Shown here piece after piece: positions 1-64,000 of a DNA stretch of 64,000 nt (position 1 is the stretch's first letter; each line of letters opens with the position of its first letter). Below the pieces are notes generated by a model. The model ran no database searches. It saw nothing but the letters and a program-made list of their open reading frames with translations, and was not told the origin of the DNA. The position numbers were made by a program, and so were the translations under genes. The DNA lies in NCBI GenBank assembly GCA_903840355.1, contig CAIMFJ010000007.1, forward strand, positions 1-64,000, in the 5' to 3' direction. This stretch comes from an uncultured Opitutia bacterium (GTDB taxonomy: Bacteria > Verrucomicrobiota > Verrucomicrobiia > Opitutales > UBA953).

Positions 1-2270
1 CGATCACGGTCGCTTCCCTCGCGGGTGCGGGCACGACGAGCTTCTCGTCGGATGCTAACATCACGGGTGGTATTGCCACGGGCACGGTGAACGTCGCGGG
101 TCTCCTCACGTCCGCCATCTCGGGCGGCACGGTGAACACCAACACGTTGGCCGCGTCGTCTATCACGGGCGGTACGATCACCTCGACCTCGAACGCGAAC
201 ATCACCACGCTGAACGGTGGTAACGTCACGGTCGGTGGCATCGCCACGATCGGTACGCTGACCTCCGGTACGGCTAACTTGAACGGTGCGACCGCTACGG
301 TCACCACGCTCAACGGTGGCAACGTGGCACTCGGCAACACGGCCTTGTCGGTCGCTGCCGGTACCTTCGCGGGTGTTATCTCTGGCGCGAACGGCTCGGT
401 CACGAAGACGGGTGCGGGCACGCTGACCTTGAATGGTGCTAACACCTTCGGTGGCGCGCTGAACTTGAACGGTGGTACGATCATCCTCGGCAACACCGCT
501 GCGGTTTCTTCGGCCTCCAGCCTCAACATCCTCAGCAGCTCGACGATTCAATACGCTTCGGGTATCACGACGGACTTCACCACCCACTTGGCTCCGATTG
601 CTTCGGGCGTCACCCTCACGGTGAACACCAATGGCAATAACGAAACCTTGGCCTCGACCCTCGCAGGCGCGGGTAACTTCGTGAAGTCGGGTACGGGTAA
701 TCTGACCTTGTCGGGTACTAGCACGCTCTCGGGTAGCCTCACCCTGAACTCCGGTACGATTACCCTCGCCAGCGCCGGTGCGCTGGGTTCGGCGACCGTC
801 TCGGTGGCTTCGGGTGCGACGCTCGACTTGGGTAACGTTAACCCCACGGGTGCGACGATCGTCTTGAACGGTGGCTCGGTGGCGAACACCACGTCTTACA
901 CCGGTTCGATTGCCTTCTCGGGTACGAATGACATCACCAGTTCCGCTTCGTCCTTGCCAGCAGGCGTCTTGGTCACGCTCGGTGCGGGTCAAACCATCAA
1001 TGCAGCCGGCTTCAACCATGACTTAGTCTACACCGGTGGTACCATCAGCGGTCTCGCAAGCTTTGCGAACAACTTGACGGTCCAAGCTGCGCTCGATGCT
1101 TCGGCCACTGGCTTGTCCACCGGCTCGGTCAGCATCGCTAACGGCGGTGTGCTGAACCTCGGTTCGCTCTCCGTTAATAAGGATATCACCTTCGCGGGTG
1201 GTTCGCTCTCGGGTACGAACTACACGGGTAACTTGACGATGTCGGGCACGGTTTCGATCTCGCCAGCGGTCATCCCAGGTTCGGCCCACGTCACGGTGAC
1301 GCCGGGCGATGTGGTGAGCGTGACGGATAACGGCTTGAACAATGCCATCACCATCTCGGGTGGTACCTTGAACTTCGGGACCTACACCTCGACGGCTCCT
1401 GTCAGCTACGCGGGTGGTGCCATCACGGGTTCGGGTTACACGGGTAACGTCAGCTTCTCGGGCGCTCAAAGCTTCACCGCGGGCAACCTCGGTGCGGGTA
1501 CGCTCCAGATGACGACGGGTAACACGGCAACCTTCGGCACGGGCTTCAATAACGCGGTGAGCTACTCCGGCGGTGCCATCGTCAACGGTTCCAACTACAC
1601 GGGTATCTTGACGGTGAACAACGCGGTGAACTTCAGCGCGGCTACGAACCTCGGCGGTACCATGGTCCTCACCAGCGGCTCGACCCTCAGTGGCGTCGGC
1701 TCGGTGGGCAACGTGGTCGCTCAGTCCGGTTCGAGCATCAAGCTCGGCACGGGTCCTGGCACCTTGAACACGCAAAACTTGAGCTTCGCGGCAGGTTCTA
1801 CCTACACGATGCAAGTCAAGGATAGCTCGGCTGCGGCCGGTACGGGTTATGACGTGACGAATGTCGCGGGTAACCTCGACCTCTCGGCCTTGTCCTCGGT
1901 GAACAAGATGACGCTCAAGATTGTTTCCCTCGATGCGAATAACAACGTGGGCAACGTAGCGACGCAGAACTTCGCTTGGAACAACGCTCAAAGCCTCACG
2001 CTCTTTACCTTCACGGGTAACTTGAACTTGGCGAACGGCGTGGCCATCACGGATGTGTTCTCGATCGACGCCTCGGGCTTCACCTCCACGCGTGGCGAAG
2101 CGGCTGGTTCTGATTGGTTCCAAATCTCGGCCAACACCGCCGGTGGTGCCATCGTCTTGACGGCCATCCCTGAGCCTTCCAGCTACGGCTTAGCCCTCGC
2201 TGGTCTGGCTGTGGCCGCCGCCGCGATCCGCCGCCGTCAGCAAAAGAAGTCCGCGAAATCGGCCCAGTAA
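1..2270 (+). CDS. PEP-CTERM surface protein with autotransporter-associated repeats (5' partial)
   Basis: The reading frame is open from base 3 to the stop at 2270, so the gene begins outside the window and about 755 residues are visible. The sequence is almost entirely Gly, Thr, Ser, Asn, Ala, Val and Leu. It carries repeated blocks such as TKTGAGTLTLNGANTFGG and GNFVKSGTGNLTLSG, which match the autotransporter-associated beta-strand repeat and predict a long beta-helix. The C-terminus has a PEP-CTERM sorting signal: an IPEPSSYG motif, a short hydrophobic helix and an RRRQQKK basic tail. In known systems that tail is cleaved by an exosortase-type enzyme, leaving the protein at the cell surface or in matrix. 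Role unknown: adhesion, sheath or biofilm matrix are possible. A strong terminator follows. Confidence 0.85.
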   Translation, partial: ITVASLAGAGTTSFSSDANITGGIATGTVNVAGLLTSAISGGTVNTNTLAASSITGGTITSTSNANITTLNGGNVTVGGIATIGTLTSGTANLNGATATVTTLNGGNVALGNTALSVAAGTFAGVISGANGSVTKTGAGTLTLNGANTFGGALNLNGGTIILGNTAAVSSASSLNILSSSTIQYASGITTDFTTHLAPIASGVTLTVNTNGNNETLASTLAGAGNFVKSGTGNLTLSGTSTLSGSLTLNSGTITLASAGALGSATVSVASGATLDLGNVNPTGATIVLNGGSVANTTSYTGSIAFSGTNDITSSASSLPAGVLVTLGAGQTINAAGFNHDLVYTGGTISGLASFANNLTVQAALDASATGLSTGSVSIANGGVLNLGSLSVNKDITFAGGSLSGTNYTGNLTMSGTVSISPAVIPGSAHVTVTPGDVVSVTDNGLNNAITISGGTLNFGTYTSTAPVSYAGGAITGSGYTGNVSFSGAQSFTAGNLGAGTLQMTTGNTATFGTGFNNAVSYSGGAIVNGSNYTGILTVNNAVNFSAATNLGGTMVLTSGSTLSGVGSVGNVVAQSGSSIKLGTGPGTLNTQNLSFAAGSTYTMQVKDSSAAAGTGYDVTNVAGNLDLSALSSVNKMTLKIVSLDANNNVGNVATQNFAWNNAQSLTLFTFTGNLNLANGVAITDVFSIDASGFTSTRGEAAGSDWFQISANTAGGAIVLTAIPEPSSYGLALAGLAVAAAAIRRRQQKKSAKSAQ

Positions 2271-2290
2271 GCGACGACTAGCCTAAAACG

Positions 2291-2318
2291 AGGGCGACCC
2301 ACCAGGGTCGCCCTTTTT
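2291..2318 (+). terminator. Intrinsic terminator after the PEP-CTERM gene
   Basis: A perfect 10-bp stem (AGGGCGACCC with GGGTCGCCCT) and a 4-base loop are followed directly by a run of five T. It lies 20 bp after the stop of the surface protein gene and separates it from purL. Confidence 0.9.
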
Positions 2319-2405
2319 GTTATCCCCAAATGGTCCGAGAACTGCTTGGATGGTAAAGAATTGCATCGTCCTCCCGCCTTTTATCCTAACAACTTTGGCT
2401 GACTC

Positions 2406-5400
2406 ATGAATCGTCTTTTCGTCGAGAAAAAACCTGGCTTCCGCTCCGAGGCGGAACACTTGCGCGCTGACTTGCAGGTTTCCCTAGGGATTTCAGGGCT
2501 GACGGGCTTGCGACTGCTGCAGCGCTACGATGTGGAAGGGGCCACCGAGGCGGCCATCCGCCAAGCGATTCCTACGGTCTTTGCCGAGCCGCCCGTGGAC
2601 GATGTCTACGAGGAGTGTTTCCCGCTTGCGGCTCATGAAGTGGTTTTTGGCGTCGAATTTTTACCGGGGCAATTTGACCAGCGTGCCGACTCGGCCGCTC
2701 AGTGCCTGCAAATCGTCTGTGGGGGTGAGCGTCCAGCCGTAGCCGCAGCACGCCTTTATGTTTTGAGCGGTGACTTGAAGGAGGGTGAGGTGGCCCGAAT
2801 TAAGTCCTACCTGATTAATCCCGTTGATTCTCGTGAAGCGAGTTTGGCTAAGCCAACTTCCTTGCGTCGGGCAGCACCCACGCCCGCCGCGGTCGCGAGC
2901 TTAACCGGGTTTTTACAATTAGACGCCGCGGGTTTAGAGGCGTTGCGTAAATCCTTGGGCCTAGCGATGTCGTCCGCCGATCTTAGCTTCTGCCAAACGT
3001 ACTTCCGCGATGAGGCCAAACGCGAGCCGACGCTGACCGAAATCAAACTGCTCGATACCTATTGGTCCGATCACTGCCGTCACACGACTTTCCTCGCGAG
3101 CTTGCAAGCGGTCGAGTTTGCCGATTCGCCCTTACTGAAGCCCTTTGAGGCAGCGTGGTCGCGTTATCAAAACGTCCGCTTAGGTCTCGGCCGGAGTGGT
3201 AAGCCGATTTGCTTGATGGATCTGGCGACCTTGGCGGCGCGCGAATTAAAGCGCACGGGTCAACTCGATGACCTCGAGCCTTCCGAAGAAGTGAACGCAG
3301 CCTCCATCGTGGTGCCGATTGAAATCGATGGGCGGTCCGAAGAGTGGTTGGTGATGTTTAAAAACGAAACGCACAATCACCCCACGGAAATTGAACCTTT
3401 TGGCGGGGCGGCTACTTGCTTAGGCGGTGCCATTCGCGACCCGCTCTCGGGTCGGGCTTACGTGTATCAAGCGATGCGCGTGACCGGCGCGGCCAATCCC
3501 TTGACGCCGTTAGTGCAGACGTTGCCCGGTAAATTATCGCAGCGTAAAATCACCACCGGTGCCGCGGCAGGTTACTCTTCTTACGGTAATCAAATCGGTC
3601 TCGCGACGGGTTTGGTTTCGGAACACTATCATCCTGGCTATGTTGCCAAGCGAATGGAAATCGGCGCCGTGGTCGCTGCCGGTCCACGTCGTTGCGTGCG
3701 CCGTGAAGCCCCAGTGCCGGGCGACGTGATTGTTCTCGTCGGCGGCCGGACGGGTCGCGATGGGGTAGGGGGCGCGACGGGTTCTTCCAAGGAACACACC
3801 GAGACTGCGCTGCAGAATTCAGCTGAAGTGCAAAAGGGCGATGCGCCTACGGAACGCAAATTGCAACGCCTCTTCCGCCAAGAAGCGGTGAGCGCTTTGA
3901 TCAAGCGTTGTAACGACTTTGGGGCGGGCGGGGTGTCGGTGGCGATTGGCGAATTAGCGCCTTCGTTGCACATTCACCTCGATCGCGTGCCCTTAAAGTA
4001 TGACGGCTTGGATGGCACCGAAATCGCTTTGTCGGAATCGCAAGAACGCATGGCCGTGGTGCTGAGCCCTCAAGATGTCGCCGCGTTCTTACAAGCTGCG
4101 CAGACCGAGAACTTAGAAGCCGTCGCAGTGGCTGAAGTCACGAACACCGGTCGCCTCATCATGGAATGGCGCGGTCAACGCGTGGTGGATATCGCGCGCG
4201 ACTTCCTCGATACGAATGGCGTGATGCAAACGGCGACGGTGAAAGTGACCGCTCCGGATGCGGCCCGTCACCCCTTCTTGCCACATGCAGTGCCCACTGC
4301 GACCAGTTACCAAGCGTGTTTAACCGCTTTGCCGCAGGCCGCGCAGCGCGGGATGGTCGAACGCTTTGATGCTTCGATTGGTTCCAACACTGTGCTCCAT
4401 CCTTTTGGGGGTGCGACGCAGACGACGCCGCAAGAGGCGATGGCCGCAAAGTTGCCGGTGCTGCAGGGCAAGACGGATGACTGCACCATCATGGCTTACG
4501 GCTTTAATCCTGAGGTCGCACAATGGTCTCCAGGTCACGGAGCGGTGTGTGCGGTGGTGGAGTCATTGGCTCGTTTAACCGCTGCGGGGGGCAATCCCGC
4601 CCGGGCACGTTTAACGCTCCAAGAATATTTTGAAAAGTTAGGCCAAGATCCCTCGCGCTGGGGCAAACCTTTCGTGGCCTTGCTCGGGGCCTTCGAAGCG
4701 CAGTTAACTTTCGGCACGGCTGCCATCGGGGGGAAGGACAGTATGTCGGGTTCCTTTAAAGACCTTGATGTCCCGCCGACGTTGGTGTCGTTCGCCATTG
4801 TGCCAGGCAAAGCCAGCCAAGTGGTGTCGGCAGAATTTAAACAAGCGGGTTCGACGGTAGTCTTGATTGAAGCCCCGCGCACGGACACGCACTTGCCCAA
4901 CCTGAGTTTGGTACGCGAACACTTAGTCGCCGTCCACGCCTTGATGGTCGCGGGTAAAGTTCGGGCCGCCACGGCGGTGCGTCAGGGTGGCATTGGCCAC
5001 GCCTTGGCTCGCATGAGCTTTGGTGGGCGTCTCGGGGTGAATTTAACGCAAGCCCCCGGCACTGACTTCTTCGTACCTTCCTATGGTTCGCTGATTTTAG
5101 AAGTCGCCGCGGCTTCTGACCTCGGTGCCTTGCCGCACCGTGTGTTGGGTCAGACGACGGCCCAAGCCGACATCGCTTGGCCCGGTACGAAGGTTGCCAT
5201 CGAATCTTTGCTCACGGCCTCGGAAGCGGTCCTGGAACCGATTTTCCCCACGAAGGCCAGCGAGCCTGCGGGCGCGCCCGAGAAACTCACCTTCACCACG
5301 CGCTCGGGGCTTAAACCCAAAGTACGTGTGGCCCGACCGCGCGTCATCATTCCCGTGTTCCCTGGCACGAATTGCGAATACGACACCGCACGCGCTTTCC

Positions 5401-6131
5401 GCGAAGCGGGTGCGGAACCGGAAATTTTAGTCCTGCGTAATTTGCACGGCCAAGCACTGAGCGAATCCTTGCAGGCTCTGGCCGCCGCCTTGCGCCGCTC
5501 GCAAATCCTCATGATTCCCGGAGGTTTCTCCGCCGGCGATGAACCCGATGGTTCGGGTAAATTTATCGCGGCCATCTTCAAGTCCCCCGTGGTGCGGGAG
5601 GCGACGATGGAGCTCTTGAAATCGCGCGATGGTTTGGCCCTCGGGATTTGCAACGGGTTCCAAGCGTTGATCAAATTGGGCTTGGTGCCGTTTGGCGAAA
5701 TCCGCGACGTCGAAGCCAGCGCCCCGACGCTTTTCTACAATCGCATCGGGCGCCACATCTCGCGCTACGCTTACACGCGCGTGGCTTCGGTACAATCGCC
5801 TTGGCTGAGTCGCATGGAAGTGGATCAAGTGCATACCATCCCGCTCTCGCACGGCGAAGGGCGCTTCATGGCACAGTCTGCGGTGTTGGCTGATTTGGTG
5901 CAGCGCGGCCAAGTGGCGTTCCAGTATTGCGACGCTCAAGGTCGTCCGTCCAACGCCATTGAATTTAACCCGAATGGTTCCGACGCCGCTGTCGAAGGCA
6001 TCACGAGTCCTTGCGGACGCGTGTTAGGCAAGATGGGGCACTCGGAGCGTTGGGGAGCTCACGTGGCCAAAAATATTCCGGGCAATAAATTCCAGCCGCT
6101 CTTCCAAGGCGGCGTGGATTACTTTGCCTAA
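2406..6131 (+). CDS. purL: Phosphoribosylformylglycinamidine synthase, single-chain
   Basis: This enzyme performs the fourth step of de novo purine synthesis: FGAR + glutamine + ATP to FGAM, in the cytoplasm. At 1241 residues it is the one-piece form, so separate purQ and purS are not needed. The ATP-binding/AIRS-like core shows KNETHNHPTEIEPFGG near residue 319. A class I glutamine amidotransferase domain begins near residue 978 (PVFPGTNCEYD, GGFSAGDEPDG), with the nucleophile in GICNGFQ at Cys1082. Size and N-terminus resemble the clade II single-chain enzymes described mainly from Clostridia and Bacteroidetes. The ATG at 2406 has no Shine-Dalgarno motif. The gene ends back to back with the photolyase gene on the other strand, with no base between the stop codons. 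Confidence 0.96.
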   Translation: MNRLFVEKKPGFRSEAEHLRADLQVSLGISGLTGLRLLQRYDVEGATEAAIRQAIPTVFAEPPVDDVYEECFPLAAHEVVFGVEFLPGQFDQRADSAAQCLQIVCGGERPAVAAARLYVLSGDLKEGEVARIKSYLINPVDSREASLAKPTSLRRAAPTPAAVASLTGFLQLDAAGLEALRKSLGLAMSSADLSFCQTYFRDEAKREPTLTEIKLLDTYWSDHCRHTTFLASLQAVEFADSPLLKPFEAAWSRYQNVRLGLGRSGKPICLMDLATLAARELKRTGQLDDLEPSEEVNAASIVVPIEIDGRSEEWLVMFKNETHNHPTEIEPFGGAATCLGGAIRDPLSGRAYVYQAMRVTGAANPLTPLVQTLPGKLSQRKITTGAAAGYSSYGNQIGLATGLVSEHYHPGYVAKRMEIGAVVAAGPRRCVRREAPVPGDVIVLVGGRTGRDGVGGATGSSKEHTETALQNSAEVQKGDAPTERKLQRLFRQEAVSALIKRCNDFGAGGVSVAIGELAPSLHIHLDRVPLKYDGLDGTEIALSESQERMAVVLSPQDVAAFLQAAQTENLEAVAVAEVTNTGRLIMEWRGQRVVDIARDFLDTNGVMQTATVKVTAPDAARHPFLPHAVPTATSYQACLTALPQAAQRGMVERFDASIGSNTVLHPFGGATQTTPQEAMAAKLPVLQGKTDDCTIMAYGFNPEVAQWSPGHGAVCAVVESLARLTAAGGNPARARLTLQEYFEKLGQDPSRWGKPFVALLGAFEAQLTFGTAAIGGKDSMSGSFKDLDVPPTLVSFAIVPGKASQVVSAEFKQAGSTVVLIEAPRTDTHLPNLSLVREHLVAVHALMVAGKVRAATAVRQGGIGHALARMSFGGRLGVNLTQAPGTDFFVPSYGSLILEVAAASDLGALPHRVLGQTTAQADIAWPGTKVAIESLLTASEAVLEPIFPTKASEPAGAPEKLTFTTRSGLKPKVRVARPRVIIPVFPGTNCEYDTARAFREAGAEPEILVLRNLHGQALSESLQALAAALRRSQILMIPGGFSAGDEPDGSGKFIAAIFKSPVVREATMELLKSRDGLALGICNGFQALIKLGLVPFGEIRDVEASAPTLFYNRIGRHISRYAYTRVASVQSPWLSRMEVDQVHTIPLSHGEGRFMAQSAVLADLVQRGQVAFQYCDAQGRPSNAIEFNPNGSDAAVEGITSPCGRVLGKMGHSERWGAHVAKNIPGNKFQPLFQGGVDYFA

Positions 6132-7568
6132 TTATTTGGCCCGGAGTTTTTCAAACGCCGCCAACGCCCGATCTCGACCTTCGATCAAGCCCACCAAGGG
6201 CTTAGGGTAATCCTTGTCCAAGGTAATCCCCGCGGCCTTGAGCACGTCGGCGGGCGCATTCCAAGGTTCGTGAATCCATTCGGCCGGAACGTGTTTTAAT
6301 TCCGGTACCCAGTGGCGCACGTAATCGCCCTCGGGGTCGAACTTCTTGCCCTGCAACACCGGGTTGAAGACGCGGAAGTACGGTGCCGCATCGGCCCCGC
6401 AACCACCGGCCCATTGCCAGCCCAAGGTGTTCGCGGCCAAGTCGGCATCGACGAGGGTGTCCCAATACCACGCGGCGCCTGCCTGCCACGGTTGGAGGAA
6501 ATGTTTCACCAAGACTGAAGCCGCGATCATGCGCACGCGGTTGTGTTGCCAGCCCGTGTGCCATAACTGACGCATCCCGGCATCGACAATCGGGTAACCC
6601 GTGCGACCGCGTTGCCACTCGCGCAGGAGTTTGGGGTCGGGCGACCACGGGAAGGCGGCAAACTCGGCGCGCAAGGGTTGCTCTGCGGTGTGCGGGAAAT
6701 GGTAAAGTAAGTGGTACGCGAATTCGCGCCAGCCGACTTCGGCGATGTACTTGATGCCGCCAGCGGAGGCGTCTTGGCTGGCGGCGCGCACGGCCGCTAC
6801 GATTTCGAGCGGGGAGATTTGGCCCCAATGCAAGTAAGGTGAAAGTTGCGACGTACCATCGAGCTTGGGGATGTCGCGGTCTTGCGGGTATTGCTTAATC
6901 GCTTCGCGGACGAAATTTTTCAATCGATGCTCCGCGCCGGTGCGCGTGGGTTTCCAGTGCGTTTTAAAACCGCTGTCCCATTTAATCTTGGGCAGGAGTT
7001 TTAATTTGGCGAGGGGGACGCTGGGGAGCGACGAGCTGCTGGAGGGGAGTCGCTTCGGGGCGGGTAGGGGCTCTCCGAATTTTAAATTCGCTAAACAGTT
7101 TTTCCAGAACGGCGTGAAAACTTGGAACGGATTGCCCGACAGGTTTTTAATCTGGTGCGGATCGTGCAAGAGGTTGCCGTTGAAGGAGTCGACCGTGATA
7201 CTTTGATTGCGCAGGACGGTTTTGATTTCGGTGTCGGTGGCGAGGTGGTGCGGTTCGTAGCGGCGATTCCACACCACGCGGGTCGCGCCCGTTTCGGCGA
7301 GGAGCGCTTGCAGGACTTGGAGACTCGGGCCTTCGCGTAAAATCAGTTGGCCACCCAGGGCTCCCAGTTGGGCGTCTAAATCTTCCAACGCGTGGTGCAG
7401 CCACCAACGCGACGCACCCCCCGCGGGCCAACGACCATCCCCCACGGGGTCGTGGATGTAGACGGCGATGACAGGTCCGCCTGCTTGCACGGCGGCGTGC
7501 AGGGCGGGGTTGTCCGCCAAGCGTAGGTCTTGGCGGAACCAGACCAAGGTGGGGGTGGAGGACGGCAT
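6132..7568 (-). CDS. phr: Deoxyribodipyrimidine photolyase (class I CPD type)
   Basis: This FAD enzyme uses blue or near-UV light to split cyclobutane pyrimidine dimers in DNA. The 478-residue length is typical of class I microbial photolyases. The N-terminus (LVWFRQDLRLADNPAL) is the antenna-binding alpha/beta domain. The C-terminal half is the FAD-binding helical domain, with GYPIVDAGMRQLWHTGW, then DADLAANTLGWQWAGG and APYFRVFNP at about residues 373-403. A cryptochrome or 6-4 photolyase is less likely given overall similarity to the CPD group, but sequence reading alone does not exclude it. Neighbours are unrelated. Presence suggests exposure to sunlight. Confidence 0.93.
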   Translation of the reverse strand: MPSSTPTLVWFRQDLRLADNPALHAAVQAGGPVIAVYIHDPVGDGRWPAGGASRWWLHHALEDLDAQLGALGGQLILREGPSLQVLQALLAETGATRVVWNRRYEPHHLATDTEIKTVLRNQSITVDSFNGNLLHDPHQIKNLSGNPFQVFTPFWKNCLANLKFGEPLPAPKRLPSSSSSLPSVPLAKLKLLPKIKWDSGFKTHWKPTRTGAEHRLKNFVREAIKQYPQDRDIPKLDGTSQLSPYLHWGQISPLEIVAAVRAASQDASAGGIKYIAEVGWREFAYHLLYHFPHTAEQPLRAEFAAFPWSPDPKLLREWQRGRTGYPIVDAGMRQLWHTGWQHNRVRMIAASVLVKHFLQPWQAGAAWYWDTLVDADLAANTLGWQWAGGCGADAAPYFRVFNPVLQGKKFDPEGDYVRHWVPELKHVPAEWIHEPWNAPADVLKAAGITLDKDYPKPLVGLIEGRDRALAAFEKLRAK

Positions 7569-7591
7569 CTTGGGCTGGATAGGGGGGTAAT

Positions 7592-7627
7592 GGCCCTAAG
7601 GACGCCCTTTAGGGACGTTTTAGGGCC
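7592..7627. repeat. Nested inverted repeat between M42 peptidase and photolyase genes
   Basis: GGCCCTAA at 7592-7599 pairs with TTAGGGCC at 7620-7627, and a second short CCCT-TT-AGGG hairpin sits inside. It is just downstream of the minus-strand peptidase gene and upstream of the photolyase start. It lacks a U-tract on either strand, so it could be a weak terminator or an operator. Confidence 0.45.
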
Positions 7628-7633
7628 AAAGGC

Positions 7634-8713
7634 TTACCAAGCGTAGGACTGCTGCTTTTTGACCCGGCAGGCGAATTCTACGAGTAATTGGACGCATTGC
7701 TCGACGACCTTGAGGTCGACGACTTCCCCAGGGGTGTGCATGTAGCGCAGGGGGATGGAAACCAGGCCGCAAGCGACCCCTGCATGAGCCATTTGAATGG
7801 CACGGGCGTCGGTGCCCGTGGGGCGTGGCGCGGCTTCGATTTGGTAAGGGATGCCCAGGGCCTCGGCGGCTTCGACTAATTGGTCGTACACGAGTGGGTT
7901 GATGTTCGGGCCGCGGCTGATGATGGGGCCACCCGAGAGCGAGGCGCGACCGAACTTGCGGTTGTCGGCATCGGGGTGATCGGTGGCGTGGCCGACATCG
8001 ACGGTGATCGAGACGTGTGGGTTGATAGCTTGGGCGGCGACTTGGGCACCGCGCGTGCCGATTTCTTCTTGGGTCGTGGCGACGGAGGCCACGCGGGCGA
8101 CGAGGCGTTTGTCGGTGGCCAAGCGGCGGAAGGCTTCCATGCAAACATAGGCACCCGCTTTGTCGTCAAAGGCGCGAGCCACGCCAATCGTGCCGCGTAA
8201 AATTTCGGGACCGTCGGCGTACACTGCGGGGTCGCCGATGCGCACGATGCCCAAGGCTTCGGTGCGATTGTTCACGCCAATATCAATCCACATGTCATGA
8301 CGCTCGGGGACGCGCTTGCGGTCTTCGGGCGAGAGCAAGTGAACGGCGCGTTTGCCCGTGATGCCTAACACTGGACCATTGCGCGTTAAGATGTGGATGC
8401 GGCGACCCGAGGGAATCACGTGGTCGTGGCCGCCGAGGAATTCAAAATACAAAAAACCTTTTTCATCCACGTGCGAAATCTGTAGGCCGATTTCGTCGAT
8501 GTGGCCGGCAAACATCAACGTCGGGCCACGTTGGCCATCGAGGATGGCGATGCGATTGCCGAGGGCATCGCGCTGGTAGTGGTCGGCCACGGATTCCACG
8601 TAGCTATCGACGACTTTTTGGGCCGCGAATTCGTGCCCCGTGGGCGATTTGGCTTCGAGGAGTTCTTGGAGAAAGGCGGGGTAACCCGAGGCAGGAGCAG
8701 ATTTTTTGGCCAT
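7634..8713 (-). CDS. M42 family metallo-aminopeptidase
   Basis: Predicted cytoplasmic dinuclear-metal aminopeptidase of the M42 (glutamyl aminopeptidase / tetrahedral aminopeptidase) family, which trims peptides. Visible ligand motifs, in order, are AGHIDEIG (His, Asp), AFDDKAGAYV (bridging Asp), TTQEEIGTRG (catalytic and metal Glu pair), VDVGHATDHPD (Asp) and YMHTPGEVVD (His). The start chosen is the ATG at 8713, giving 359 residues (MAKKSAPASGYPAF). The longer frame to 8833 would add 40 residues without family character and overlap the sulfatase gene upstream. Members of this family are sometimes labelled endoglucanase or cellulase M in databases, but the residues are those of a peptidase. 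Probably the last gene of the sulfatase operon. Confidence 0.9.
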   Translation of the reverse strand: MAKKSAPASGYPAFLQELLEAKSPTGHEFAAQKVVDSYVESVADHYQRDALGNRIAILDGQRGPTLMFAGHIDEIGLQISHVDEKGFLYFEFLGGHDHVIPSGRRIHILTRNGPVLGITGKRAVHLLSPEDRKRVPERHDMWIDIGVNNRTEALGIVRIGDPAVYADGPEILRGTIGVARAFDDKAGAYVCMEAFRRLATDKRLVARVASVATTQEEIGTRGAQVAAQAINPHVSITVDVGHATDHPDADNRKFGRASLSGGPIISRGPNINPLVYDQLVEAAEALGIPYQIEAAPRPTGTDARAIQMAHAGVACGLVSIPLRYMHTPGEVVDLKVVEQCVQLLVEFACRVKKQQSYAW

Positions 8714-8786
8714 GCCGGATTGGTAGGGATAAAATCCCAAAAGACAAGCGACGGCCCCAGTCCGCACGGGCTTTAGGCCACCGACC

Positions 8787-10400
8787 TTATTTTTCGTTGT
8801 TTTTGGCGGTTCCGACAAAGGGTGGACGTTCAAAGGTCAGGCCATCGCCTAAGACGCGCGGGTCGCCCGCCTCCCGTAAGGTTTGCAAGAGTTGTTGGGC
8901 TAGGGCCTCGCGGATTTTTTGGTAGGCGGGGTCTTGGGCGACGTTCTTGGTTTGTTCGGGGTCGCGTTTTAGGTCGAACAGTTCCTCGCCAGGACGGAGG
9001 GCGAAGGCGAGGTTGTACTGCCATTGCCATTGTGGGTTATCGAATTGATCCACGAGCCAGGCTTTCGAAGGGCTGGCATCCATGTCGGCAAAAGCGGTGT
9101 AGGTGTTGCGTTCGATTTTTTCTCGTCCCGGGAAGTCTTGGCGACTGGTGAAGTTCGGTTGACCTAAAGGCCAACGGTCAGGAGCAAAATTGCGGACGTA
9201 TAAGAACTCTTGGGTGCGCAAGGCCCGTTGCGGGTAGGGTAAGTTGCCTGGGCGAGCGAAGGCGACATGCCGTTCGCGTCCTGTCACTACCCACGTGCGA
9301 GTGGGGTCGATTTGCCCCGAGTGTTTCGCCCAGAGCAGCGGCGCAAAACTTTTGCCGTTCATCACCGCGGGCGGGGTGACGCCGCCGAGTTCTAAAAAAG
9401 TCGGAGCTAAGTCCATCAAGTTGATCAGGTCGTCGACGACGCGTCCCGCTTTGATGCCAGGGCCCCAAGCGATGAGGGGTACGCGGACGCCAAAGTCATA
9501 CAGATTGCATTTGCCTGCGGGGACGCCGGGCATCCCGTGGTCGCCACTGATGATAATAATCGTTTGCTCTAATTGCCCTTGGGCAGCGAGTTCTTGCAGT
9601 AATTCACCTACCCCCGCATCCCACGCTTGGACCTCGCCCATGTAATCGGCGAAGTCCGCCCGGATTTCAGGAACGTCGGGAATGAACGAAGGAAGTTTCC
9701 CTTTAAGGTCATCGGGGTTGATGCCCCAGAGTGCTTGCCCGGAATTTTTTTCGTAGGGGCGGTGGGTTAGCGTCGGACCGAACCAAAAACAAAAAGGTTG
9801 GTCGGCAGGTTTAGCTTTTAAGAAAGTCCGAAAGTTTTCGCGGATTTGGCCGAGTAGTTTGGCCTGAGCTTGCGGCCAAGTAGCGCCTTCCTTGACGAGT
9901 TGCGTGGCACTACTGGAAAAACGATTATAGGCCCGACCGGCTTTTTCATAGGCATATTGCTGTCCGCCATAGGGAGCGTCGGCGGGCGTGCCGGGACTCC
10001 ACACTTTATAACTTTTTCCTAAGTGATAACCCGCATCGCGTAAGAGCAAGGGGTAGGTAGGAATCCGGCTATCCCAGTGGGCGCCTTGCAAAATTGCTCC
10101 TAAGCCCGTGCGGAAAAAATATTGGCCGGAGAGGAGGGAACTGCGACAGGGCGTGCAACTGGGGGCGGTGACAAAGGCGTTGCGAAAAATGACCCCTTCA
10201 TGGGCTAAGCGATCGAGGTGCGGCGTTTTTAAAACCTGATTGATACTTGGCGTGTGATCTAACTCGTCATACACGTGCGCATACCGGCCCCAATCATCGG
10301 CAAAAAGGAAAAGGATATTGGGTCGGGTAGGGGCAGCGAGGGCGACACCTGTGTAGCAAAGACTTCCCAGCCAGAAGAGGTAGTAGGCGATGCGGTGCAT
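8787..10400 (-). CDS. Secreted sulfatase (family S1, CTPCR type)
   Basis: Type I sulfatase, predicted to hydrolyse sulfate esters or sulfamates on polysaccharides in the periplasm or outside the cell. A signal peptide is present (ALAAPTRP region near residue 25). NILFLFADDWG gives the two metal aspartates. The formylglycine signature is SCTPCRSSLLSG, where the first Cys would become formylglycine. SGDHGMPG near the middle is the usual Asp-His metal pair. At 537 residues the length is normal. Only 3 bp separate it from the second sulfatase upstream, so the pair is probably co-transcribed. The substrate cannot be read from sequence. The second Cys in CTPCR, replacing the common Ser, is unusual but still fits C-x-P-x-R. 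Confidence 0.92.
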   Translation of the reverse strand: MHRIAYYLFWLGSLCYTGVALAAPTRPNILFLFADDWGRYAHVYDELDHTPSINQVLKTPHLDRLAHEGVIFRNAFVTAPSCTPCRSSLLSGQYFFRTGLGAILQGAHWDSRIPTYPLLLRDAGYHLGKSYKVWSPGTPADAPYGGQQYAYEKAGRAYNRFSSSATQLVKEGATWPQAQAKLLGQIRENFRTFLKAKPADQPFCFWFGPTLTHRPYEKNSGQALWGINPDDLKGKLPSFIPDVPEIRADFADYMGEVQAWDAGVGELLQELAAQGQLEQTIIIISGDHGMPGVPAGKCNLYDFGVRVPLIAWGPGIKAGRVVDDLINLMDLAPTFLELGGVTPPAVMNGKSFAPLLWAKHSGQIDPTRTWVVTGRERHVAFARPGNLPYPQRALRTQEFLYVRNFAPDRWPLGQPNFTSRQDFPGREKIERNTYTAFADMDASPSKAWLVDQFDNPQWQWQYNLAFALRPGEELFDLKRDPEQTKNVAQDPAYQKIREALAQQLLQTLREAGDPRVLGDGLTFERPPFVGTAKNNEK

Positions 10401-10403
10401 GGT

Positions 10404-11954
10404 TTATTTCACGGGCTCTTTTTCAAAGTCGGTCGGCAAGACCCAACCGGTGGTGAGTTTTTCGCCGCGCAGGTAGCGTTCGTAGAAATGAAGATTTTTA
10501 GTATCAGCGGTGGGGAAGGCTTCGTAGTCGGCTCCATGCCCGAGGGCTCGCCAGTCGCCTCCTTGACGTAATTCTTCCCACATTTGCAGGTGAAAACTTG
10601 CCAGCTTACTTTGCTGCGTGGGGTCGGTGGCGAGGTTGGTGACGCAGTCGGGATCCGTCTGGAGATTGTAGAGTTCGACTTGCGGCCGTAAGCCGAAGCA
10701 GAGTTGCCAATAGGGGTCGTGGCCGTTTTGCCGGTGGGCTTCTAAGATAAAGGTTTTAGAAGGACTGCCGTCGGTATCTAAATACCCGGTCTCAGGATTG
10801 CCCGCCGGCCAGCGGCTGGGTTCGGTGTTTTCTAAGTAGAGAAAATGCTCCCGGACTAAACCCCGAATGGGATAGCCCGCATCGTGCGGCCGCCCGATGT
10901 CGTTGCGTTCGCGGCCGATGAGGACGTGGTCGCGGTGGGTCGGGGTTTCACGGAAAACATCGAAGAGGCTTTGGCCGCTCAACGGGGCTAAGGGCGTGCG
11001 GCTGGCTTCGAGGCCCGCGGCTTGGAGAAAGGTGGGGACGAAGTCGGTGAAGCTGACAAAATCTTCGACGATGCGACCGGGGTGTTGGATGCCGCGTGGC
11101 CAACGCACGGCTAAGGGCAGGTGATTGGTGGCTTCGTAGGCCTGACCTTTCACGCGCGGGAAGGGCATGCCGTTGTCGCTGGTGACAATCACGAGGGTTT
11201 GATCTAAAACCCCCGCCTGCTCGAGTAAGGATAAGATTTTACCCAAATGGGCATCCGCATGTTCTACTTCTAAGGCATAATCGAGTAAGTCGGTGCGGAT
11301 GACGTCGTTGTCGGGCAGATAACCTGGCACGTGGTCGATGTCGGAAGTTTTTTTGCCCGCGACGCGCGTGCCACTGCCGTATTCATAGTCGCGATGCGGT
11401 TCGGCGGGGCCGAGCCAGAAAAACCAAGGTTGTTGGGGCGAGGTTTGCTGGAGGAAGGTCGCAAAATTGGCGGCGTAATCCACGTCGCTCATCCCGGTCG
11501 CTGGCGGCTTGGTATGAATCTTATTAAACATTTGTCCCGCGAGGTTGCGCGGTTGGCCGTTGGTTAAGAGCGCGCGGCCCGGCGCCCACACTTTACCGCA
11601 CGAAGCATACTGGTAGCCCGCTTGTTGCGTGAGCACTTCGGGGAAGACTTTTAATTCAGGCGGAAAAATGCACTGGTGATTGGCAGCCGCTCCTAATTGC
11701 CAAGGGTAGCGTCCGGTCATGATACACGAGCGTGAAGGCGTGCATTTACCCGTGGGCGTGTAGGCCTGGGTAAAGAGCAAACCCTCGCGAGCGACGCGGT
11801 CGAAGTTTGGGGTTTTAACCCAACGACACCCATAGGCACCGGCATGCCCCATGCCCCAATCATCTAAAATATAAAAAAGAATATTCGGTCGCTCCAGCGG
11901 CGGGGCGGCCACGAGCGTTGACAGGAATAAGCAACTGCAAACGAACCAGCGCAT
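10404..11954 (-). CDS. Secreted sulfatase (family S1, CTPSR type)
   Basis: Second type I sulfatase, 516 residues, with an N-terminal signal peptide (FVCSCLFLSTLVAAPP). It has the metal-binding NILFYILDDWG and the canonical formylglycine signature GKCTPSRSCIMTGRYP, followed by TSDNGMPFPR in the usual position of the later metal residues. It is related to the next gene downstream but clearly diverged, consistent with an old duplication and different substrates. It lies 66 bp after the multicopper oxidase stop and is probably the first sulfatase of a sulfatase-sulfatase-peptidase operon. A formylglycine-generating or anaerobic maturing enzyme would be required and is not in this window. Confidence 0.93.
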   Translation of the reverse strand: MRWFVCSCLFLSTLVAAPPLERPNILFYILDDWGMGHAGAYGCRWVKTPNFDRVAREGLLFTQAYTPTGKCTPSRSCIMTGRYPWQLGAAANHQCIFPPELKVFPEVLTQQAGYQYASCGKVWAPGRALLTNGQPRNLAGQMFNKIHTKPPATGMSDVDYAANFATFLQQTSPQQPWFFWLGPAEPHRDYEYGSGTRVAGKKTSDIDHVPGYLPDNDVIRTDLLDYALEVEHADAHLGKILSLLEQAGVLDQTLVIVTSDNGMPFPRVKGQAYEATNHLPLAVRWPRGIQHPGRIVEDFVSFTDFVPTFLQAAGLEASRTPLAPLSGQSLFDVFRETPTHRDHVLIGRERNDIGRPHDAGYPIRGLVREHFLYLENTEPSRWPAGNPETGYLDTDGSPSKTFILEAHRQNGHDPYWQLCFGLRPQVELYNLQTDPDCVTNLATDPTQQSKLASFHLQMWEELRQGGDWRALGHGADYEAFPTADTKNLHFYERYLRGEKLTTGWVLPTDFEKEPVK

Positions 11955-12020
11955 CGGAGGGGGTTAACGCACGCTAAGCCTTGGCCCAGCGGAGGCAACG
12001 GTGGAGACGTCGGTGCGGGC

Positions 12021-14231
12021 TTATTTTAAGGGGCAACCGGAGGTTAATTCAGTCGGGGCTCCCGTGAAGGAGAGCTTCTTGTCCGTGGTGCGACCTAATT
12101 GGGCCAAGCTGGCGCTGAGTTCTTGGAGAATGCCGGCACTGTAGCCGGGGTTGGCCTTGGTGATGAGGCCGTTGGGCGCTACCAACACGGTGCCGGCACT
12201 GCGTTCGGCTCGATAGGCCGTACTCACGTTGCCGTCGGGATCTGCAATGACAGGGAAGTTCGGGCCAACGGTTTGGGTCCAAGCCGCGGCGGTGGCGTCG
12301 TCGGCATTGATCACGCCCAAGACTTTCGCACTGCCGGCGTAGGCTTGTTGGAGTTGATTGATAAAGACCGCCGCGTCGCGAGAGCACGGACATTCTTTTT
12401 CAATGAAGTAGAGCAAGAGTGGCTGACCCGCGGCGTAGCTGGTGTTCGTCACGGTGCGGCCTTGGGCATCTTGCCAACTGAAGGGGGCGGCTTGCGTTTG
12501 CGTGAGTTGCGCGGCGACTTTGATCAACTGGGCGGTGAGGGGGTGTTCCGTTTTGGCACGAAAGCGAATGGTGCCGTCTTTCTCGCGCTTAATTCCCTCG
12601 GGATTCGCGGAGACTAAGAACTGTCCCATCATCCCGCCATCTTCATGGTTCGCCATGTGGCAGTGATACATGAAGGGGTCGGTGTCGCTGGCGAAATCTT
12701 CAAATTTGGCGACGAGCGTGACCCACCCACCGCGCGGCAGGTAAGCGGTGTCTTTCCAGCCTTGTTCAAACTCGGGCACGGTACCGTCGCTGCGGGCAAT
12801 GATTTTAAATTGCACGTCGTGCACGTGGAAGGAGTGACCAAAAATATTATTATTGGTGATGGTCCAGGTTTCGGTGGCTCCGAGCTTCACCACGAAATTA
12901 TTCTGGTGCATGTCGAAGGACTTGCCATCGAACTTAAAGAACGGCCGGCCGTCGGTAACGCTGATTTGACGCTTGGCGCTGGCCTCCGCTGCCACAGGGA
13001 AGTGGTTGGTTTTGAGCGTTGCGGGGAGTTGCGTGATGCGCGGGTTGGTGGCGTTGCTGATGAGGCAGTGCAGCACCCGGAAATCTTTATTATTTAAGAG
13101 ACTCCCATTGGCCCCGCCTTGATCGGGCTCGCCGCCCGGAAAACCAAAACTCTGATTGGAGTTATACGCCATGAGGTCGAAACTCGAGCCAGGTTTGTCG
13201 GCACTGAGGTCGACTAAGATTTCCGCCCGTTCTCCGACCATCAACCGAATCCGTTTCAGCGGAATGGGTTTGTCGACCAAGCCCCCATCGGTGGTGATTA
13301 AATAAAACGGCCGTTGGTCGCTAAATCCTAAAATATAACCGCGTTCGATTTCGGCGTTCAGAATGCGGAGGCGCACCCACTGGGCGGGTAGTTTGGTTTG
13401 GGCGTCCATGACGCCATTCACGAGCCCGTAGTCGCCGTATTTATCGTTATCGCCAGCGTAGGTGAATTGGTTGCTGTTGTTAAAGCGACGACTCGTGAGC
13501 ACCAACGGAATATCATCGACGCCGTAGGTGCGGGGGAGGGCGAGTTTGGCTTCTTCCGCGTCGCGGATGATGATTAACCCCGTGGCCCCAAGGGCCATTT
13601 GCTTCTGCGTGGTTTCGTGCGGGTGCGGGTGATACCAGTAAGTGCCGGCGTTATTTTTAACGATCCAACTCGGCGTCCAAGTCGCGCCTGCGGCGATCAC
13701 TTGATGCGGCCCGCCATCGGTGAGCGCGGGGAGGTGCAAGCCATGCCAATGGACGGTGGTGGGTTCGGTATAATTATTTTTAAAATTAATCTGCACCTTT
13801 TCGCCTTGGTTGAAGACCAACGTCGGCCCCATGAAATTAGCCCCGTTGTAGCCGAGTGTTGGCGTGGCAGTTTCGGCATACTTCATCGTCCCCGCCGCTA
13901 AGGTGAGGTTGTAGTTTGGTCCCGTGAGCAGGGGCGGAATCCAGAGGTCTTTGAGCGTGTGCTCCGTGATGACTTTGCCGGAGGGGCCGCGTCGGCCCCC
14001 GCCGGGTCCGCCAGGTCCGCCGCCGGGAGGACCATCGGGACGACCTCGGCCAGGCGGGCCGCCTTTGCCAGGGCCAGGAGGTCCGTCGTTATTGCCGTCG
14101 CGGGGGCGCGGGGGCCGGCCGGGGTTATTAGGATCGTCGGCCTGTTGTCCTGCCAAGGGGGCAGACGAAAACACCACCAGCATCGCTAAGACCGCGACGA
14201 CGAGGCCGAGCCAACGCCAAGTGAACTTCAT
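12021..14231 (-). CDS. Multicopper oxidase fused to a C-terminal thioredoxin-fold domain
   Basis: Exported three-cupredoxin oxidase of 736 residues. Residues 1-30 are a signal peptide. Residues 34-86 are a Gly/Pro/Arg/Asp-rich linker. All four copper motifs are present: HWHGLH (161-166), WYHPHPH (199-205), HSFHVH (466-471) and HCHMANHEDGGMM (523-535), the last giving a type 1 site with an axial Met. After residue 560 the cupredoxin part ends. Residues 584-712 resemble a redoxin/AhpC-TSA domain: PLLLYFIEKECPCSRD with Cys614 and Cys616, then GVINADD and FPVIADPDGNVSTAYR. Metal or phenol oxidation coupled to thiol chemistry is an inference. It could act as a cuprous oxidase or manganese oxidase; the substrate is not readable. 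No Shine-Dalgarno motif precedes the ATG. Confidence 0.9.
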   Translation of the reverse strand: MKFTWRWLGLVVAVLAMLVVFSSAPLAGQQADDPNNPGRPPRPRDGNNDGPPGPGKGGPPGRGRPDGPPGGGPGGPGGGRRGPSGKVITEHTLKDLWIPPLLTGPNYNLTLAAGTMKYAETATPTLGYNGANFMGPTLVFNQGEKVQINFKNNYTEPTTVHWHGLHLPALTDGGPHQVIAAGATWTPSWIVKNNAGTYWYHPHPHETTQKQMALGATGLIIIRDAEEAKLALPRTYGVDDIPLVLTSRRFNNSNQFTYAGDNDKYGDYGLVNGVMDAQTKLPAQWVRLRILNAEIERGYILGFSDQRPFYLITTDGGLVDKPIPLKRIRLMVGERAEILVDLSADKPGSSFDLMAYNSNQSFGFPGGEPDQGGANGSLLNNKDFRVLHCLISNATNPRITQLPATLKTNHFPVAAEASAKRQISVTDGRPFFKFDGKSFDMHQNNFVVKLGATETWTITNNNIFGHSFHVHDVQFKIIARSDGTVPEFEQGWKDTAYLPRGGWVTLVAKFEDFASDTDPFMYHCHMANHEDGGMMGQFLVSANPEGIKREKDGTIRFRAKTEHPLTAQLIKVAAQLTQTQAAPFSWQDAQGRTVTNTSYAAGQPLLLYFIEKECPCSRDAAVFINQLQQAYAGSAKVLGVINADDATAAAWTQTVGPNFPVIADPDGNVSTAYRAERSAGTVLVAPNGLITKANPGYSAGILQELSASLAQLGRTTDKKLSFTGAPTELTSGCPLK

Positions 14232-14245
14232 GGTCTAATCATAAC

Positions 14246-14280
14246 AAACCCCGCCTTAATTGGACATTAAGACGGGGTTT
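14246..14280 (-). terminator. Terminator-like hairpin after the DUF1080 gene
   Basis: A 15-bp stem with one mismatch (AAACCCCG...CGGGGTTT) and a 5-base loop lies between the DUF1080 stop and the oxidase start. On the minus strand it is followed by TTTGTTATG, a weak U-tract. Confidence 0.65.
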
Positions 14281-14302
14281 GGGAGCGAGTTAACCTGACG
14301 AC

Positions 14303-15727
14303 TTATTTGCTTAAATCGTGCAGCTTCACGTTCTTGAACCAGACTTCGTCGCCGTGCTCTTGGAGCAAGATGTGGCCTTCTTCCCACTCGCCGAAACCTT
14401 TACCATACTTGGGATCGGAGTACTTGCTGAGCTTCACGAGCTGACGGAATTCGTCGGTGTGACGGTTATACGACACGACCAAGCGACCGTTGAGCCAGTG
14501 TTCGACGTGGTTGCCATCGCTGATCACGTAAGCGTTGTTCCATTCGCCAATCGGATTCACGCGCTTGTTTTGAGCGGTGATTAAATCGTAGAGCGAACCG
14601 CAAGTACGGTTGCCATTACGACCTAACTTGGCGTCAGGGTGGACGGCGTCATCGAGCATTTGGAATTCAGGACCAAACGCCGAACCTGCACCTTTGTTGA
14701 GGTCAGGCTGGACATAGTATTTTAAACCGCTGTTCGCCCCGGTGGTTAATTTGAAGTCTACGCTGACTTCGAACTTCTTGTACTGCTTAAGGGTGACGAT
14801 GTCACCGGCAGCAGCCGATTCCTTGCCACCCGAGGAGGCCGTGCGGAGCGTGCCGTCCACGACGGACCAACCCGATTGCGGGAAGTTCGGACCCTTGGCG
14901 GAGCGCCAGCCTTCGTGCGTCTTACCATCAAAGAGCAAGACCCAGCCATCTGCTTTTTCCGTGGCACTGAGAGTGTTGTCGGTAATCGGCGTAATATTGA
15001 CGTTACGGAATTGGACCGTAGCCCCCGCGACGTCTTTGTTCTTACCAATGCCGTGCACTTGGAAGGCGATGAAGCCCGTCAAGTAGCCATCGTCGCGCAC
15101 GTCCACGCGCTGCTCGCCATTGAGCCAGGTGCGGATGCGGTTGCCGTTGGCTTCAACTTTAACGTGATTCCACTCGCCGACTTTCGTCAGACGACGACCT
15201 TGTTCTGAGAAACTGACCGAGTCACCACCGCCAAAACCAGGGACGACCCAGCCGCGACGGCCTTCTTCGTAGAGACCCGCCGTCCACTGACGAGGCTTCT
15301 TGTCGACGGAGTTGAGGTTCTTGGTGTTGGTGTCGATTTCAGCCTGATAGCCATGCACGCGGCCCGCGGGAACCTTGGCGGTCTTGCCCTTGGCATCGGT
15401 GTAGGTGACGTCGTGGTCGAACGCGTGCGAACGGATTTGCACGCCCGAGTTCAAGCGCTCGTCGTCGAGGAAGTCATACTCCAAGACGAAATTGCCGTAC
15501 TCTTGGTCAGTGGCTAAGAAGCTGTTGGGAACGTCGACAACTGCGGTGCCCGTGAGGATGCCGTTGTTGTAAGCGTATTGGGCTTTGCCGCCTTTAATGG
15601 AGAAGCCCGTGAGGTCTTTGCCGTTGAAGAGCGGTTGGCTGTCGCTGGCGCTGTTCACGCTTTGGCAGGCCACAAAACTGAGGCCACAGAGCGATAAACA
15701 CGCGAGGGTGGTGAGGGTTTTTTTCAT
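14303..15727 (-). CDS. Lipoprotein with two DUF1080 domains
   Basis: Outer-surface or periplasmic lipoprotein: the start MKKTLTTLACLSLCG is followed by a lipobox-like SFVAC. Two concanavalin-like DUF1080 (3-keto-disaccharide hydrolase) domains follow, roughly residues 30-240 (LFNGKDLTGFSIKGG) and 265-474 (LLFDGKTHEGWRSAKG), each ending in a VWFKNV- or VQFRNV-type strand. DUF1080 proteins bind or cleave carbohydrates, and some hydrolyse 3-keto-glycosides made by Gfo/Idh-type oxidation. The gene just upstream encodes such an oxidoreductase, which supports that reading. The ATG at 15727 is preferred. A start at 15763 would lie inside the terminator stem of the upstream gene and delay the signal peptide. 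Confidence 0.88.
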   Translation of the reverse strand: MKKTLTTLACLSLCGLSFVACQSVNSASDSQPLFNGKDLTGFSIKGGKAQYAYNNGILTGTAVVDVPNSFLATDQEYGNFVLEYDFLDDERLNSGVQIRSHAFDHDVTYTDAKGKTAKVPAGRVHGYQAEIDTNTKNLNSVDKKPRQWTAGLYEEGRRGWVVPGFGGGDSVSFSEQGRRLTKVGEWNHVKVEANGNRIRTWLNGEQRVDVRDDGYLTGFIAFQVHGIGKNKDVAGATVQFRNVNITPITDNTLSATEKADGWVLLFDGKTHEGWRSAKGPNFPQSGWSVVDGTLRTASSGGKESAAAGDIVTLKQYKKFEVSVDFKLTTGANSGLKYYVQPDLNKGAGSAFGPEFQMLDDAVHPDAKLGRNGNRTCGSLYDLITAQNKRVNPIGEWNNAYVISDGNHVEHWLNGRLVVSYNRHTDEFRQLVKLSKYSDPKYGKGFGEWEEGHILLQEHGDEVWFKNVKLHDLSK

Positions 15728-15740
15728 GAGTTTTGGATTT

Positions 15741-15782
15741 TGGAAATAAAGAAGCGAAGTCACCGGTAGGTGACTTCGCTTC
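15741..15782 (-). terminator. Intrinsic terminator after the Gfo/Idh gene
   Basis: A perfect 14-bp stem (15751-15764 with 15769-15782, GAAGCGAAGTCACC arm) and GGTA loop, followed on the minus strand by TTTATTTCC. It sits 11 bp after the oxidoreductase stop. Confidence 0.88.
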
Positions 15783-15792
15783 TGAAGGTTAA

Positions 15793-17322
15793 TTAAAACG
15801 TGGTGGGGATTTCGAAGCCCTTGCGGCCCGTGCGCTTGGCCACGAGGTCGGCGTTAGCCGCAGCGGCGTTGGCACCGGTGAAGAGTTCCGTCTTCGTGTC
15901 CACCGTGAGGGGTGCACCGAGGATGGCCTTGGTTTCGTCGAGCTTCACGCCGTTCACGCCGAGGTGATCTTGCATGCGCGAGAAAGCTTCAGCGAGACCC
16001 GAGCTGGACTTGATGGCGTCGTTGATTTCGCCCGCGCTCTTCTTCGCGCCTAAGCGGAAGGAGATGTTGGCGGAGTGAACTAAAGCCGTGGACAAGAAGC
16101 ACTCGCGCACGGGGGCGTGAATGTTTTCGGCCGAACCCTTGCGGATGCACTCCACCCAGTTGGCGTGGTGACCCGAAGCGCCGCCGCTTAAGTCGACTTG
16201 TTCAATCGCCTTACCGTAGGACTTCACTTGGTTGCCGTCCTTGTCGTAAACTTGAGCCGAGTTGTAATCGGGCACCACGATGGTGGCGTTTTCGCACTCG
16301 ACGATGATACCGATTTCAGGCGAGCGCTTGAACTTACCGAACTTGTCGGAAGGACCGTCGATCTTGCCATTCGCCGTTAAGCCACGGACTTCCGTGATGA
16401 GCGGAGCGTGGGCGTAATTGTGAATCGAGATGAAGGTGTTGGGCGTTTCGGCGCAATCGGAGTAACCGAAGCGACCGCCCACGGAGACGACTTCCGGAGC
16501 CACTTCATGGGTGTTCAAGAACCAGCGAGCGATATCGATTTCGTGAATCGCTTGGTTGCAAAGGTCGCCACCACCGTAGTTCCAGAACCAGTGCCAATCG
16601 TAGTGCACGGCACCGGTGCTGGTGGTTTCATTCACCTTGTCGGTTTGGTTGCCGCGGATGGATTCTTGGATGTCCGCAGGGCCGTGCCACAAATCGTAAT
16701 CAATGTTGGCAGGGATTTCATGCTTCTTGGCTGGACCAATGGACTTGCGGCGCTTGTAGCAGATGGCGCGAGCGACTTTTACTTTGCCGTACACGCCCGC
16801 GTGCACGTCTTTGATGGCAGCGCGGATGCCTTGCCCCGAGCGGCTTTGCGTACCGGCTTGGACGATGAGCTTATCGAAGTGCTTCGAAGCGGCGACGAGT
16901 TGTTGGCCTTCGAAGATGTTGTGCGAGAGGGGTTTTTCGACGTAGAGGTGCTTGCCCGCTTGTAAGGTCCAGATACCTTGGAGGGCGTGTTGGTGATTCG
17001 GAGAAGCAATCGAGACTGCATCGACTTCGCCGCTTTCCAACATCTTGCGGATGTCGGTGAAGCCCTTGGCGTTCGGGTGGCTCTTCAAACCTTTGGCGAC
17101 CACATCGGAGTCGACATCGCAAAGGGCCGCGATGCGCACGCCTTTGATCTTGCCGAGCTCTTTGAGGTGCTCGGAGCCGCGACTGCGGAAACCGACCACA
17201 CCCACGCGCAAGTCGCCGTTCGCCCCAGAGACCTGGGCGTACGAGCGAGCACTGAGGCCGAGGGCGGCCGCAGCCAAGGCGGAGTTTTTAATGAAGTGAC
17301 GACGATTGAGTGGAGACATCAT
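15793..17322 (-). CDS. Tat-exported Gfo/Idh/MocA family oxidoreductase
   Basis: NAD(P)-dependent sugar oxidoreductase of about 509 residues. The N-terminus NRRHFIKNSALAAAALG is a Tat-type signal, so the enzyme is probably exported folded with its cofactor. The Rossmann fold follows (LRVGVVGFRSRG, IAALCDVD), then VEKPLSHN with the conserved EKP triad. Members of this exported Verrucomicrobia/Planctomycetes group are proposed to oxidise sugars at C3, producing 3-keto sugars for DUF1080 hydrolases such as the gene immediately downstream. The start is taken at the first of two consecutive ATG codons (17322, 17319). The frame extends upstream to 17388 but those residues do not look like a signal sequence. 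Exact substrate unknown. Confidence 0.9.
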   Translation of the reverse strand: MMSPLNRRHFIKNSALAAAALGLSARSYAQVSGANGDLRVGVVGFRSRGSEHLKELGKIKGVRIAALCDVDSDVVAKGLKSHPNAKGFTDIRKMLESGEVDAVSIASPNHQHALQGIWTLQAGKHLYVEKPLSHNIFEGQQLVAASKHFDKLIVQAGTQSRSGQGIRAAIKDVHAGVYGKVKVARAICYKRRKSIGPAKKHEIPANIDYDLWHGPADIQESIRGNQTDKVNETTSTGAVHYDWHWFWNYGGGDLCNQAIHEIDIARWFLNTHEVAPEVVSVGGRFGYSDCAETPNTFISIHNYAHAPLITEVRGLTANGKIDGPSDKFGKFKRSPEIGIIVECENATIVVPDYNSAQVYDKDGNQVKSYGKAIEQVDLSGGASGHHANWVECIRKGSAENIHAPVRECFLSTALVHSANISFRLGAKKSAGEINDAIKSSSGLAEAFSRMQDHLGVNGVKLDETKAILGAPLTVDTKTELFTGANAAAANADLVAKRTGRKGFEIPTTF

Positions 17323-17539
17323 AATGACTGTTGGGGGTAATAGTGCGGAGCATAAGGAGACAGCCGGAAGGTCGAGACTGTTTCCCAATTATTTGCTCAA
17401 TTTTACCGAGTGGCCGTCCAGGAGTGCGGCGGGTGTGGTGACGTGATTTTACGACCTAAGATACTGGAACACAGATACTTAGATTATTATTATGAGCAAA
17501 CCCCGGAGGGGAGCCGCCGGGGTTTGCTGAAGTTTAAGC
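17323..17539. other. Intergenic region upstream of the Gfo/Idh gene
   Basis: This 217-bp stretch holds the terminator at 17495-17528 and probably the promoter of the oxidoreductase gene. No further gene, tRNA or convincing promoter hexamer pair was found. Confidence 0.5.
17487..17528 (-). terminator. Intrinsic terminator after the PA14-cytochrome gene
   Basis: A 12-bp perfect stem (AGCAAACCCCGG at 17495-17506 with CCGGGGTTTGCT at 17517-17528) and a 10-base loop lie 11 bp after the stop. On the minus strand it is followed by an AT-rich stretch rather than a pure U-run. Confidence 0.75.
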
Positions 17540-19531
17540 TTATTTAATGGTTCTTAAGTACTCGCGGATGGCCTCAAATTGGTCCGGGCCTTTGCCTTCG
17601 AGTTGATCCGTAATGGCGGTCACGCCTTCAGGGTCAGCGTACTTGGGCATCTTGGTTTCGGGGTCGATGCGTACGGGCGCCAAGACCCAGCGTTGGAAAT
17701 AACCTTTGCGCACGCGTTCAATCGTTTGGACGAAGTTGATGGCCGGAGCTTCAAACACCGCGGTGGGTGGGCGGTCGCCTAAGCCGTGACACGCGATGCA
17801 ATTAAAGCCCCCATCGTTGCCGACGAGCGTCTCGCCAATTTTGGCTTTTTCTAAATTCGGTTCGGGCTCGGCAGGTTCCACCGTGGAGAAGCCATGTTGG
17901 TGGGCGAGGCCGCTCGCTAAGTTAGCCGCCGTGGCGTGGGCGAAGCCGGGCATGCGACCGATTAACCAAGTGCGGGGTTTGTAAGCGACTTCGCCCGCGA
18001 TGAACGAAGTCATCCACGCTGTCTTTAATTTTTCGCCCTGCCACGTGAGGGCGGGAATGGGCGCATCGGGCACGGGATCGCCTTCTTGGTGTTCCTTCGC
18101 TGGAACGGCGTCGCGTAATTTTTTGCACTCGTTATCCAATTGTGCCCAGCGACTGATTTTACCGTCACGGGCGTGACACGCGGTGCATTGGAGATTTTGG
18201 ATTTGGCGCTCCGCAAATTCGGCGGGGGTGTCTTGTTGCAAGGAGTTTAAATCAGTGGCGAGGAAACTGAGCAGGGCTTGGCGTTGGGCGGCGGCGAAAT
18301 GGAAATCGGGCGCGGTACCGCGGGCTGCAGGTTCTTCAGCTAAGCAACCGCGGGCGGGGTTTTGTAAAATTTTGCTGAGCGGAGGTTGGGTCGTGGGAGG
18401 CATGCCCGCGTGGCAATTCAAGCAACCCGAGGTGGCGAGTAACGTGGCGCCGCGCGTGGCATCCCCGACGAGGGCGGTGCGCTTGACCATGCGTCCACGG
18501 GCGAGGAGGTAATGCGCCAGTTGACGGGCTTCGGTTTCGCTTAATCGGAAATTGGGCATCCGCGTTTGGGCGTAAGTGGCGGCGGGGTTTTGGAGGTAGG
18601 CCATCAGCGGTTCCACTTGGCCGTGGTATTTGTCTTGGATGTGAGCGAGGGGAATACGGTCGCGCGTGGTCGCGTCGGGAGTTTCGTGACAAGCTATACA
18701 ACCCAAGTTGGCAAAGAGGGCACCGCCTGCGGCCGCTTGGCTCAAGTCTTTGGTCCCTTGGGCCGGGGTGGCCCCTTGGGTTAACATCGCAGCGAGGTCG
18801 GCGGCTTTTTGAGCAGCGTCGGGACCCGAAAAGAGTTTCGGCATCAAGGTGTGCGGCCGAATGGCGGCGGGGTTATCAATCCATTCCGCTAAAAATTCTG
18901 GGCGATATTTTTTGCCCAAATCCGCGAGCAGCGGGGCGCCGGGGTTGAGTTCGGGCAGGCCGCCCGTGCGCGGGATCTTCGTCGCATCGGCATGACAAGC
19001 GGCACAGTTATACTGCGCGAAGAGGAGTCGACCGAAGCGTTGGGCTTGAGCTTTTTCTAAGCCGGGATTCGTCGCGTGCGAGAACACCATAGGCGGCACG
19101 GGTTCGAGCGGAAAATTTTTCGACGACCAGTTGAGGCGGATAAACGTGTCGCCTTGAGCGGCACTGGTTAATTCAGCCGTGAGGGTATTCGCTCCTTGGT
19201 TGAGTTCTGCGGTCTTCGCTTCCGTGTCGGTGAGCAAGACTTTGCCGTTGAGCGTTAGTTTGAACTTACCGTTGGTCTCGACGCTGAAGTTAAACGTGCC
19301 GCGGACGGGGGATTCGATGTTGCCTTCCCATTTCGCGGTGAAGGGCCCCGCGGCCAAAAAGGGCGTGGGGCATTGTTGCGCGGGGACGTAGAGGGCGAGC
19401 AGACGATCCACGCGGGTATCGCTTTGGCCTTGGCTGGTGAAGGTGACTTGCAGACCTGGCTCGGCGGCCAGAGCGGGTAAAGCCGCACTCGCCAAGAGTG
19501 CCCAGAGGAGCGAAAAGGTGCGACCGAACAT
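17540..19531 (-). CDS. Secreted PA14-domain multihaem cytochrome c
   Basis: Exported protein of about 663 residues with signal peptide MFGRTFSLLWALLASAALPALA. Residues about 25-150 form a PA14-like beta-sandwich (FTAKWEGNIESPVRGTFNF, FKLTLNGKVLLTD), a carbohydrate-binding type fold. Five c-type haem motifs follow: NCAACH near 175, GCIACH near 280, GCLNCH near 370, QCTACH near 449 and NCIACH near 578, each in a mono-haem cytochrome-like segment with Met candidates for the distal ligand (HTLMPKL, TRMPNFR, GRMPGFA, TKMPKYA). Probably an electron carrier linked to sugar oxidation at the cell surface. The start at 19531 avoids overlap with the upstream terminator. A second gene of related make-up is cut off at the window end (63045-64000). 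Confidence 0.87.
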   Translation of the reverse strand: MFGRTFSLLWALLASAALPALAAEPGLQVTFTSQGQSDTRVDRLLALYVPAQQCPTPFLAAGPFTAKWEGNIESPVRGTFNFSVETNGKFKLTLNGKVLLTDTEAKTAELNQGANTLTAELTSAAQGDTFIRLNWSSKNFPLEPVPPMVFSHATNPGLEKAQAQRFGRLLFAQYNCAACHADATKIPRTGGLPELNPGAPLLADLGKKYRPEFLAEWIDNPAAIRPHTLMPKLFSGPDAAQKAADLAAMLTQGATPAQGTKDLSQAAAGGALFANLGCIACHETPDATTRDRIPLAHIQDKYHGQVEPLMAYLQNPAATYAQTRMPNFRLSETEARQLAHYLLARGRMVKRTALVGDATRGATLLATSGCLNCHAGMPPTTQPPLSKILQNPARGCLAEEPAARGTAPDFHFAAAQRQALLSFLATDLNSLQQDTPAEFAERQIQNLQCTACHARDGKISRWAQLDNECKKLRDAVPAKEHQEGDPVPDAPIPALTWQGEKLKTAWMTSFIAGEVAYKPRTWLIGRMPGFAHATAANLASGLAHQHGFSTVEPAEPEPNLEKAKIGETLVGNDGGFNCIACHGLGDRPPTAVFEAPAINFVQTIERVRKGYFQRWVLAPVRIDPETKMPKYADPEGVTAITDQLEGKGPDQFEAIREYLRTIK

Positions 19532-19576
19532 GGGCTTAATTGCGACAGGTTTCGGCGGGTTGGCAAGTATCCAGCA

Positions 19577-19604
19577 CAAAAAAGGCCCAGCAAACGCTGG
19601 GCCT
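19577..19604 (-). terminator. Intrinsic terminator after the beta-propeller gene
   Basis: A 9-bp stem AGGCCCAGC/GCTGGGCCT with AAAC (plus strand) loop, followed on the minus strand by six U. It is 25 bp after the stop at 19629. Confidence 0.92.
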
Positions 19605-19628
19605 GAAAGGGAGCCTGGGGGGTTGAAC

Positions 19629-22148
19629 TTACTTCACCAAGCTGCGGTAGTCTTCGCCTTGCTTTTCGGGCACGACGTTAATCGTGTGGTAAACTTCGTC
19701 GGGCAGGCGCGTGCCATCTTCGGCCTTGATGTTCATCTTCACGCGAATCTGTTCGACCGGCTTTAAGCCAGCGATTTGCAGCGAGAGCGTCTTGCCGTCG
19801 GCCGAGAGTTTGACGCCTTGCACGGGCACGGTGTCATTGCCCTTGGTGCCATCGAGTTTGTATTCATCTGAGCCATACGCCCCCGTCCAGTGGTAGTTGT
19901 ATTGCACGACGGAGTAGTTTTGCACGTCTTCAGCGGACTTGCGATCGAGCTTGCCAGTGAAGCCAATCGTGATGCCAGCCGTGGTCACGTGCAACGTCTC
20001 GGGCAGGGTGACGGACTTGCCCGTGTAGCGCACGCGGTGAATGGCACCATCTTTCGCACCGTTGGTTTGCCAGCCGCGGAGACCCGCCGTGTAGAGTTGG
20101 CCATCAACGGGGTTGAAGCGACCGCGCATCAAGCCCGTGGTGAACTTGAGGGGGAACTTGAACGTGCCGCCTTGCATAACGTCGCCCACGGTTTCTTGGA
20201 GGACGCCGAAGAGCGAAGATTTGCCGTAGGAGAGGTACATCATGCGACCTTCGAAGGGACCCCACTTCTTGCTCGTGACCCATACTTGGCCGCCGTTGGA
20301 GTTATCAATGTCGTAAGGAATCCAGCAGAGGTGCGGGCTGTATTTCGTCGGTGCGGGCGTGCGGTGCGATAAGTCAGGGACTTCGATGAAGTCGCCGGGC
20401 TTGGAGTAGTGGATGTAGTCCACGGGCACCCAAGTGCCTTGATTGTCACCGTTGGAGATTTCGCCGTTAGGACCTACGCCCATACCGTTAGGAGCGCGGA
20501 GGCCGGTGGCGTAGACTTCGAACTTCTTACCGTCGGGCGAGACCTTGAAGATGCAACCATTGTGGTCGCTGAGGGGACCCCAACCCCGACCTCCGGGATT
20601 CACGGGACCGCCTTTGAGGAAGTAGAAGTTGCCTTGCGAGTCGGTTTGTAAGTCGAACGTGAACTCGTGGAAGCCTGGGGTGACTTGCACGTCGTTATTA
20701 AAGTTCTCGTAGAAATCCGCTTCGCCGTCGCCGTCCAAGTCGCGCAGGCGCGTGATTTGGTCGCGGCCGAGGACGTAGACCACGTCGTCGACAATCTTCA
20801 AGCCGAGGGCGTGGAAGATGCCCGTGGCGTAGCGGTGCCACGTGATCTTAGAGAGTTTTTCATCGGCGAACTTGCCGACCCAGACGTCACCATTCCACGT
20901 GGAGAAAGCGATGCGGCCGTCCTTGAAGAAATCGATGCCACCCACGCGAATCCAGGAGTGGTAAGGATTTTCGGCGGGGACGCTGACGTTGTCGACGAGG
21001 TAGGGGGCGTTGACGATTTCAGCGAGTTTATCTTTGAGAGCTTCTTTCTTGGCCGCATCGGTGGCCTTTTCCAACTGGGCTTTCACGAGGTCGGCTTGTT
21101 TGGCTTGATCTACTTCGCCTAAGATCCCTTCCGTGATGACGTCCTCTTTCCAGTGGGCGGGGCCGGCTTTGGTGAAGGCGCGTAAGTCTTGAGCGGCGGT
21201 GACGCCTTGCGCAGCTTTCGTTAAAGCCTCCGCGCTGTTCTTATCGCCGTGAGCGAAGGAGACTTTAATCGCGGTACCCGCCGCGGCTTGAAGTTTTAAG
21301 ACCAAGCTCTGGTCGACTTGAGCCAATTGACCTTGGCTGGTGCTGACCACCGTGAGTTGTTCGGTTTTAACTTCCTTCATCTTCCCATCCGGACCCTTGA
21401 CTTGCGAGAGCACGTTGAGGGTGACGCGAGCGACGTTGTGGTTGATTTCGATTTTACCGCCGTAGCTGAGGTCGAGCAATTTCACCGACTCGTTCAAGTT
21501 GCCTTGGGCGACCGTGAAGGAGCGGGAGAGGACGTTTTGATCGCCCACCTTTTCGAGGTCGTGCGATTCGAGAACTTGTGCCGTGCCGACCGAGTAGACG
21601 AACGTCACGCGATCGCCATGCAGGTAGAGCCCTTGGTATTTAGCGTGGTCGCGAGGGAGGGGGCCGAGCGGAATCGGCGACATCACATTCGCGGGGCCAA
21701 CGGGCAATTTGCGAGGCTCGGCAAAGCTACCTTGGTAGCTCCAGCCGGGGCCGGGGTTGCTTTCATTGTAGACCACGGCGTTGGTGGCGGGACCAGGGTT
21801 AGGTCCGTGCGAGCCATCAAAGGCCACGCCCTTGAGTTTTAACCAGCCACCCGTCCAGGCCCCTGAGAGACGGAGGGTGTCGGTATCAAAAGCCACCCCG
21901 GCTTCTTTATTCCCGAGGTTAACGACAATTGCCTTGTTCGTGGCACAGCCGATGTTGCTAAAAGTCCCTTTGCCTTGGGTGTTGTCGATGGAGGCCGACA
22001 AGAAGCGACCGAAGTCGATGGCTTCCCACTTGCTGGGATCCTTGGCGGGCTTGGCGGCAGGCTTCTTGACTTCGTCAGCGGCCTGCAAGGTCAGGCAAGC
22101 CAGAGCCAAGAGGCTTAATTTGAGGAGGGAGGACGGCGCTTTGAACAT
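19629..22148 (-). CDS. Large secreted beta-propeller protein (DUF6797-like)
   Basis: About 839 residues with signal peptide MFKAPSSLLKLSLLALACL ending near LQAADE. The N-terminal 340 residues (WEAIDFGRFLSASIDN, then a WSYQGSF region) resemble DUF6797. Residues about 400-700 form an NHL/PQQ-dehydrogenase-like beta-propeller (GGIDFFKDGRIAFSTWNGD, RAPNGMGVGPNGE, GLMRGRFNPVDGQLY). A C-terminal beta domain carries LSADGKTLSLQIAGLKP. No CxxCH haem motif is present. Planctomycete and verrucomicrobial relatives are often annotated as putative haem-binding or membrane-bound dehydrogenase proteins and sit beside cytochromes, as here. Sugar or polysaccharide oxidation is a guess. The ATG at 22148 is chosen because it begins the signal peptide; the frame continues up to 22244 without one. 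Confidence 0.75.
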   Translation of the reverse strand: MFKAPSSLLKLSLLALACLTLQAADEVKKPAAKPAKDPSKWEAIDFGRFLSASIDNTQGKGTFSNIGCATNKAIVVNLGNKEAGVAFDTDTLRLSGAWTGGWLKLKGVAFDGSHGPNPGPATNAVVYNESNPGPGWSYQGSFAEPRKLPVGPANVMSPIPLGPLPRDHAKYQGLYLHGDRVTFVYSVGTAQVLESHDLEKVGDQNVLSRSFTVAQGNLNESVKLLDLSYGGKIEINHNVARVTLNVLSQVKGPDGKMKEVKTEQLTVVSTSQGQLAQVDQSLVLKLQAAAGTAIKVSFAHGDKNSAEALTKAAQGVTAAQDLRAFTKAGPAHWKEDVITEGILGEVDQAKQADLVKAQLEKATDAAKKEALKDKLAEIVNAPYLVDNVSVPAENPYHSWIRVGGIDFFKDGRIAFSTWNGDVWVGKFADEKLSKITWHRYATGIFHALGLKIVDDVVYVLGRDQITRLRDLDGDGEADFYENFNNDVQVTPGFHEFTFDLQTDSQGNFYFLKGGPVNPGGRGWGPLSDHNGCIFKVSPDGKKFEVYATGLRAPNGMGVGPNGEISNGDNQGTWVPVDYIHYSKPGDFIEVPDLSHRTPAPTKYSPHLCWIPYDIDNSNGGQVWVTSKKWGPFEGRMMYLSYGKSSLFGVLQETVGDVMQGGTFKFPLKFTTGLMRGRFNPVDGQLYTAGLRGWQTNGAKDGAIHRVRYTGKSVTLPETLHVTTAGITIGFTGKLDRKSAEDVQNYSVVQYNYHWTGAYGSDEYKLDGTKGNDTVPVQGVKLSADGKTLSLQIAGLKPVEQIRVKMNIKAEDGTRLPDEVYHTINVVPEKQGEDYRSLVK

Positions 22149-22245
22149 AAAAGGGGAAACGACGGGGGTGGCTTGGTTTTGAGTTAAACCTAACCTTTTG
22201 TCTACCGTATTGGAGTGGTTTTGACGGGCTTTGTTCCCGCCCAAC

Positions 22246-22809
22246 CTACTTTAGGAAGCTTTTGTAGCAGCCCACGAGGTGTTCGTTGAAAACCCCGACC
22301 GCCTGTAAAAAGGCGTGCATGATGGAGGGCCCCACGAAATTCATCCCTTGGCGACGGAGTTCTTTAGACAGCTGGAGCGCCAACGGCGAATGACCTACGG
22401 GCTGGCGACGGTGACGGCGGATGGGCTGATGGTCGACATGCTCCCAGAGCCAGTGCGCAAAACTCCCGTGTTCTTTTTGGATTTTCAAAAACACGCGCGC
22501 GTTCTGCACCGCCGCCGCGATTTTACCGCGGTGGCGAATGATGCCAGCGTCTTGGCAAAGTTGGTCGATTTTACGCGGTGTGAAACGGGCCACTTTAGCG
22601 GGGTCGAATTGGGCAAACGCCCGACGATAGGCGGGACGCTTTTTTAAAACGGTGAGCCATGATAAACCCGCTTGAGCACCCTCAAGAATGAGTTGCTCAA
22701 AGAGCAGTCGATCGTCGTGCACGGGTACCCCCCATTCTTCATCATGGTACGCTTCGTAAATTGCGTCGCCTTCACACCACCCACAACGTTGCCGAGGGCG
22801 GGACGCCAT
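22246..22809 (-). CDS. tag: DNA-3-methyladenine glycosylase I
   Basis: Base-excision repair enzyme removing 3-methyladenine from alkylated DNA. The 187-residue product from the ATG at 22809 has the family's usual length. It opens with RCGWCEGDAIYEAYHDEEWG, holding the first zinc-site Cys and His, and shows EGAQAGLSWLTVLKKR in the core. It ends with FVGPSIMHAFLQAVGVFNEH and LVGC, which hold the remaining His and Cys of the zinc site. The frame extends upstream to 22980, but that part overlaps the preceding gene and is not family-like. The start lies one base after the stop of the gamma-glutamylcyclotransferase-like gene, so the two are probably translationally coupled. Confidence 0.94.
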   Translation of the reverse strand: MASRPRQRCGWCEGDAIYEAYHDEEWGVPVHDDRLLFEQLILEGAQAGLSWLTVLKKRPAYRRAFAQFDPAKVARFTPRKIDQLCQDAGIIRHRGKIAAAVQNARVFLKIQKEHGSFAHWLWEHVDHQPIRRHRRQPVGHSPLALQLSKELRRQGMNFVGPSIMHAFLQAVGVFNEHLVGCYKSFLK

Positions 22810-22810
22810 C

Positions 22811-23263
22811 TTAGGCTTTGGTGGAAAGGCCGCGCAACCAAGCGATCCACCCGGCGGGTAAGCCCCGGGCGAGAGCTCCCCGAATAATTTTTTCGTGGTA
22901 AAGTTTTGAGGGCAGGTGAGGGCCGGTCGGATCAATGACTTTAAAAGCGTGGCATTCCAGCGGGCAGTCCTCCACGCCACCTTCCAGCACCGTGAGCGGG
23001 ATGCGTTGGTAGGCGGAGCCTTCGGCTTCGATTAAGCGGGCCCAGTCGTCTTGGGTCATTTCATACACGCCGCCCCAAACGCCAGGCATGACTTCATCTT
23101 CTACGATATCTGCCGAGCCGCCACCCCAGGTGGGACTCGGATGCGTGAAGGCTAAGCGGTGTTTGGGTAAAAAAGCTTTGCCTCGATACTGCGCTTGGGG
23201 GCAGCGTCGTTCCATTTGGGAAGCATCCAAATTCGAGGCGTACGCAAAGTAAAACCGGCTCAT
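22811..23263 (-). CDS. Gamma-glutamylcyclotransferase (AIG2-like) family protein
   Basis: Small cytoplasmic protein of 150 residues with the GGCT/AIG2 fold. FYFAYASNLDASQM is the substrate-loop motif (usually YGSN). The acidic residue of LIEAEG is at the position of the catalytic glutamate, and PGVWGGVYEM is a typical central strand. Family members convert gamma-glutamyl amino acids or gamma-glutamylamines to 5-oxoproline, but many bacterial copies are uncharacterised. It is followed at once by tag, suggesting a two-gene operon without an obvious metabolic link. Confidence 0.85.
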   Translation of the reverse strand: MSRFYFAYASNLDASQMERRCPQAQYRGKAFLPKHRLAFTHPSPTWGGGSADIVEDEVMPGVWGGVYEMTQDDWARLIEAEGSAYQRIPLTVLEGGVEDCPLECHAFKVIDPTGPHLPSKLYHEKIIRGALARGLPAGWIAWLRGLSTKA

Positions 23264-23331
23264 GAGAGACGTGCATCCTGACGACTTTGGAGGTCGGAAG
23301 CAAACCCGATAGGTTTTTTGTGAGGAAGTTT

Positions 23332-25197
23332 TTAGAACTTCCGGGTGTAGGCGATGTAGACCGAGCGGGGTTGGGCGGCGTAGCCGTAAGCCGTGGGCGG
23401 GGCACTCTCGTTCGTTAGGTTTTCAATCCGGAGGGAGATTTCCGAGCGCTCGTTGATCACGCGACGAATCCAACCACGCAGGTAGACCGCATCGGGTAGG
23501 TTCACCCGCACGCCCTCCGCAAAATCATAATCGGAACGCACCGCTAAATAATTCGCAGCCAGGCCGAAGGTCCAATCGTCGTCCGGAATGATTTCCACGC
23601 CTGCGTTGAGGTCCCACTTGGGCCGACGCAGGAGGCTTTGTCCCGCCAAGACGATGGACTGGTAATCCGTGAGGGCTTCGGTTTCGAGGTAAGTCGCGGA
23701 CCCAAAACAGCGGATTCCTTTAGCGGGGCGAACTTCGCTGCCGAGTTCGATCCCGCGGGTGCGAGCCTTGGCGATATTAAAAGTCTTATAGTTATCGGCG
23801 GGGTTGTAGTCGATGAGGTTGGTGAGGTTGTTTTCAAACGCCACCAGAGTCCAACTGAGAGCGTTCGGCAGGGCGCTTTCGTAGCGCAGGCCAATTTCTT
23901 CGCCGACGTTACTTTCAGGCTTTAAAGGCTGGTTACCCGAAGTGCCGTAAGCAAGGTCGTTGGCGGAGGGGGCTCGGTAGGCCGAGGCAAGCTTGGCGTG
24001 GAATAAGAGCTCTTTCGTGATTTTATGGCGGTAATTCAATTCGCCCGTGGTCTTCTCGGCGAACTGATTAAAATTCTCCTGCCGCACGCCCACGATCCAT
24101 TCATCTTTGTCGGTGGCTTTCCAGTTGACCCGCGACCACACGCCCAAGCCTTCAATCGTGTCGGTCCAATTAGACGAGGTGCCTAAAAAGTCGACTTGGT
24201 TGTAATGGGTTTGCTCATACGTCAGCCCCAGTTCAAGGGTGAGGTTACGTTGGGCTTTCCAGTCGGCCCACGCGGTGATTTCATCGCGCTCGAGTTGGTA
24301 GCCCATTTTATAGAGCGAGGTGCCATAGATGTCGGTGTCGTTGGTGTAGCTCGTGACGTTGGAGCCGCCGTGCGACCAGAAGACGTGGGCCGCGAGCGGG
24401 CCGTTATTGTAATGTAGGCCAGGCGAAATCATCCACCCCGTGTCTTTTTCCCAGTCGTTTAAGTTGGCTAAGTGCGTGGGGGTGGCTTGGCCAGGAAGGC
24501 CTTCTTTGGCGAGGTCGACGCTGCCGATGACTTCAGCCGTGAGTTGCGGGGTGAGTTGCCAAGCGGTTTTGGCGAGGACGGTGGTCGCATCGCGGTAACT
24601 ATTCGGACGCCAGCCGTCATCATGGCTCGCCGTCACGCCCACACTGGTACCATTGGTGGCGGGGGTGTTGCCTTGGGCATTGTTGGTGATGGCTTGGAAG
24701 CCCGCAAAGATCCGGCCGTAAGAACCCGTTTCGAGGAAGAGGGTATCGCTGGGCTTCGTCGCGAGGGGGTCGACGAGGCGTAAGTTCACCACCCCGCCCA
24801 GTGCATTGGCACCGTAGAGGATGGAGGACGGGCCGCGCATGACTTCGATGGAGTCGAGACCCAGGATGCGGTAACGGCTGATTTCATAGCTCCCGGAAAA
24901 GCCAGGTTGCAGGCGGCGACCATCGAGGAGGACTTCGGTTTGATCGGAATTGGTGCCTCGGATGAAGAGGGAAGCGACCGTGCCTTCGCCTTGTTGTTCA
25001 GGGGCAAAGACGCCCGGGATGCCTCCGATGGCTTGGGCAATGGAGATGAGACCTGCATCCGTGGCGTCGCTGGCTGGGACGCGCGTCACTGAGGGCGAAG
25101 TTTCCGCTACAGGCACGGGTTGGCGTGTTTCCACCACGACTGTATCCGGCAACTGCGTGGTGATTTGACCCAAGAATAGCGTAAAAACACACAACAT
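23332..25197 (-). CDS. TonB-dependent outer-membrane receptor (BtuB/CirA-like)
   Basis: Outer-membrane active transporter of 621 residues. After a short signal peptide there is a TonB box (DTVVVETR), closely like the one of BtuB. The plug domain follows (SLFIRGTNSDQTEVLLDGRR, IEVMRGPSSILYGANALGG), then a 22-strand-type barrel ending in an aromatic C-terminus (YIAYTRKF). Substrate could be cobalamin, an iron chelate or a glycan. The BtuB-like box hints at cobalamin, but no cobalamin riboswitch is visible in the 80-bp space to the divergent ACT gene. No SusD-like partner is adjacent. Confidence 0.9.
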   Translation of the reverse strand: MLCVFTLFLGQITTQLPDTVVVETRQPVPVAETSPSVTRVPASDATDAGLISIAQAIGGIPGVFAPEQQGEGTVASLFIRGTNSDQTEVLLDGRRLQPGFSGSYEISRYRILGLDSIEVMRGPSSILYGANALGGVVNLRLVDPLATKPSDTLFLETGSYGRIFAGFQAITNNAQGNTPATNGTSVGVTASHDDGWRPNSYRDATTVLAKTAWQLTPQLTAEVIGSVDLAKEGLPGQATPTHLANLNDWEKDTGWMISPGLHYNNGPLAAHVFWSHGGSNVTSYTNDTDIYGTSLYKMGYQLERDEITAWADWKAQRNLTLELGLTYEQTHYNQVDFLGTSSNWTDTIEGLGVWSRVNWKATDKDEWIVGVRQENFNQFAEKTTGELNYRHKITKELLFHAKLASAYRAPSANDLAYGTSGNQPLKPESNVGEEIGLRYESALPNALSWTLVAFENNLTNLIDYNPADNYKTFNIAKARTRGIELGSEVRPAKGIRCFGSATYLETEALTDYQSIVLAGQSLLRRPKWDLNAGVEIIPDDDWTFGLAANYLAVRSDYDFAEGVRVNLPDAVYLRGWIRRVINERSEISLRIENLTNESAPPTAYGYAAQPRSVYIAYTRKF

Positions 25198-25279
25198 AGC
25201 TTAATCAGTCACGTGGATGTTTAAATTATCAACCGAAAAGGGCTGGAGGAATGGCCGTATTGTGTCATACTAAGTAGTG

Positions 25280-25738
25280 ATGGCTGCAGAAACTACCAAC
25301 GTTCCGAATCTAGGGCCTATCCGACAATTCTGCGTCTTCGTCGAAAACAAGGTCGGACGTTTGAACGAGTTGGTGGAATCACTTGGCCAAGCCGACGTCC
25401 ATATCATGGCGTTGTGTTTAGTGGATACGACGGATTCGACCTTGATTCGTATTGTAGTCGATTACCCCGAGCAGGCGGAACTGGTTTTGCAACAACACAA
25501 CTTCGCCCACGATGATGTGCCGGTCTTGGCGATTGAATTGCAATCCGAAGCGCAACTGAAGGATGTGACGTCTATTTTGCTCAAAGCCGAAATTAACATC
25601 CACTACGTGTATCCCTTCCTGTTCCGTCCGCAAGGGCGCTCCGGTCTCGTCATTCGCACCGAAGCTCAAGAACTCGCTGCGTCGGTTTTACAAAGTCACG
25701 GGATTATCGTGCTTAGTCGCCACGACATCGCCCGCTGA
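25280..25738 (+). CDS. Tandem ACT-domain protein
   Basis: Cytoplasmic protein of 152 residues made of two ACT domains and nothing else. The first runs through IRQFCVFVENKVGRLNELVE to about residue 70. The second includes LKDVTSILLKAEINIHYVYPF. ACT domains bind amino acids and regulate amino-acid enzymes or transport, but stand-alone double-ACT proteins are poorly characterised. The frame has GTG at 25277 directly followed by ATG at 25280; ATG is chosen. It is divergent from the TonB receptor gene and convergent with the esterase gene 10 bp downstream. Confidence 0.88.
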   Translation: MAAETTNVPNLGPIRQFCVFVENKVGRLNELVESLGQADVHIMALCLVDTTDSTLIRIVVDYPEQAELVLQQHNFAHDDVPVLAIELQSEAQLKDVTSILLKAEINIHYVYPFLFRPQGRSGLVIRTEAQELAASVLQSHGIIVLSRHDIAR

Positions 25739-25748
25739 GTGGTTCAGC

Positions 25749-26615
25749 TCAGAGTACTTTAATTTCTTTTAACCACTCGAGTGACTGCTTTTGCCAAGCG
25801 TCCCACGAGGGGCCTTTGTAGCCATTGAGGCCGTGGCCGCCGTTGGGGAGTTCGAGCAAGACGGCGGGAAGGTGGTGGGCTTTTTCGGCTTGGTAAAAGA
25901 GTCGACTGTTTTCAAGCGGCACGAGTTTGTCGTCGATGGCGTGCGCCAAAAACGCGGGCGGCGTTTGGTCGGTGACGTGAAGTTCGTTGGAGAACTCTTG
26001 GCACAACTCGGGGGTGGGATTAGGGCCGAGTAAGTTTTTCTTCGACCCACCATGCGTTAACTCGCCCATGGTGATCACGGGGTAAACCAAGATGGAGAAG
26101 TCGGGACGCGAGCTGTATTGGTCGATTTTATGCCCGGCCTCTTTTTGACCCACCGCAAAGTGGGTCGTCGCCGTGGCGGCTAAATGCCCGCCGGCCGAAA
26201 AGCCGATGATGCCTACTTGCTGGGGATTGATGTTCCACTCGGTCGCATGCAGGCGGGCGAGGCGAATGGCTTGCTGGGCATCGAGTAAGGGCACCCATGG
26301 CCGGCCAGCGGGTAGACGATACTCGAGAACGAGGCCCGTGATGCCGTTGGCGTTGAGCCATTGCGCAATGCCTTTACCTTCACCGCCTAAGACCAAGCCG
26401 CCATAGCCTCCGCCTGGACAAATGATGAGCGCGGGGCCGACGGGTTTTTCTGGGCGATAGAGCGTGAGGGAGCACTTGGTGGCCGCGGAGAACTTACCGT
26501 TACCTTCGGGGGCCTCGCCTTCCCAGAGCGGCATTTTTTCGGGAGCTGGAGCGGCGGCGTGCAGCCCGCTGAGTCCGCAACAGAGCAGGGCGGTGTAAAC
26601 TTTGAGGAGGTTCAT
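25749..26615 (-). CDS. Secreted alpha/beta-hydrolase, acetyl-esterase-like
   Basis: Exported esterase of about 288 residues (signal MNLLKVYTALLCCGLSGLHA). The oxyanion region is ALIICPGGGYGGL, and the nucleophile elbow is IGFSAGGHLAATA with the catalytic Ser. The acid is probably the Asp of HAIDDKLVPLENS, and the His is in LPNGGHGLNGY. The pattern fits the BD-FAE/acetyl xylan esterase type enzymes that remove acetyl or feruloyl groups from plant-like polysaccharides. The exact substrate is unknown. The start at 26615 gives the signal peptide; the longer frame to 26747 overlaps the terminator and the end of the ThuA gene. Confidence 0.87.
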   Translation of the reverse strand: MNLLKVYTALLCCGLSGLHAAAPAPEKMPLWEGEAPEGNGKFSAATKCSLTLYRPEKPVGPALIICPGGGYGGLVLGGEGKGIAQWLNANGITGLVLEYRLPAGRPWVPLLDAQQAIRLARLHATEWNINPQQVGIIGFSAGGHLAATATTHFAVGQKEAGHKIDQYSSRPDFSILVYPVITMGELTHGGSKKNLLGPNPTPELCQEFSNELHVTDQTPPAFLAHAIDDKLVPLENSRLFYQAEKAHHLPAVLLELPNGGHGLNGYKGPSWDAWQKQSLEWLKEIKVL

Positions 26616-26631
26616 GGGGGAAGGGAGTAGG

Positions 26632-26661
26632 CCAAGAAAAACCCCGGCAGTGCCGGGGTTT
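26632..26661 (-). terminator. Intrinsic terminator after the ThuA gene
   Basis: Stem AACCCCGGC with its complement and a three-base loop, followed on the minus strand by TTTTTC. It ends the PSD1-DUF1501-cytochrome-ThuA operon. Confidence 0.9.
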
Positions 26662-26673
26662 GAGGAAGGACGC

Positions 26674-27540
26674 TTATTTCTTGGCTTCGTAGCCAGGGAG
26701 CGGCTTACCGTCGGCGTCAATCTTGTTGACGGTCCAGAGCAAGCCACGGGTGACGAGGGCTAAGTAACGGTCGTCTTGCACGGTGGCGTTGTTGTGGCCG
26801 ATGGTGGTGCTGAAGATGCGGGTCTTCTTGGGGCCGTATTCATTGGTCCAAGCGACAATCTTTTCGTTCACGCTTTCCTTGGCAGGAATCACTTTGCCGT
26901 CTTTGTCTTTCTTCTCCGGAGTCTTTTGGACTTGGGTGCCGTTGGCGAGGGCCTTGCCGGTGATGACTTGGACGTTATTGTAGAGTTCTTCGTTCACCGT
27001 GGTCCAATCTTCGAGACCTTTGGTGATGGGGCTATCGTGGTCGGTGAACTTGATCGAAATCGGCAGTTGTGCACCATGGCCCGTAGATTGGAGACCAAGC
27101 ATTTCGTACCAGTGCGAGTTGTCGTCGCCCACTTTTACGGGTTGTTGGAACTTGCCCCAGCGGTAGGAGTGCATGGCGCAGTGGAGGTTGACCGCCGGCA
27201 CGCCTTCGCGGTGGGCCTTCAAGATGTTTTCGAGGTAGGCAGGATCGGTGATGTCGGCCGCACACTCGTCGTGAACCACGACGTCGAATTGCTTGTACCA
27301 ATCGGGCTTATTGTAGATTTCAAACAGAGGCTTGGTGCTCTTGGTGGCGTCGTAAACGACTTCGACCGTGGCGTTCAAGCGGCTTTCGATGCCTTTCTTG
27401 AGGATTTCTTTTTGATTGGCGTAATCGTGGCAGCAACCACCCGCGACCAGGAGGACGCGCAGGGGTTTAACGTCTTCGGCTTGCAACAGGGAAGCCGTGC
27501 AAGCGACAAAGGCCAAAGCGAGGGTGTGGGTGATTTTCAT
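26674..27540 (-). CDS. Secreted ThuA-like protein
   Basis: Exported 288-residue protein (signal MKITHTLALAFVACTASLLQA) with a ThuA (trehalose-utilisation-like) glutamine-amidotransferase-like fold: VLLVAGGCCHDYANQ, FDVVVHDECAADI, VPAVNLHCAMHSYRWG and a late VRGLLWTVNKID-type segment. The reaction is unknown. ThuA family genes are linked to disaccharide use through 3-keto sugars in rhizobia. It is the last gene of the cytochrome operon, 50 bp after the membrane cytochrome gene, and ends at a strong terminator. A second secreted ThuA protein is at 45228-46256. Confidence 0.88.
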   Translation of the reverse strand: MKITHTLALAFVACTASLLQAEDVKPLRVLLVAGGCCHDYANQKEILKKGIESRLNATVEVVYDATKSTKPLFEIYNKPDWYKQFDVVVHDECAADITDPAYLENILKAHREGVPAVNLHCAMHSYRWGKFQQPVKVGDDNSHWYEMLGLQSTGHGAQLPISIKFTDHDSPITKGLEDWTTVNEELYNNVQVITGKALANGTQVQKTPEKKDKDGKVIPAKESVNEKIVAWTNEYGPKKTRIFSTTIGHNNATVQDDRYLALVTRGLLWTVNKIDADGKPLPGYEAKK

Positions 27541-27590
27541 GGGGGTGCTTAAAATTGGGGCAAAGGCCGGGTTGGGAGCAAAAGAAAAAA

Positions 27591-29132
27591 CTATTTTTTT
27601 GCCGGCATAACGGCGTTTTTCTCAGGTTTAGGGGGCTCGACTCCGGGCGAGGGTTCTTTGGGTTCTAGGGTGATGGTGTTCACGAGTCGGCATTGCGGCC
27701 GACGGGCTTGGAACTGTTTAAGACCCGCGGGCGTGACTTTCGTTCCCGCGACATAGAGGGCTTGTAGGTTAGGAGCATCGGCGAGGGCGAGTAAGCCCTG
27801 GTCGGTTAAAGCGGTGTTCACGAAGGAAGCACGCTGGAGGAAAGGGAGTTTTTTCGCCAAAACTTGCGCCGTGGCATCGCCGACTTTAGTGTCCGCCAGC
27901 ATCACGAATTGCGTCTTGGTAGCTTGGGCTAAAACTTCCGCCGCCTGATCATCCAAGGTCGTTAAGGCTAAATCGAGTTCGGCGACTTCTCCGAGGAGCG
28001 AGGTCAGACTCGCCAATTGGGCTTGGCCAAATTTTTGGCCCAAGGTGTGGGCGGAGATTCGCCAGCCTTTGGCTTCGAGTTCGGAGAGGGGTGTGATGGC
28101 GAGACCGAGTTGATCGGCGATTTTTTCCATCGCCGCTGCCGACTGGGCGTTCGGAGCGAAATGCGGTGTCGGAGCTTTAATCACCGTCGCGGGCCGACAG
28201 GCTTGCGCCAGTGCGGCGGGGATGGGCTGTTGACTCACCCAGAGTTTGAGGGCCTTGACTTGCGCATCATTGAGTGGGCTTTCGTCCTTGGGAGGCATGA
28301 CATCCTCGTCGTGGTGATCGAGGGTGATGCGTTTGATGACTTGGCTTTTCTCCAAGTCGCCCCACACGACCCCGGCCCCATCATGGCCGCCTTTTAAAAT
28401 CGCTGGTAGCGAATCGAGGCGGAGCTTCCCCTTCACCTTTTTCTCGCCGTGGCATTTTTCACAATGTTCTTTCAGCACCGGGGCAATCACTTGCGTGTAA
28501 TCCTGAGTGACGAGGGGACTCGGCGAGCTTTCCGCCGCCCAGGCCATGGGGACTAAAAAACCGCTGGGAACAGCGGTTTGGGTCGTGGTTTGTTTCGTCG
28601 ATTCTTTATTCGGTTTAAACGGGAAGTTTTTCCCGTGTACCATTTCGCCTCCGATGTGAGCGGCTAAACTCATCACGAGGATGGTGACGATTTGCAAGGC
28701 CACGCGGACTTTGAGGGACGCTTCGAAAATCACGACCCATGAAGCACTGGCCAAGAAAGATGCCGCGACGCCGGCCCATAAGTGATTGCGCACATCCGCA
28801 CTGTTTTCAAAGCCGTTGAAGTGAGCGTGGAAAATGCCGAACAACACCGCAATCCAAGTTCCCACGGCGGCGACCAGTGCGAGACGTCGGGTCGCGAGGT
28901 TGGCTTCGGCGTGGCGATCCCAGAGGTCGAACATCGGCACAATCAACAAAAGGGCTGCTGGGAGGTGCAGGGCGAGGATGTGGAAGTTGCCAGCGATGGA
29001 GAAAAGCATCGGCCCGCGGTTTTCCTCATCGGGTGGCAAGAACCAAGCTGCCAAGACGAGGAAGAGGTTGGGTCCCAGTGCCATCATTACCCGGGCGTAT
29101 TTGGTGAGAGGGTGAGCGGATTTCATGAGCAA
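27591..29132 (-). CDS. Membrane-anchored c-type cytochrome with C-terminal leucine-rich region
   Basis: 513 residues. Five predicted membrane helices lie within residues 10-175 (NFHILALHLPAALLLIVPMF, LVAAVGTWIAVLFGIFHAHF, VTILVMSLAAHIGGEMVHG), giving a DUF2231-like membrane part with several His that could hold haem b. After a linker comes a planctomycete-type cytochrome c domain: CEKCHG near residue 225 and the ligand-region DEDVMPPKDESPL. Residues about 340-480 contain leucine-rich or F-box-LRR-like repeats (LPFLQRASFVNTALTDQG, LQALYVAGTKVTPAG). It probably passes electrons from outside haem proteins into the membrane (inference). The linker-coding region (about residues 185-193) contains a full terminator-like hairpin on the coding strand. 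Confidence 0.83.
   Translation of the reverse strand: MLMKSAHPLTKYARVMMALGPNLFLVLAAWFLPPDEENRGPMLFSIAGNFHILALHLPAALLLIVPMFDLWDRHAEANLATRRLALVAAVGTWIAVLFGIFHAHFNGFENSADVRNHLWAGVAASFLASASWVVIFEASLKVRVALQIVTILVMSLAAHIGGEMVHGKNFPFKPNKESTKQTTTQTAVPSGFLVPMAWAAESSPSPLVTQDYTQVIAPVLKEHCEKCHGEKKVKGKLRLDSLPAILKGGHDGAGVVWGDLEKSQVIKRITLDHHDEDVMPPKDESPLNDAQVKALKLWVSQQPIPAALAQACRPATVIKAPTPHFAPNAQSAAAMEKIADQLGLAITPLSELEAKGWRISAHTLGQKFGQAQLASLTSLLGEVAELDLALTTLDDQAAEVLAQATKTQFVMLADTKVGDATAQVLAKKLPFLQRASFVNTALTDQGLLALADAPNLQALYVAGTKVTPAGLKQFQARRPQCRLVNTITLEPKEPSPGVEPPKPEKNAVMPAKK
28555..28579 (-). terminator. Terminator-like hairpin inside a coding sequence
   Basis: On the minus (coding) strand: AAACCGCTG, loop TTCC, CAGCGGTTT, then continuing U to give a run of six. 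It is a perfect 9-bp stem with U-tract located within the membrane cytochrome gene, between the membrane and haem parts. Whether it terminates is untested; ribosome coverage would normally suppress it. Confidence 0.55.
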
Positions 29133-29137
29133 ATCGT

Positions 29138-30616
29138 TTAGGCGAGAATTTCTTTTACCACTTTACCACTGGTGTCCGTCAAACGGAAGTCGCGACCTTG
29201 GAAGCGGTAGGTGAGTTTTTCGTGGTCGAAGCCGAGTTGGTGGAGGAGGGTGGCTTGAAGGTCGTGGACGTGGGTTTTGCCCGCGACGACTTCATAGCCA
29301 AATTCATCGGTTTCGCCGTAAGTAAAGCCAGACTTAAATCCACCGCCTGCCATAAACATGCTGAACGCATTGGGGTGGTGGTCGCGGCCGTAGAAACGAT
29401 TAGTGCTGCCCGAGCGGTTTTCCCACATGGGGGTACGACCGAATTCGCCGCCCCACACGACGAGGGTGTCTTCGAGCAGTCCGCGTTGCCGAAGGTCACG
29501 GATGAGTGCCGATGCCGCTCGATCCATGGCGAGACATTTAGAGGTGAAGGATTTGCCGAGTTCGGAGCCGGCCCCATCGCCGTGCGAATCCCAGCCCCAG
29601 TCGAAGAGTTGGATGAAGCGGACGCCGCGCTCAGCTAAGCGCCGGGCGAGTAAACAATTATTAGCAAAAGATTCTTTGCCAGGTGTGGCCCCATACATCG
29701 CCAACGTGGCTTCTGATTCTTGGGCGATGTCCATCGCCTCAGGGGCAGCCATTTGCATGCGGAAGGCGAGTTCGTACTGCGCAATGCGCGTGAGGGTTTC
29801 CGGGTCGCCCGCACTCTGGTATTCTTGCTGGTTTACTTGATGGAGCGCATCTAAGGCTGCCCGGCGAATATCGGTGTCGGTGCCTTTCGGGCTGTTCGAG
29901 AATAAAATCGGTTCGCCCGCAGAACGACACAGCACGCCTTGATAAACCGAAGGTAAGAAGCCGGCGGTCCACAGTTGTTTGCCGGCATCGGGGTTGCTGC
30001 TGCCCGAGAGCAAAACGATGTAGCCCGGGAGGTTGTCGTTCTCGGAACCGAGCCCATACGCAGCCCAAGCACCGAGGCTGGGTCGTCCAGCGATTTGACT
30101 GCCCGTGTGGGCCATTAATTGCGCGGGGGCGTGGTTAAACTGTTCGGTCCACAGGCTGCGGACGACGCAAAGTTCGTCGGCTACTTGGGCGAGGTGTGGA
30201 ATGCGGTCCGTCATCTCAATCCCCGACTGGCCGTGTTTCGTAAAAGGATAGAGCGGACCGAGCACTTGCGGACGTCCTTTGATGAACGCAAATTTCTTGC
30301 CAGCGATGAAGGAGTCGGGCGCAGGCTGACCGTGAAGTTTCGCCAACGCAGGTTTGTTATCAAAAAGCTCTAATTGCGAAGGTGCCCCGCACATGTGCAG
30401 GTAAATCACGCGCTTAGCTTTAGGTGCAAAGGGTGGGGCGTGGGGCGAGAGCGGGTTGGCTTTGCGGAGGGATTGATCGCTGCCGCGGAGACCCAAGGTG
30501 CCTAAAGCCATCGCACCTAAGCATAGCCCAGCGTTGTTTAAAAATTCCCGACGCGTGTTGAGCCGTACCTGAGCGAGTTGAGCTTCGTGGAGTAAGCGGT
30601 GGGGGTCGGTCGACAT
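29138..30616 (-). CDS. Tat-exported DUF1501 protein
   Basis: 492 residues with a Tat signal (NTRREFLNNAGLCLGAMALG) beginning near residue 21. DUF1501 proteins share the alkaline-phosphatase/sulfatase superfamily fold. Visible here are VIYLHMCGAPSQLELFDNKP, FDWGWDSHGDG and VVWGGEFGRTP with later DHHPNAFSMFMAGGG, residues of the metal-site type. No biochemical function is firmly assigned to the family, though DUF1501 genes nearly always sit beside DUF1549/DUF1553 cytochromes in Planctomycetes and Verrucomicrobia, as here. One base separates it from the PSD1 gene upstream, and five bases separate it from the membrane cytochrome downstream: one operon. Confidence 0.92.
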   Translation of the reverse strand: MSTDPHRLLHEAQLAQVRLNTRREFLNNAGLCLGAMALGTLGLRGSDQSLRKANPLSPHAPPFAPKAKRVIYLHMCGAPSQLELFDNKPALAKLHGQPAPDSFIAGKKFAFIKGRPQVLGPLYPFTKHGQSGIEMTDRIPHLAQVADELCVVRSLWTEQFNHAPAQLMAHTGSQIAGRPSLGAWAAYGLGSENDNLPGYIVLLSGSSNPDAGKQLWTAGFLPSVYQGVLCRSAGEPILFSNSPKGTDTDIRRAALDALHQVNQQEYQSAGDPETLTRIAQYELAFRMQMAAPEAMDIAQESEATLAMYGATPGKESFANNCLLARRLAERGVRFIQLFDWGWDSHGDGAGSELGKSFTSKCLAMDRAASALIRDLRQRGLLEDTLVVWGGEFGRTPMWENRSGSTNRFYGRDHHPNAFSMFMAGGGFKSGFTYGETDEFGYEVVAGKTHVHDLQATLLHQLGFDHEKLTYRFQGRDFRLTDTSGKVVKEILA

Positions 30617-30617
30617 G

Positions 30618-33600
30618 TTAGTCTTTGTTGAGGGCTCGGTCGGAGTTGAGCAACACGGTCACCACTTGCCACCAAGCGGCTTCCTCGATGCTGAGTCCGG
30701 CTGCTTGAGCGAGGGTCGGGTTCGCTTGGTAGTGTTGCTGGTTATAATGGAGGAAATTTAGATAGGTGTCGAGTTCGTGGGGGCGTGGTTGGCCGACGAT
30801 AATCCGTTGTAGCGCCGTTTCTAAACGCTGCCGTTCTGCGGTGGGCTCCGCCGCCAGTTGCTTGCCGAGCGCTTTGGCGGCTTCCACGAAGGCACTTTCA
30901 TTCATCGTCACTAAGGCATGCAAGGGCGTGTTCGTGTTGATCCGTTTCGCGACGCAGGTATCGCGTTCCGCGGCGTCAAAGACCATCGAAGCGGGGAAGG
31001 GCGAGGAGCGCTTCCAGAAAATATAAAGGGTGCGACTATACTTTTCCGGCCCTTGGGTCGTATTCCAGGTCTCGCCGCTGTAAGGTTGTTTCCAGATGCC
31101 CGGCGGCTGTTCGGGGAAAATGCTTGGACCGCCTTCTTTCTTGTAGAGCAACCCAGAGACGGCGAGCGCTTGGTCCCGAATCATTTCCGCCGAGAGACGC
31201 GTGCGGGGACCGTGGGCTAAGAGGCGATTGAAAGGATCCTTGCTGCGCAATTCTGGCGTCGCTTGCGAGGATTGCTGATAGGTCGCGGAGAGTACGATTT
31301 CGCGCAACAAGCGTTTCACGCTCCACTGCCACTCGGTGCTGAATTTGACGGCTAAGGTGTCGAGTAATTCAGGATGCGAGGGTCGTTCACCGACGGTGCC
31401 GAAGTCATCGGGCGTGGCGACCAGTCCGATGCCGTAAATTTCTTTCCACAGGTGATTCACCAAGACGCGGGCGGTTAAGGGATGCTGGGGAGAGGCAATC
31501 CAATGCGCTAAGTCGAGGCGGTTGCCGCCTTGTAGCAAGTTGCCCATTTCTGGCGGCGTGTGCGGTTTGATGGGGTCGCCTTTTACATTCCACGCCCCGC
31601 GCACGAGTACATGGCTGGCTCGTTGCATCCCAGCCTCTTGTTCTCGTATTACCGGAAGGCGCACGGGCTTAATGCTGGCTAATTCTTTTTTCAGATTAGC
31701 GACCTTGGGATCCTCAAGGTTTTGGCGGAAATCAAAATCTGCTCCGGTGGCCAGGGAGGGATTGCTGGAAGTACTGAGTTTGAAGGACCCCAGTGCGAAG
31801 CCGACATAAGGTGGCACGTTGTATTCAAAATCTAATTTCAATCGCAACGCCGTCGCGCCAGCAGGAGGCACGGTGGGCGTGCGAAGGTGGGCGATGAGTT
31901 CGTGGGGTTTCTTTTGACGTGGAGCCACAGCCCAGCCCATCGTCTTGAGATTCTCGTTGCGCAGGGTTTGCAAGGGATCAAAGCCTGCTTGGCTGAAATC
32001 TGCTTGGGCGTAAGCAAGGTCGAGGGGGATTTCACTACCGTTGGTCTTGAAATGATAAGTCTCTTGCGCGGGACCGGTGGCCACCGTCGACCACACGATT
32101 TGGCCTTGATGGTTGCGCAAACTGAGATGCGCCCCCGTAAAGCGTTCGGCCGTACCCCCGTCGGTGCGATTCCAAATCACGACTTCCGCGATTTCTTGCT
32201 CTTGGGCTAACGTGACTTCGAGCCAAGGGTTGGCACTGTCTTGGGCGTGGGCGAGGTCGCCATCTTTGCCGGTGTGTTGGCCGTTGATGACTTTTTCCGC
32301 TTCATAGCCTGCGCCGTAAACCGAGGACAGTTTGGCGGTGGCGGCGTGTGGACCAGCTTGCGTGAGGTTGTGGCCTTGGCGGTCGAGGAGTTCGACTTCA
32401 GAAAGGTTGAGCAAGCGGTGGTCACCGGGAAGTTCGATGTGTAAGGTTTGGCCTTTGACGGCCCCAGACGCAGGTACCACCCAATAAGCCTGCAGTGCAC
32501 TGATGACGAAATTCCCATCGGACGTTTTGCCAGCCCCGGCGTTTTTGTCGGCCACCACACTCTGGAGGTTGAGGGCGGTGAGGGCGCGTTGGGCACTGAG
32601 GGCGAAATCGACGGTGTAGGCGTCAGCTTTTACTTCCGGTCCGTCTACTTGCACGGTGTTTCCAGGTTTAGCTGAATTCTTAGAATTCGCCGTAAAAGCG
32701 AGCATCGCGGCGTTTTCCCACTTAGCCTGTTTGGCTGTGGGCATCGCGGGCTTAGTGCTTTTCGCACCTCCCAGCTGGGCGATTTTTTCTTTGAGACTTT
32801 CCAGACGCTGACGTTGTTCGGCAGAGTAGAAGTCGATGTTCGGGGCGTCGTCATCGCGATCGGCGTCCTGTGAAGTGTTGAAGTAAGCAAAGAGACCGTA
32901 GTAGTCGGTTTGGCGGAACGGATCGTAGGGGTGACCGTGGCATTGCACACAACCCATGGTCGTGCCTAAAAAGGCGGTGCTCAGCGTGCTTACCCGATCC
33001 ATCACGGCGTAGGAGCGAAACTCTTCGTCGTCGGTACCGCCTTCGGTGTTGGTGCGGGTTAAGCGACTGAAGCAGGTGGCGACTAAGTCGTCTTCGGTGG
33101 CTTGAGGTAGTAAATCCCCCGCGATTTGTTTCACGATAAACTGTTGGTAGGGCAGGTCTTGGTTGAACGAGCGAATCAACCAATCGCGGTAAGGCCACAT
33201 GGGTCGATTGCGGTCTTTTTCATAGCCCTGCGAGTCATTGTAGCGGGCGAGGTCCATCCACCAAGCCGCCCAACGTTCGCCGTAGCGCGGTGAATTCAGT
33301 AAGCGTTCCACTTCATGTTGGTAAGCCTGTGGAGAGGTGTCGGCGAGGAAGCTGGCCACTTCTGCGGGCGTAGGCGGCAGGCCCGTTAAATCAAAACTCA
33401 AGCGACGGACCAGGGTGGCTTTGTCGGCGGGGGCTGAGGGGTTGAGTTTTTCTTTTTCCAGTCGTGCGAGAATAAACGCATCGATACTGGTTTTGATCCA
33501 CGCCGGGTGGAGCGTCTCGGGTAAGGCTTGGGCGACCGCGGGTTCATAGGCCCAATGTTTTTGCCAAGGGGCGCCTTGCTTAATCCAGCGGGTGAAGACT

Positions 33601-33929
33601 TCGATTTGGGCCGCCGTTAAGGGTAGCTTGCCTTTCGGCATCCGCTCATCGGTGTCATGCGTTAGGAGTCGCTCCAGTAACTCGCTTTTTTCAGGATGGC
33701 CGGCGACGACGGGGATCTTGCCGGATTTCCCAGGCACGCGTATATCGTTTTCAAATTGTAAAGAAACGCCGCCGCCTTTTTTGACTCCCCCGTGGCAACC
33801 GATGCACTGGCTGTTGAAAATGGGGCGGATGTCGCGGGCGAAATCCACCACCGGTTCGGCGGCGGACAAGTCGAGGCTCCCGGTCAGCACGAGGCCGAGC
33901 CAGAGCAGGACTTGGGGCGGGAGTCGCAT
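30618..33929 (-). CDS. PSD1/DUF1549-DUF1553 planctomycete-type cytochrome c protein
   Basis: Large exported protein of about 1103 residues (signal MRLPPQVLLWLGLVLTGSLD). The order is: PSCyt1 haem domain with CIGCHG near residue 43; DUF1549, containing ERWAAWWMDLARYNDSQG and a second motif GCVQCHGHPYDPF near 327; a central beta-sandwich resembling F5/8-type carbohydrate-binding modules (NPWLEVTLAQEQEIAEVVIW); and DUF1553 in the last 350 residues (LVNHLWKEIYGIGLVATPDD, PFNRLLAHGPRTRLSAEMIR). The family is abundant in polysaccharide degraders and its reaction is not established. The binding module suggests contact with glycan. The frame opens upstream to 33992, but the ATG at 33929 starts the signal peptide. 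First gene of a four-gene operon. Confidence 0.93.
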   Translation of the reverse strand: MRLPPQVLLWLGLVLTGSLDLSAAEPVVDFARDIRPIFNSQCIGCHGGVKKGGGVSLQFENDIRVPGKSGKIPVVAGHPEKSELLERLLTHDTDERMPKGKLPLTAAQIEVFTRWIKQGAPWQKHWAYEPAVAQALPETLHPAWIKTSIDAFILARLEKEKLNPSAPADKATLVRRLSFDLTGLPPTPAEVASFLADTSPQAYQHEVERLLNSPRYGERWAAWWMDLARYNDSQGYEKDRNRPMWPYRDWLIRSFNQDLPYQQFIVKQIAGDLLPQATEDDLVATCFSRLTRTNTEGGTDDEEFRSYAVMDRVSTLSTAFLGTTMGCVQCHGHPYDPFRQTDYYGLFAYFNTSQDADRDDDAPNIDFYSAEQRQRLESLKEKIAQLGGAKSTKPAMPTAKQAKWENAAMLAFTANSKNSAKPGNTVQVDGPEVKADAYTVDFALSAQRALTALNLQSVVADKNAGAGKTSDGNFVISALQAYWVVPASGAVKGQTLHIELPGDHRLLNLSEVELLDRQGHNLTQAGPHAATAKLSSVYGAGYEAEKVINGQHTGKDGDLAHAQDSANPWLEVTLAQEQEIAEVVIWNRTDGGTAERFTGAHLSLRNHQGQIVWSTVATGPAQETYHFKTNGSEIPLDLAYAQADFSQAGFDPLQTLRNENLKTMGWAVAPRQKKPHELIAHLRTPTVPPAGATALRLKLDFEYNVPPYVGFALGSFKLSTSSNPSLATGADFDFRQNLEDPKVANLKKELASIKPVRLPVIREQEAGMQRASHVLVRGAWNVKGDPIKPHTPPEMGNLLQGGNRLDLAHWIASPQHPLTARVLVNHLWKEIYGIGLVATPDDFGTVGERPSHPELLDTLAVKFSTEWQWSVKRLLREIVLSATYQQSSQATPELRSKDPFNRLLAHGPRTRLSAEMIRDQALAVSGLLYKKEGGPSIFPEQPPGIWKQPYSGETWNTTQGPEKYSRTLYIFWKRSSPFPASMVFDAAERDTCVAKRINTNTPLHALVTMNESAFVEAAKALGKQLAAEPTAERQRLETALQRIIVGQPRPHELDTYLNFLHYNQQHYQANPTLAQAAGLSIEEAAWWQVVTVLLNSDRALNKD

Positions 33930-33990
33930 GGTTAAAAGTTGGGTTGAAGCCGTCGGGCTGGCAAGTGTCAGTCCGCTTGCTTTAAGACAC

Positions 33991-34021
33991 AAAAAAAGAC
34001 CACGGGTTGCACCGTGGTCTT
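33991..34021 (-). terminator. Intrinsic terminator after the small cytochrome gene
   Basis: Ten-bp stem AAGACCACGG/CCGTGGTCTT with a six-base loop, followed on the minus strand by a run of U. It separates the small cytochrome from the PSD1 operon. Confidence 0.93.
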
Positions 34022-34044
34022 GGCTATTAAAGCTAGTAGAAAAA

Positions 34045-34437
34045 TTACTTAGCTTCGATGAAAGCCTTCAACTTGGCCAATTGAGCGGCCGTCAGAGGCT
34101 CCGATTTGCTCTTCTTGGGAGGCATCGCAGCTTCGTCTTCGCGATCCTTGATGCCGAGTTCAGCACCCTTGTAGATTGAGCTCTTGCTCGCGTCGCCCCA
34201 GGTGAAACCAGCGCCGGCGTCCTTACCACCCTTGGTGGCGGCGTCGAGGGTCATGAGGTTCAAGCCACCCTTAGGCTTCTTGGCAGGGTCTTTGCCGTGG
34301 CAACCGATGCAGCTCTTTTCGAGGATCGGGAAGATGTCTGCTTTCCAAGCCTTTTCGCGGTCAGCGCTGGACTTAGGAGCATCCGCCGCCAGCACGGAGG
34401 CCGCAGCGATGAGGGGGAGGAGGGCGAGAATACGCAT
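34045..34437 (-). CDS. Small secreted monohaem cytochrome c
   Basis: 130 residues with a signal peptide (MRILALLPLIAAASVLAADA). One haem motif, SCIGCHG, lies in a planctomycete-type cytochrome domain, followed by MPPKKSKSEPLTAAQ, whose Met is the probable distal ligand. This is the same type of domain as in the membrane cytochrome and PSD1 genes downstream, here as a free soluble carrier, so it may shuttle electrons between them (inference). The frame extends to 34536 but would overlap the hflX gene; the ATG at 34437 starts a good signal peptide. Confidence 0.9.
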   Translation of the reverse strand: MRILALLPLIAAASVLAADAPKSSADREKAWKADIFPILEKSCIGCHGKDPAKKPKGGLNLMTLDAATKGGKDAGAGFTWGDASKSSIYKGAELGIKDREDEAAMPPKKSKSEPLTAAQLAKLKAFIEAK

Positions 34438-34496
34438 AGGGTTGTGAGGGTCTCTGGTGTAATAACCCCGGGATAAAAGGAAAGTTCCAGTTTTGA

Positions 34497-35819
34497 CTAT
34501 TTTGCGGGGGGATGGGGGGCGACCCAGGGCCGGCATAATTCTTGGAGACGAGGGGGGATGATGGCCTCGACCCAGACGCCTTCGTTTTCCGACCGGCTGC
34601 TTAAAATGGTGGCTCCTGCATGTAATTTAGCCAGTAAACCATACTGCTGATGGGGGAGGAGTAGGGTCATGGGGTGGTCTTTGGCCGCTGCGCAGGACTC
34701 GAGTTTTTCTAGTAGAGTTTGCAGTCCTTCACCGGTTTGGGTGCTGACGAGGATGGCCCCAGGGTGGTCGGCCAAGGCTTCCGCCCGTTGTAAGGAATCG
34801 GTGATGAGGTCGGCTTTATTTAGCACGGTGATGACCGGACGTTCCCCGGCGCCGATTTCTTGCAACACCGCCAAGGTCGTTTGCGCGTGCTTGAGTCGTT
34901 CGGGTGAAGCGAGGTCGACCACGTGAATGAGGAAGTCGGCTTGGACGGCTTCTTCGAGGGTGGCTTTAAAGGCTTCGATTAAACGGTGCGGTAAGCGGCG
35001 AATAAAACCGACCGTGTCGGTGAGGAGAAGGGCACGTCCCGAAGGCAAGGCCAAGCGGCGCGTCGTCGGATCGAGCGTGGCAAAGAGTTGATTTGCAGCC
35101 AAGACTTCCGCTCCGGTCAGGCGATTGAGCAGCGAAGATTTGCCGGCGTTGGTGTACCCCACAATCGAGAAGGTGGGCAAGGGGACGCGTTGGCGTTGTT
35201 TGCGTTGTGTAGCGCGTTGGGCCACGACGTTGGCTAAGTCGCGGCGGACTTTGGCGATCTTGTCGCGGATTTTACGCTGGTCCATTTCCATCTGCGTTTC
35301 ACCTGCGTCGCGTTGCATGGCCCCGCCCCCGCGTTGCCGATCTAAGTGGGACCAGAGTCGTTTGAGGCGAGGCAACATTTGTTGCAGTTGCGCGAGTTCG
35401 ACTTGCAGGACCGCTTCGCGTGTTTTGGCCCGTGCGATAAAAATATCTAAAATTACTTCCTGCCGATCAATGGTGCGAATGCCTTGGCTGTCTTTCTCCC
35501 AGTTGCGTTGTTGGGCGGGCGAAAGTTCGTCGTCGAAAATAATCAACCCGCAGTCTTTCTCGCGCGCTAAGGCGGCGATTTCTTCCATTTTACCCGAGCC
35601 GACTAAGTGGCGGGGGTTTTCTTCGCGCAGGCGAGCGATGACCGAGCCGCGGATTTCGACGCCGAGGTTGGATACCAACTCATGCAATTCGGCGAGCAGG
35701 TAGCCCGCTTCTTCGGCGGTTTCTTGCGGGCGTTGTAAGCCTACGAGGATGGCCCGATTCGCCCGAGCTAAGACGGCGGGGTCGTAAGGGTTGAATGGCT
35801 TAGAGGGAGAGTCCGACAC
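34497..35819 (-). CDS. hflX: GTPase HflX
   Basis: Ribosome-associated GTPase that can split stalled ribosomes, 440 residues. The N-terminal HflX domain has RHLVGSGKMEEIA and ELSPAQQRNWE; a helical linker includes RQRGGGAMQRDAGETQMEMD. The G domain shows the P-loop GYTNAGKSSLLNRL (G1), TLDPTTRRL (G2), TDTVGFIRRLP (G3) and NKAD (G4). The C-terminal tail is of normal length. Upstream there is no hfq gene, unlike in Enterobacteria. It may share a transcript with the small cytochrome gene 59 bp downstream, but no functional link is evident. Confidence 0.96.
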   Translation of the reverse strand: MSDSPSKPFNPYDPAVLARANRAILVGLQRPQETAEEAGYLLAELHELVSNLGVEIRGSVIARLREENPRHLVGSGKMEEIAALAREKDCGLIIFDDELSPAQQRNWEKDSQGIRTIDRQEVILDIFIARAKTREAVLQVELAQLQQMLPRLKRLWSHLDRQRGGGAMQRDAGETQMEMDQRKIRDKIAKVRRDLANVVAQRATQRKQRQRVPLPTFSIVGYTNAGKSSLLNRLTGAEVLAANQLFATLDPTTRRLALPSGRALLLTDTVGFIRRLPHRLIEAFKATLEEAVQADFLIHVVDLASPERLKHAQTTLAVLQEIGAGERPVITVLNKADLITDSLQRAEALADHPGAILVSTQTGEGLQTLLEKLESCAAAKDHPMTLLLPHQQYGLLAKLHAGATILSSRSENEGVWVEAIIPPRLQELCRPWVAPHPPAK

Positions 35820-35878
35820 TGGTGCGAAGGTTTAGTCTGACCGTTTTACCTAGGCTGCCAAGGTTAACTCGTGCGGCT

Positions 35879-37045
35879 TTAGCGGAGCCAGAGTAGCGGC
35901 TGCGTGATAGCCCGATTCCGTTGCACTTCAGGGTCGGTGGGGTCGGCTTCTAAGGTAGCCCACAGTTTTAAGTAGTCGGGGCGTTGTAGTGCCTGCCCCG
36001 CGAAGAGAAGGTAAATCGGCCGAGCGGGCCAAGCGTCCCAAGCTTGTACGTCGGGCTTGAGCGGCCACTGACGTTTATCGCGAATGTAGGGCGTGAGGTA
36101 GGCACAGGCTTGCGCCATCCCGCGAGCGTCGGGCAAGGTGTATTGCCATAAATTGAGTTGGGGCGTTTGTAAGACGTGAGCCAACGTCGCCATATTATCC
36201 AATTGGAAAATGGAGTACCCATAGGGCTTAGTGCGGGCGAGTTCGCGCGGGAAACTACCATCGGTCGCCATTTGTTGACCGATGAAATTAACGGTGAACT
36301 GGTGACGGCATGCTTCGAGGGCTTTAGCGTCTTGAAGGTAATCGGCGTAGACGGCGATTTGGAGCCAGAAGGCCACGGCATGGTTATTTTTCTCGGCCGC
36401 TTCTTCCTGGCCATTCGGACTTGTCAGCATCCATTGCTCCAAATCCGTGAACCATTGCTTTAAGGCTTTTTGCCGACCGGGATCGAGGGCTGGCGATGTG
36501 GCCAGAATTTTCAGGGCAGGCGGGATTTCAATCAGGTGCAGCGTGTCGATGATACCAATGCCGCGCCCGGGGCTGCGACCTGGAATGGCTTGGGCATATT
36601 TTAAATGCGGGTGCATGCCCGTTTGCGCATCGAGCAAGAAAGCATCGATGAACCGCACCGCTTGTTGGGCGTATTTCTCCTCGTGCGTCAGCTGGTAAGC
36701 CACGGCGAGGGCGGCGACGTGATCGCGAAATGTTTTCATCGCCAAACGATGTTGGGAGAAATTTTCGGGATTCGTTTGGCCGTCTTTACGAAGGTACGGC
36801 AGCCCGTTGGGCTTGCTGGGGTCGGGCCACCAGTAGTCGCCGTTGGAATAAAAATCCTGCGGTCCGCCTTCGCTTAATTTCGTTGGAAATTGCGTGAGAC
36901 TCACCGGGGTCGCCTGCATGGCTCGCTCGGCGGCGCGGAGGACGCGTGGTTTTTCGAGGGCGAAGATTTCGTTAGACGTCAAACCCTCGTCGGCTGCCTT
37001 TAACACTAACGCGCCGAGTAAGAGGGTGCTCCACAGCCAGCGCAT
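35879..37045 (-). CDS. Secreted alginate-lyase-family protein (PL5-like)
   Basis: 388 residues with a signal peptide (MRWLWSTLLLGALVLKAADE). The (alpha/alpha) toroid family is recognisable from DFYSNGDYWWPDPSKPNGLP, AMKTFRDHVAALAVAYQLT, GIGIIDTLHLIEIPPALKIL and KNNHAVAFWLQIAVYADYL. The NNHA segment corresponds to the active-site region of alginate lyase PF05426. Likely a lyase acting on uronic-acid polysaccharide such as alginate; a different uronan is equally possible. It follows the sugar-dehydrogenase/haem gene with a one-base gap, so the two form an operon. Confidence 0.85.
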   Translation of the reverse strand: MRWLWSTLLLGALVLKAADEGLTSNEIFALEKPRVLRAAERAMQATPVSLTQFPTKLSEGGPQDFYSNGDYWWPDPSKPNGLPYLRKDGQTNPENFSQHRLAMKTFRDHVAALAVAYQLTHEEKYAQQAVRFIDAFLLDAQTGMHPHLKYAQAIPGRSPGRGIGIIDTLHLIEIPPALKILATSPALDPGRQKALKQWFTDLEQWMLTSPNGQEEAAEKNNHAVAFWLQIAVYADYLQDAKALEACRHQFTVNFIGQQMATDGSFPRELARTKPYGYSIFQLDNMATLAHVLQTPQLNLWQYTLPDARGMAQACAYLTPYIRDKRQWPLKPDVQAWDAWPARPIYLLFAGQALQRPDYLKLWATLEADPTDPEVQRNRAITQPLLWLR

Positions 37046-37046
37046 C

Positions 37047-39752
37047 TCAGGGGTTTAAGTTCGCTTGGACCCAATCGATGTTCATCAAGCCGCCTTTGCC
37101 AGGGTTGACGAACACGAGGACTAAGTCGTGACGGCCTTGCACGGGAGCGAAGGTCGTCGTGCCTTCTTGCCACTTATCCCAATTGCCCGTGACGGGGACG
37201 TCGACGGTGCCGAGGAGGGGCCCGGTAGCTTGATCGAGGTGGAACTCGACTTTGCCGCCGACGCCAGCACTCGCGGTGCGCGCGGTGAACGATTTGATAT
37301 TGGCGAAGTTAACGTTGGCGAAGCGCAAGGTGTGGCCGTGGTTGATCGCACCGTAACCTTTTTTGCCGCTCGCATTGGCACCTCCGATAATCTTGGGCCC
37401 TTGCGGTTCGGCATCTTCCGCTTCCATGCGTGGGAGTCGCAAGGTGACCGTAGTCTTGCTGGAGAGCGCTCCAGCAGGCGGGGCCCCGGCGTCGGTGTAA
37501 CTGCCCTCGATGATGAATTGGGTTACTTTATTATTAGTGGGAGCGGTGATTTGACCCGTCAGGCCGCGCACTAAGTTAGGACCACTCTTGCCAGGCTCTA
37601 AACTGAGAATCCAGCGGAGCATGATGGCCACCTCGTCTTCAGTGTGCTGCGGGTGGGCGAGCATCGGCACCTGACCCCAGACGCCGCTGCCGCCGAGGCG
37701 CACTTTTTTATTCAAGACTTCAGGGGCTTCAGGTTTGTTGCGATAACGGTCGGCAATGGCGAACAGGGTGGGTCCTACTAAGGGTGTCTCGATGGCGTGA
37801 CAGTTAAAGCAATCGCTTTGACGCATTAGGTTGAGCCCTGGATCGGTGGGTTCGCCTTTGCCGTCGGAGGTAACTTGCAGCGTTGTGACCATGGCCCGGG
37901 CGCTAAACTCGAGGGGCTTCTTTTCTGAATCACCATCTTCGGTGTCATGCACTTTGAGTGTGTAAGTGATTTTCTTACCGGGGATGAAGAAGTCGCCTTG
38001 GTGCGGTTCTACAAAACTCACTTCGGGGGGAGTATTGCCTGCGATGATGGGCAACGAGGCCGTCGCGGTTAAGTTTTTCTCGTTAGTGACGGTGAGTTCG
38101 ACGTTGAAATTGCCCGCCTCGGTGAGTTCGACAGCCAGGTTTTCCCCTTGGCCCAAGACTTTGCCGCTGGGCAATAACTTCCATTGATACTGTAAGGCTC
38201 CGCCGCTGGGGTTTTTAGAACCCGTCGCAGAAAGTTTCAGTTTCAAGGGCAGGGCACCCGCAGTAGTCGAGGCGACTAATTTAGGTTCGGGAGGCAAGTC
38301 GCCGCGAAGGTAGGAAATTTTATAAATACCCGAATCATGGTTGGCACCCCAAGTCTCGCCGTAATCCATGAAGTAGAGGCAACCATCGGGTCCAAAGATC
38401 GCATGCACGGGACGACGAATCAACGCGGCTCCCTCATCGAGCGCGGGCTTTAATTTGCGGTATTGTTCCGCCGTATTCCCCGTGACGATTTTCTTTTCCG
38501 TGAAAGGTTCGAGGCCGACGAGGTCGGATTTTTCATCTAAGCGGGCCCACTTGATGAAGGGACGTTGCCAATCCCAGAAGAGTAAGCACCGGTTAAAATA
38601 TTCGGGAAAGCCGTTGGTCTTTTCGAACGATGGTTGCCAGTAGAAAACCGGTCCCGCACAAGCGGTGCGGCCGCCTTCGCCGAGTTCGGGCCATTTCTTG
38701 GGCTTGCGGTAGGGCCAATAAATGAAGGCCGGGACGGCAGGTGGCAGGTCGCGTAAGCCGGTGTTATTGGGGCTGTCGTTATGCGGGTGCGCCGGGTCGG
38801 CGATTTCACCAATTTTACCGGTCGCAAAATCCACTTTCGCATACGGGAAATTATCTCCCACGAAATAGGGCCAGCCGAAATTACCGGCCTGACGCGCTTG
38901 ATTAATCTCGTCATAACCTCGCGAGCCGCGCGGTCCGTCTTCGTAGGCATCGGGACCTACTTCGCCCCAGTAAACGTAGCCCGTGTGGCTATCGATGGAG
39001 AGGCGCCAAGGGTTGCGACAGCCCATGGCGAAAATTTCGGGACGCGTCTTGGGCGTGCCCACGGGGAAGAGGTTACCTTCGGGAATGGAGTAAGTGCCGT
39101 CGGCGTTGGGGCGAATGCGATTCACCTTGCCCGCTAAGCTCATCGTATTGGAGGCCGATTTTTGGGCGTCCCACGCCATGCGTCCAGTACGTTCGTCGGC
39201 GGGCGAGTAACTCAGGCTGTCGCCAAAGGGATTGGTGTTGTCGCCTGCGGACCAGTATAAACAACCATCAGGGCCGAAAAGAATCGTGCCTCCGTGGTGA
39301 CAACATTCTTGGCGCTGTTCTTCATAGCGCAGGAGGACTTTTTCGGACGCGAGGTCCAGTTGGTCGTTCACTAACGTGAAGCGCGAAATGTTTTGGCCGT
39401 TGAAGCCGACAGGGGAGTAGAGGCAGTAGAGCCAATGGTTCTCGGAGAACTTGGGGTCCAAGGTGAAACTCAGAAACCCGTTTTCCTGTTCTTTGAAGAC
39501 CGTGAGCTTGCCCAAGATTTTAGTCGTCTTGGTTTTAAAATCATAGGCCTTGAGTAGCCCGCCGTATTCATTGAAAAATAAACGTCCATCCGGAGCCATC
39601 GTCATGGTCATGGGCTGCGGGAGGTCGCCGATGAGCTTCTCGACCTTGAAACGTTGATCCTCGGGTGGCGTGGGGGCGGCCGAGGTTAGGGCGGGGAAGA
39701 GGCTGCTCGCGAGGAGTAAGCTGGTATGCCAAAGGCGACGAGTGCGGGACAT
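37047..39752 (-). CDS. Secreted sugar dehydrogenase-type propeller with PKD, cytochrome c and CBM6-like domains
   Basis: 901 residues with a signal peptide. Residues about 30-480 form a glucose/sorbosone dehydrogenase-like beta-propeller (TMTMAPDGRLFFNEYGG, GTILFGPDGCLYWSAGDNTN, NFGWPYFVGDNFPYAK, HAIFGPDGCLYFMDYGETWG), which in this family may bind PQQ. A PKD-type immunoglobulin domain follows (about 500-590), then a mono-haem cytochrome (DCFNCHA near 649, with WGQVPMLAHPQ giving a Met). A C-terminal CBM6-like module (about 770-900) reads RMEAEDAEPQGPKIIGG and FVNPGKGGLMNIDWVQ. The layout implies glycan binding, sugar oxidation and electron release in one chain. Operon partner: the alginate-lyase-like gene. 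Confidence 0.88.
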   Translation of the reverse strand: MSRTRRLWHTSLLLASSLFPALTSAAPTPPEDQRFKVEKLIGDLPQPMTMTMAPDGRLFFNEYGGLLKAYDFKTKTTKILGKLTVFKEQENGFLSFTLDPKFSENHWLYCLYSPVGFNGQNISRFTLVNDQLDLASEKVLLRYEEQRQECCHHGGTILFGPDGCLYWSAGDNTNPFGDSLSYSPADERTGRMAWDAQKSASNTMSLAGKVNRIRPNADGTYSIPEGNLFPVGTPKTRPEIFAMGCRNPWRLSIDSHTGYVYWGEVGPDAYEDGPRGSRGYDEINQARQAGNFGWPYFVGDNFPYAKVDFATGKIGEIADPAHPHNDSPNNTGLRDLPPAVPAFIYWPYRKPKKWPELGEGGRTACAGPVFYWQPSFEKTNGFPEYFNRCLLFWDWQRPFIKWARLDEKSDLVGLEPFTEKKIVTGNTAEQYRKLKPALDEGAALIRRPVHAIFGPDGCLYFMDYGETWGANHDSGIYKISYLRGDLPPEPKLVASTTAGALPLKLKLSATGSKNPSGGALQYQWKLLPSGKVLGQGENLAVELTEAGNFNVELTVTNEKNLTATASLPIIAGNTPPEVSFVEPHQGDFFIPGKKITYTLKVHDTEDGDSEKKPLEFSARAMVTTLQVTSDGKGEPTDPGLNLMRQSDCFNCHAIETPLVGPTLFAIADRYRNKPEAPEVLNKKVRLGGSGVWGQVPMLAHPQHTEDEVAIMLRWILSLEPGKSGPNLVRGLTGQITAPTNNKVTQFIIEGSYTDAGAPPAGALSSKTTVTLRLPRMEAEDAEPQGPKIIGGANASGKKGYGAINHGHTLRFANVNFANIKSFTARTASAGVGGKVEFHLDQATGPLLGTVDVPVTGNWDKWQEGTTTFAPVQGRHDLVLVFVNPGKGGLMNIDWVQANLNP

Positions 39753-39837
39753 GGTAGAGGAGGAGCGGCGGGGTGGCCGTCTGCCTCACAATATCAAGTC
39801 CTAGGCGGAGGCAAGCCTCTCGCCTAATTCGGATTCC

Positions 39838-39868
39838 AAAAAAAATTGGGCTTAGATTAAGCCCAATT
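39838..39868 (-). terminator. Terminator overlapping the end of sufT
   Basis: Perfect 11-bp stem (AATTGGGCTTA with TAAGCCCAATT) and a GAT loop on the plus strand, with eight U on the minus strand. The stem includes the sufT stop codon and last codons (stop at 39852-39854). It ends the suf operon. Confidence 0.93.
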
Positions 39869-40478
39869 GCATTTTACCCTCTTCGGAAATCATCGTCTGC
39901 GTCCAGGGCGGATCCCACACGATGTCGACCTTGGCTTCATTAACGCCTGGGATAGTTAACACGCGATTGCGGGCGTCTTCGGCGATGACTGGTCCCATGC
40001 CGCAACCGGGGGCGGTCAGGGTCATGGCCACGGTCACGCAATGGCGGTCGGCCGAGTTTTCAAGGGGTTCGACTTTGAGAGAATACACCAGACCCAGGTC
40101 CACGATGTTAACGGGGATTTCGGGGTCGAAGACCGTTTTGAGCTGATTCCAAATGGCTTCCTCGCTCGGCTTGCCTTGATGGCCAGGGTGTTCGGCGGTG
40201 CCGGTTGAGCCGTAGGCATCGGTCTTACCTTGATTCTCGGAGTTCTCGGTGGGCACGGCTTCACCGAGGGCGTCGGCATCCGCACCTTTAATGCGAAACA
40301 TGCCGTGGTCGCAGACGACGGTGAAGTTGCCGCCGAGTCGGTGGGTAATCGTCACGCGCGTGCCGGCTAATAAATTATCCGGGAAGCCCGCGGGAATCAC
40401 GGTCACGGCGACGTCACGGGTCAGGTAACGATCGTGGGGACTCGGGGCGTGGCGTTGGCCAGTGGTGGTGTCGCTCAT
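39852..40478 (-). CDS. sufT: Fe-S cluster assembly protein SufT (long form)
   Basis: 208 residues with a C-terminal MIP18/DUF59 domain: [16 protein letters not shown] and [17 protein letters not shown], the latter with the conserved Cys. The N-terminal extension (about 100 residues, [19 protein letters not shown]) marks the long SufT type. SufT helps mature Fe-S proteins under high demand in other bacteria. Last gene of the fur-like-sufCBD-sufT operon, 3 bp after sufD. Its final codons are inside the terminator hairpin. No sufS or sufE is in the visible operon, so the cysteine desulfurase must be encoded elsewhere. Confidence 0.93.
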
Positions 40479-40481
40479 AAA

Positions 40482-41804
40482 TTAACTACGGTGGAATTTT
40501 TCCTGCATCAGCGTCCGCAAGAGGTCGCAGGCTTCGGGGTGAGAGACCTTGCTTAAGACTTCTTCAAGGAAGCCTTGGGTGAGGAGCTCTTGGGCGACTT
40601 TAAGCGGAATCCCGCGAGCTTGCAGGTAGAACAATTCTTCGGGCGAGACTTGGCCCGTCGTGGCCCCGTGGGAGCATTTGACGTCGTTGGCCTCGATTTC
40701 TAATCCCGGTAGCGAATCCGCTTCCGCTTCTGGGGAGAGGATTAAGTTGCGGTTGGTTTGATACGCATCGGTGCGCTGCGCATCGGGTTCTACTTTGATC
40801 AAGCCCGAGAAAATGGTGCGCGATTTGCCGAGCAGGGCGTTCTTAAAGAGTAGGTCCGATTTGGTATGGGGCGCGGCGTGAATTTGCAACGTCCGTTGAT
40901 CATACTCTTGGCCGTCGGTGGCTACGGTGATGCCGTAGAGGTTCACGTTGGCCTCAGGGCCTTCGAGGCGTACGGTATTTTCGAGGCGCGCGCGCCGCGC
41001 GCCTAGAGCGGCGTTGATGGCCACGATTTTAGCCCCGCGTCCGCCACAGGTGTTGTCGACTTGGAACGACTGCGTTTGCTGGCCCCAGCCTTGCACGGAG
41101 AGGCGCTCTAATTTTGCTTCTTGGCCCGTGTGGACGTCGCAACAGGAAATCGCTAACGCGCGACTGTCGAGTTGGGCGCCGAAGTGGAAATCCAGAACCT
41201 GCCCTTGAGCACGGTCGTCGGCAATGACGAGGGCGTGGGGGAAGACGGCACTGTTTTCTGCGAGGGTCCATTGCACCGAGACGAACGGTTGGGCGACGTG
41301 CACTCCAGTGGGGATGTACAAGAAATAGCCCGAGCGGAGCCAAGCTTGGTGGAGGGCTTGGAATTTATCGCCTCCTAAATTCACCGGGTGTTGGAGGAGA
41401 TGCTGCTTAAGAAGTGCCGGGTGATGTTTAACCGCTTTCTCGAGCGATTCGAAAATTACGCCTTGCTTCGCAAGCTCAGGCGAAAGTTGCGGTTCGAGCA
41501 CGCAGTGACCATCAATGTGAACCATCAGACCCGCAGGGTGGCTGATGAGTTGCGAACGTTGGAGTAACTTAGCGACGTCGGCCTCGCTGGGGGCAGGGGC
41601 GGGGGCATAGCCTTCGAGGCTCAAGGTGCGGGTGTCGGAGAAACGCCATTTTTCCTGTTCGCGCGTGGGCATTGGGAGCGTTTGGAAACGCTGCCAGCCT
41701 TGCTGACGCAGGTGGGCGAACCAATCCGCGCTGTGGAAAAGTTGGGTCTCGCGCGTTTGCGCGGGGGCGTCGAGGATGCCGAGGGTGGTCGTGGGAGTGT
41801 TCAT
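40482..41804 (-). CDS. sufD: Fe-S cluster scaffold subunit SufD
   Basis: 440 residues, partner of SufB in the SufBC2D scaffold that assembles Fe-S clusters in the cytoplasm. The SufBD beta-helix core is visible as IPTGVHVAQPFVSVQWTL, LLFKNALLGKSRTIFSGLI and DVKCSHGATTGQVSPEELFY, followed by the helical C-terminal part (GFLEEVLSKVSHPEACDLL). The start is one base after the sufB stop. Inside the gene a GC-rich hairpin at 40984-41004 falls in the Arg-rich GARRARLEN segment and is taken as a coding coincidence. Confidence 0.95.
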   Translation of the reverse strand: MNTPTTTLGILDAPAQTRETQLFHSADWFAHLRQQGWQRFQTLPMPTREQEKWRFSDTRTLSLEGYAPAPAPSEADVAKLLQRSQLISHPAGLMVHIDGHCVLEPQLSPELAKQGVIFESLEKAVKHHPALLKQHLLQHPVNLGGDKFQALHQAWLRSGYFLYIPTGVHVAQPFVSVQWTLAENSAVFPHALVIADDRAQGQVLDFHFGAQLDSRALAISCCDVHTGQEAKLERLSVQGWGQQTQSFQVDNTCGGRGAKIVAINAALGARRARLENTVRLEGPEANVNLYGITVATDGQEYDQRTLQIHAAPHTKSDLLFKNALLGKSRTIFSGLIKVEPDAQRTDAYQTNRNLILSPEAEADSLPGLEIEANDVKCSHGATTGQVSPEELFYLQARGIPLKVAQELLTQGFLEEVLSKVSHPEACDLLRTLMQEKFHRS

Positions 41805-41805
41805 C

Positions 41806-43233
41806 TTATCCGACCGATCCTTCCATTTGCAGTTCGATGAGGCGTTTGAGTTCCACGGAGTATTCCATGGGGAATTCTTTAACCAAGTCGTTGACGAAGC
41901 CGTTCACCGCTAGGGACATCGCTTCGCCTTCGCTGAGGCCTCGTTGCATCATGTAGAAAATCTGCTCTGCCGAAACTTTCGAGACACTCGCTTCGTGCTG
42001 TACGGAATTCTTTTGCCCGCGCACCGAGATGGCCGGGTAGGTGTCCGTGCGACTGTGTTCGTTGATGAGCAAGGCATCGCATTCGGTGTTATTCCGGCAG
42101 TTTTGGAAAACTTTGGGAATTTGCACCAAGCCGCGGTAGGTCGAACGTCCGTTGCCCACCGAGATGGATTTAGCGATGATGTTCGACGTGGTATTGTGCG
42201 CCGCGTGAATCATCTTCGCCCCGGTGTCTTGGTGTTGACCGTCATTGGCTAAGGCAATCGAGAGCACTTCCCCGCGTGCGCCTGCGCCGCGAAGTACTAC
42301 GCCAGGGTATTTCATCGTCAGGCGCGAGCCGATGTTGCAATCGATCCAGCGCACTTCGGCGTTTTCTTCCGCAATGCCGCGCTTCGTGACTAAATTAAAC
42401 ACATTAGCCGACCAGTTTTGGACGGTGATGTATTGAATCTTGGCACCTTTGAGGGCGACCAATTCCACCACGGCAGAGTGAAGGGTGGCGGTTTCAAATT
42501 TAGGGGCCGTACAACCTTCCATGTACGTCACTTCGGAACCTTCATCGGCGATGATGAGCGTACGTTCGAATTGCCCAAAGTTTTCCGCATTGATGCGGAA
42601 GTAGGCTTGCAGCGGCTGGGCTACCTTAACGCCCTTAGGAATGTAGATGAAGGAGCCGCCCGAAAATACCGCCGAGTTTAGCGCGGCGAATTTGTTGTCG
42701 CCCGCAGGGATGACTTTCCCGAACCACTTGCGGAAAATCTCGGGGTGTTGGCTGAGGCCCTCGTTTGGACCGCAGAAAATCACGCCTAACTTTTCTAACT
42801 CCTCCTTCATGCGCGAGTAGGAAGCTTCCGAGTCGAATTGGGCTTCCACGCCGGCGAGGAATTTACGTTCGGCTTCGGGAATCCCGAGGCGTTCAAAAGT
42901 TTGCTTCACGTCATCGGGCACTTCTTCCCAGGTTCGACTCGGTTTTTGGCTTTTGGCGAGGTAGTAGCGAATCTCTTGAAAATTGATATTATTCAAGTCG
43001 CTCGTGGCCCAGTGCGTTGGCATGGGCAGGCTTTCAAAGATTTTGAGCGCTTTGTGGCGAAACTCCCGAATCCACTCATCTTCGCCTTTAACCTTGGCGA
43101 TATAGTCGATGACCGTGGGGCTCAGACCGATGCCCGCATCAAAGGCATAATCTTCCTTATACTTAAAATCACCTTTGGAGCGATCGATTGCCAACGCATC
43201 GCGTTGGGCTTGGGCTTCATCAATTTCGGCCAT
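41806..43233 (-). CDS. sufB: Fe-S cluster scaffold subunit SufB
   Basis: About 475 residues from the ATG at 43233, five bases after sufC. The longer frame to 43269 would overlap sufC. SufB holds the nascent cluster. Recognisable pieces are [37 protein letters not shown] (conserved Cys), [36 protein letters not shown]-type sequence with the Glu/His cluster-site region, and the C-terminal [20 protein letters not shown]. Length is typical of SufB without the proteobacterial N-terminal extension. Confidence 0.96.
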
Positions 43234-43238
43234 GGTAC

Positions 43239-43997
43239 TCAGTGCGTGGCGAGTTCTTGTTTCACCCAATCGTAGCCTTTGGCTTCGAGTTCGAGGGCGA
43301 GTTCTTTGCCGCCGCTATGGACGATGCGACCGTCCCACATGATGTGCACGCGGTCGGGCACGATGTATTCCAGCAAGCGTTGGTAGTGGGTGATGACACC
43401 GAAGCCCGTGTCGGGACCGCGGAGGCGATTCACGCCTTCGGAGACGATGCGGAGGGCGTCGATGTCTAAGCCCGAATCGGTTTCGTCGAGGACCGCGTAT
43501 TTGGGCTTCAGCATCGCCAATTGCAGGATTTCACAGCGCTTCTTTTCGCCGCCGGAGAACCCTTCGTTGACGAAGCGGGAGGTGAATTTGCGGTCCATTT
43601 TCAACTCGTCCATCTTGGCGTAGAGTTGTGCGTAGTAAGCTTTGGCGTCGAAGGGAGCGCCTTTGGCTTGGCGGGCGACGAGGGCGGCGCGGATGAAGTT
43701 TGCGATGGTAACACCCGGGATTTCGCTCGGGTATTGGAAGGCTAAGAATAAACCTTGGCGGGCGATAACATCGGGCTCCAGTCCGAGGATTTGTTCGCCG
43801 TCGAGGAAGACTTCGCCGCTTTGGACGGTATAGTCGGGATGCCCCGCCAAGATTTTGGCGAGGGTACTTTTGCCGGTGCCGTTAGGCCCCATGATGGCAT
43901 GGACTTCTCCGCGAGGGATCGTCAGCGAAAAGTTTTTGAGAATCGCTCGTTCGCCGATGGAGGCGTTGAGGTTCTTGATTTCAAGAGAGGGCGTCAT
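43239..43997 (-). CDS. sufC: Fe-S assembly ATPase SufC
   Basis: 252-residue ABC-type ATPase of the SufBCD complex. Walker A is [12 protein letters not shown], the signature is [11 protein letters not shown], and Walker B is [14 protein letters not shown], with the H-loop in [10 protein letters not shown]. It lacks membrane segments. It starts nine bases after the Fur-like regulator gene, so the operon order is regulator, sufC, sufB, sufD, sufT. The palindrome and direct repeats upstream of the regulator probably control all five genes (inference). Confidence 0.96.
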
Positions 43998-44006
43998 GAG
44001 AAGAAA

Positions 44007-44456
44007 TTAAGCGTGGGGAGGTGGTTCGGTGGTCGAGGCTTGGCCGTGGAAACTGATTTCGATGACTTCCGAGTTGAAGCCAGGGGGCAGAATCGAGCGC
44101 AGGCTGTTCAAGACCTCCGGAGGCAATTCGATGTCGTGAACCCGGCCCGTCGCTTGATCGCGGAAGTGGGCATGGGGGGCGAGGTTGGGGCAGTAGCGGG
44201 TGGGCTCGCGTTCGTGGTTCACTTGGCGGACCAAGCCACAGGCCACGAAAGTTTCGAGGCAGTTATAGACCGTGGCTAAGGACATCCCGGGCATCGTTTC
44301 CCGGGCCCGTTGAAAGACCTCGTCGACCGTAGGGTGGTCGCGCTTGGAGATGAGGACGGAGAAAACGGCTTCGCGCTGGGGGGTCAGCTTTTGCCCGCCT
44401 TTGTTGAGAGAAGCCATGAGCTTCTCCCGTTCGTGCTCATTGAGATTTTGAATCAT
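44007..44456 (-). CDS. Fur-family metalloregulator of the suf operon
   Basis: 149-residue Fur/PerR/Irr-like repressor. The winged helix includes KLTPQREAVFSVL and the recognition region MSLATVYNCLETFVACGLV. The dimerisation domain keeps HAHFRD (His95, His97) and GRVHDIELP. The usual structural zinc CxxC in this segment is missing (positions 99-102 read RDQA), and there is no second CxxC near the C-terminus, so it is not a classical Fur or PerR; Irr-type regulators share this loss. Being first in the suf operon suggests iron, haem or peroxide control of Fe-S assembly. A 7-1-7 palindrome lies 18 bp upstream. An internal ATG at 44417 is an alternative start. Confidence 0.9.
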   Translation of the reverse strand: MIQNLNEHEREKLMASLNKGGQKLTPQREAVFSVLISKRDHPTVDEVFQRARETMPGMSLATVYNCLETFVACGLVRQVNHEREPTRYCPNLAPHAHFRDQATGRVHDIELPPEVLNSLRSILPPGFNSEVIEISFHGQASTTEPPPHA

Positions 44457-44458
44457 TC

Positions 44459-44523
44459 TAACCGCCTAATCAGTTGGAATGATTCCAAGTTGCAAGGGGA
44501 ATTACGAAAAATAACCGCCTAAT
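44459..44523. repeat. 12-bp direct repeats flanking the fur-like operator region
   Basis: TAACCGCCTAAT occurs exactly at 44459-44470 and again at 44512-44523, 53 bp apart, on either side of the palindrome. The second copy overlaps the stop region of the LON-domain gene. A repeat this long within 65 bp is unlikely by chance. It may be a duplicated operator half or a trace of duplication. Confidence 0.7.
44474..44488. promoter_or_regulatory. Perfect 7-1-7 palindrome, candidate operator
   Basis: TTGGAAT-G-ATTCCAA is a perfect inverted repeat with the 7-1-7 spacing of Fur and PerR boxes, 18 bp before the ATG of the Fur-like gene. A TTGCAA hexamer at 44490-44495, just upstream on the minus strand, could be a -35 element, which would put the palindrome between -35 and -10. 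Autoregulation of the suf operon is inferred. Confidence 0.7.
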
Positions 44524-45190
44524 TTAGGCCAATTTTACCATCTAGGCCATTTTGACCCTCAATTCGGCTCATTGCATAGATTTGGGTCAATTCTTCGGCC
44601 ACCAAGCCGAGGCGTTTTTCAGGCGACAGGCACTCTAACAACTGCCGGCGGAGGGCGACCCGTTCGACGAAACTCGCGGCGACAGCATCGGTTAGGGCAC
44701 CCGGTTGATTGGCGAGTGACTGGAGTCTTTGTAAAAGTAAGACCGCGTCTTCCCCAAAGGGGCTGAGCATTTTTTCCGATAACGATAAAATCCGGGCAAT
44801 CTCGCGGGTGGCGGACATGGGTTCGGCCAACGCTTCTTCAATCGCTGGTTTGATCTCTAAGCGGGGGAAGGGCGTGGTGCGTTCGACTCTCACCACCCGC
44901 GCGCGGCGGAGGCCTTCGAGGATGAGGTGCGACGTGCCGTCCGCGTTTTCGACATGGCTTTGAATGCGACCAATGCAGGTGATGGCACAGGGCGGCTCGG
45001 GGTTTTGGGCGTTGACTTGCTCTTCATCTAATTGCGAGACCGCGAATAAACGATCGCCCGCCAAAACCTCTTGCAGCATTTTCCGATACCGCGGTTCGAA
45101 GATGCGAAGCGGTAAAAGCTGCTGCGGAAAAAAGACGCAGTTCCCCAGCGTCATAACTGGCACGATAACAGGAGAACCCATGCCTGTCAT
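44519..45190 (-). CDS. LON substrate-binding-domain protein
   Basis: 223 residues homologous to the N-terminal substrate-binding domain of Lon protease, without the ATPase or peptidase parts: VIVPVMTLGNCVFFPQQLLP, LRIFEPRYRKMLQEVL and ITCIGRIQSHVENADG are typical, and a helical bundle follows. Such stand-alone proteins (PF02190) are widespread; their function is unclear, perhaps as adaptors. It is likely a single-gene unit, 62 bp upstream of the Fur-like gene. Two in-frame ATG codons (residues 1 and 4) are possible starts. Confidence 0.87.
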   Translation of the reverse strand: MTGMGSPVIVPVMTLGNCVFFPQQLLPLRIFEPRYRKMLQEVLAGDRLFAVSQLDEEQVNAQNPEPPCAITCIGRIQSHVENADGTSHLILEGLRRARVVRVERTTPFPRLEIKPAIEEALAEPMSATREIARILSLSEKMLSPFGEDAVLLLQRLQSLANQPGALTDAVAASFVERVALRRQLLECLSPEKRLGLVAEELTQIYAMSRIEGQNGLDGKIGLN

Positions 45191-45195
45191 CTAAA

Positions 45196-45214
45196 GCGGA
45201 AACCGGCTTTCCGC
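45196..45214 (-). terminator. Weak terminator-like hairpin after the second ThuA gene
   Basis: Stem GCGGAAA/TTTCCGC with a five-base loop, followed on the minus strand by TTTAG only. It lies 14 bp after the stop at 45228 and reaches the start of the LON-domain gene. Confidence 0.45.
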
Positions 45215-45227
45215 AAGCGCGACACCC

Positions 45228-46256
45228 TTACTTTTTCGGGGCGGGAACGGTCGGTAAGATCGGCGATTCAAAGCCCACTAAGTCGCGTGGTTTGACGTCG
45301 CCACTCCGGCGTTGGGTGCCCATCCAAGTGGGGTTGTAGGGACCCACGAGGGAAATGTTGAGGTCGGGTTTGATGGCTTTTTCCAGACCCGTGGTCCAGA
45401 AGCAGGCGTTGACGAGCATGCGACGGAAGCCGTCGTTCGCTAAGTCGCCCGAAGCACCGTAGGTCGAAGCAAACACCCGACCTTCTTTGCCCGAAGTGGA
45501 TTTGTAAGTACGCACCCAGGCCCCTGGCATCGGAGTCTTGGTCTTATCATCGGGGGCATCCGGCGTCATGCCCGTTAAAGGGTGAGCCATGGCTAAGACC
45601 GTGCTACCTTCGATGGGGTGAGCCACGTAGGCCCCGATTTCAGCCCACATGTCTTTGACGCCCGTGAGCACGGGGTGGGACGCTTGGTCGGGGACGATGT
45701 CGAGGCGGGTGCTCGACTTGTGGTTGGGGCCGTAGTGACCGACCCAGGTTTCGCCTAAAATTTGGCGCCCGAAGCCACCGACGAAGTCTTCGCCTTTGTA
45801 GTTATAAGAATACTTGTAGAAAGGACTTTCCTTCGGGAAACGAAAACCGTGGGTCGCCGTGCGTAAGCCGATGACGGCGCCGCCGCGGTTTAAGTAATCG
45901 ATGATCGGTTGCATCTGTTCGGCGGGCAGGCCTTGGAAGCGCGTGAAGATGACCATCAAGTCAGCGTCCTTGAGGGCTTCCGTGCCAGGAATGTTGTTGG
46001 GCTCGCCCATGACGATGTTACCCGTCTTGGGGTTGATGCCGAAGAGAACCGTGCAATGAAAGCCGTGGTGATGGGCTAAGATGCGAGCTAACTCGGGTAG
46101 CGCTTCTTCGGATTTATACTCGTGGTCGTTGGCAATGAGCACGACCTTTTTACCGACGCCGGCACCACTGGTACCTTCGTAGGTTAAGGGCGCCTCGGCA
46201 GCGGGGAGCACCACGCTGAACAAGGCAAGGAGGCAGGGGAGGAGGGTTTTCATCAT
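45228..46256 (-). CDS. Secreted ThuA-like protein (second copy)
   Basis: 342 residues with a signal peptide (MKTLLPCLLALFSVVLPAAE). ThuA-like features include VVLIANDHEYKSEEALPELA, DADLMVIFTRFQGLPAEQMQ, YLNRGGAVIGLRTATHGFRF and AHPLTGMTPDAPDD. It is longer than and only distantly similar to the ThuA protein at 26674-27540, and is probably a different subfamily. Family role in 3-keto-sugar metabolism is suggested by other bacteria, not shown here. No obvious operon partners. Confidence 0.85.
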   Translation of the reverse strand: MMKTLLPCLLALFSVVLPAAEAPLTYEGTSGAGVGKKVVLIANDHEYKSEEALPELARILAHHHGFHCTVLFGINPKTGNIVMGEPNNIPGTEALKDADLMVIFTRFQGLPAEQMQPIIDYLNRGGAVIGLRTATHGFRFPKESPFYKYSYNYKGEDFVGGFGRQILGETWVGHYGPNHKSSTRLDIVPDQASHPVLTGVKDMWAEIGAYVAHPIEGSTVLAMAHPLTGMTPDAPDDKTKTPMPGAWVRTYKSTSGKEGRVFASTYGASGDLANDGFRRMLVNACFWTTGLEKAIKPDLNISLVGPYNPTWMGTQRRSGDVKPRDLVGFESPILPTVPAPKK

Positions 46257-46312
46257 AAAGGGGTAATCGGGCAGTCAGAGGGATTTAGGCAGTGTGTGCG
46301 GTGAAGACGAAA

Positions 46313-46606
46313 CTAATTCCACTCGTCTAAGAACAGTTTTTTGGGGTCGGGTTCCGCCGTTTCGGCAAAATAGACGGCCATGCGTAAGGCCGCCAAATAA
46401 TAGCTTTCCAAAGGCTCTCGATGCCGGGCTTTGATTTCTGTCAGCAACGATTCTGGTGAGCGCCCCGCTAACTGATCGATACGGTAATAGCCGGCATCGA
46501 GCAAGTCGCGAGCCACATCGACCGGAAACCGGGAGATGCGCATGAAGGGGCTGCAGACCGCTTCGCGGCGCCGCTCAGCGGCACGTTGGCGAGCCGCTTC
46601 GTCCAT
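46313..46606 (-). CDS. Cdd1-like helix-hairpin-helix protein
   Basis: 97 residues. SRFPVDVARDLLDAGYYRID is a helix-hairpin-helix-like segment, and the C-terminal pattern with RMAVYFAETAEPDPKKL and a final EWN resembles the Cdd1 (PF11731, pathogenicity-locus) family, where CAVYFA and WWNW-type endings are common. HhH motifs often bind DNA non-specifically, but the role of Cdd1 proteins is unknown. It begins two bases after the leuB stop, so it is co-transcribed with leuB. Confidence 0.7.
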   Translation of the reverse strand: MDEAARQRAAERRREAVCSPFMRISRFPVDVARDLLDAGYYRIDQLAGRSPESLLTEIKARHREPLESYYLAALRMAVYFAETAEPDPKKLFLDEWN

Positions 46607-46608
46607 GA

Positions 46609-47703
46609 TTAGAGTCGAGCGAGAATCGCTGCACCCATGGCACGGGTGCCGACGGCGGGGCCGCCGCCCGCGATATCCGCGGTGCGAATGCCTGCCGCGA
46701 TGGTTTGTTCCACCGCCCGCTCAATCGACTTCGCTTCGGCTTCGAGGCCAAAGGAGTGACGGAGCATCAGGGCCGCCGAAAGGATTTGGGCGCAGGGATT
46801 GGCTTTGTCTTGGCCCGCGATGTCGGGGGCCGTGCCACCCGAAGGCTCGTAGAGACCGTAGCCTTTGCCGTGACGGTTTAAGTCCAAGCCCAACGAGGCT
46901 GAAGCCATCATGCCGAGCGAACCACAGATGACGGCCATTTCATCCGAGAGAATATCGCCAAACATATTTTCGGTTAACAACACATCGAACTGACTGGGGC
47001 GGAGCACTAATTGCATCGCCGCATTATCAATATACATGTGGGTTAGCGTGATGTCTGGGGCCGTGGCCTTGACGCGTTCACCGACCACTTTGCGCCAAAG
47101 AACGGAGGTTTCTAAAACGTTGGCTTTGTCGACGAGCGTGAGGTGCTTGCGGCGGGCGCGAGCGGTCGCGATGGCGACATCGGTGATGCGCTCAATCTCG
47201 GATTTGCGATACACCATCGTATCGATGGCTTCGATGTCACCACCAGCGATTTCTTGAGTCGACTTAGCTCCAAAGTAAAGGCCACCGGTGAGTTCGCGAA
47301 TGCAAACCATGTCCACGCCTTGCGGGATGCGGTCGGGGCGGAGGGGAGACGTATCAATGAGATTCTTTAAGAGCAGGCCGGGGCGAACGTTGGCGTAGAG
47401 TTTGAAATGTTTCCGGAGGGGCAAGAGCGAGGCCCTTTCTGGTTGTTCCTTGGGCGGTAACTTTTCCCACTTTGGACCGCCGACCGAGCCGAACAAGATG
47501 GCGTCCGCCGCTTGGCAAGCAGCCAGGGTGCTATCGGGTAAAGCTTTGCCGTAACGATCGATGCCGGCGCCCCCGACTTCATGCGTCGAGTGTTCGAGCG
47601 TGTGGCCCGCTTTCTTGAGGCAAGCCTCGAGCACAGGCAGCGTGGCCGCCATGACTTCAGGGCCAATGTAGTCGCCCGGTAAAACAGCAATTTTAAGGTG
47701 CAT
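46609..47703 (-). CDS. leuB: 3-isopropylmalate dehydrogenase
   Basis: NAD-dependent third step of leucine synthesis, 364 residues from the ATG at 47703. Visible motifs: IAVLPGDYIGPEVM at the N-terminus, the substrate arginines in RPGLLLKNLIDTSPLRPDRI, the YRKSEIERI Tyr-containing segment, and NMFGDILSDEMAVICGSLGM with the metal aspartates. ALYEPSGGTAPDIAGQ is replaced here by GLYEPSGGTAPDIAGQ, still the family signature. The upstream frame to 47754 does not look like LeuB. The divergent gene starts 155 bp away at 47858, so a divergent promoter region lies between. leuA/C/D are not in the window. Confidence 0.96.
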   Translation of the reverse strand: MHLKIAVLPGDYIGPEVMAATLPVLEACLKKAGHTLEHSTHEVGGAGIDRYGKALPDSTLAACQAADAILFGSVGGPKWEKLPPKEQPERASLLPLRKHFKLYANVRPGLLLKNLIDTSPLRPDRIPQGVDMVCIRELTGGLYFGAKSTQEIAGGDIEAIDTMVYRKSEIERITDVAIATARARRKHLTLVDKANVLETSVLWRKVVGERVKATAPDITLTHMYIDNAAMQLVLRPSQFDVLLTENMFGDILSDEMAVICGSLGMMASASLGLDLNRHGKGYGLYEPSGGTAPDIAGQDKANPCAQILSAALMLRHSFGLEAEAKSIERAVEQTIAAGIRTADIAGGGPAVGTRAMGAAILARL

Positions 47704-47857
47704 AGACGCAGGAAGAGGAAGCGAAGATAAGCAGAAGGGCAGGTTGCAGGGCAAGGAGAAGCATAAAACTTCATTAAGAAATATCTTACCTTGGACGTTG
47801 CGGAGGGTTGCACCTGACGGAGATTTTCACTTATTACGCCCCTTCTCCTTCCTTCTT

Positions 47858-49117
47858 ATGTCACACGCTCCCCTGGTTCTTGGCAAATTTTCTCTCGGTA
47901 TGGGTGATCGCTTCGCCCATGAAGCGGAGGCCCAATTGGCGGCCTGCATCTTGGCGGAGCAGCATGGCGTCGCCCTGACGCCGGTGTGGAATAAATCCAA
48001 CCGCGAGCATAATATTATTGGCTCGGAACCCACGGGCACCCGCCAAGCCGCCGATGCCGCCGTGCGGACTTTAGGGTGGAAGGGTGCTTATTTCTTAGAT
48101 GCCGACCATATCGGTCTCAAGACGGTAGATCGCTTTGTGGCGGTTTCCGATTTCTTCACCATCGATGTGGCCGACTTCATTGCCCAGCCCGCTGACCCCG
48201 CTGCGGTTCAGGCGTTTGTGCAACGTCACCCTGAATTAGTCGGTACGTTGACGATTCCTGGGATTGAGCGTCCGATGCAGACGACGCGTGCCGACGTGGA
48301 GCGTACGGCGGCGAAGTTCCTGTTGGCCGTGCAAGAGGCGGGCAAAGTTTATCGCCACATTGCCGCGGTGAAGGGGGTCGGTCGTTTTGTGCCAGAGATT
48401 TCGATGGATGAAACGGATAGTCCGCAAACGCCTCCCGAGTTATTGGTCATCCTCGCCGCGATTGCGGATGAGCAAGTGCCCATCCAAACCATTGCACCTA
48501 AGTTCACCGGTCGCTTTAATAAAGGGGTCGATTACGTGGGGGATGTGGTGCAATTCGAACGCGAATTTAATGAGGACCTTTGCGTGATTGCCCATGCGGT
48601 AAAGCATTATGGTTTACCCGCGAATCTTAAGCTCAGCGTCCACAGCGGCAGCGATAAGTTCTCGATTTATCCGGCGATTCGTCGCGCCTTAACGAAGCAT
48701 GGGGCCGGTGTACACGTGAAGACGGCGGGTACGACTTGGCTGGAAGAAGTCATTGGTTTGGCCGAAGCGGGTGGTGCTGGTTTAGCTTTGGCGAAAGAAA
48801 TTTATGCCGAGGCGTTGAGTCATATCGACGAGCTCAGTCAGCCCTACGCCACGGTGATCGATATCGACCGTCGCCGTTTACCTTCCGCCGCTGAGGTGCA
48901 AGGTTGGACCAGCGCTCAATACGTCGGAGCGTTGCGTCACGACCTCAAGAATCCCCTTTATAATCAGCACCTCCGCCAACTCTTGCACGTCGGCTTTAAA
49001 GTCGCCGCCAAGATGGGCCCGCGCTACTTAGAGCAACTCCAATCTTGCCGGGTCTCGTGTGCTCGCAACGTGACGGAGAACCTCTTCGAGCGTCACATTC
49101 GTCCGCTCTTTATTTAG
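47858..49117 (+). CDS. uxaE: Tagaturonate epimerase family protein (UxaE-like)
   Basis: 419-residue cytoplasmic enzyme. The sequence (LGKFSLGMGDRFAHEAEAQL, VWNKSNREHNIIGSEP, LSVHSGSDKFSIYPAIRRAL, VKTAGTTWLEEVIGLAE) matches the UxaE family, which interconverts D-tagaturonate and D-fructuronate and so links galacturonate and glucuronate catabolism. This is recognised by overall pattern only, so the exact reaction carries some doubt. The ATG at 47858 follows a pyrimidine-rich stretch with no Shine-Dalgarno motif; the frame extends to 47744 but has no family similarity there. Fits the uronan-degrading theme. Confidence 0.78.
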   Translation: MSHAPLVLGKFSLGMGDRFAHEAEAQLAACILAEQHGVALTPVWNKSNREHNIIGSEPTGTRQAADAAVRTLGWKGAYFLDADHIGLKTVDRFVAVSDFFTIDVADFIAQPADPAAVQAFVQRHPELVGTLTIPGIERPMQTTRADVERTAAKFLLAVQEAGKVYRHIAAVKGVGRFVPEISMDETDSPQTPPELLVILAAIADEQVPIQTIAPKFTGRFNKGVDYVGDVVQFEREFNEDLCVIAHAVKHYGLPANLKLSVHSGSDKFSIYPAIRRALTKHGAGVHVKTAGTTWLEEVIGLAEAGGAGLALAKEIYAEALSHIDELSQPYATVIDIDRRRLPSAAEVQGWTSAQYVGALRHDLKNPLYNQHLRQLLHVGFKVAAKMGPRYLEQLQSCRVSCARNVTENLFERHIRPLFI

Positions 49118-49140
49118 TTCTCAGGCTAACGGCGTGAGGC

Positions 49141-49812
49141 TTAGAAACCAGCTGCCGACTTAAAGGAGTCGATGGCTGGTTGCGAGGCGCCCAGGGCCTT
49201 GGTGTACGCATCTTTCGCGGCGTTAAAGGCATCGGCTGCAGTGCCAACGTCCGCATCGCTCTTCTTCTTAGCTTCTTCTAAACGACCATAGTTATCCTTG
49301 GCCACTTTGAGTTTCTCTTGCGTCTGAGCGGACATGGCACGGTTGCGCTTGATCGTAGGGGAGGCGGCCTCCGTTTGCAGTTTGTCCTCGCGGGCTTTTT
49401 CGCGATCGATATCTTTGCCTAGGTTGTCGTTGTCGCTTTTGACTTTTTGGTAAGCTTCCAAGGCGCTGCGGATAGCACTGTAGAGGCTGCTAAGGTTGGC
49501 CGTGTTGGCGTCGGTGACGGCTTTGCGCAGGGCATCAAATTTATCGGCGGAGACTTTTTTGGAGGCGGAATCTAAGAAAGCCGTGCCAAAAGCACTACCG
49601 CCGATGGCGTCGACGCGGATGTGGGGAGGAGGGGGCGGAAGATCTTTATCGCTAATACCTTTGTCCGCCGCCGCGGCGGGTGTGGTCGCAGGGTCAGCCT
49701 TGCCTTTGCCTTTCGCCGCCGTGGGGGTGGCGTTGGGATCGGTCTTGGTGGCGGCGTCTAACGGAGCCACGAAGCTGAGGGCCAGGGCAAGAATCCAGGG
49801 GGTGATTTTCAT
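49141..49812 (-). CDS. Secreted coiled-coil protein, unknown function
   Basis: 223 residues with a signal peptide (MKITPWILALALSFVAPLDA). Residues 21-65 are a low-complexity Ala/Lys/Thr/Pro linker ending in DLPPPPPHIRV, and the rest is helical with heptad character (EAYQKVKSDNDNLGKDIDRE, QEKLKVAKDNYGRLEEAKKK). There are no Cys and no recognised domain. It could bind peptidoglycan, DNA or a partner in the periplasm, but nothing in the sequence decides. It is convergent with the uxaE-like gene and separate from hemB. Confidence 0.75.
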   Translation of the reverse strand: MKITPWILALALSFVAPLDAATKTDPNATPTAAKGKGKADPATTPAAAADKGISDKDLPPPPPHIRVDAIGGSAFGTAFLDSASKKVSADKFDALRKAVTDANTANLSSLYSAIRSALEAYQKVKSDNDNLGKDIDREKAREDKLQTEAASPTIKRNRAMSAQTQEKLKVAKDNYGRLEEAKKKSDADVGTAADAFNAAKDAYTKALGASQPAIDSFKSAAGF

Positions 49813-49875
49813 AGTAGAAAGTTAGTAAAAACTTTAACCCGCTTGGCAGGTAAAAGTTGCAGGGGGCAGGGTGAT

Positions 49876-50883
49876 TTAGGCTTTATTCCAATCTTTGGCG
49901 AAACTTTCCGCAAAATAAGTTAAAATCAAGTCTGCGCCGGCCCGGCGAATCGACAGTAAGCTCTCGTTGCGGGTTTTCACCAAGTCTAACCAGCCTTTTT
50001 CCGCGGCGGCATGAATTTGAGCGTATTCCCCGGAAACTTGGTAGGCAGCGAGCGGGAGGGTGCTGGCTTCGCGAATTTCGCGGAGGATGTCGAGGTAGGC
50101 CCCCGCAGGTTTAACCATCAAAATATCGGCACCTTCGTGGGCGTCTTGCAGGGCTTCGCGTACGGCTTCGCGGCGATTGGCGGGGTTGATTTGGTAGCCA
50201 GCTTTTGAAATCGGGCCGTCTTCGGGTTTGCGTTGGCTGCCAATCGCATCGCGGAACGGACCGTAGTAGGCCGAGGCAAATTTGGCGGAGTAGGCGAGGA
50301 TGCCCGTGCGCGTGTGTCCGGCGAGGTCGAGTTGGTGGCGGATGGCGGCGACGCGGCCGTCCATCATGTCGGAGGGGGCTACGAAATCAGCGCCCGCTTG
50401 AGCCGTCAGCAGAGCCATCTTAACGAGCAGCTCCACCGTCTCATCATTGGCCACGTCTTGTCCCGAGGTATCGAGCACGCCGTCGTGCCCGTGGCTGGTG
50501 TAGGGATCGAGGGCGATGTCGGCAAAGACCATCGTGCCGGGAATTTTTTCTTTAATCGTCCGAATTGCTCGCAGCGCTAAGTTCGCAGGGTTGATGGCTT
50601 CCGTGCCACTAGCATTCTTGTAGCGTGGGTTGATTTTGGGAAACAGGGCGACGCCGTAAATCCCGAGCATTTGTAATTCTGCGCACTTGGCGGCCAGTTG
50701 GGAGAGGGGGAGGCGCGAAATGCCAGGCAGGGAGGCAATCGGTTCGGGGTCGGCGTCCTCGGTCACAAAGAGCGGTTGAATCAAGTGACGCGGTTCAACT
50801 TGGGTCTCGGCCAGCATCGACCGGATGCTGGAGGATTGGCGGAGGCGACGCAGCCGTTCGACTTGATGAGGATGGCCCTGCAT
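49876..50883 (-). CDS. hemB: Porphobilinogen synthase (ALA dehydratase)
   Basis: Second step of tetrapyrrole synthesis: two 5-aminolevulinate to porphobilinogen, 335 residues. The Schiff-base lysines are in AYSAKFASAYYGPFRDAIGS and LMVKPAGAYLDIL, with VAPSDMMDGRVAAIR upstream. The catalytic metal site reads DIALDPYTSHGHDGVL, with Asp in place of the zinc-binding Cys triad, so it is probably the magnesium-type enzyme rather than the zinc type. It supplies haem for the many c-type cytochromes encoded here; hemL, two genes away, makes its substrate. Confidence 0.96.
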   Translation of the reverse strand: MQGHPHQVERLRRLRQSSSIRSMLAETQVEPRHLIQPLFVTEDADPEPIASLPGISRLPLSQLAAKCAELQMLGIYGVALFPKINPRYKNASGTEAINPANLALRAIRTIKEKIPGTMVFADIALDPYTSHGHDGVLDTSGQDVANDETVELLVKMALLTAQAGADFVAPSDMMDGRVAAIRHQLDLAGHTRTGILAYSAKFASAYYGPFRDAIGSQRKPEDGPISKAGYQINPANRREAVREALQDAHEGADILMVKPAGAYLDILREIREASTLPLAAYQVSGEYAQIHAAAEKGWLDLVKTRNESLLSIRRAGADLILTYFAESFAKDWNKA

Positions 50884-50987
50884 AGGGTTCTATTTGAGGT
50901 CAGCCGCTCCCGAGGGCAACGGCGAAGCCAAGGGGAGGCCGCATAGAAATCGAGCCAAGGTGTGACATTTTGTCTAATTTGCTCGTC

Positions 50988-51009
50988 TGACACAGGCCCA
51001 GTCGTGTCA
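50988..51009. promoter_or_regulatory. TGACAC-N10-GTGTCA inverted repeat
   Basis: Six-bp perfect inverted repeat with a ten-base spacer, about 105 bp upstream of dnaK and 105 bp upstream of hemB, on the divergent promoter. Possible operator; weak evidence because the arms are short. Confidence 0.35.
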
Positions 51010-51065
51010 CCGCACCCTGATATTCTTAATAAAACAGCATTTTTCCGTTGGCATACGCCCTGCCA

Positions 51066-51097
51066 TTAAAAGGTACACCCATTCTTTAACCTTTTAA
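51066..51097 (+). promoter_or_regulatory. 9-bp inverted repeat in the dnaK leader
   Basis: TTAAAAGGT at 51066-51074 pairs with ACCTTTTAA at 51089-51097 across a 14-base spacer, ending 16 bases before the dnaK ATG. As RNA it would form an A/U-rich hairpin next to the start; as DNA it would be a repressor site. Confidence 0.5.
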
Positions 51098-51113
51098 CTA
51101 AACCAACCACACT

Positions 51114-53039
51114 ATGAGTAAAATCATTGGCATCGATCTCGGTACAACCAACTCCTGCATGGCCGTTCTGGAAGCAGGGGAGGCTATCGTGATTCCTAAC
51201 TCCGAAGGCGCTCGTACGACGCCCTCGATCGTCGCGTTCACGAAGAACGGCGACACGCTCGTGGGGCAAGCTGCGAAGCGTCAAGCAGTGACCAACCCCA
51301 AGAACACTGTCTTCTCGGCTAAGCGCCTCATCGGTCGTAAGTTCGCTGAAGTGAAGAACGTCGCCGCTAAACTCCCTTACAAGGTCGTCGAAGGCAAAAA
51401 TGGCGACGCCGCTATTGAGTGCGAAGTCGAAGGTAAGCCTCGCGTCTTCACGCCCGAAGAAATTTCGGCCAAAGTGCTCGCGAAATTAAAAGCCGACGCG
51501 GAAGCCTACTTGGGCGAGAAGGTCACGCAGGCCGTGATCACGGTGCCGGCTTACTTCAATGACTCGCAGCGCCAAGCGACGAAAGACGCCGGTACGATTG
51601 CAGGCTTAGAAGTGCTCCGCATTGTGAATGAGCCCACCGCTGCTTCCTTGGCTTACGGCCTGGATAAGAAGGGCGACGAAAAGATTGCCGTCTATGACTT
51701 AGGTGGTGGTACGTTCGACGTCTCGGTGCTCGAAATCGGTGGCGGCGTGTTTGAAGTCAAAGCGACCAACGGTGATACCGAACTCGGTGGTGATAACTGG
51801 GACGAGCGCTTAATCCAATGGCTCGTCGACGGTTTCCGCGCGGAGTCCGGCATCGACCTCTCGAAGGACGCGATGGCCCGCCAACGTTTGAAAGAAGAAG
51901 CCGAAAAAGCGAAGATCGCGTTGTCGTCTTCGAACTCGGTCGACATCAACTTGCCCTTTATCACCGCGGATGCTTCGGGTCCGAAGCACTTGAACGTCAC
52001 GTTGTCCCGCGCCCAAATGGAGAAGGTTTGCGATGACCTCTCGGAGCGCACCAAGAAGCCTTTTGAGGCCTGCTTGCGCGATGCAGAATTGAAGATGTCG
52101 CAAGTCGATGAGTTGGTCTTGGTCGGCGGGATGACCCGCATGCCGAAAATCATCGAAATCGCTCGTAGCCTCGCTGGCAAAGAGCCTCACAAGGGCGTCA
52201 ATCCAGACGAAGTGGTGGCGATTGGGGCCGCGATTCAAGCGGGTGTCTTGAAGGGTGACGTTAAAGACGTGCTCTTGCTCGACGTGACTCCGCTCACGCT
52301 CTCGATTGAGACCATGGGTGGCGTGGCCACGCACATGATTGATCGCAATACCACGATCCCCACGAAGAAGTCGCAGATTTATTCTACGGCGGCCGACAAT
52401 CAGCCTTCGGTGGAAATCGTCATTGTCCAAGGTGAGCGCCCGATGGCGCGCGACAACAAGTTGCTCGGGACCTTCAAGTTAGACGGCATCATGCCCGCTC
52501 CACGTGGCACGCCGCAAATCGAAGTGACCTTCGACATCGATGCGAACGGGATCTTGCACGTCTCCGCTGTCGATAAAGGCACGGGTAAGGAGCAGAAGAT
52601 TTCGATCACCGGTTCCTCGGGTCTCTCGAAGGAGGAAGTCGAAAAATTGCGCAAGGAAGCCGAAATGCATGCGGATGAAGATAAGAAAATCCGTGAGCAA
52701 GCGGAGGCCCGCAACCAACTCGATGCCGTCGTCTTCCAAGGTGAAAAGCAAATCAAGGAAAACGGCGACAAGTTCCCAGGCGACACCAAGGCCAAAGCCG
52801 AGGCAGCCATCAAGGAGGCGCAAGAGCTCTTGAAGAAGCCAGAGGCGACCGCGGAGGAGTTGCAAAAGGCCCATGAAGCCGTCTTGGCTCCGTTGACCGA
52901 AGCGGCTCAAGCCATCTACGCTGCCGCCAGCAAGGAAGCCGAAGCGAACCCTCAAGCTGCGGACGCCGGTGCGGCCAAGAAGGCGAAGGGTGGCAAGGAA
53001 GTCGACGGCGACTTTGAAGTGGTCGACGATAAGAAGTAA
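51114..53039 (+). CDS. dnaK: Molecular chaperone DnaK (Hsp70)
   Basis: ATP-dependent chaperone of 641 residues. The ATPase domain starts with [18 protein letters not shown] and includes [19 protein letters not shown] and [19 protein letters not shown]. The linker is [16 protein letters not shown], followed by the substrate-binding domain ([19 protein letters not shown]) and a helical lid ending in [12 protein letters not shown]. Normal length. It stands alone here: grpE and dnaJ are not adjacent. The start has no Shine-Dalgarno motif; an inverted repeat precedes it. A strong terminator follows. Confidence 0.98.
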
Positions 53040-53063
53040 GCCACGACGACAGTCGTTTAAACG

Positions 53064-53095
53064 GGAGGTAGTTCGCAGAACTACCTCCTTTTTTT
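53064..53095 (+). terminator. Intrinsic terminator after dnaK
   Basis: Perfect 11-bp stem GGAGGTAGTTC/GAACTACCTCC with a GCA loop and seven T. It lies 25 bp after the dnaK stop. Confidence 0.95.
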
Positions 53096-53181
53096 GTGCC
53101 CCGCACAATTCGGGGCTAATAATTGAGGGGGAACTCAAGAATTCACTTCCCCCGGGTCGGCATCTTTTTGTAAGTAGAAGT

Positions 53182-54459
53182 GTGAATTCCTCGGAGCAAC
53201 TTTTTCAACGTGCCCTGACTATGATCCCAGGGGGCGTTAATTCCCCAGTGCGGGCCTTTCGTTCGGTGGGCGGTACGCCGTTCTTCACCCGTTCGGCCCA
53301 AGGTGCCCGTTTGACCACGGTCGACGGCCAAGAGCTTATCGATTTTGTGCTGACTTGGGGGCCTGCCATTCACGGGCATAACGATACGGAGATTCGGGAC
53401 GCGGTCCGTGAGGCCCTCGATCGGGGGACCAGTTTCGGCACGCCCAATCCTTCCGAGGTGGCGATGGCAGAATTAATTTTGGCCTGCGTGCCTGCGGTGC
53501 AAAAAGTCCGGATGACGAATAGCGGCACGGAAGCGACGATGTCGGCCATTCGTCTGGCCCGTGGTTTCACCGGTCGTCCGAAGATTATTAAATTCTCGGG
53601 CTGCTACCATGGTCACGTGGACTCGCTTTTAGTCAAAGCGGGCTCGGGTGCTTTAACCCAGGGCAATCCTGACTCCGCCGGCGTGACGCCTGGCACGGCC
53701 GCCGACACGATTGTGGTCGAGTATAATAACTTGCCCGCCTTGCAGGCGGTCTTTGCCGCGGAACCTCAAACTATTGCGGCCGTCATCCTTGAGCCCTATC
53801 CCGCCAATGTCGGGCTGATTTTGCCGGCCCCTGGTTTCTTACAAGGCTTGCGCGACCTTTGCACAAAATACGGTACGGTGTTGATTTTTGATGAAGTGAT
53901 GACGGGTTTCCGTTTGTCCTTAGCAGGCACCCAAGGTCTGCATAACGTGGTGCCAGACTTGGTGTGCATGGGCAAAATCATCGGTGGCGGTTTACCCGTC
54001 GGTGCATTGGGCGGTCGGGCGGAAATCATGAATCAGCTCGCACCGTTGGGACCAGTTTATCAGGCCGGCACTTTGAGCGGTAATCCTTTAGCGATGGCGG
54101 CGGGTTTGGCGGCGGTGCGTAAATTACAACGCACCAATCCTTATCCCCGATTGGAGCAGTTAGGGGTCCAAGTGCGTGACACTTTATTGGGTGCGGCCAA
54201 GGCCAAGGGGATTCCCTTGCAGGTGCCGCAAGTGGGTTCGATGTTCTCCCTCTTTTTTAACGAGCGCCCGGTGCAAAATTACGATCAAGCGATTGCATCG
54301 AATGGTGATTTATACCGTAAGGTCTTTCGTTACGCTTTGGACCACGGCGTCTACTTGGCCCCTTCGCCTTATGAAACGGCGTTTTTGTCGACCGCTCACG
54401 AGGGGCGTGATATCGAACAAGCTTGCACGGTGTTCGCTGCAGCCGTTAAAGCCCTCTAA
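53182..54459 (+). CDS. hemL: Glutamate-1-semialdehyde 2,1-aminomutase
   Basis: PLP enzyme giving 5-aminolevulinate in the C5 pathway, 425 residues if translation starts at GTG 53182 ([18 protein letters not shown] after the start). The frame is open back into dnaK, but that upstream part has no family similarity and would cross the terminator. Features: [41 protein letters not shown], and the PLP lysine in [18 protein letters not shown]. The non-ATG start deserves note. It is followed five bases later by proC. Confidence 0.94.
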
Positions 54460-54464
54460 ACTTT

Positions 54465-55268
54465 ATGCCTAAACTTGCTTTTATCGGGTCGGGTCGCATG
54501 GCCAGTGCGATGGTGCAAGGCTTGCTCCGTTCGGGGGCTTGTCAGCCTAGTGATATCACGGTCATCGGAGGGCAGGACAACACGGCGTCGGAATTATCTC
54601 AAGCCACGGGGGTGCGGGCGGTGACCTCGCCGCTGGATTTATTAGCGGGTGCGGATGCGGTGGTGTTGGCTTGCAAGCCTCAGCAGTTTGCGGGCTTGGA
54701 TCCAGCGTATGCGATGTTGGCTCGCGGGAAGTTAGTCTTGTCGATTTTAGCTGGCACCCGTCTAGTCAGTCTGAGCAAATTTTTTAATGGGGCTCGCAAT
54801 GTAGTCCGGGCGATGCCGAATACACCAGGTGCGGTCGGGCAGGGTATCACCGCGCAATGTTCCGTTGTCGCACTGAGCCCTGAAGACGCCCTCATCGTGC
54901 AGTCGATTTTGTCAGGTCTCGGTCGGATCTTAGAATTACCCGAAGCGATGTTTGATGCCGTGACAGCGGTTTCAGGCAGCGGCCCCGGTTTCTTCTTTGA
55001 ATTCTTGGCAGCCTATGAGGCCGCGGCCGTGGAATTGGGTTTTACGCCTGAGCAGGCCAGTCTCCTGAGTCGGGAAACGTTCCGTGGCTCCCTTGGTTTG
55101 TTAGCGGCCACCCGTGAGACTCCCGATAACTTGCGGACGCAAGTCACTTCCCCAGGCGGCACCACGAAGGCGGGTTTAGATGCTTGGGCATCGGCTCAAT
55201 TTCGTACCACGGTAGCCAACGCTCTCATCGCCGCTCAGCGTCGCTCGGCGGAGTTAGGCAAAGCCTAA
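54465..55268 (+). CDS. proC: Pyrroline-5-carboxylate reductase
   Basis: Last step of proline synthesis, 267 residues. The N-terminal Rossmann motif is LAFIGSGRMASAMVQGLL. The centre has VVRAMPNTPGAVGQGITA, and the dimerisation domain has AVSGSGPGFFFEFLAAYE and VTSPGGTTKAGLDAW, the substrate-binding signature. It begins five bases after hemL, so the two are probably co-transcribed, although the pathways share only glutamate-derived precursors. Confidence 0.95.
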   Translation: MPKLAFIGSGRMASAMVQGLLRSGACQPSDITVIGGQDNTASELSQATGVRAVTSPLDLLAGADAVVLACKPQQFAGLDPAYAMLARGKLVLSILAGTRLVSLSKFFNGARNVVRAMPNTPGAVGQGITAQCSVVALSPEDALIVQSILSGLGRILELPEAMFDAVTAVSGSGPGFFFEFLAAYEAAAVELGFTPEQASLLSRETFRGSLGLLAATRETPDNLRTQVTSPGGTTKAGLDAWASAQFRTTVANALIAAQRRSAELGKA

Positions 55269-55281
55269 AACGGCGGCGGAT

Positions 55282-56814
55282 TTATTTTTCCAAGACCACG
55301 TGGTCAATCTGCTGACCCTGCTGGTCGATTTGTCGGAGTTCAAAACGCTTTTTGCTTAAGTCGATTAACGTGAACGAGTGAATGCCGTCGACGTATTTGG
55401 CGTTGAAGGGGGCGTAGTTAGCTTTTACTTCGACCGGAAGTTTCGAGAGAACTTTTTCAATATTACCCTTATAAAGCGTGGCCCCGCCGCCGCCGGAGAC
55501 GAAGTAGACGATCCCGTGGGCATGCGTGTTTTTTTCGCCGTCAAAGGCTTCATCGATTTTGAAAACGCCGTTGACGTAGGTTGGCGCTTCTTTTGGGGTA
55601 TCCTTGGTTACGTGTTCATCCTTGGCCTCTTTGTCGGGGTCTTTCTCTTTTTCTTTCGGCAATTCAAGGGGTACTCCGGATTTGAGGGGAGCTGGGCCTG
55701 GCGTGGGTGCAAAGGTGAAGGGCTTGCTGCGTTGGTAATTATGCACGTGCCCGGCAAAGACGGCATCGACGCCACACGCTTCAAAAATCGGGGCCCAACG
55801 GCGGCCTTTTTGTTCGCCATAGTGTTGCGGAGTAATCTCGAACATCGGCACATGCATGCTGACGAATTTCCAAGGTTGGTGACTGGCCTTTAAGTCTTTT
55901 TCCAGCCAAGCCGCCACGGCGGGGTCGTCGGGTTTGCCGCCGCCACCATTATTGATGACGACGATGTGGGCCGGGCCAAAATCGAAGGAGTAATGAGCTA
56001 AGGCAGGGTAGTGTGCACCCGCATCGTGTCGGAATTTTTCGCCCTGAGTCGTCGGCGGCACCGGGGTGGTCCATGCCCCTTCGCCGGGGCCATTTTGCGG
56101 GGCGTTGAAGAAGTAGAAGACTGAGTAAGCGTCGGGCAGGGTGGGGCTGAGTTTGCCGACGGTGGTGTCGTGGTTGCCGAGGACGGCGTAGAATGGAATC
56201 TTGCCCATCATGGCAGCACCCAGTTTTTCGGAAGGCGCTTCCGCTTCGTTATAAGTATTCCAAAAATACTTCATGTAATGGTAGGCCCGACCGGAAGGGT
56301 AAACGATGTCGCCGAGCATCACCATGAACTGAGGCTTGGTTTCGTGGATGTGATAAGCGATCGCGTACTGGTCTGCTTTGCCGTTGGCGAGGTCACCCAC
56401 CATGACAAAGCGAATCGGTTGATGGGCACTGGCGCGGGTGTGGGCCGTGTTCTGGGCTACAACCTTATCGCCTAGTTTAAGTGTGTAGGTGAATTCCGTG
56501 TCTAAGGGCAGTCCCGTTAAGGTTGCCGTGTAGCGGCGATAATGTTGTTCCGCTTCAGGTTTGGCAGGGGGCTTGGTCGGTGCGGCAGCAAAATCCAGCG
56601 GGGTTACTTCAACGTCGGCGCGGGCAAGTGTGGTTGTGTTTTTGGCGGCATATTCTAACCGATAATTCCCTGGGGTGGCATCCGTCACCCACAGGATTTT
56701 AATTTCATCGGTGGCTTCGAGCCCGCTTTGTGAACTCGGTTGCAAGTAGGGCTGTACGAGTAGGGTTTGGGCACTCGCACTGACTCCGAGAAAACAAAGC
56801 AGGTGGCGCAGCAT
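55282..56814 (-). CDS. Secreted purple-acid-phosphatase-like metallophosphoesterase
   Basis: 510 residues with a short signal peptide (MLRHLLCFLGVSASA). The N-terminal part (about 20-120) is a fibronectin-III-like domain, as in purple acid phosphatases (NYRLEYAAKNTT, GLPLDTEFTYTLKLGD). The dimetal site follows: VMVGDLANG, VMLGDIVYPSG, AVLGNHDTTVG, SMHVPMFE and FAGHVHNYQR. An acidic, Lys/Pro-rich insert near residues 385-415 (KEKEKDPDKEAKDE) is unusual. Likely phosphate release from organic phosphate esters in the periplasm. It converges with proC at 13 bp distance. Confidence 0.9.
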   Translation of the reverse strand: MLRHLLCFLGVSASAQTLLVQPYLQPSSQSGLEATDEIKILWVTDATPGNYRLEYAAKNTTTLARADVEVTPLDFAAAPTKPPAKPEAEQHYRRYTATLTGLPLDTEFTYTLKLGDKVVAQNTAHTRASAHQPIRFVMVGDLANGKADQYAIAYHIHETKPQFMVMLGDIVYPSGRAYHYMKYFWNTYNEAEAPSEKLGAAMMGKIPFYAVLGNHDTTVGKLSPTLPDAYSVFYFFNAPQNGPGEGAWTTPVPPTTQGEKFRHDAGAHYPALAHYSFDFGPAHIVVINNGGGGKPDDPAVAAWLEKDLKASHQPWKFVSMHVPMFEITPQHYGEQKGRRWAPIFEACGVDAVFAGHVHNYQRSKPFTFAPTPGPAPLKSGVPLELPKEKEKDPDKEAKDEHVTKDTPKEAPTYVNGVFKIDEAFDGEKNTHAHGIVYFVSGGGGATLYKGNIEKVLSKLPVEVKANYAPFNAKYVDGIHSFTLIDLSKKRFELRQIDQQGQQIDHVVLEK

Positions 56815-56844
56815 AAAACCCTTTAAAATCAGGTTAACCGCGAA

Positions 56845-57603
56845 TTATTTCGTCGCGGCCCAAACTTTCAAATCATCAAAGCAACCTGATTGACCTGCCA
56901 CGCCGAACTCGATTTTGGATTTGGTGGCGTGGGCGATGCCAGGAGATTTCAAGTAGGCCACCGGCTTACCTTCGATGCACATCCGCATTTCGTCGCCGAC
57001 CGTTTCTACCGTGAGGTTATACCATTTGCCTACTTCGAGGGCGGGTTTGATGGGGAAGGTGGCTTGGCGACCTTGGAGTAACTTGGCGACTTCGGCTTTC
57101 TTGCTCGGGTCGTTCTTCATTTCGTAAATATCGTTCCGCATGTTGCCTTCTTTTTCGTCGATGATGGTCGCGCTGAACGTTTTGTCCTTTGGGTTGTAGC
57201 GCACTTGGGCTCGGCAGATATGGCCGTAGTGGCAGCCCGTGTATTTCCGATCGTCGAACTCGACATCCATCATCGTGGCGCCTTCGAAGCAAATTTTGCA
57301 TTCCACAATGCTATCGCTAGTCGGTAATTCCAGACCATGCACGGCGGCGTGGGCGGTCACGGCGGGCTTGCCGTCGGCGGCGGGGATGTTTTGGGCCCGG
57401 GTTTGCGTACCCTTGAGCGCACCCTTTTCGAGGGTAAAGGTTTGGACTACTTGGTGCCAGCGTTTGTCCGGTTGGGCGCCTTCGAAATTATCTTCAAACA
57501 AGAGGTCCTTTTTCTTCCCGATTGGTTCGGCAGGAATGCTGGGGGTGCTGGTTTCGGCAAAAAGGGACAGGGCAACGAAACCTAAGAGCGTAGCAGGATG
57601 CAT
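56845..57603 (-). CDS. Secreted concanavalin-like (DUF1080-related) protein
   Basis: 252 residues with a signal peptide (MHPATLLGFVALSLFAE). LFEDNFEGAQPDKRWHQVVQ and GKWYNLTVETVGDEMRMCIE, with KIEFGVAGQSGCFDDLKVW at the end, show the beta-sandwich typical of DUF1080 and LamG-like proteins. A central YTGCHYGHICRAQVRYNP segment, with Cys and His, is distinctive, and four Cys in all could make disulfides. A glycan-binding or glycoside-cleaving role is likely but unassigned. It lies 30 bp upstream of the phosphatase gene and is probably in the same operon. Confidence 0.75.
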   Translation of the reverse strand: MHPATLLGFVALSLFAETSTPSIPAEPIGKKKDLLFEDNFEGAQPDKRWHQVVQTFTLEKGALKGTQTRAQNIPAADGKPAVTAHAAVHGLELPTSDSIVECKICFEGATMMDVEFDDRKYTGCHYGHICRAQVRYNPKDKTFSATIIDEKEGNMRNDIYEMKNDPSKKAEVAKLLQGRQATFPIKPALEVGKWYNLTVETVGDEMRMCIEGKPVAYLKSPGIAHATKSKIEFGVAGQSGCFDDLKVWAATK

Positions 57604-57725
57604 GGGAGGTAGGGGGTGATGAAATAGACATCCAGAATACCCCGAGGTTCAATCCAATTGCATGTGCCAGTGGAAATTCTGACGGGCGAGGTTGACCGTT
57701 CTGGGCTGGCAATTAGGTTAAGGCT

Positions 57726-58430
57726 ATGCACCGGGCGTTCCGCTATTACGACCTCATCATGGGGGCTTTTGTGGCCGTGCTCTTATGTTCTAATTTAATT
57801 GGGCCGGCTAAAGTTGTGGAATTGAAACTGCCGTTTTTCGGACTGACGCAATTTGGGGCCGGCAATCTCTTTTTCCCGCTTTCTTATATCTTTGGCGATA
57901 TTCTGACCGAGGTTTACGGGTATGCTTTATCGCGCCGGGTGATCTGGACGGGCTTTGCGGCGATGCTCTTTGCGACCTTCATGGCCTGGGTCGTGCTCGC
58001 TTTGCCCGTGAGTGCACGCGAGCCATTTAGTTTGCAGCTGCAACCGGCGCTCGAACTCTGTTTTGGGGGCGGGTGGCGCATTGCCCTGGGTTCTATCATC
58101 GCGTTTTGGATCGGGGACTTTTTGAATTCGTATGTCTTGGCGAAGTTGAAAATCCGCACGCAAGGTAAGCACCTCTGGTTGCGGGTGGTAAGTTCGACGA
58201 TGTTGGGGCAGGCCGTGGATAGCTTGGTCTTTTACCCTCTGGCTTTCGGAGGGCTTTGGACCGCGGATACGCTGGGGCGCGTGATGCTGACTAATTGGAG
58301 TTTCAAAGTCCTCGTCGAGATCGCGATGATTCCCTTTACCTATTGGGTGTGCGCTTTTTTGAAGCAGGCAGAGGGCGTCGACAAGTACGACACCGACACC
58401 CATTTCACGCCGTTTACTTTAGAAGATTAA
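57726..58430 (+). CDS. yhhQ: Queuosine-precursor transporter family protein (YhhQ/VUT)
   Basis: Inner-membrane protein of 234 residues with six predicted helices. Family motifs include FFPLSYIFGDILTEVYGYAL near the start and SSTMLGQAVDSLVFYPLAF in the second half. Members import 7-cyano- or 7-aminomethyl-7-deazaguanine for queuosine in tRNA. No preQ1 riboswitch was recognised in the 120-bp leader. The stop codon overlaps that of the convergent TIM-barrel gene by four bases. Confidence 0.9.
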   Translation: MHRAFRYYDLIMGAFVAVLLCSNLIGPAKVVELKLPFFGLTQFGAGNLFFPLSYIFGDILTEVYGYALSRRVIWTGFAAMLFATFMAWVVLALPVSAREPFSLQLQPALELCFGGGWRIALGSIIAFWIGDFLNSYVLAKLKIRTQGKHLWLRVVSSTMLGQAVDSLVFYPLAFGGLWTADTLGRVMLTNWSFKVLVEIAMIPFTYWVCAFLKQAEGVDKYDTDTHFTPFTLED

Positions 58431-59305
58431 GGAACGCTGAGTTCTTCTAGAAGGTGGACTAGTTCTCGCCCGTAGCGCACATAGGCCTCAAAGCGTTCGG
58501 CTGGGGAAGCTTGGGCTGCTTGGGCTCCAAGGTGCACGATGTTGGCCACGTGGGGTTCAATCGTGGCGCCCGCTCGGTAGCCCGTGGCAATGAGGTCTTG
58601 GAGGATGAGTCGAACTTGGGCAGAGCCTTGGCCAGGGAAGGTAAAGGCTTGGCTCTTCGTCCCCGGACCAGCGGCTTGGCAGTCTTTAATATGCACGTAG
58701 TGGATGAACGGCCGGATGGTATGATAAAATTCTAGCGGATCTTGGCCGTAAGCGACCGTGTTACCGATATCGAACAAGTAGCCGACGTTAGGATGATTCA
58801 GTTCTTCCATGAACCGCCGGGCATTCAAGGCGGAGGAGCCGCCCCAGCCTTCGCAGTTTTCGTGTAACAGGACGATGTCGTGGTCGGCGGCGATCTTGGC
58901 CATCTCACGGTAACGACGCAGGCCTTCCTGACGCCACTCGCTTTCAGCGGTGCCAGCTTGCATCCAACTCATCGTTCGTACCCACCGCGTCTTCGCGCGG
59001 TGTAGGCGGGGGATGAGGGTGCGGAGGTCGGTGAGGTCGACGTTGAAGTCCCCCGTAATTGGTCGACTCCAATTGCCAATGGCCGAGGCGAAACTGGAGA
59101 CCCGGAGTCCTGCCGCTTCGATCGCCGTCATCGCTTGGGCGAACGCAACGTCCGTCAGGGCGGGGCTGCAGGCCTGCTGCCCGTCGATGAGGCGTAGTTC
59201 GAGGGCCTCCCAGCCTAACGTTTTTTGGGCCTTAATTTGGCCTGCTAAGTCGTTCGCCGCTTCGTCCGCTAAGCCGGATAGGGGGAAGGGGAGTGCAGGT
59301 GCCAT
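58427..59305 (-). CDS. Sugar phosphate isomerase/epimerase family TIM barrel
   Basis: 292 residues, AP-endonuclease-2/xylose-isomerase-like fold. Metal ligands can be placed at LLHENCEGWGG (Glu), GYLFDIGNTVAYG (Asp), YVHIKDCQAAG (His, Asp) and GATIEPHVANI (Glu). No signal peptide is clear, so it is probably cytoplasmic. Such enzymes isomerise or epimerise sugars or 3-keto intermediates; several Verrucomicrobia copies sit near Gfo/Idh genes. Substrate unknown. Confidence 0.85.
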   Translation of the reverse strand: MAPALPFPLSGLADEAANDLAGQIKAQKTLGWEALELRLIDGQQACSPALTDVAFAQAMTAIEAAGLRVSSFASAIGNWSRPITGDFNVDLTDLRTLIPRLHRAKTRWVRTMSWMQAGTAESEWRQEGLRRYREMAKIAADHDIVLLHENCEGWGGSSALNARRFMEELNHPNVGYLFDIGNTVAYGQDPLEFYHTIRPFIHYVHIKDCQAAGPGTKSQAFTFPGQGSAQVRLILQDLIATGYRAGATIEPHVANIVHLGAQAAQASPAERFEAYVRYGRELVHLLEELSVP

Positions 59306-59394
59306 GGTGCGGATGCTGTCGAGGGGGTGGCGGGCTTAAAGAAAAAATCAAAAAGTTCGTCACGCGAGCAACCCTGCCCCTTTTGCGGAGTTTA

Positions 59395-59559
59395 ATGTAT
59401 ATGAACTTAGCGGTGCTCCTCTCCGGTCTAAGCGTCCACCTCCTGATCCTGGCTGCGGTGGTCAATCTTTGGTACGTGAGGAGTTTTAAGAAAGATAAGA
59501 AAGAAGGCCTCCCGGCGGAGGGCTTACCGAAAAAAGTTACTGACCATGTGTCGCGTTAG
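59395..59559 (+). CDS. Small single-helix membrane protein
   Basis: 54 residues from ATG 59395 (or 52 from ATG 59401). One hydrophobic helix (VLLSGLSVHLLILAAVVNLW) is followed by a Lys-rich tail (RSFKKDKKEG). A GGAG at 59387-59390 is one of the few Shine-Dalgarno-like motifs in the window and fits either start. The frame continues up to 59293 without protein-like sequence. The next gene starts 15 bp later, so it may be co-expressed with the SGNH hydrolase. Function unknown. Confidence 0.55.
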   Translation: MYMNLAVLLSGLSVHLLILAAVVNLWYVRSFKKDKKEGLPAEGLPKKVTDHVSR

Positions 59560-59573
59560 TTAAGAGTGGGCCG

Positions 59574-60374
59574 ATGAAGTTCTGGTATCAGGTCATTACA
59601 TGCGGAAGTTGGCTGATGGTGAGCTTGCTGGGGGCCTCCGAGCAGCCTGAGCGGGTGCTTTTTATCGGCAATAGTTACACCGGGGTAAATCAGTTGCCCA
59701 AAGTCTTTGGGGAAGTTGTGAAGAGTGCCACGGGTGCGGCACCCGTGATTAAGTCGGCGACGCCAGGCGGGCAGACTTTATTACAGCAACTCAGCCAGAA
59801 ACCTAGTTTGGCTTTAATCGATGAAGGTAATTGGGATGTCGTGGTCTTGCAGGGACAAAGCCAAGAGCCGGCATTAGCGGAAGTGAGTCCCAAACTTCGC
59901 CAAGAATTTTTGGATAGTGCCCAGCAACTGGCGGGGCGGATTCGCACCAAGAGTCCGCGAGCCCGCCTTTTCTTTTACGAAACTTGGGCCCGTCATGCGG
60001 ATTATTGGCAGAAAGATCCGCAAGCGACTCAGGTGGGAGCTAACCCCGTCGAGATGCAGGCCCGTTTGCGACATTGGTACACGGCGGCTGCCGACTTAGT
60101 AAAAGCTGAGGCGGTGGTGCCCGTGGGCGATGCTTGGGAGTTGAACTACCAGAAGTCTCCCTCGCATCGTTTGCATGCCCCGGATAATTCGCATCCTAAC
60201 TTTGCGGGGACTTACTTGGCGGCTTTGGTTTTCTATAAGACGATTTACCATCCCGCAGATTTAAAAATCGCTTACCGTGAGAAGTTATCGGCCGAAGAGG
60301 CGCAAGAGTTGCAAACCTTGGCCCAAGCGGTGAAGCCCTTGCCCTTGGGGGTTAATAAACCCGCGGCTCGCTAA
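59574..60374 (+). CDS. Secreted SGNH-family hydrolase
   Basis: 266 residues with a signal peptide (VITCGSWLMVSLLGASEQ region). Block I is VLFIGNSYTG (catalytic Ser). The middle has VVVLQGQSQEPAL with the oxyanion Gln-type block, and the end has DNSHPNFAGTYLAALVF with the Asp-x-x-His pair. SGNH enzymes deacetylate or de-esterify carbohydrates and lipids. It is followed by a sialate O-acetylesterase-family gene, which suggests a role in removing O-acetyl groups from glycans. Confidence 0.85.
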   Translation: MKFWYQVITCGSWLMVSLLGASEQPERVLFIGNSYTGVNQLPKVFGEVVKSATGAAPVIKSATPGGQTLLQQLSQKPSLALIDEGNWDVVVLQGQSQEPALAEVSPKLRQEFLDSAQQLAGRIRTKSPRARLFFYETWARHADYWQKDPQATQVGANPVEMQARLRHWYTAAADLVKAEAVVPVGDAWELNYQKSPSHRLHAPDNSHPNFAGTYLAALVFYKTIYHPADLKIAYREKLSAEEAQELQTLAQAVKPLPLGVNKPAAR

Positions 60375-60426
60375 GAAGCCCGTTTTCAGGCTGGAACTCA
60401 GGGGAGGATTCTCTGTCTATGGGGGC

Positions 60427-61842
60427 ATGCGATGCTTATCCCCCTTCGTTAGTTTATTGGTCGCCTTGGGCCTGCAGGCTGGCGACTTAAAGGTTTCGAC
60501 GATTTTTTCCGACCACGGCGTGCTGCAAGCCGGCGAGGCCGCGGTTTATGGTCATGCCAAGCCTAACGCGAAAGTAGAAATCTCGTTTGGGGATAAGACC
60601 GTGACCACGCAGGCTTCGGATGCCGGCTTTTTTAAGACTAATTTAAAAGGCTTAACCCCCACCGAAGAAGGTCATGATCTGATTATTAAATCAGGCGAGG
60701 AAACTTACACCGCACACGACGTGATTGTGGGCGAAGTCTGGATGGGTTCGGGTCAGTCTAACATCGACATGACTGTGGCGGGTACTTTTGACGTCAAAAC
60801 TGCCGTGGCCCGTCCACGCGATAACGGTTTACGCGTCTTTTTAGTCGCCCGCATTCCTGCGGCTCAGCCTGTGGAGGATGTAAAGGGCTCGTGGAAAATC
60901 GCCGACCCCACGACGGTTCCAGGTTTTTCTGCTACCTCCTATTATTTCGCTTATGCCTTACGTCAGGATATTAAACAACCGGTGGGGATTATTGTGAGCT
61001 CGATTGGTGGCACGCGTGCGGAAGCTTGGGGTCCTAAGGGTGTCTACGATGACGTTCCCGAGGCCAAGGGTTGGGAAGAGAAAGAAGCGGCTGCGGTTAA
61101 AGCCCGTGAAGCCAAACACGATCCCAGAGTTGCTCCCGTCTGGTCCAATGGCCCGCACATGAATTGGAATGGGATGATTTATCCATTAATTGGCTACAGT
61201 TTTAAGGGGGTTTTCTGGTATCAAGGGGAGTCAAATGCTGGTCAGGGCGAGGATTACAAGTGGGTTTTGGGCTCTATGATTAAGTCTTGGCACAAGGCTT
61301 GGGGGAGCGATTTCCCCTTTATGATTGTGCAATTGCCCCGATTCATGGCTAAGAAGCCTTTGCCTGTGGAAGAGGGTTGGGCTAAAATCCGTGAATCGAT
61401 GGAGTGGATCGCTGATCATGTCCCTAGTGCGATGATGACGGTGAACATCGATTTAGGAGATGAGAAAAATATTCACCCGAAGGATAAATTGGCCATCGGT
61501 CAGCGCTTAGCGGCCTTAGCACTCCAACGGGTTTATAAATTACATGAAACCGGCAGCGCCCCTCGCGTCGTTGCAGCTAAACTCCAAGGGGATGCTTGGG
61601 TGCTGACTTATGATCGCCCCGTGGTGTTGCGCGGGGAAGGGAAGGGCTTTGCGGTGCTGGGCACCGACGGCAAGTGGTCGTTTGCTCAAGCCAAGGCCGA
61701 GGGCAAGACGGTGACCGTTTCGGCCGAAGGCGTGAAAGCCCCCACCGAGGTGCGTTATGCTTGGGCTAATTTCCCAGAGGTTTCGGTGTATGCGGATAGC
61801 GCAGATGCCCTGCCTGCGGGCCCTTGGCGGAGCTCGAAGTAA
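60427..61842 (+). CDS. Secreted sialate O-acetylesterase family protein
   Basis: 471 residues with a signal peptide (MRCLSPFVSLLVALGLQAG). The family core includes STIFSDHGVLQ at the N-terminus, WMGSGQSNIDM with the catalytic Ser, IVSSIGGTRAEAWGP, WNGMIYPLIGYSFKG and VFWYQGESNAG. A C-terminal beta domain ends with VRYAWANFPEVSVY. These enzymes remove O-acetyl groups from sialic acids or from xylan and other plant glycans. Just upstream is the SGNH hydrolase; a strong terminator ends the unit. Confidence 0.9.
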   Translation: MRCLSPFVSLLVALGLQAGDLKVSTIFSDHGVLQAGEAAVYGHAKPNAKVEISFGDKTVTTQASDAGFFKTNLKGLTPTEEGHDLIIKSGEETYTAHDVIVGEVWMGSGQSNIDMTVAGTFDVKTAVARPRDNGLRVFLVARIPAAQPVEDVKGSWKIADPTTVPGFSATSYYFAYALRQDIKQPVGIIVSSIGGTRAEAWGPKGVYDDVPEAKGWEEKEAAAVKAREAKHDPRVAPVWSNGPHMNWNGMIYPLIGYSFKGVFWYQGESNAGQGEDYKWVLGSMIKSWHKAWGSDFPFMIVQLPRFMAKKPLPVEEGWAKIRESMEWIADHVPSAMMTVNIDLGDEKNIHPKDKLAIGQRLAALALQRVYKLHETGSAPRVVAAKLQGDAWVLTYDRPVVLRGEGKGFAVLGTDGKWSFAQAKAEGKTVTVSAEGVKAPTEVRYAWANFPEVSVYADSADALPAGPWRSSK

Positions 61843-61889
61843 GGCGTCTGGCTTAATAATTTTTTAATTAAAATTGAGTCGGTGTCAGC

Positions 61890-61922
61890 GGGGGTTAAGG
61901 TCCTAAGCCTTAACCCCCTTTT
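61890..61922 (+). terminator. Intrinsic terminator between the acetylesterase and dehydratase genes
   Basis: Perfect 11-bp stem GGGGGTTAAGG/CCTTAACCCCC with a seven-base loop and four T. Its U-tract ends six bases before the GTG start of the next gene. Confidence 0.92.
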
Positions 61923-61928
61923 GTTTTC

Positions 61929-63038
61929 GTGAAAATTACCCGCATTTTTGCTCACCGTGTGGAATTGCCTTTGCGTGAGGGAAATTACCAATGGTCGGGC
62001 GGTAAGTCCGTCCAAGTTTTCGATAGTACGATTGTAGGCGTCGAGACCGACACCGGCTTGGTGGGCTTTGGCGAAGTGTGTCCGCTGGGGCCATTCTATT
62101 TGCCAGCTTATGCCGATGGCGTTCGCGCCGGTCTTAAAGAAATCGCGCCGCATTTGCTCGGTTGGGATCCGCGTGAATTATCCAAATTAAATCACCGCAT
62201 GGATGCGGCCTTGAAAGGTCACGCTTATGTTAAGTCCGGCATTGATATCGCTTGCTGGGATATTTTGGGACAAGCCACTGGAATGCCGGTGTGTGAGTTG
62301 CTGGGCGGACGTTTCGGCGCCAAGGTTCGTTTGTATCGGGCGATTTCCCAGGAAGATCCTGCCGTGATGGCTCAGAAGGTGGCAGGCTATCGCGCGGAAG
62401 GTTACACCCGCTTTCAATTAAAAGTCGGCGGAGATCCAGATACGGATATTCAGCGCATTCACGCGGTGCGAGCGATGTTAGCACCTTCCGATCGTTTGGT
62501 GGCGGATGCGAATACGGGTTGGACGCAACATGAGGCCGTACGCGTGGTGCGCGCGGTCAAAGACGTGGATGTTTATATTGAGCAACCTTGTCTGACTTAC
62601 GAAGAGTGCTTGGCGGTGCGTCGCCTCACGAATCACCCGTTTGTCTTGGACGAAAACGTGGATGGCATCGACATGCTTTTACGCGCCAAAGCGGATTTGG
62701 CGATGGATGTGGTGAATTTGAAAATCAGTAAACTCGGTGGGCTGACGAAGACTCGCCAAGTTCGCGATCTCTGCGTGAGTATGGGTATTGCCATGACGCT
62801 CGAGGATAGTTGGGGTGGTGACATCACTACGGCGGCGATTGCCCACTTAGCGCATAGCACCCCGGAAGAATACCGTTTCACGAGCACTGACTTTAATAGT
62901 TACGTCACCGTCAGTAACGCCCAAGGTGCCCCGCAACGCGTTCATGGATTCATGGAAGCCAGCCAAGCACCCGGCCTGGGAATTAAGCCCAACTTCTCGG
63001 TGCTCGGCCCTCGCCTCGTTGACGTGTCCGCCCGTTAA
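61929..63038 (+). CDS. Mandelate racemase/muconate lactonizing family enzyme, cis-3-hydroxyproline dehydratase-like
   Basis: 369-residue enolase-superfamily enzyme starting at GTG ([14 protein letters not shown] after it). Capping-domain loops read [19 protein letters not shown] and [14 protein letters not shown]. Barrel residues: [12 protein letters not shown] (Lys), [10 protein letters not shown] (Asp), VYIEQPC (Glu), VLDENVDG (Asp) and NLKISKLGG (Lys). The pattern is closest to cis-3-hydroxy-L-proline dehydratase and 4-hydroxyproline betaine epimerase-like members, but sugar-acid dehydratase is possible. The start codon lies directly after a terminator, so the message is probably nearly leaderless or made by read-through. 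Confidence 0.86.
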
Positions 63039-63044
63039 ACTCCG

Positions 63045-64000
63045 ATGCGCTTCTCTCGCCTCATCTCCCAAACTTTTAAGATTTTGAGTTGGGGTTGGCT
63101 GAGCCTGACGTTGGGGGCTGCGGAATTAGCAGATTATCATCTACTCGGTGATTTTAATTGTACGGCGTGTCACGCTGTGAATGCAGTCCAGTCGAGTTGG
63201 GTGAATCAACATCAGGCCCCTAATTTACAAGAAGTAAGCCAACGGTTGAATCCGCGATGGGTGCGAGATTTTTTGGCCGATCCGGCACACCCGCACGGCT
63301 GGAAGGTTGGTTTGGAAAGCCAAGGTACATTGGCTGAACAAGCGGAGGCCTTAACGCAGTACCTGTGGTCCAAGCATCCTCAAGAGTTTCGGTGGACGAG
63401 TCCAGATAAGGGGGCCATCCCGCGGGGTGAAAACCTTTATCATACGATTGGCTGTGTGGCCTGCCACGCTCCGCAACAAGGGGCTGCGTTGGGAATTCCT
63501 TCGGTGGCGTTGCCCAACTTAGCGGAAAAATGGAGTTTCGAGGGCTTGCGACGTTTCTTGCAAGACCCCTTGGCTACTCGGCCCAGCGGCCGAATGCCAG
63601 CGATGCACTTAGTCGGGAGTGAAGCTGCGGACTTGGCACATTATTTGCTTCGCGACGTCAAAGTCCCTGCTCACGTTGAGCTCGCGCTCTACCGTGGTCG
63701 GTTGCGCAGTTTAGAGGATCTCGACACCGCCGAAGTCGCCCGCTCCATGCCACTGGAAAGTTTAGCCATGCAGGGCCCGATGAAAGACCGAGGGGTTGCG
63801 TATCGACTCACGACGTGGGTGGAAATTAAGACTGCTGGGAATTACCAATTCTATTTACAGGCAGCGGGGGCGAGTCGCCTAAGCGTCGATGGCCATTGGA
63901 TCATGGGTGAGGGCAGTTGGCAGCGGGATAAAATTAACGATCACCGGGCCGTCGTGCTGACTGTGGGGAGGCATGAACTGAAAATAGACTACGCCTACCG
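63045..64000 (+). CDS. Secreted dihaem cytochrome c with PA14-like region (3' partial)
   Basis: Translated from the bases: ATG at 63045, six bases after the dehydratase stop, open to the window end (318 codons). After a signal peptide (LSWGWLSLTLGAAELAD region) there are two haem motifs, NCTACH near residue 39 and GCVACH near 137, with WVRDFLADP and GRMPAMHL segments holding possible distal Met. From about residue 250 a PA14-like beta domain begins (YQFYLQAAGASRLSVDGHW). The same two modules as in the gene at 17540-19531, but in reversed order (haem first). The 3' end is missing. Confidence 0.85.
   Translation, partial: MRFSRLISQTFKILSWGWLSLTLGAAELADYHLLGDFNCTACHAVNAVQSSWVNQHQAPNLQEVSQRLNPRWVRDFLADPAHPHGWKVGLESQGTLAEQAEALTQYLWSKHPQEFRWTSPDKGAIPRGENLYHTIGCVACHAPQQGAALGIPSVALPNLAEKWSFEGLRRFLQDPLATRPSGRMPAMHLVGSEAADLAHYLLRDVKVPAHVELALYRGRLRSLEDLDTAEVARSMPLESLAMQGPMKDRGVAYRLTTWVEIKTAGNYQFYLQAAGASRLSVDGHWIMGEGSWQRDKINDHRAVVLTVGRHELKIDYAY

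Follow-up and report, generated by a model that had tools for sequence, protein, structure and literature searches.

A verrucomicrobial multicopper oxidase fused to a thioredoxin-fold domain with a CPC site: a candidate for copper and thiol handling in cis

What does a thioredoxin-fold domain do at the C-terminal end of a multicopper oxidase (MCO), and does it serve the oxidase to which it is joined? The question is raised by a gene in a stretch of 64,000 nucleotides (contig CAIMFJ010000007.1, from an uncultured Opitutia bacterium), which was analysed as a whole and is referred to here as the window. The initial annotation, made from the sequence alone, had set the limits of this gene at 12021-14231; these are exact, and the strand is minus. 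The frame comprises 736 codons with zero internal stops, and the plus strand over the same interval has stops in the frame read. As had been proposed, the gene encodes an MCO joined in one protein to a C-terminal thioredoxin-fold domain (C-domain), the fold being supported by Pfam, profile comparison, AlphaFold2 and fold matches. The features of the gene and of its surroundings are collected in Table 1.

Table 1. Features of the fusion gene and its neighbours (positions in the window)
Feature	Position	Strand	Basis or remark
MCO-redoxin fusion gene, 736 aa	12021..14231	minus	ATG at 14231, stop at 12021
Export signal, residues ~1-28, Sec-like, without twin-arginine before the hydrophobic core	14148..14231	minus	by eye
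Gly/Pro/Arg-rich low-complexity segment, residues ~37-84	13980..14123	minus	sequence; pLDDT <50 at residues 21-98
First cupredoxin domain (Cu-oxidase_3), residues 116-226	13554..13886	minus	Pfam 1.7e-27
HWH copper motif, residues 161-163	13743..13751	minus	sequence and alignment
HPH copper motif, residues 201-203	13623..13631	minus	sequence and alignment
Third cupredoxin domain (Cu-oxidase_2), residues 428-541	12609..12950	minus	Pfam 3.5e-27
HSFHVH copper motif, residues 466-471	12819..12836	minus	sequence and alignment
HCHMANHEDGGM, type 1 copper and trinuclear ligands, residues 523-534	12630..12665	minus	sequence, CueO alignment
Thioredoxin-fold domain and lead-in, residues 558-736	12024..12560	minus	AlphaFold2, fold matches, ResA profile
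CPC site, Cys614-Pro-Cys616	12384..12392	minus	in 22/22 other fusion loci; helix 615-631 in models
Cys733 in C-terminal SGCPLK	12033..12035	minus	C-terminal Gly-Cys in 22/22 other fusion loci
Sulfatase 1, 66 bp downstream of the MCO gene, neighbour kept in the window's clade	10404..11954	minus	Pfam, tblastn
Sulfatase 2, neighbour kept in the window's clade	8787..10400	minus	Pfam, tblastn
DUF1080 (3-keto-disaccharide hydrolase) protein, conserved upstream neighbour	14303..15763	minus	Pfam, tblastn
Gfo/Idh/MocA oxidoreductase, conserved upstream neighbour	15793..17388	minus	Pfam, tblastn
16-bp hairpin, terminator-like, between the DUF1080 and MCO genes	14245..14281	minus	

The fusion recurs across freshwater relatives as one conserved protein. 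The initial annotation had proposed a survey of Verrucomicrobia; a scan of 84,980 species genomes for the C-domain returned 25 loci, 22 of which have oxidase and redoxin in a single frame (in L045 the contig edge cuts off all of the oxidase but its HCH end). All 22 are labelled Verrucomicrobiota and are mostly 'Opitutae' MAGs, with the proviso that such labels may err (one reads Akkermansia muciniphila). Given that the frame is without a stop and that 22 of the 25 loci are fused alike, we conclude that the fusion is real, and that chance, a frameshift or an assembly join of two genes is ruled out as its origin. The remaining three loci have no oxidase in the frame: L050 and L051 belong to Fimbriimonadaceae (Armatimonadota), L053 to Opitutia. 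For residue-level comparison an aligned set was made of the window, 17 of the 22 other fusions and two stand-alone forms, leaving out L035, L037, L045, L048 and L052 as near-duplicates or truncated. Trees of the oxidase and of the redoxin agree for most well-supported clades; the window groups with L032 and L034 in the former (support 100/99), and in the latter it sits on a long branch within a wider five-member set (support 91/92).

In a sample of the window's order, an MCO match was found in 27 of 177 genomes, and 24 of the 30 MCO loci taken have a frame with the HCH motif. It had been said that cupredoxin oxidases usually end at HCH. This holds to the extent that just four of the 24 frames bear this redoxin, but several of them have tails of 90-220 residues. 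All four redoxin-bearing frames fall in the window's genus, where the C-domain is present in 4 of 7 sampled genomes and every frame has 733-741 codons. Phylum and class samples gave whole-protein matches at 1e-20 in 9 of 387 genomes and C-domain profile matches at 1e-15 in 10 of 384, and added a further fusion genome (G369). A match on a Haliscomenobacter plasmid, aligned to residue 594 and flanked by efflux genes and a copper ATPase, was rejected as a fusion, its gene having just 565 codons; the C-domain alone had zero matches on plasmids.

The copper motifs of the oxidase part are intact, as the initial annotation had claimed: HWH161-163, HPH201-203, H466/H469/H471 and HCH523-525 stand where it had put them, expressly or by implication, and H529 and M534 join HCH as further copper ligands by sequence and alignment. 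The Cu-oxidase_3 and Cu-oxidase_2 matches score 96.3 and 95.3 bits against Pfam cut-offs of 21 and 20.4, respectively. Both domains are matched in all 18 fusions of the aligned set, in which the 12 copper-ligand positions (ten His, one Cys and one Met) are unchanged throughout; the roles of these ligands follow the CueO alignment and the usual assignments. The Gly/Pro-rich linker that had been placed ahead of the redoxin is in reality the segment at residues ~37-84, ahead of the oxidase.

With CueO and CutO the window oxidase has in common the three-domain layout and the T1, T2 and T3 ligand motifs. Its matches in the PDB include 6evg, 8r4h and 2yxv at 2e-77 to 1.3e-73, and the matches aligned without a break are variants of CueO from which the Met-rich region has been removed. 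Unlike CueO and CutO, the window protein has an extra C-terminal redoxin and lacks a Tat-type signal; a twin-arginine ahead of the hydrophobic core is found in none of the 21 judgeable fusions (22 are listed, the start of L033 being set too late). The choice between Tat and Sec was rejected as a mark of the fusion, as 7 of 20 non-fused MCO frames of the order sample have a twin-arginine by eye and 13 do not. The protein scores 363 bits against the NCBIfam CueO equivalog cut-off of 525, and its alignment to CueO contains no Met-rich insert. M355, D439 and M441, which form the extra Cu(I) site of CueO, are aligned with residues of the window oxidase that are neither Met nor Asp. Since the CueO cut-off is missed and the extra cuprous-site residues are replaced, the window oxidase is probably laccase-like.

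Two observations on other oxidases may be recorded here. In six MCOs of the order (L071, L073, L075, L076, L079 and L080), ~196-219 residues separate HCH from a terminal Phe and look like an outer-membrane barrel; the one tail scanned, that of L075, is without Pfam matches at E 0.001. Among non-fused oxidase domains, the closest (L004 in G137, 55% identical) lies inside a 1765-codon frame behind repeat-like domains, and adjoins a gene resembling, by eye, a heavy-metal efflux adaptor.

For the C-domain, the domain search suggested in the initial annotation gave AhpC-TSA at residues 579-691 (53.6 bits against a cut-off of 26) and Redoxin at 583-698 (Pfam). AlphaFold2, with 19 alignment rows, predicts a thioredoxin fold confidently (mean pLDDT 92.9, pTM 0.91). 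Among the nearest solved folds by Foldseek and VIA-align are DsbE of Chlorobium, DipZ, ResA and CcmG, the best Z being 17.3 (DsbE; 3gl3) and that of ResA ~15-16; ResA also leads among sequence profiles (6.3e-13). Cys614-Pro-Cys616-Ser and FPVIADPDGNVSTAYR were found at the residues where they had been described. The CPC opens the first long helix of the predicted domain, and the CEPC of ResA that aligns with it is one residue longer. C733 in the C-terminal GCPLK, absent from the initial annotation, is a third conserved cysteine: the fusions end in GCPL, GCTF or GCVF, and both the CPC and the C-terminal Gly-Cys are unchanged in all 22 other fusion loci while C-domain identity with the window drops to 45-60%. 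CxC thus stands in place of CxxC in every one of them. E611, K612, N642 and R677 are invariant across all 20 aligned rows, and position 679, the cis-proline position by ResA alignment, is Ala or Val in all 20. Judged by its residues, the active site fits no standard class, having CxC, no cis-proline, no peroxiredoxin residues and no CxxxC of Sco type.

The VIA alignments of the C-domain model to 3u5r, 2ywi and 2cvb run to the final residue of the model, and a more distant redoxin of the window's own genome (L013) likewise ends in Gly-Cys; we tentatively take this as one common layout that includes a C-terminal cysteine. Selenocysteine in relatives was considered and rejected, one TGA near the C-terminal end in two class-level matches, away from the active site, being taken as an ordinary stop.

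Peroxiredoxins carry the motif PxxxT/SxxC. At positions 3 and 7 before C616, the fusion C-domains have Glu/Ala and Phe, not Thr/Ser and Pro, and the Ala or Val at position 679 falls where peroxiredoxins have their active-site Arg (position taken from the description in PMC2757866). The peroxide handling suggested in the initial annotation is thereby disfavoured, and peroxidase activity of the C-domain is unlikely from its residues. That the domain would scavenge peroxide to protect the oxidase, as the AhpC-TSA and Redoxin matches and the PrxQ-like relatives found in the class by profile might suggest, is hardly credible with the Pro, Thr/Ser and Arg all replaced.

The fold and domain sequence resemble most closely those of ResA, TlpA and CcmG (DsbE), which brings up a second alternative: a CPC recharged by DsbD would reduce disulfides of the oxidase or of other secreted proteins, with no copper bound. 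The best profile and fold matches are of this type, a DsbD homologue is present in the genome, and TlpA reportedly acts as a reductant on ScoI and CoxB ahead of their metallation (as described in PMC7558416 and PMC6696091). However, the C-domain differs from these proteins in its CxC rather than CxxC, the missing cis-proline, the C-terminal Cys and the fusion to an oxidase, and cis-proline substitution is described in PMC13269488 as abolishing DsbA turnover. We regard a reductase of this kind as a serious but somewhat unlikely alternative.

The same departures bear on metal binding. According to Su 2007, as cited in PMC2757866 and PMC6210436, the cis-proline keeps metals from binding to the active-site thiolates of thioredoxins, and its loss makes these sites accessible to metals. 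PMC7558416 counts CxC among the motifs of Cu(I) trafficking. Given a site of CxC type, no cis-proline, a possible third thiolate and a tethered cuproenzyme, we favour Cu(I) handling over general disulfide exchange. A metal site of another kind, in which the CPC would ligate a bridging [2Fe-2S] cluster in a dimer, has its precedent in engineered CACA and CACC thioredoxins, where CxC or the loss of the cis-proline allowed clusters to form, as PMC6210436 relates. The extracytoplasmic location, the engineered nature of the precedent and the lack of a cluster-assembly gene among the neighbours scanned make this very unlikely.

Among thioredoxin-like copper proteins, CopG is described in PMC7558416 as a periplasmic CxCC copper-cluster protein and proposed copper donor to CueO, and as showing genetic linkage, in other bacteria, to oxidases of the CueO type. 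The CxCC shape of CopG and CutG (DUF411) is common to the stand-alone relatives of the C-domain (CPCC in L050 and L051, CGCC in L017). In contrast, CopG/CutG is a separate protein in those bacteria, and the motif of the fusions is CPCS, not CxCC. No PF04214 (DUF411) match was obtained up to E 10 in the five proteins scanned, and there is no CopG chain among the matches listed (60 of 81) in the sequence comparison. The 50 matches listed in the fold comparison include neither a CopG nor a Sco chain, which is no evidence of absence. Sco1/SenC shares the thioredoxin fold and the extracytoplasmic location, yet the Pfam SCO1-SenC match is very weak (E 0.2), and the C-domain has neither CxxxC nor an invariant His near the site or in the domain core.

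The stand-alone relatives bear on whether the domain depends on an oxidase at all. L017 is a 162-aa stand-alone form from the window's family ending in SGC; the C-terminal Gly-Cys is also present in L050 and L051 and is masked by an N run in L053. The genomes of L050 and L051 each have a separate MCO, and no Cu-oxidase_2 match was found in those of L017 (G381) or L053 (G774). Since stand-alone forms occur in these two genomes without a detected MCO, the C-domain is not tied to an oxidase. L047 and L053 make the point at one locus: their flanks (DUF1501 gene upstream, glycerate kinase gene downstream) are 81-84% identical in DNA, and the gene between them is a fusion in L047 (3207-5321), and in L053 (4887-5450) a leader and redoxin without the oxidase. 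The L053 protein consists of a leader (~17 residues 59% identical to that of L047, with an E of only 0.04), a short Gly-rich piece and a redoxin 74% identical to L047 over 152 residues. The oxidase is missing in frame, and the join itself is free of N runs, which occur in the upstream gene and at the redoxin's C-terminal end. Misassembly of the MAG may be an alternative cause. Because L053 keeps leader and redoxin where L047 has the fusion, the redoxin can stand alone, and L053 may represent a loss or an older state.

These forms would also suit a passenger or docking domain, that is, a secreted redoxin sharing its chain with the oxidase and having other partners but no catalytic link. The retention of the fusion in 22 loci over several clades, and the agreement of the two domain trees for most well-supported clades, make such an arrangement decidedly unlikely.

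By tblastn of the neighbours, L032 and L034 preserve the order Gfo/Idh, DUF1080, MCO-redoxin, sulfatase, sulfatase, as do L033 and L035 to the extent that their contigs reach; L039 has the same four neighbours, rearranged. The other 17 of the 22 fusion loci have different neighbours (a DUF1080 relative of 35-38% identity is nearby in L040, L041, L042, L048 and L049), so that the sugar/sulfatase setting is confined to a single clade. A functional link to the sulfatases or DUF1080 was rejected, the order being conserved in just 5 of the 22. Both tandem sulfatases (8787-11954) have, by eye, a CxPxR motif of the Cys type; Cys-type sulfatases need a maturase. The hairpin upstream of the MCO gene is weak as a terminator, as the region contains 12 terminator-like sites against a shuffled mean of 13.8; a 15-bp hairpin also lies on the minus strand at 15750-15783, in the short gap before the DUF1080 gene. 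No copper gene was identified among the neighbours scanned (sulfatases, DUF1080, cytochromes and others). Searches of the genome that contains the window (99.3% complete) gave a single match each for MCO, Sco and DsbD. DUF411/CopG was without a match at E up to 1, as was HMA at E up to 0.01, whereas HMA was found in 14 of 14 control genomes. Copper trafficking may be unusual in this genome.

A second MCO-redoxin fusion occurs in the phylum. L009 (940-3297) and L068 (808-codon frame from ~1291) resemble the window in having an MCO followed by an AhpC-TSA domain and are 51% identical to each other. They differ from it in the MCO (that of L009 is 32% identical to the window's), the redoxin motif (CVHC or CLRC), the absence of a C-terminal Gly-Cys and the tyrosinase-family gene that follows the fusion in both loci. 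From these motifs and degrees of relatedness, the pairing of MCO and redoxin looks to have arisen at least twice in the phylum.

QSOX joins a thioredoxin domain to an O2-reducing enzyme and uses FAD. The window protein is similar to it in design, not descent, with copper in place of the flavin, and might be its copper counterpart: electrons would flow from client thiols to the CPC disulfide, the type 1 copper, the trinuclear site and O2, making disulfides. One chain does combine a dithiol in a thioredoxin fold with an enzyme of a type that reduces O2, the second fusion carries a CxxC motif, and engineered exported CxC thioredoxins restore disulfide formation in the account of PMC6210436. Nevertheless, the cis-proline to hold client thiols is absent, the L053 redoxin stands without an oxidase, and the relative placing of the domains is unreadable: the full-length model (mean pLDDT 66.2, pTM 0.51) allows neither domain packing nor the distances of C614, C616 and C733 to the type 1 copper to be read. 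We therefore consider this route unlikely. If it were true, the protein would be a flavin-free, quinone-free, single-polypeptide disulfide maker (or small-thiol oxidiser) outside the cytoplasm, C733 would share the electron relay with the CPC, and the L009/L068 fusion would have arrived at the same principle separately.

The reading that we tentatively prefer, at somewhat less than even chances, is that the C-domain is a candidate extracytoplasmic Cu(I)/thiol-handling domain servicing its own oxidase, working like factors of the CopG, Sco or TlpA type while belonging to none of them. The coupling of copper chemistry to thiol redox, for example in copper loading, which the initial annotation had put forward, is plausible in this form and is the leading reading, but an inferred one. 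The protein would be exported through Sec in a copper-free state. Once it is outside the cytoplasm, the CPC would bind Cu(I), possibly with C733 contributing a third thiolate, or would alternate between Cu(I) and a disulfide. It would then pass copper to the tethered oxidase or keep the oxidase reduced, including the type 1 ligand C524, and the oxidase, once mature, would use O2 to oxidise small substrates, phenolic or otherwise. The C-domain would thus act as a periplasmic CopG, Sco or TlpA would, but in cis.

This copper-service reading draws support from the 12 intact ligands, the invariant CPC and Gly-Cys, and the CxCC of the stand-alone relatives; further support comes from the absence of a twin-arginine in the fusions, the one-MCO genome without DUF411 or HMA, and the second fusion. 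CutO, like CueO, is described in PMC8456105 as acquiring copper after export. However, the same account describes CutG, the CopG homologue beside CutO, as dispensable for CutO maturation, its cysteines included, and CutF, not CutG, as needed for CutO. That dispensability and the lack of a sequence link to CopG/DUF411 weaken the reading, as do CPCS in place of CxCC, the absence of an identified copper gene among the neighbours scanned, the stand-alone forms in G381 and G774, where no MCO was detected, and nearest sequence relatives that are thiol-disulfide oxidoreductases.

Both halves of the protein belong to known families; the literature searched, mostly open-access, contains no description of their combination, of the site with CPC, Gly-Cys and no cis-proline, or of the stand-alone relatives. 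The supply of copper to extracytoplasmic MCOs, and the part that a dedicated thiol protein may have in it, are unsettled in the field, CutO requiring CutF but dispensing with CutG (PMC8456105). The fusion in cis, the oxidase-free locus and the CxCC stand-alone kin make that question testable, and if electrons pass from thiols to copper, the fusion would represent a new way of making disulfides.
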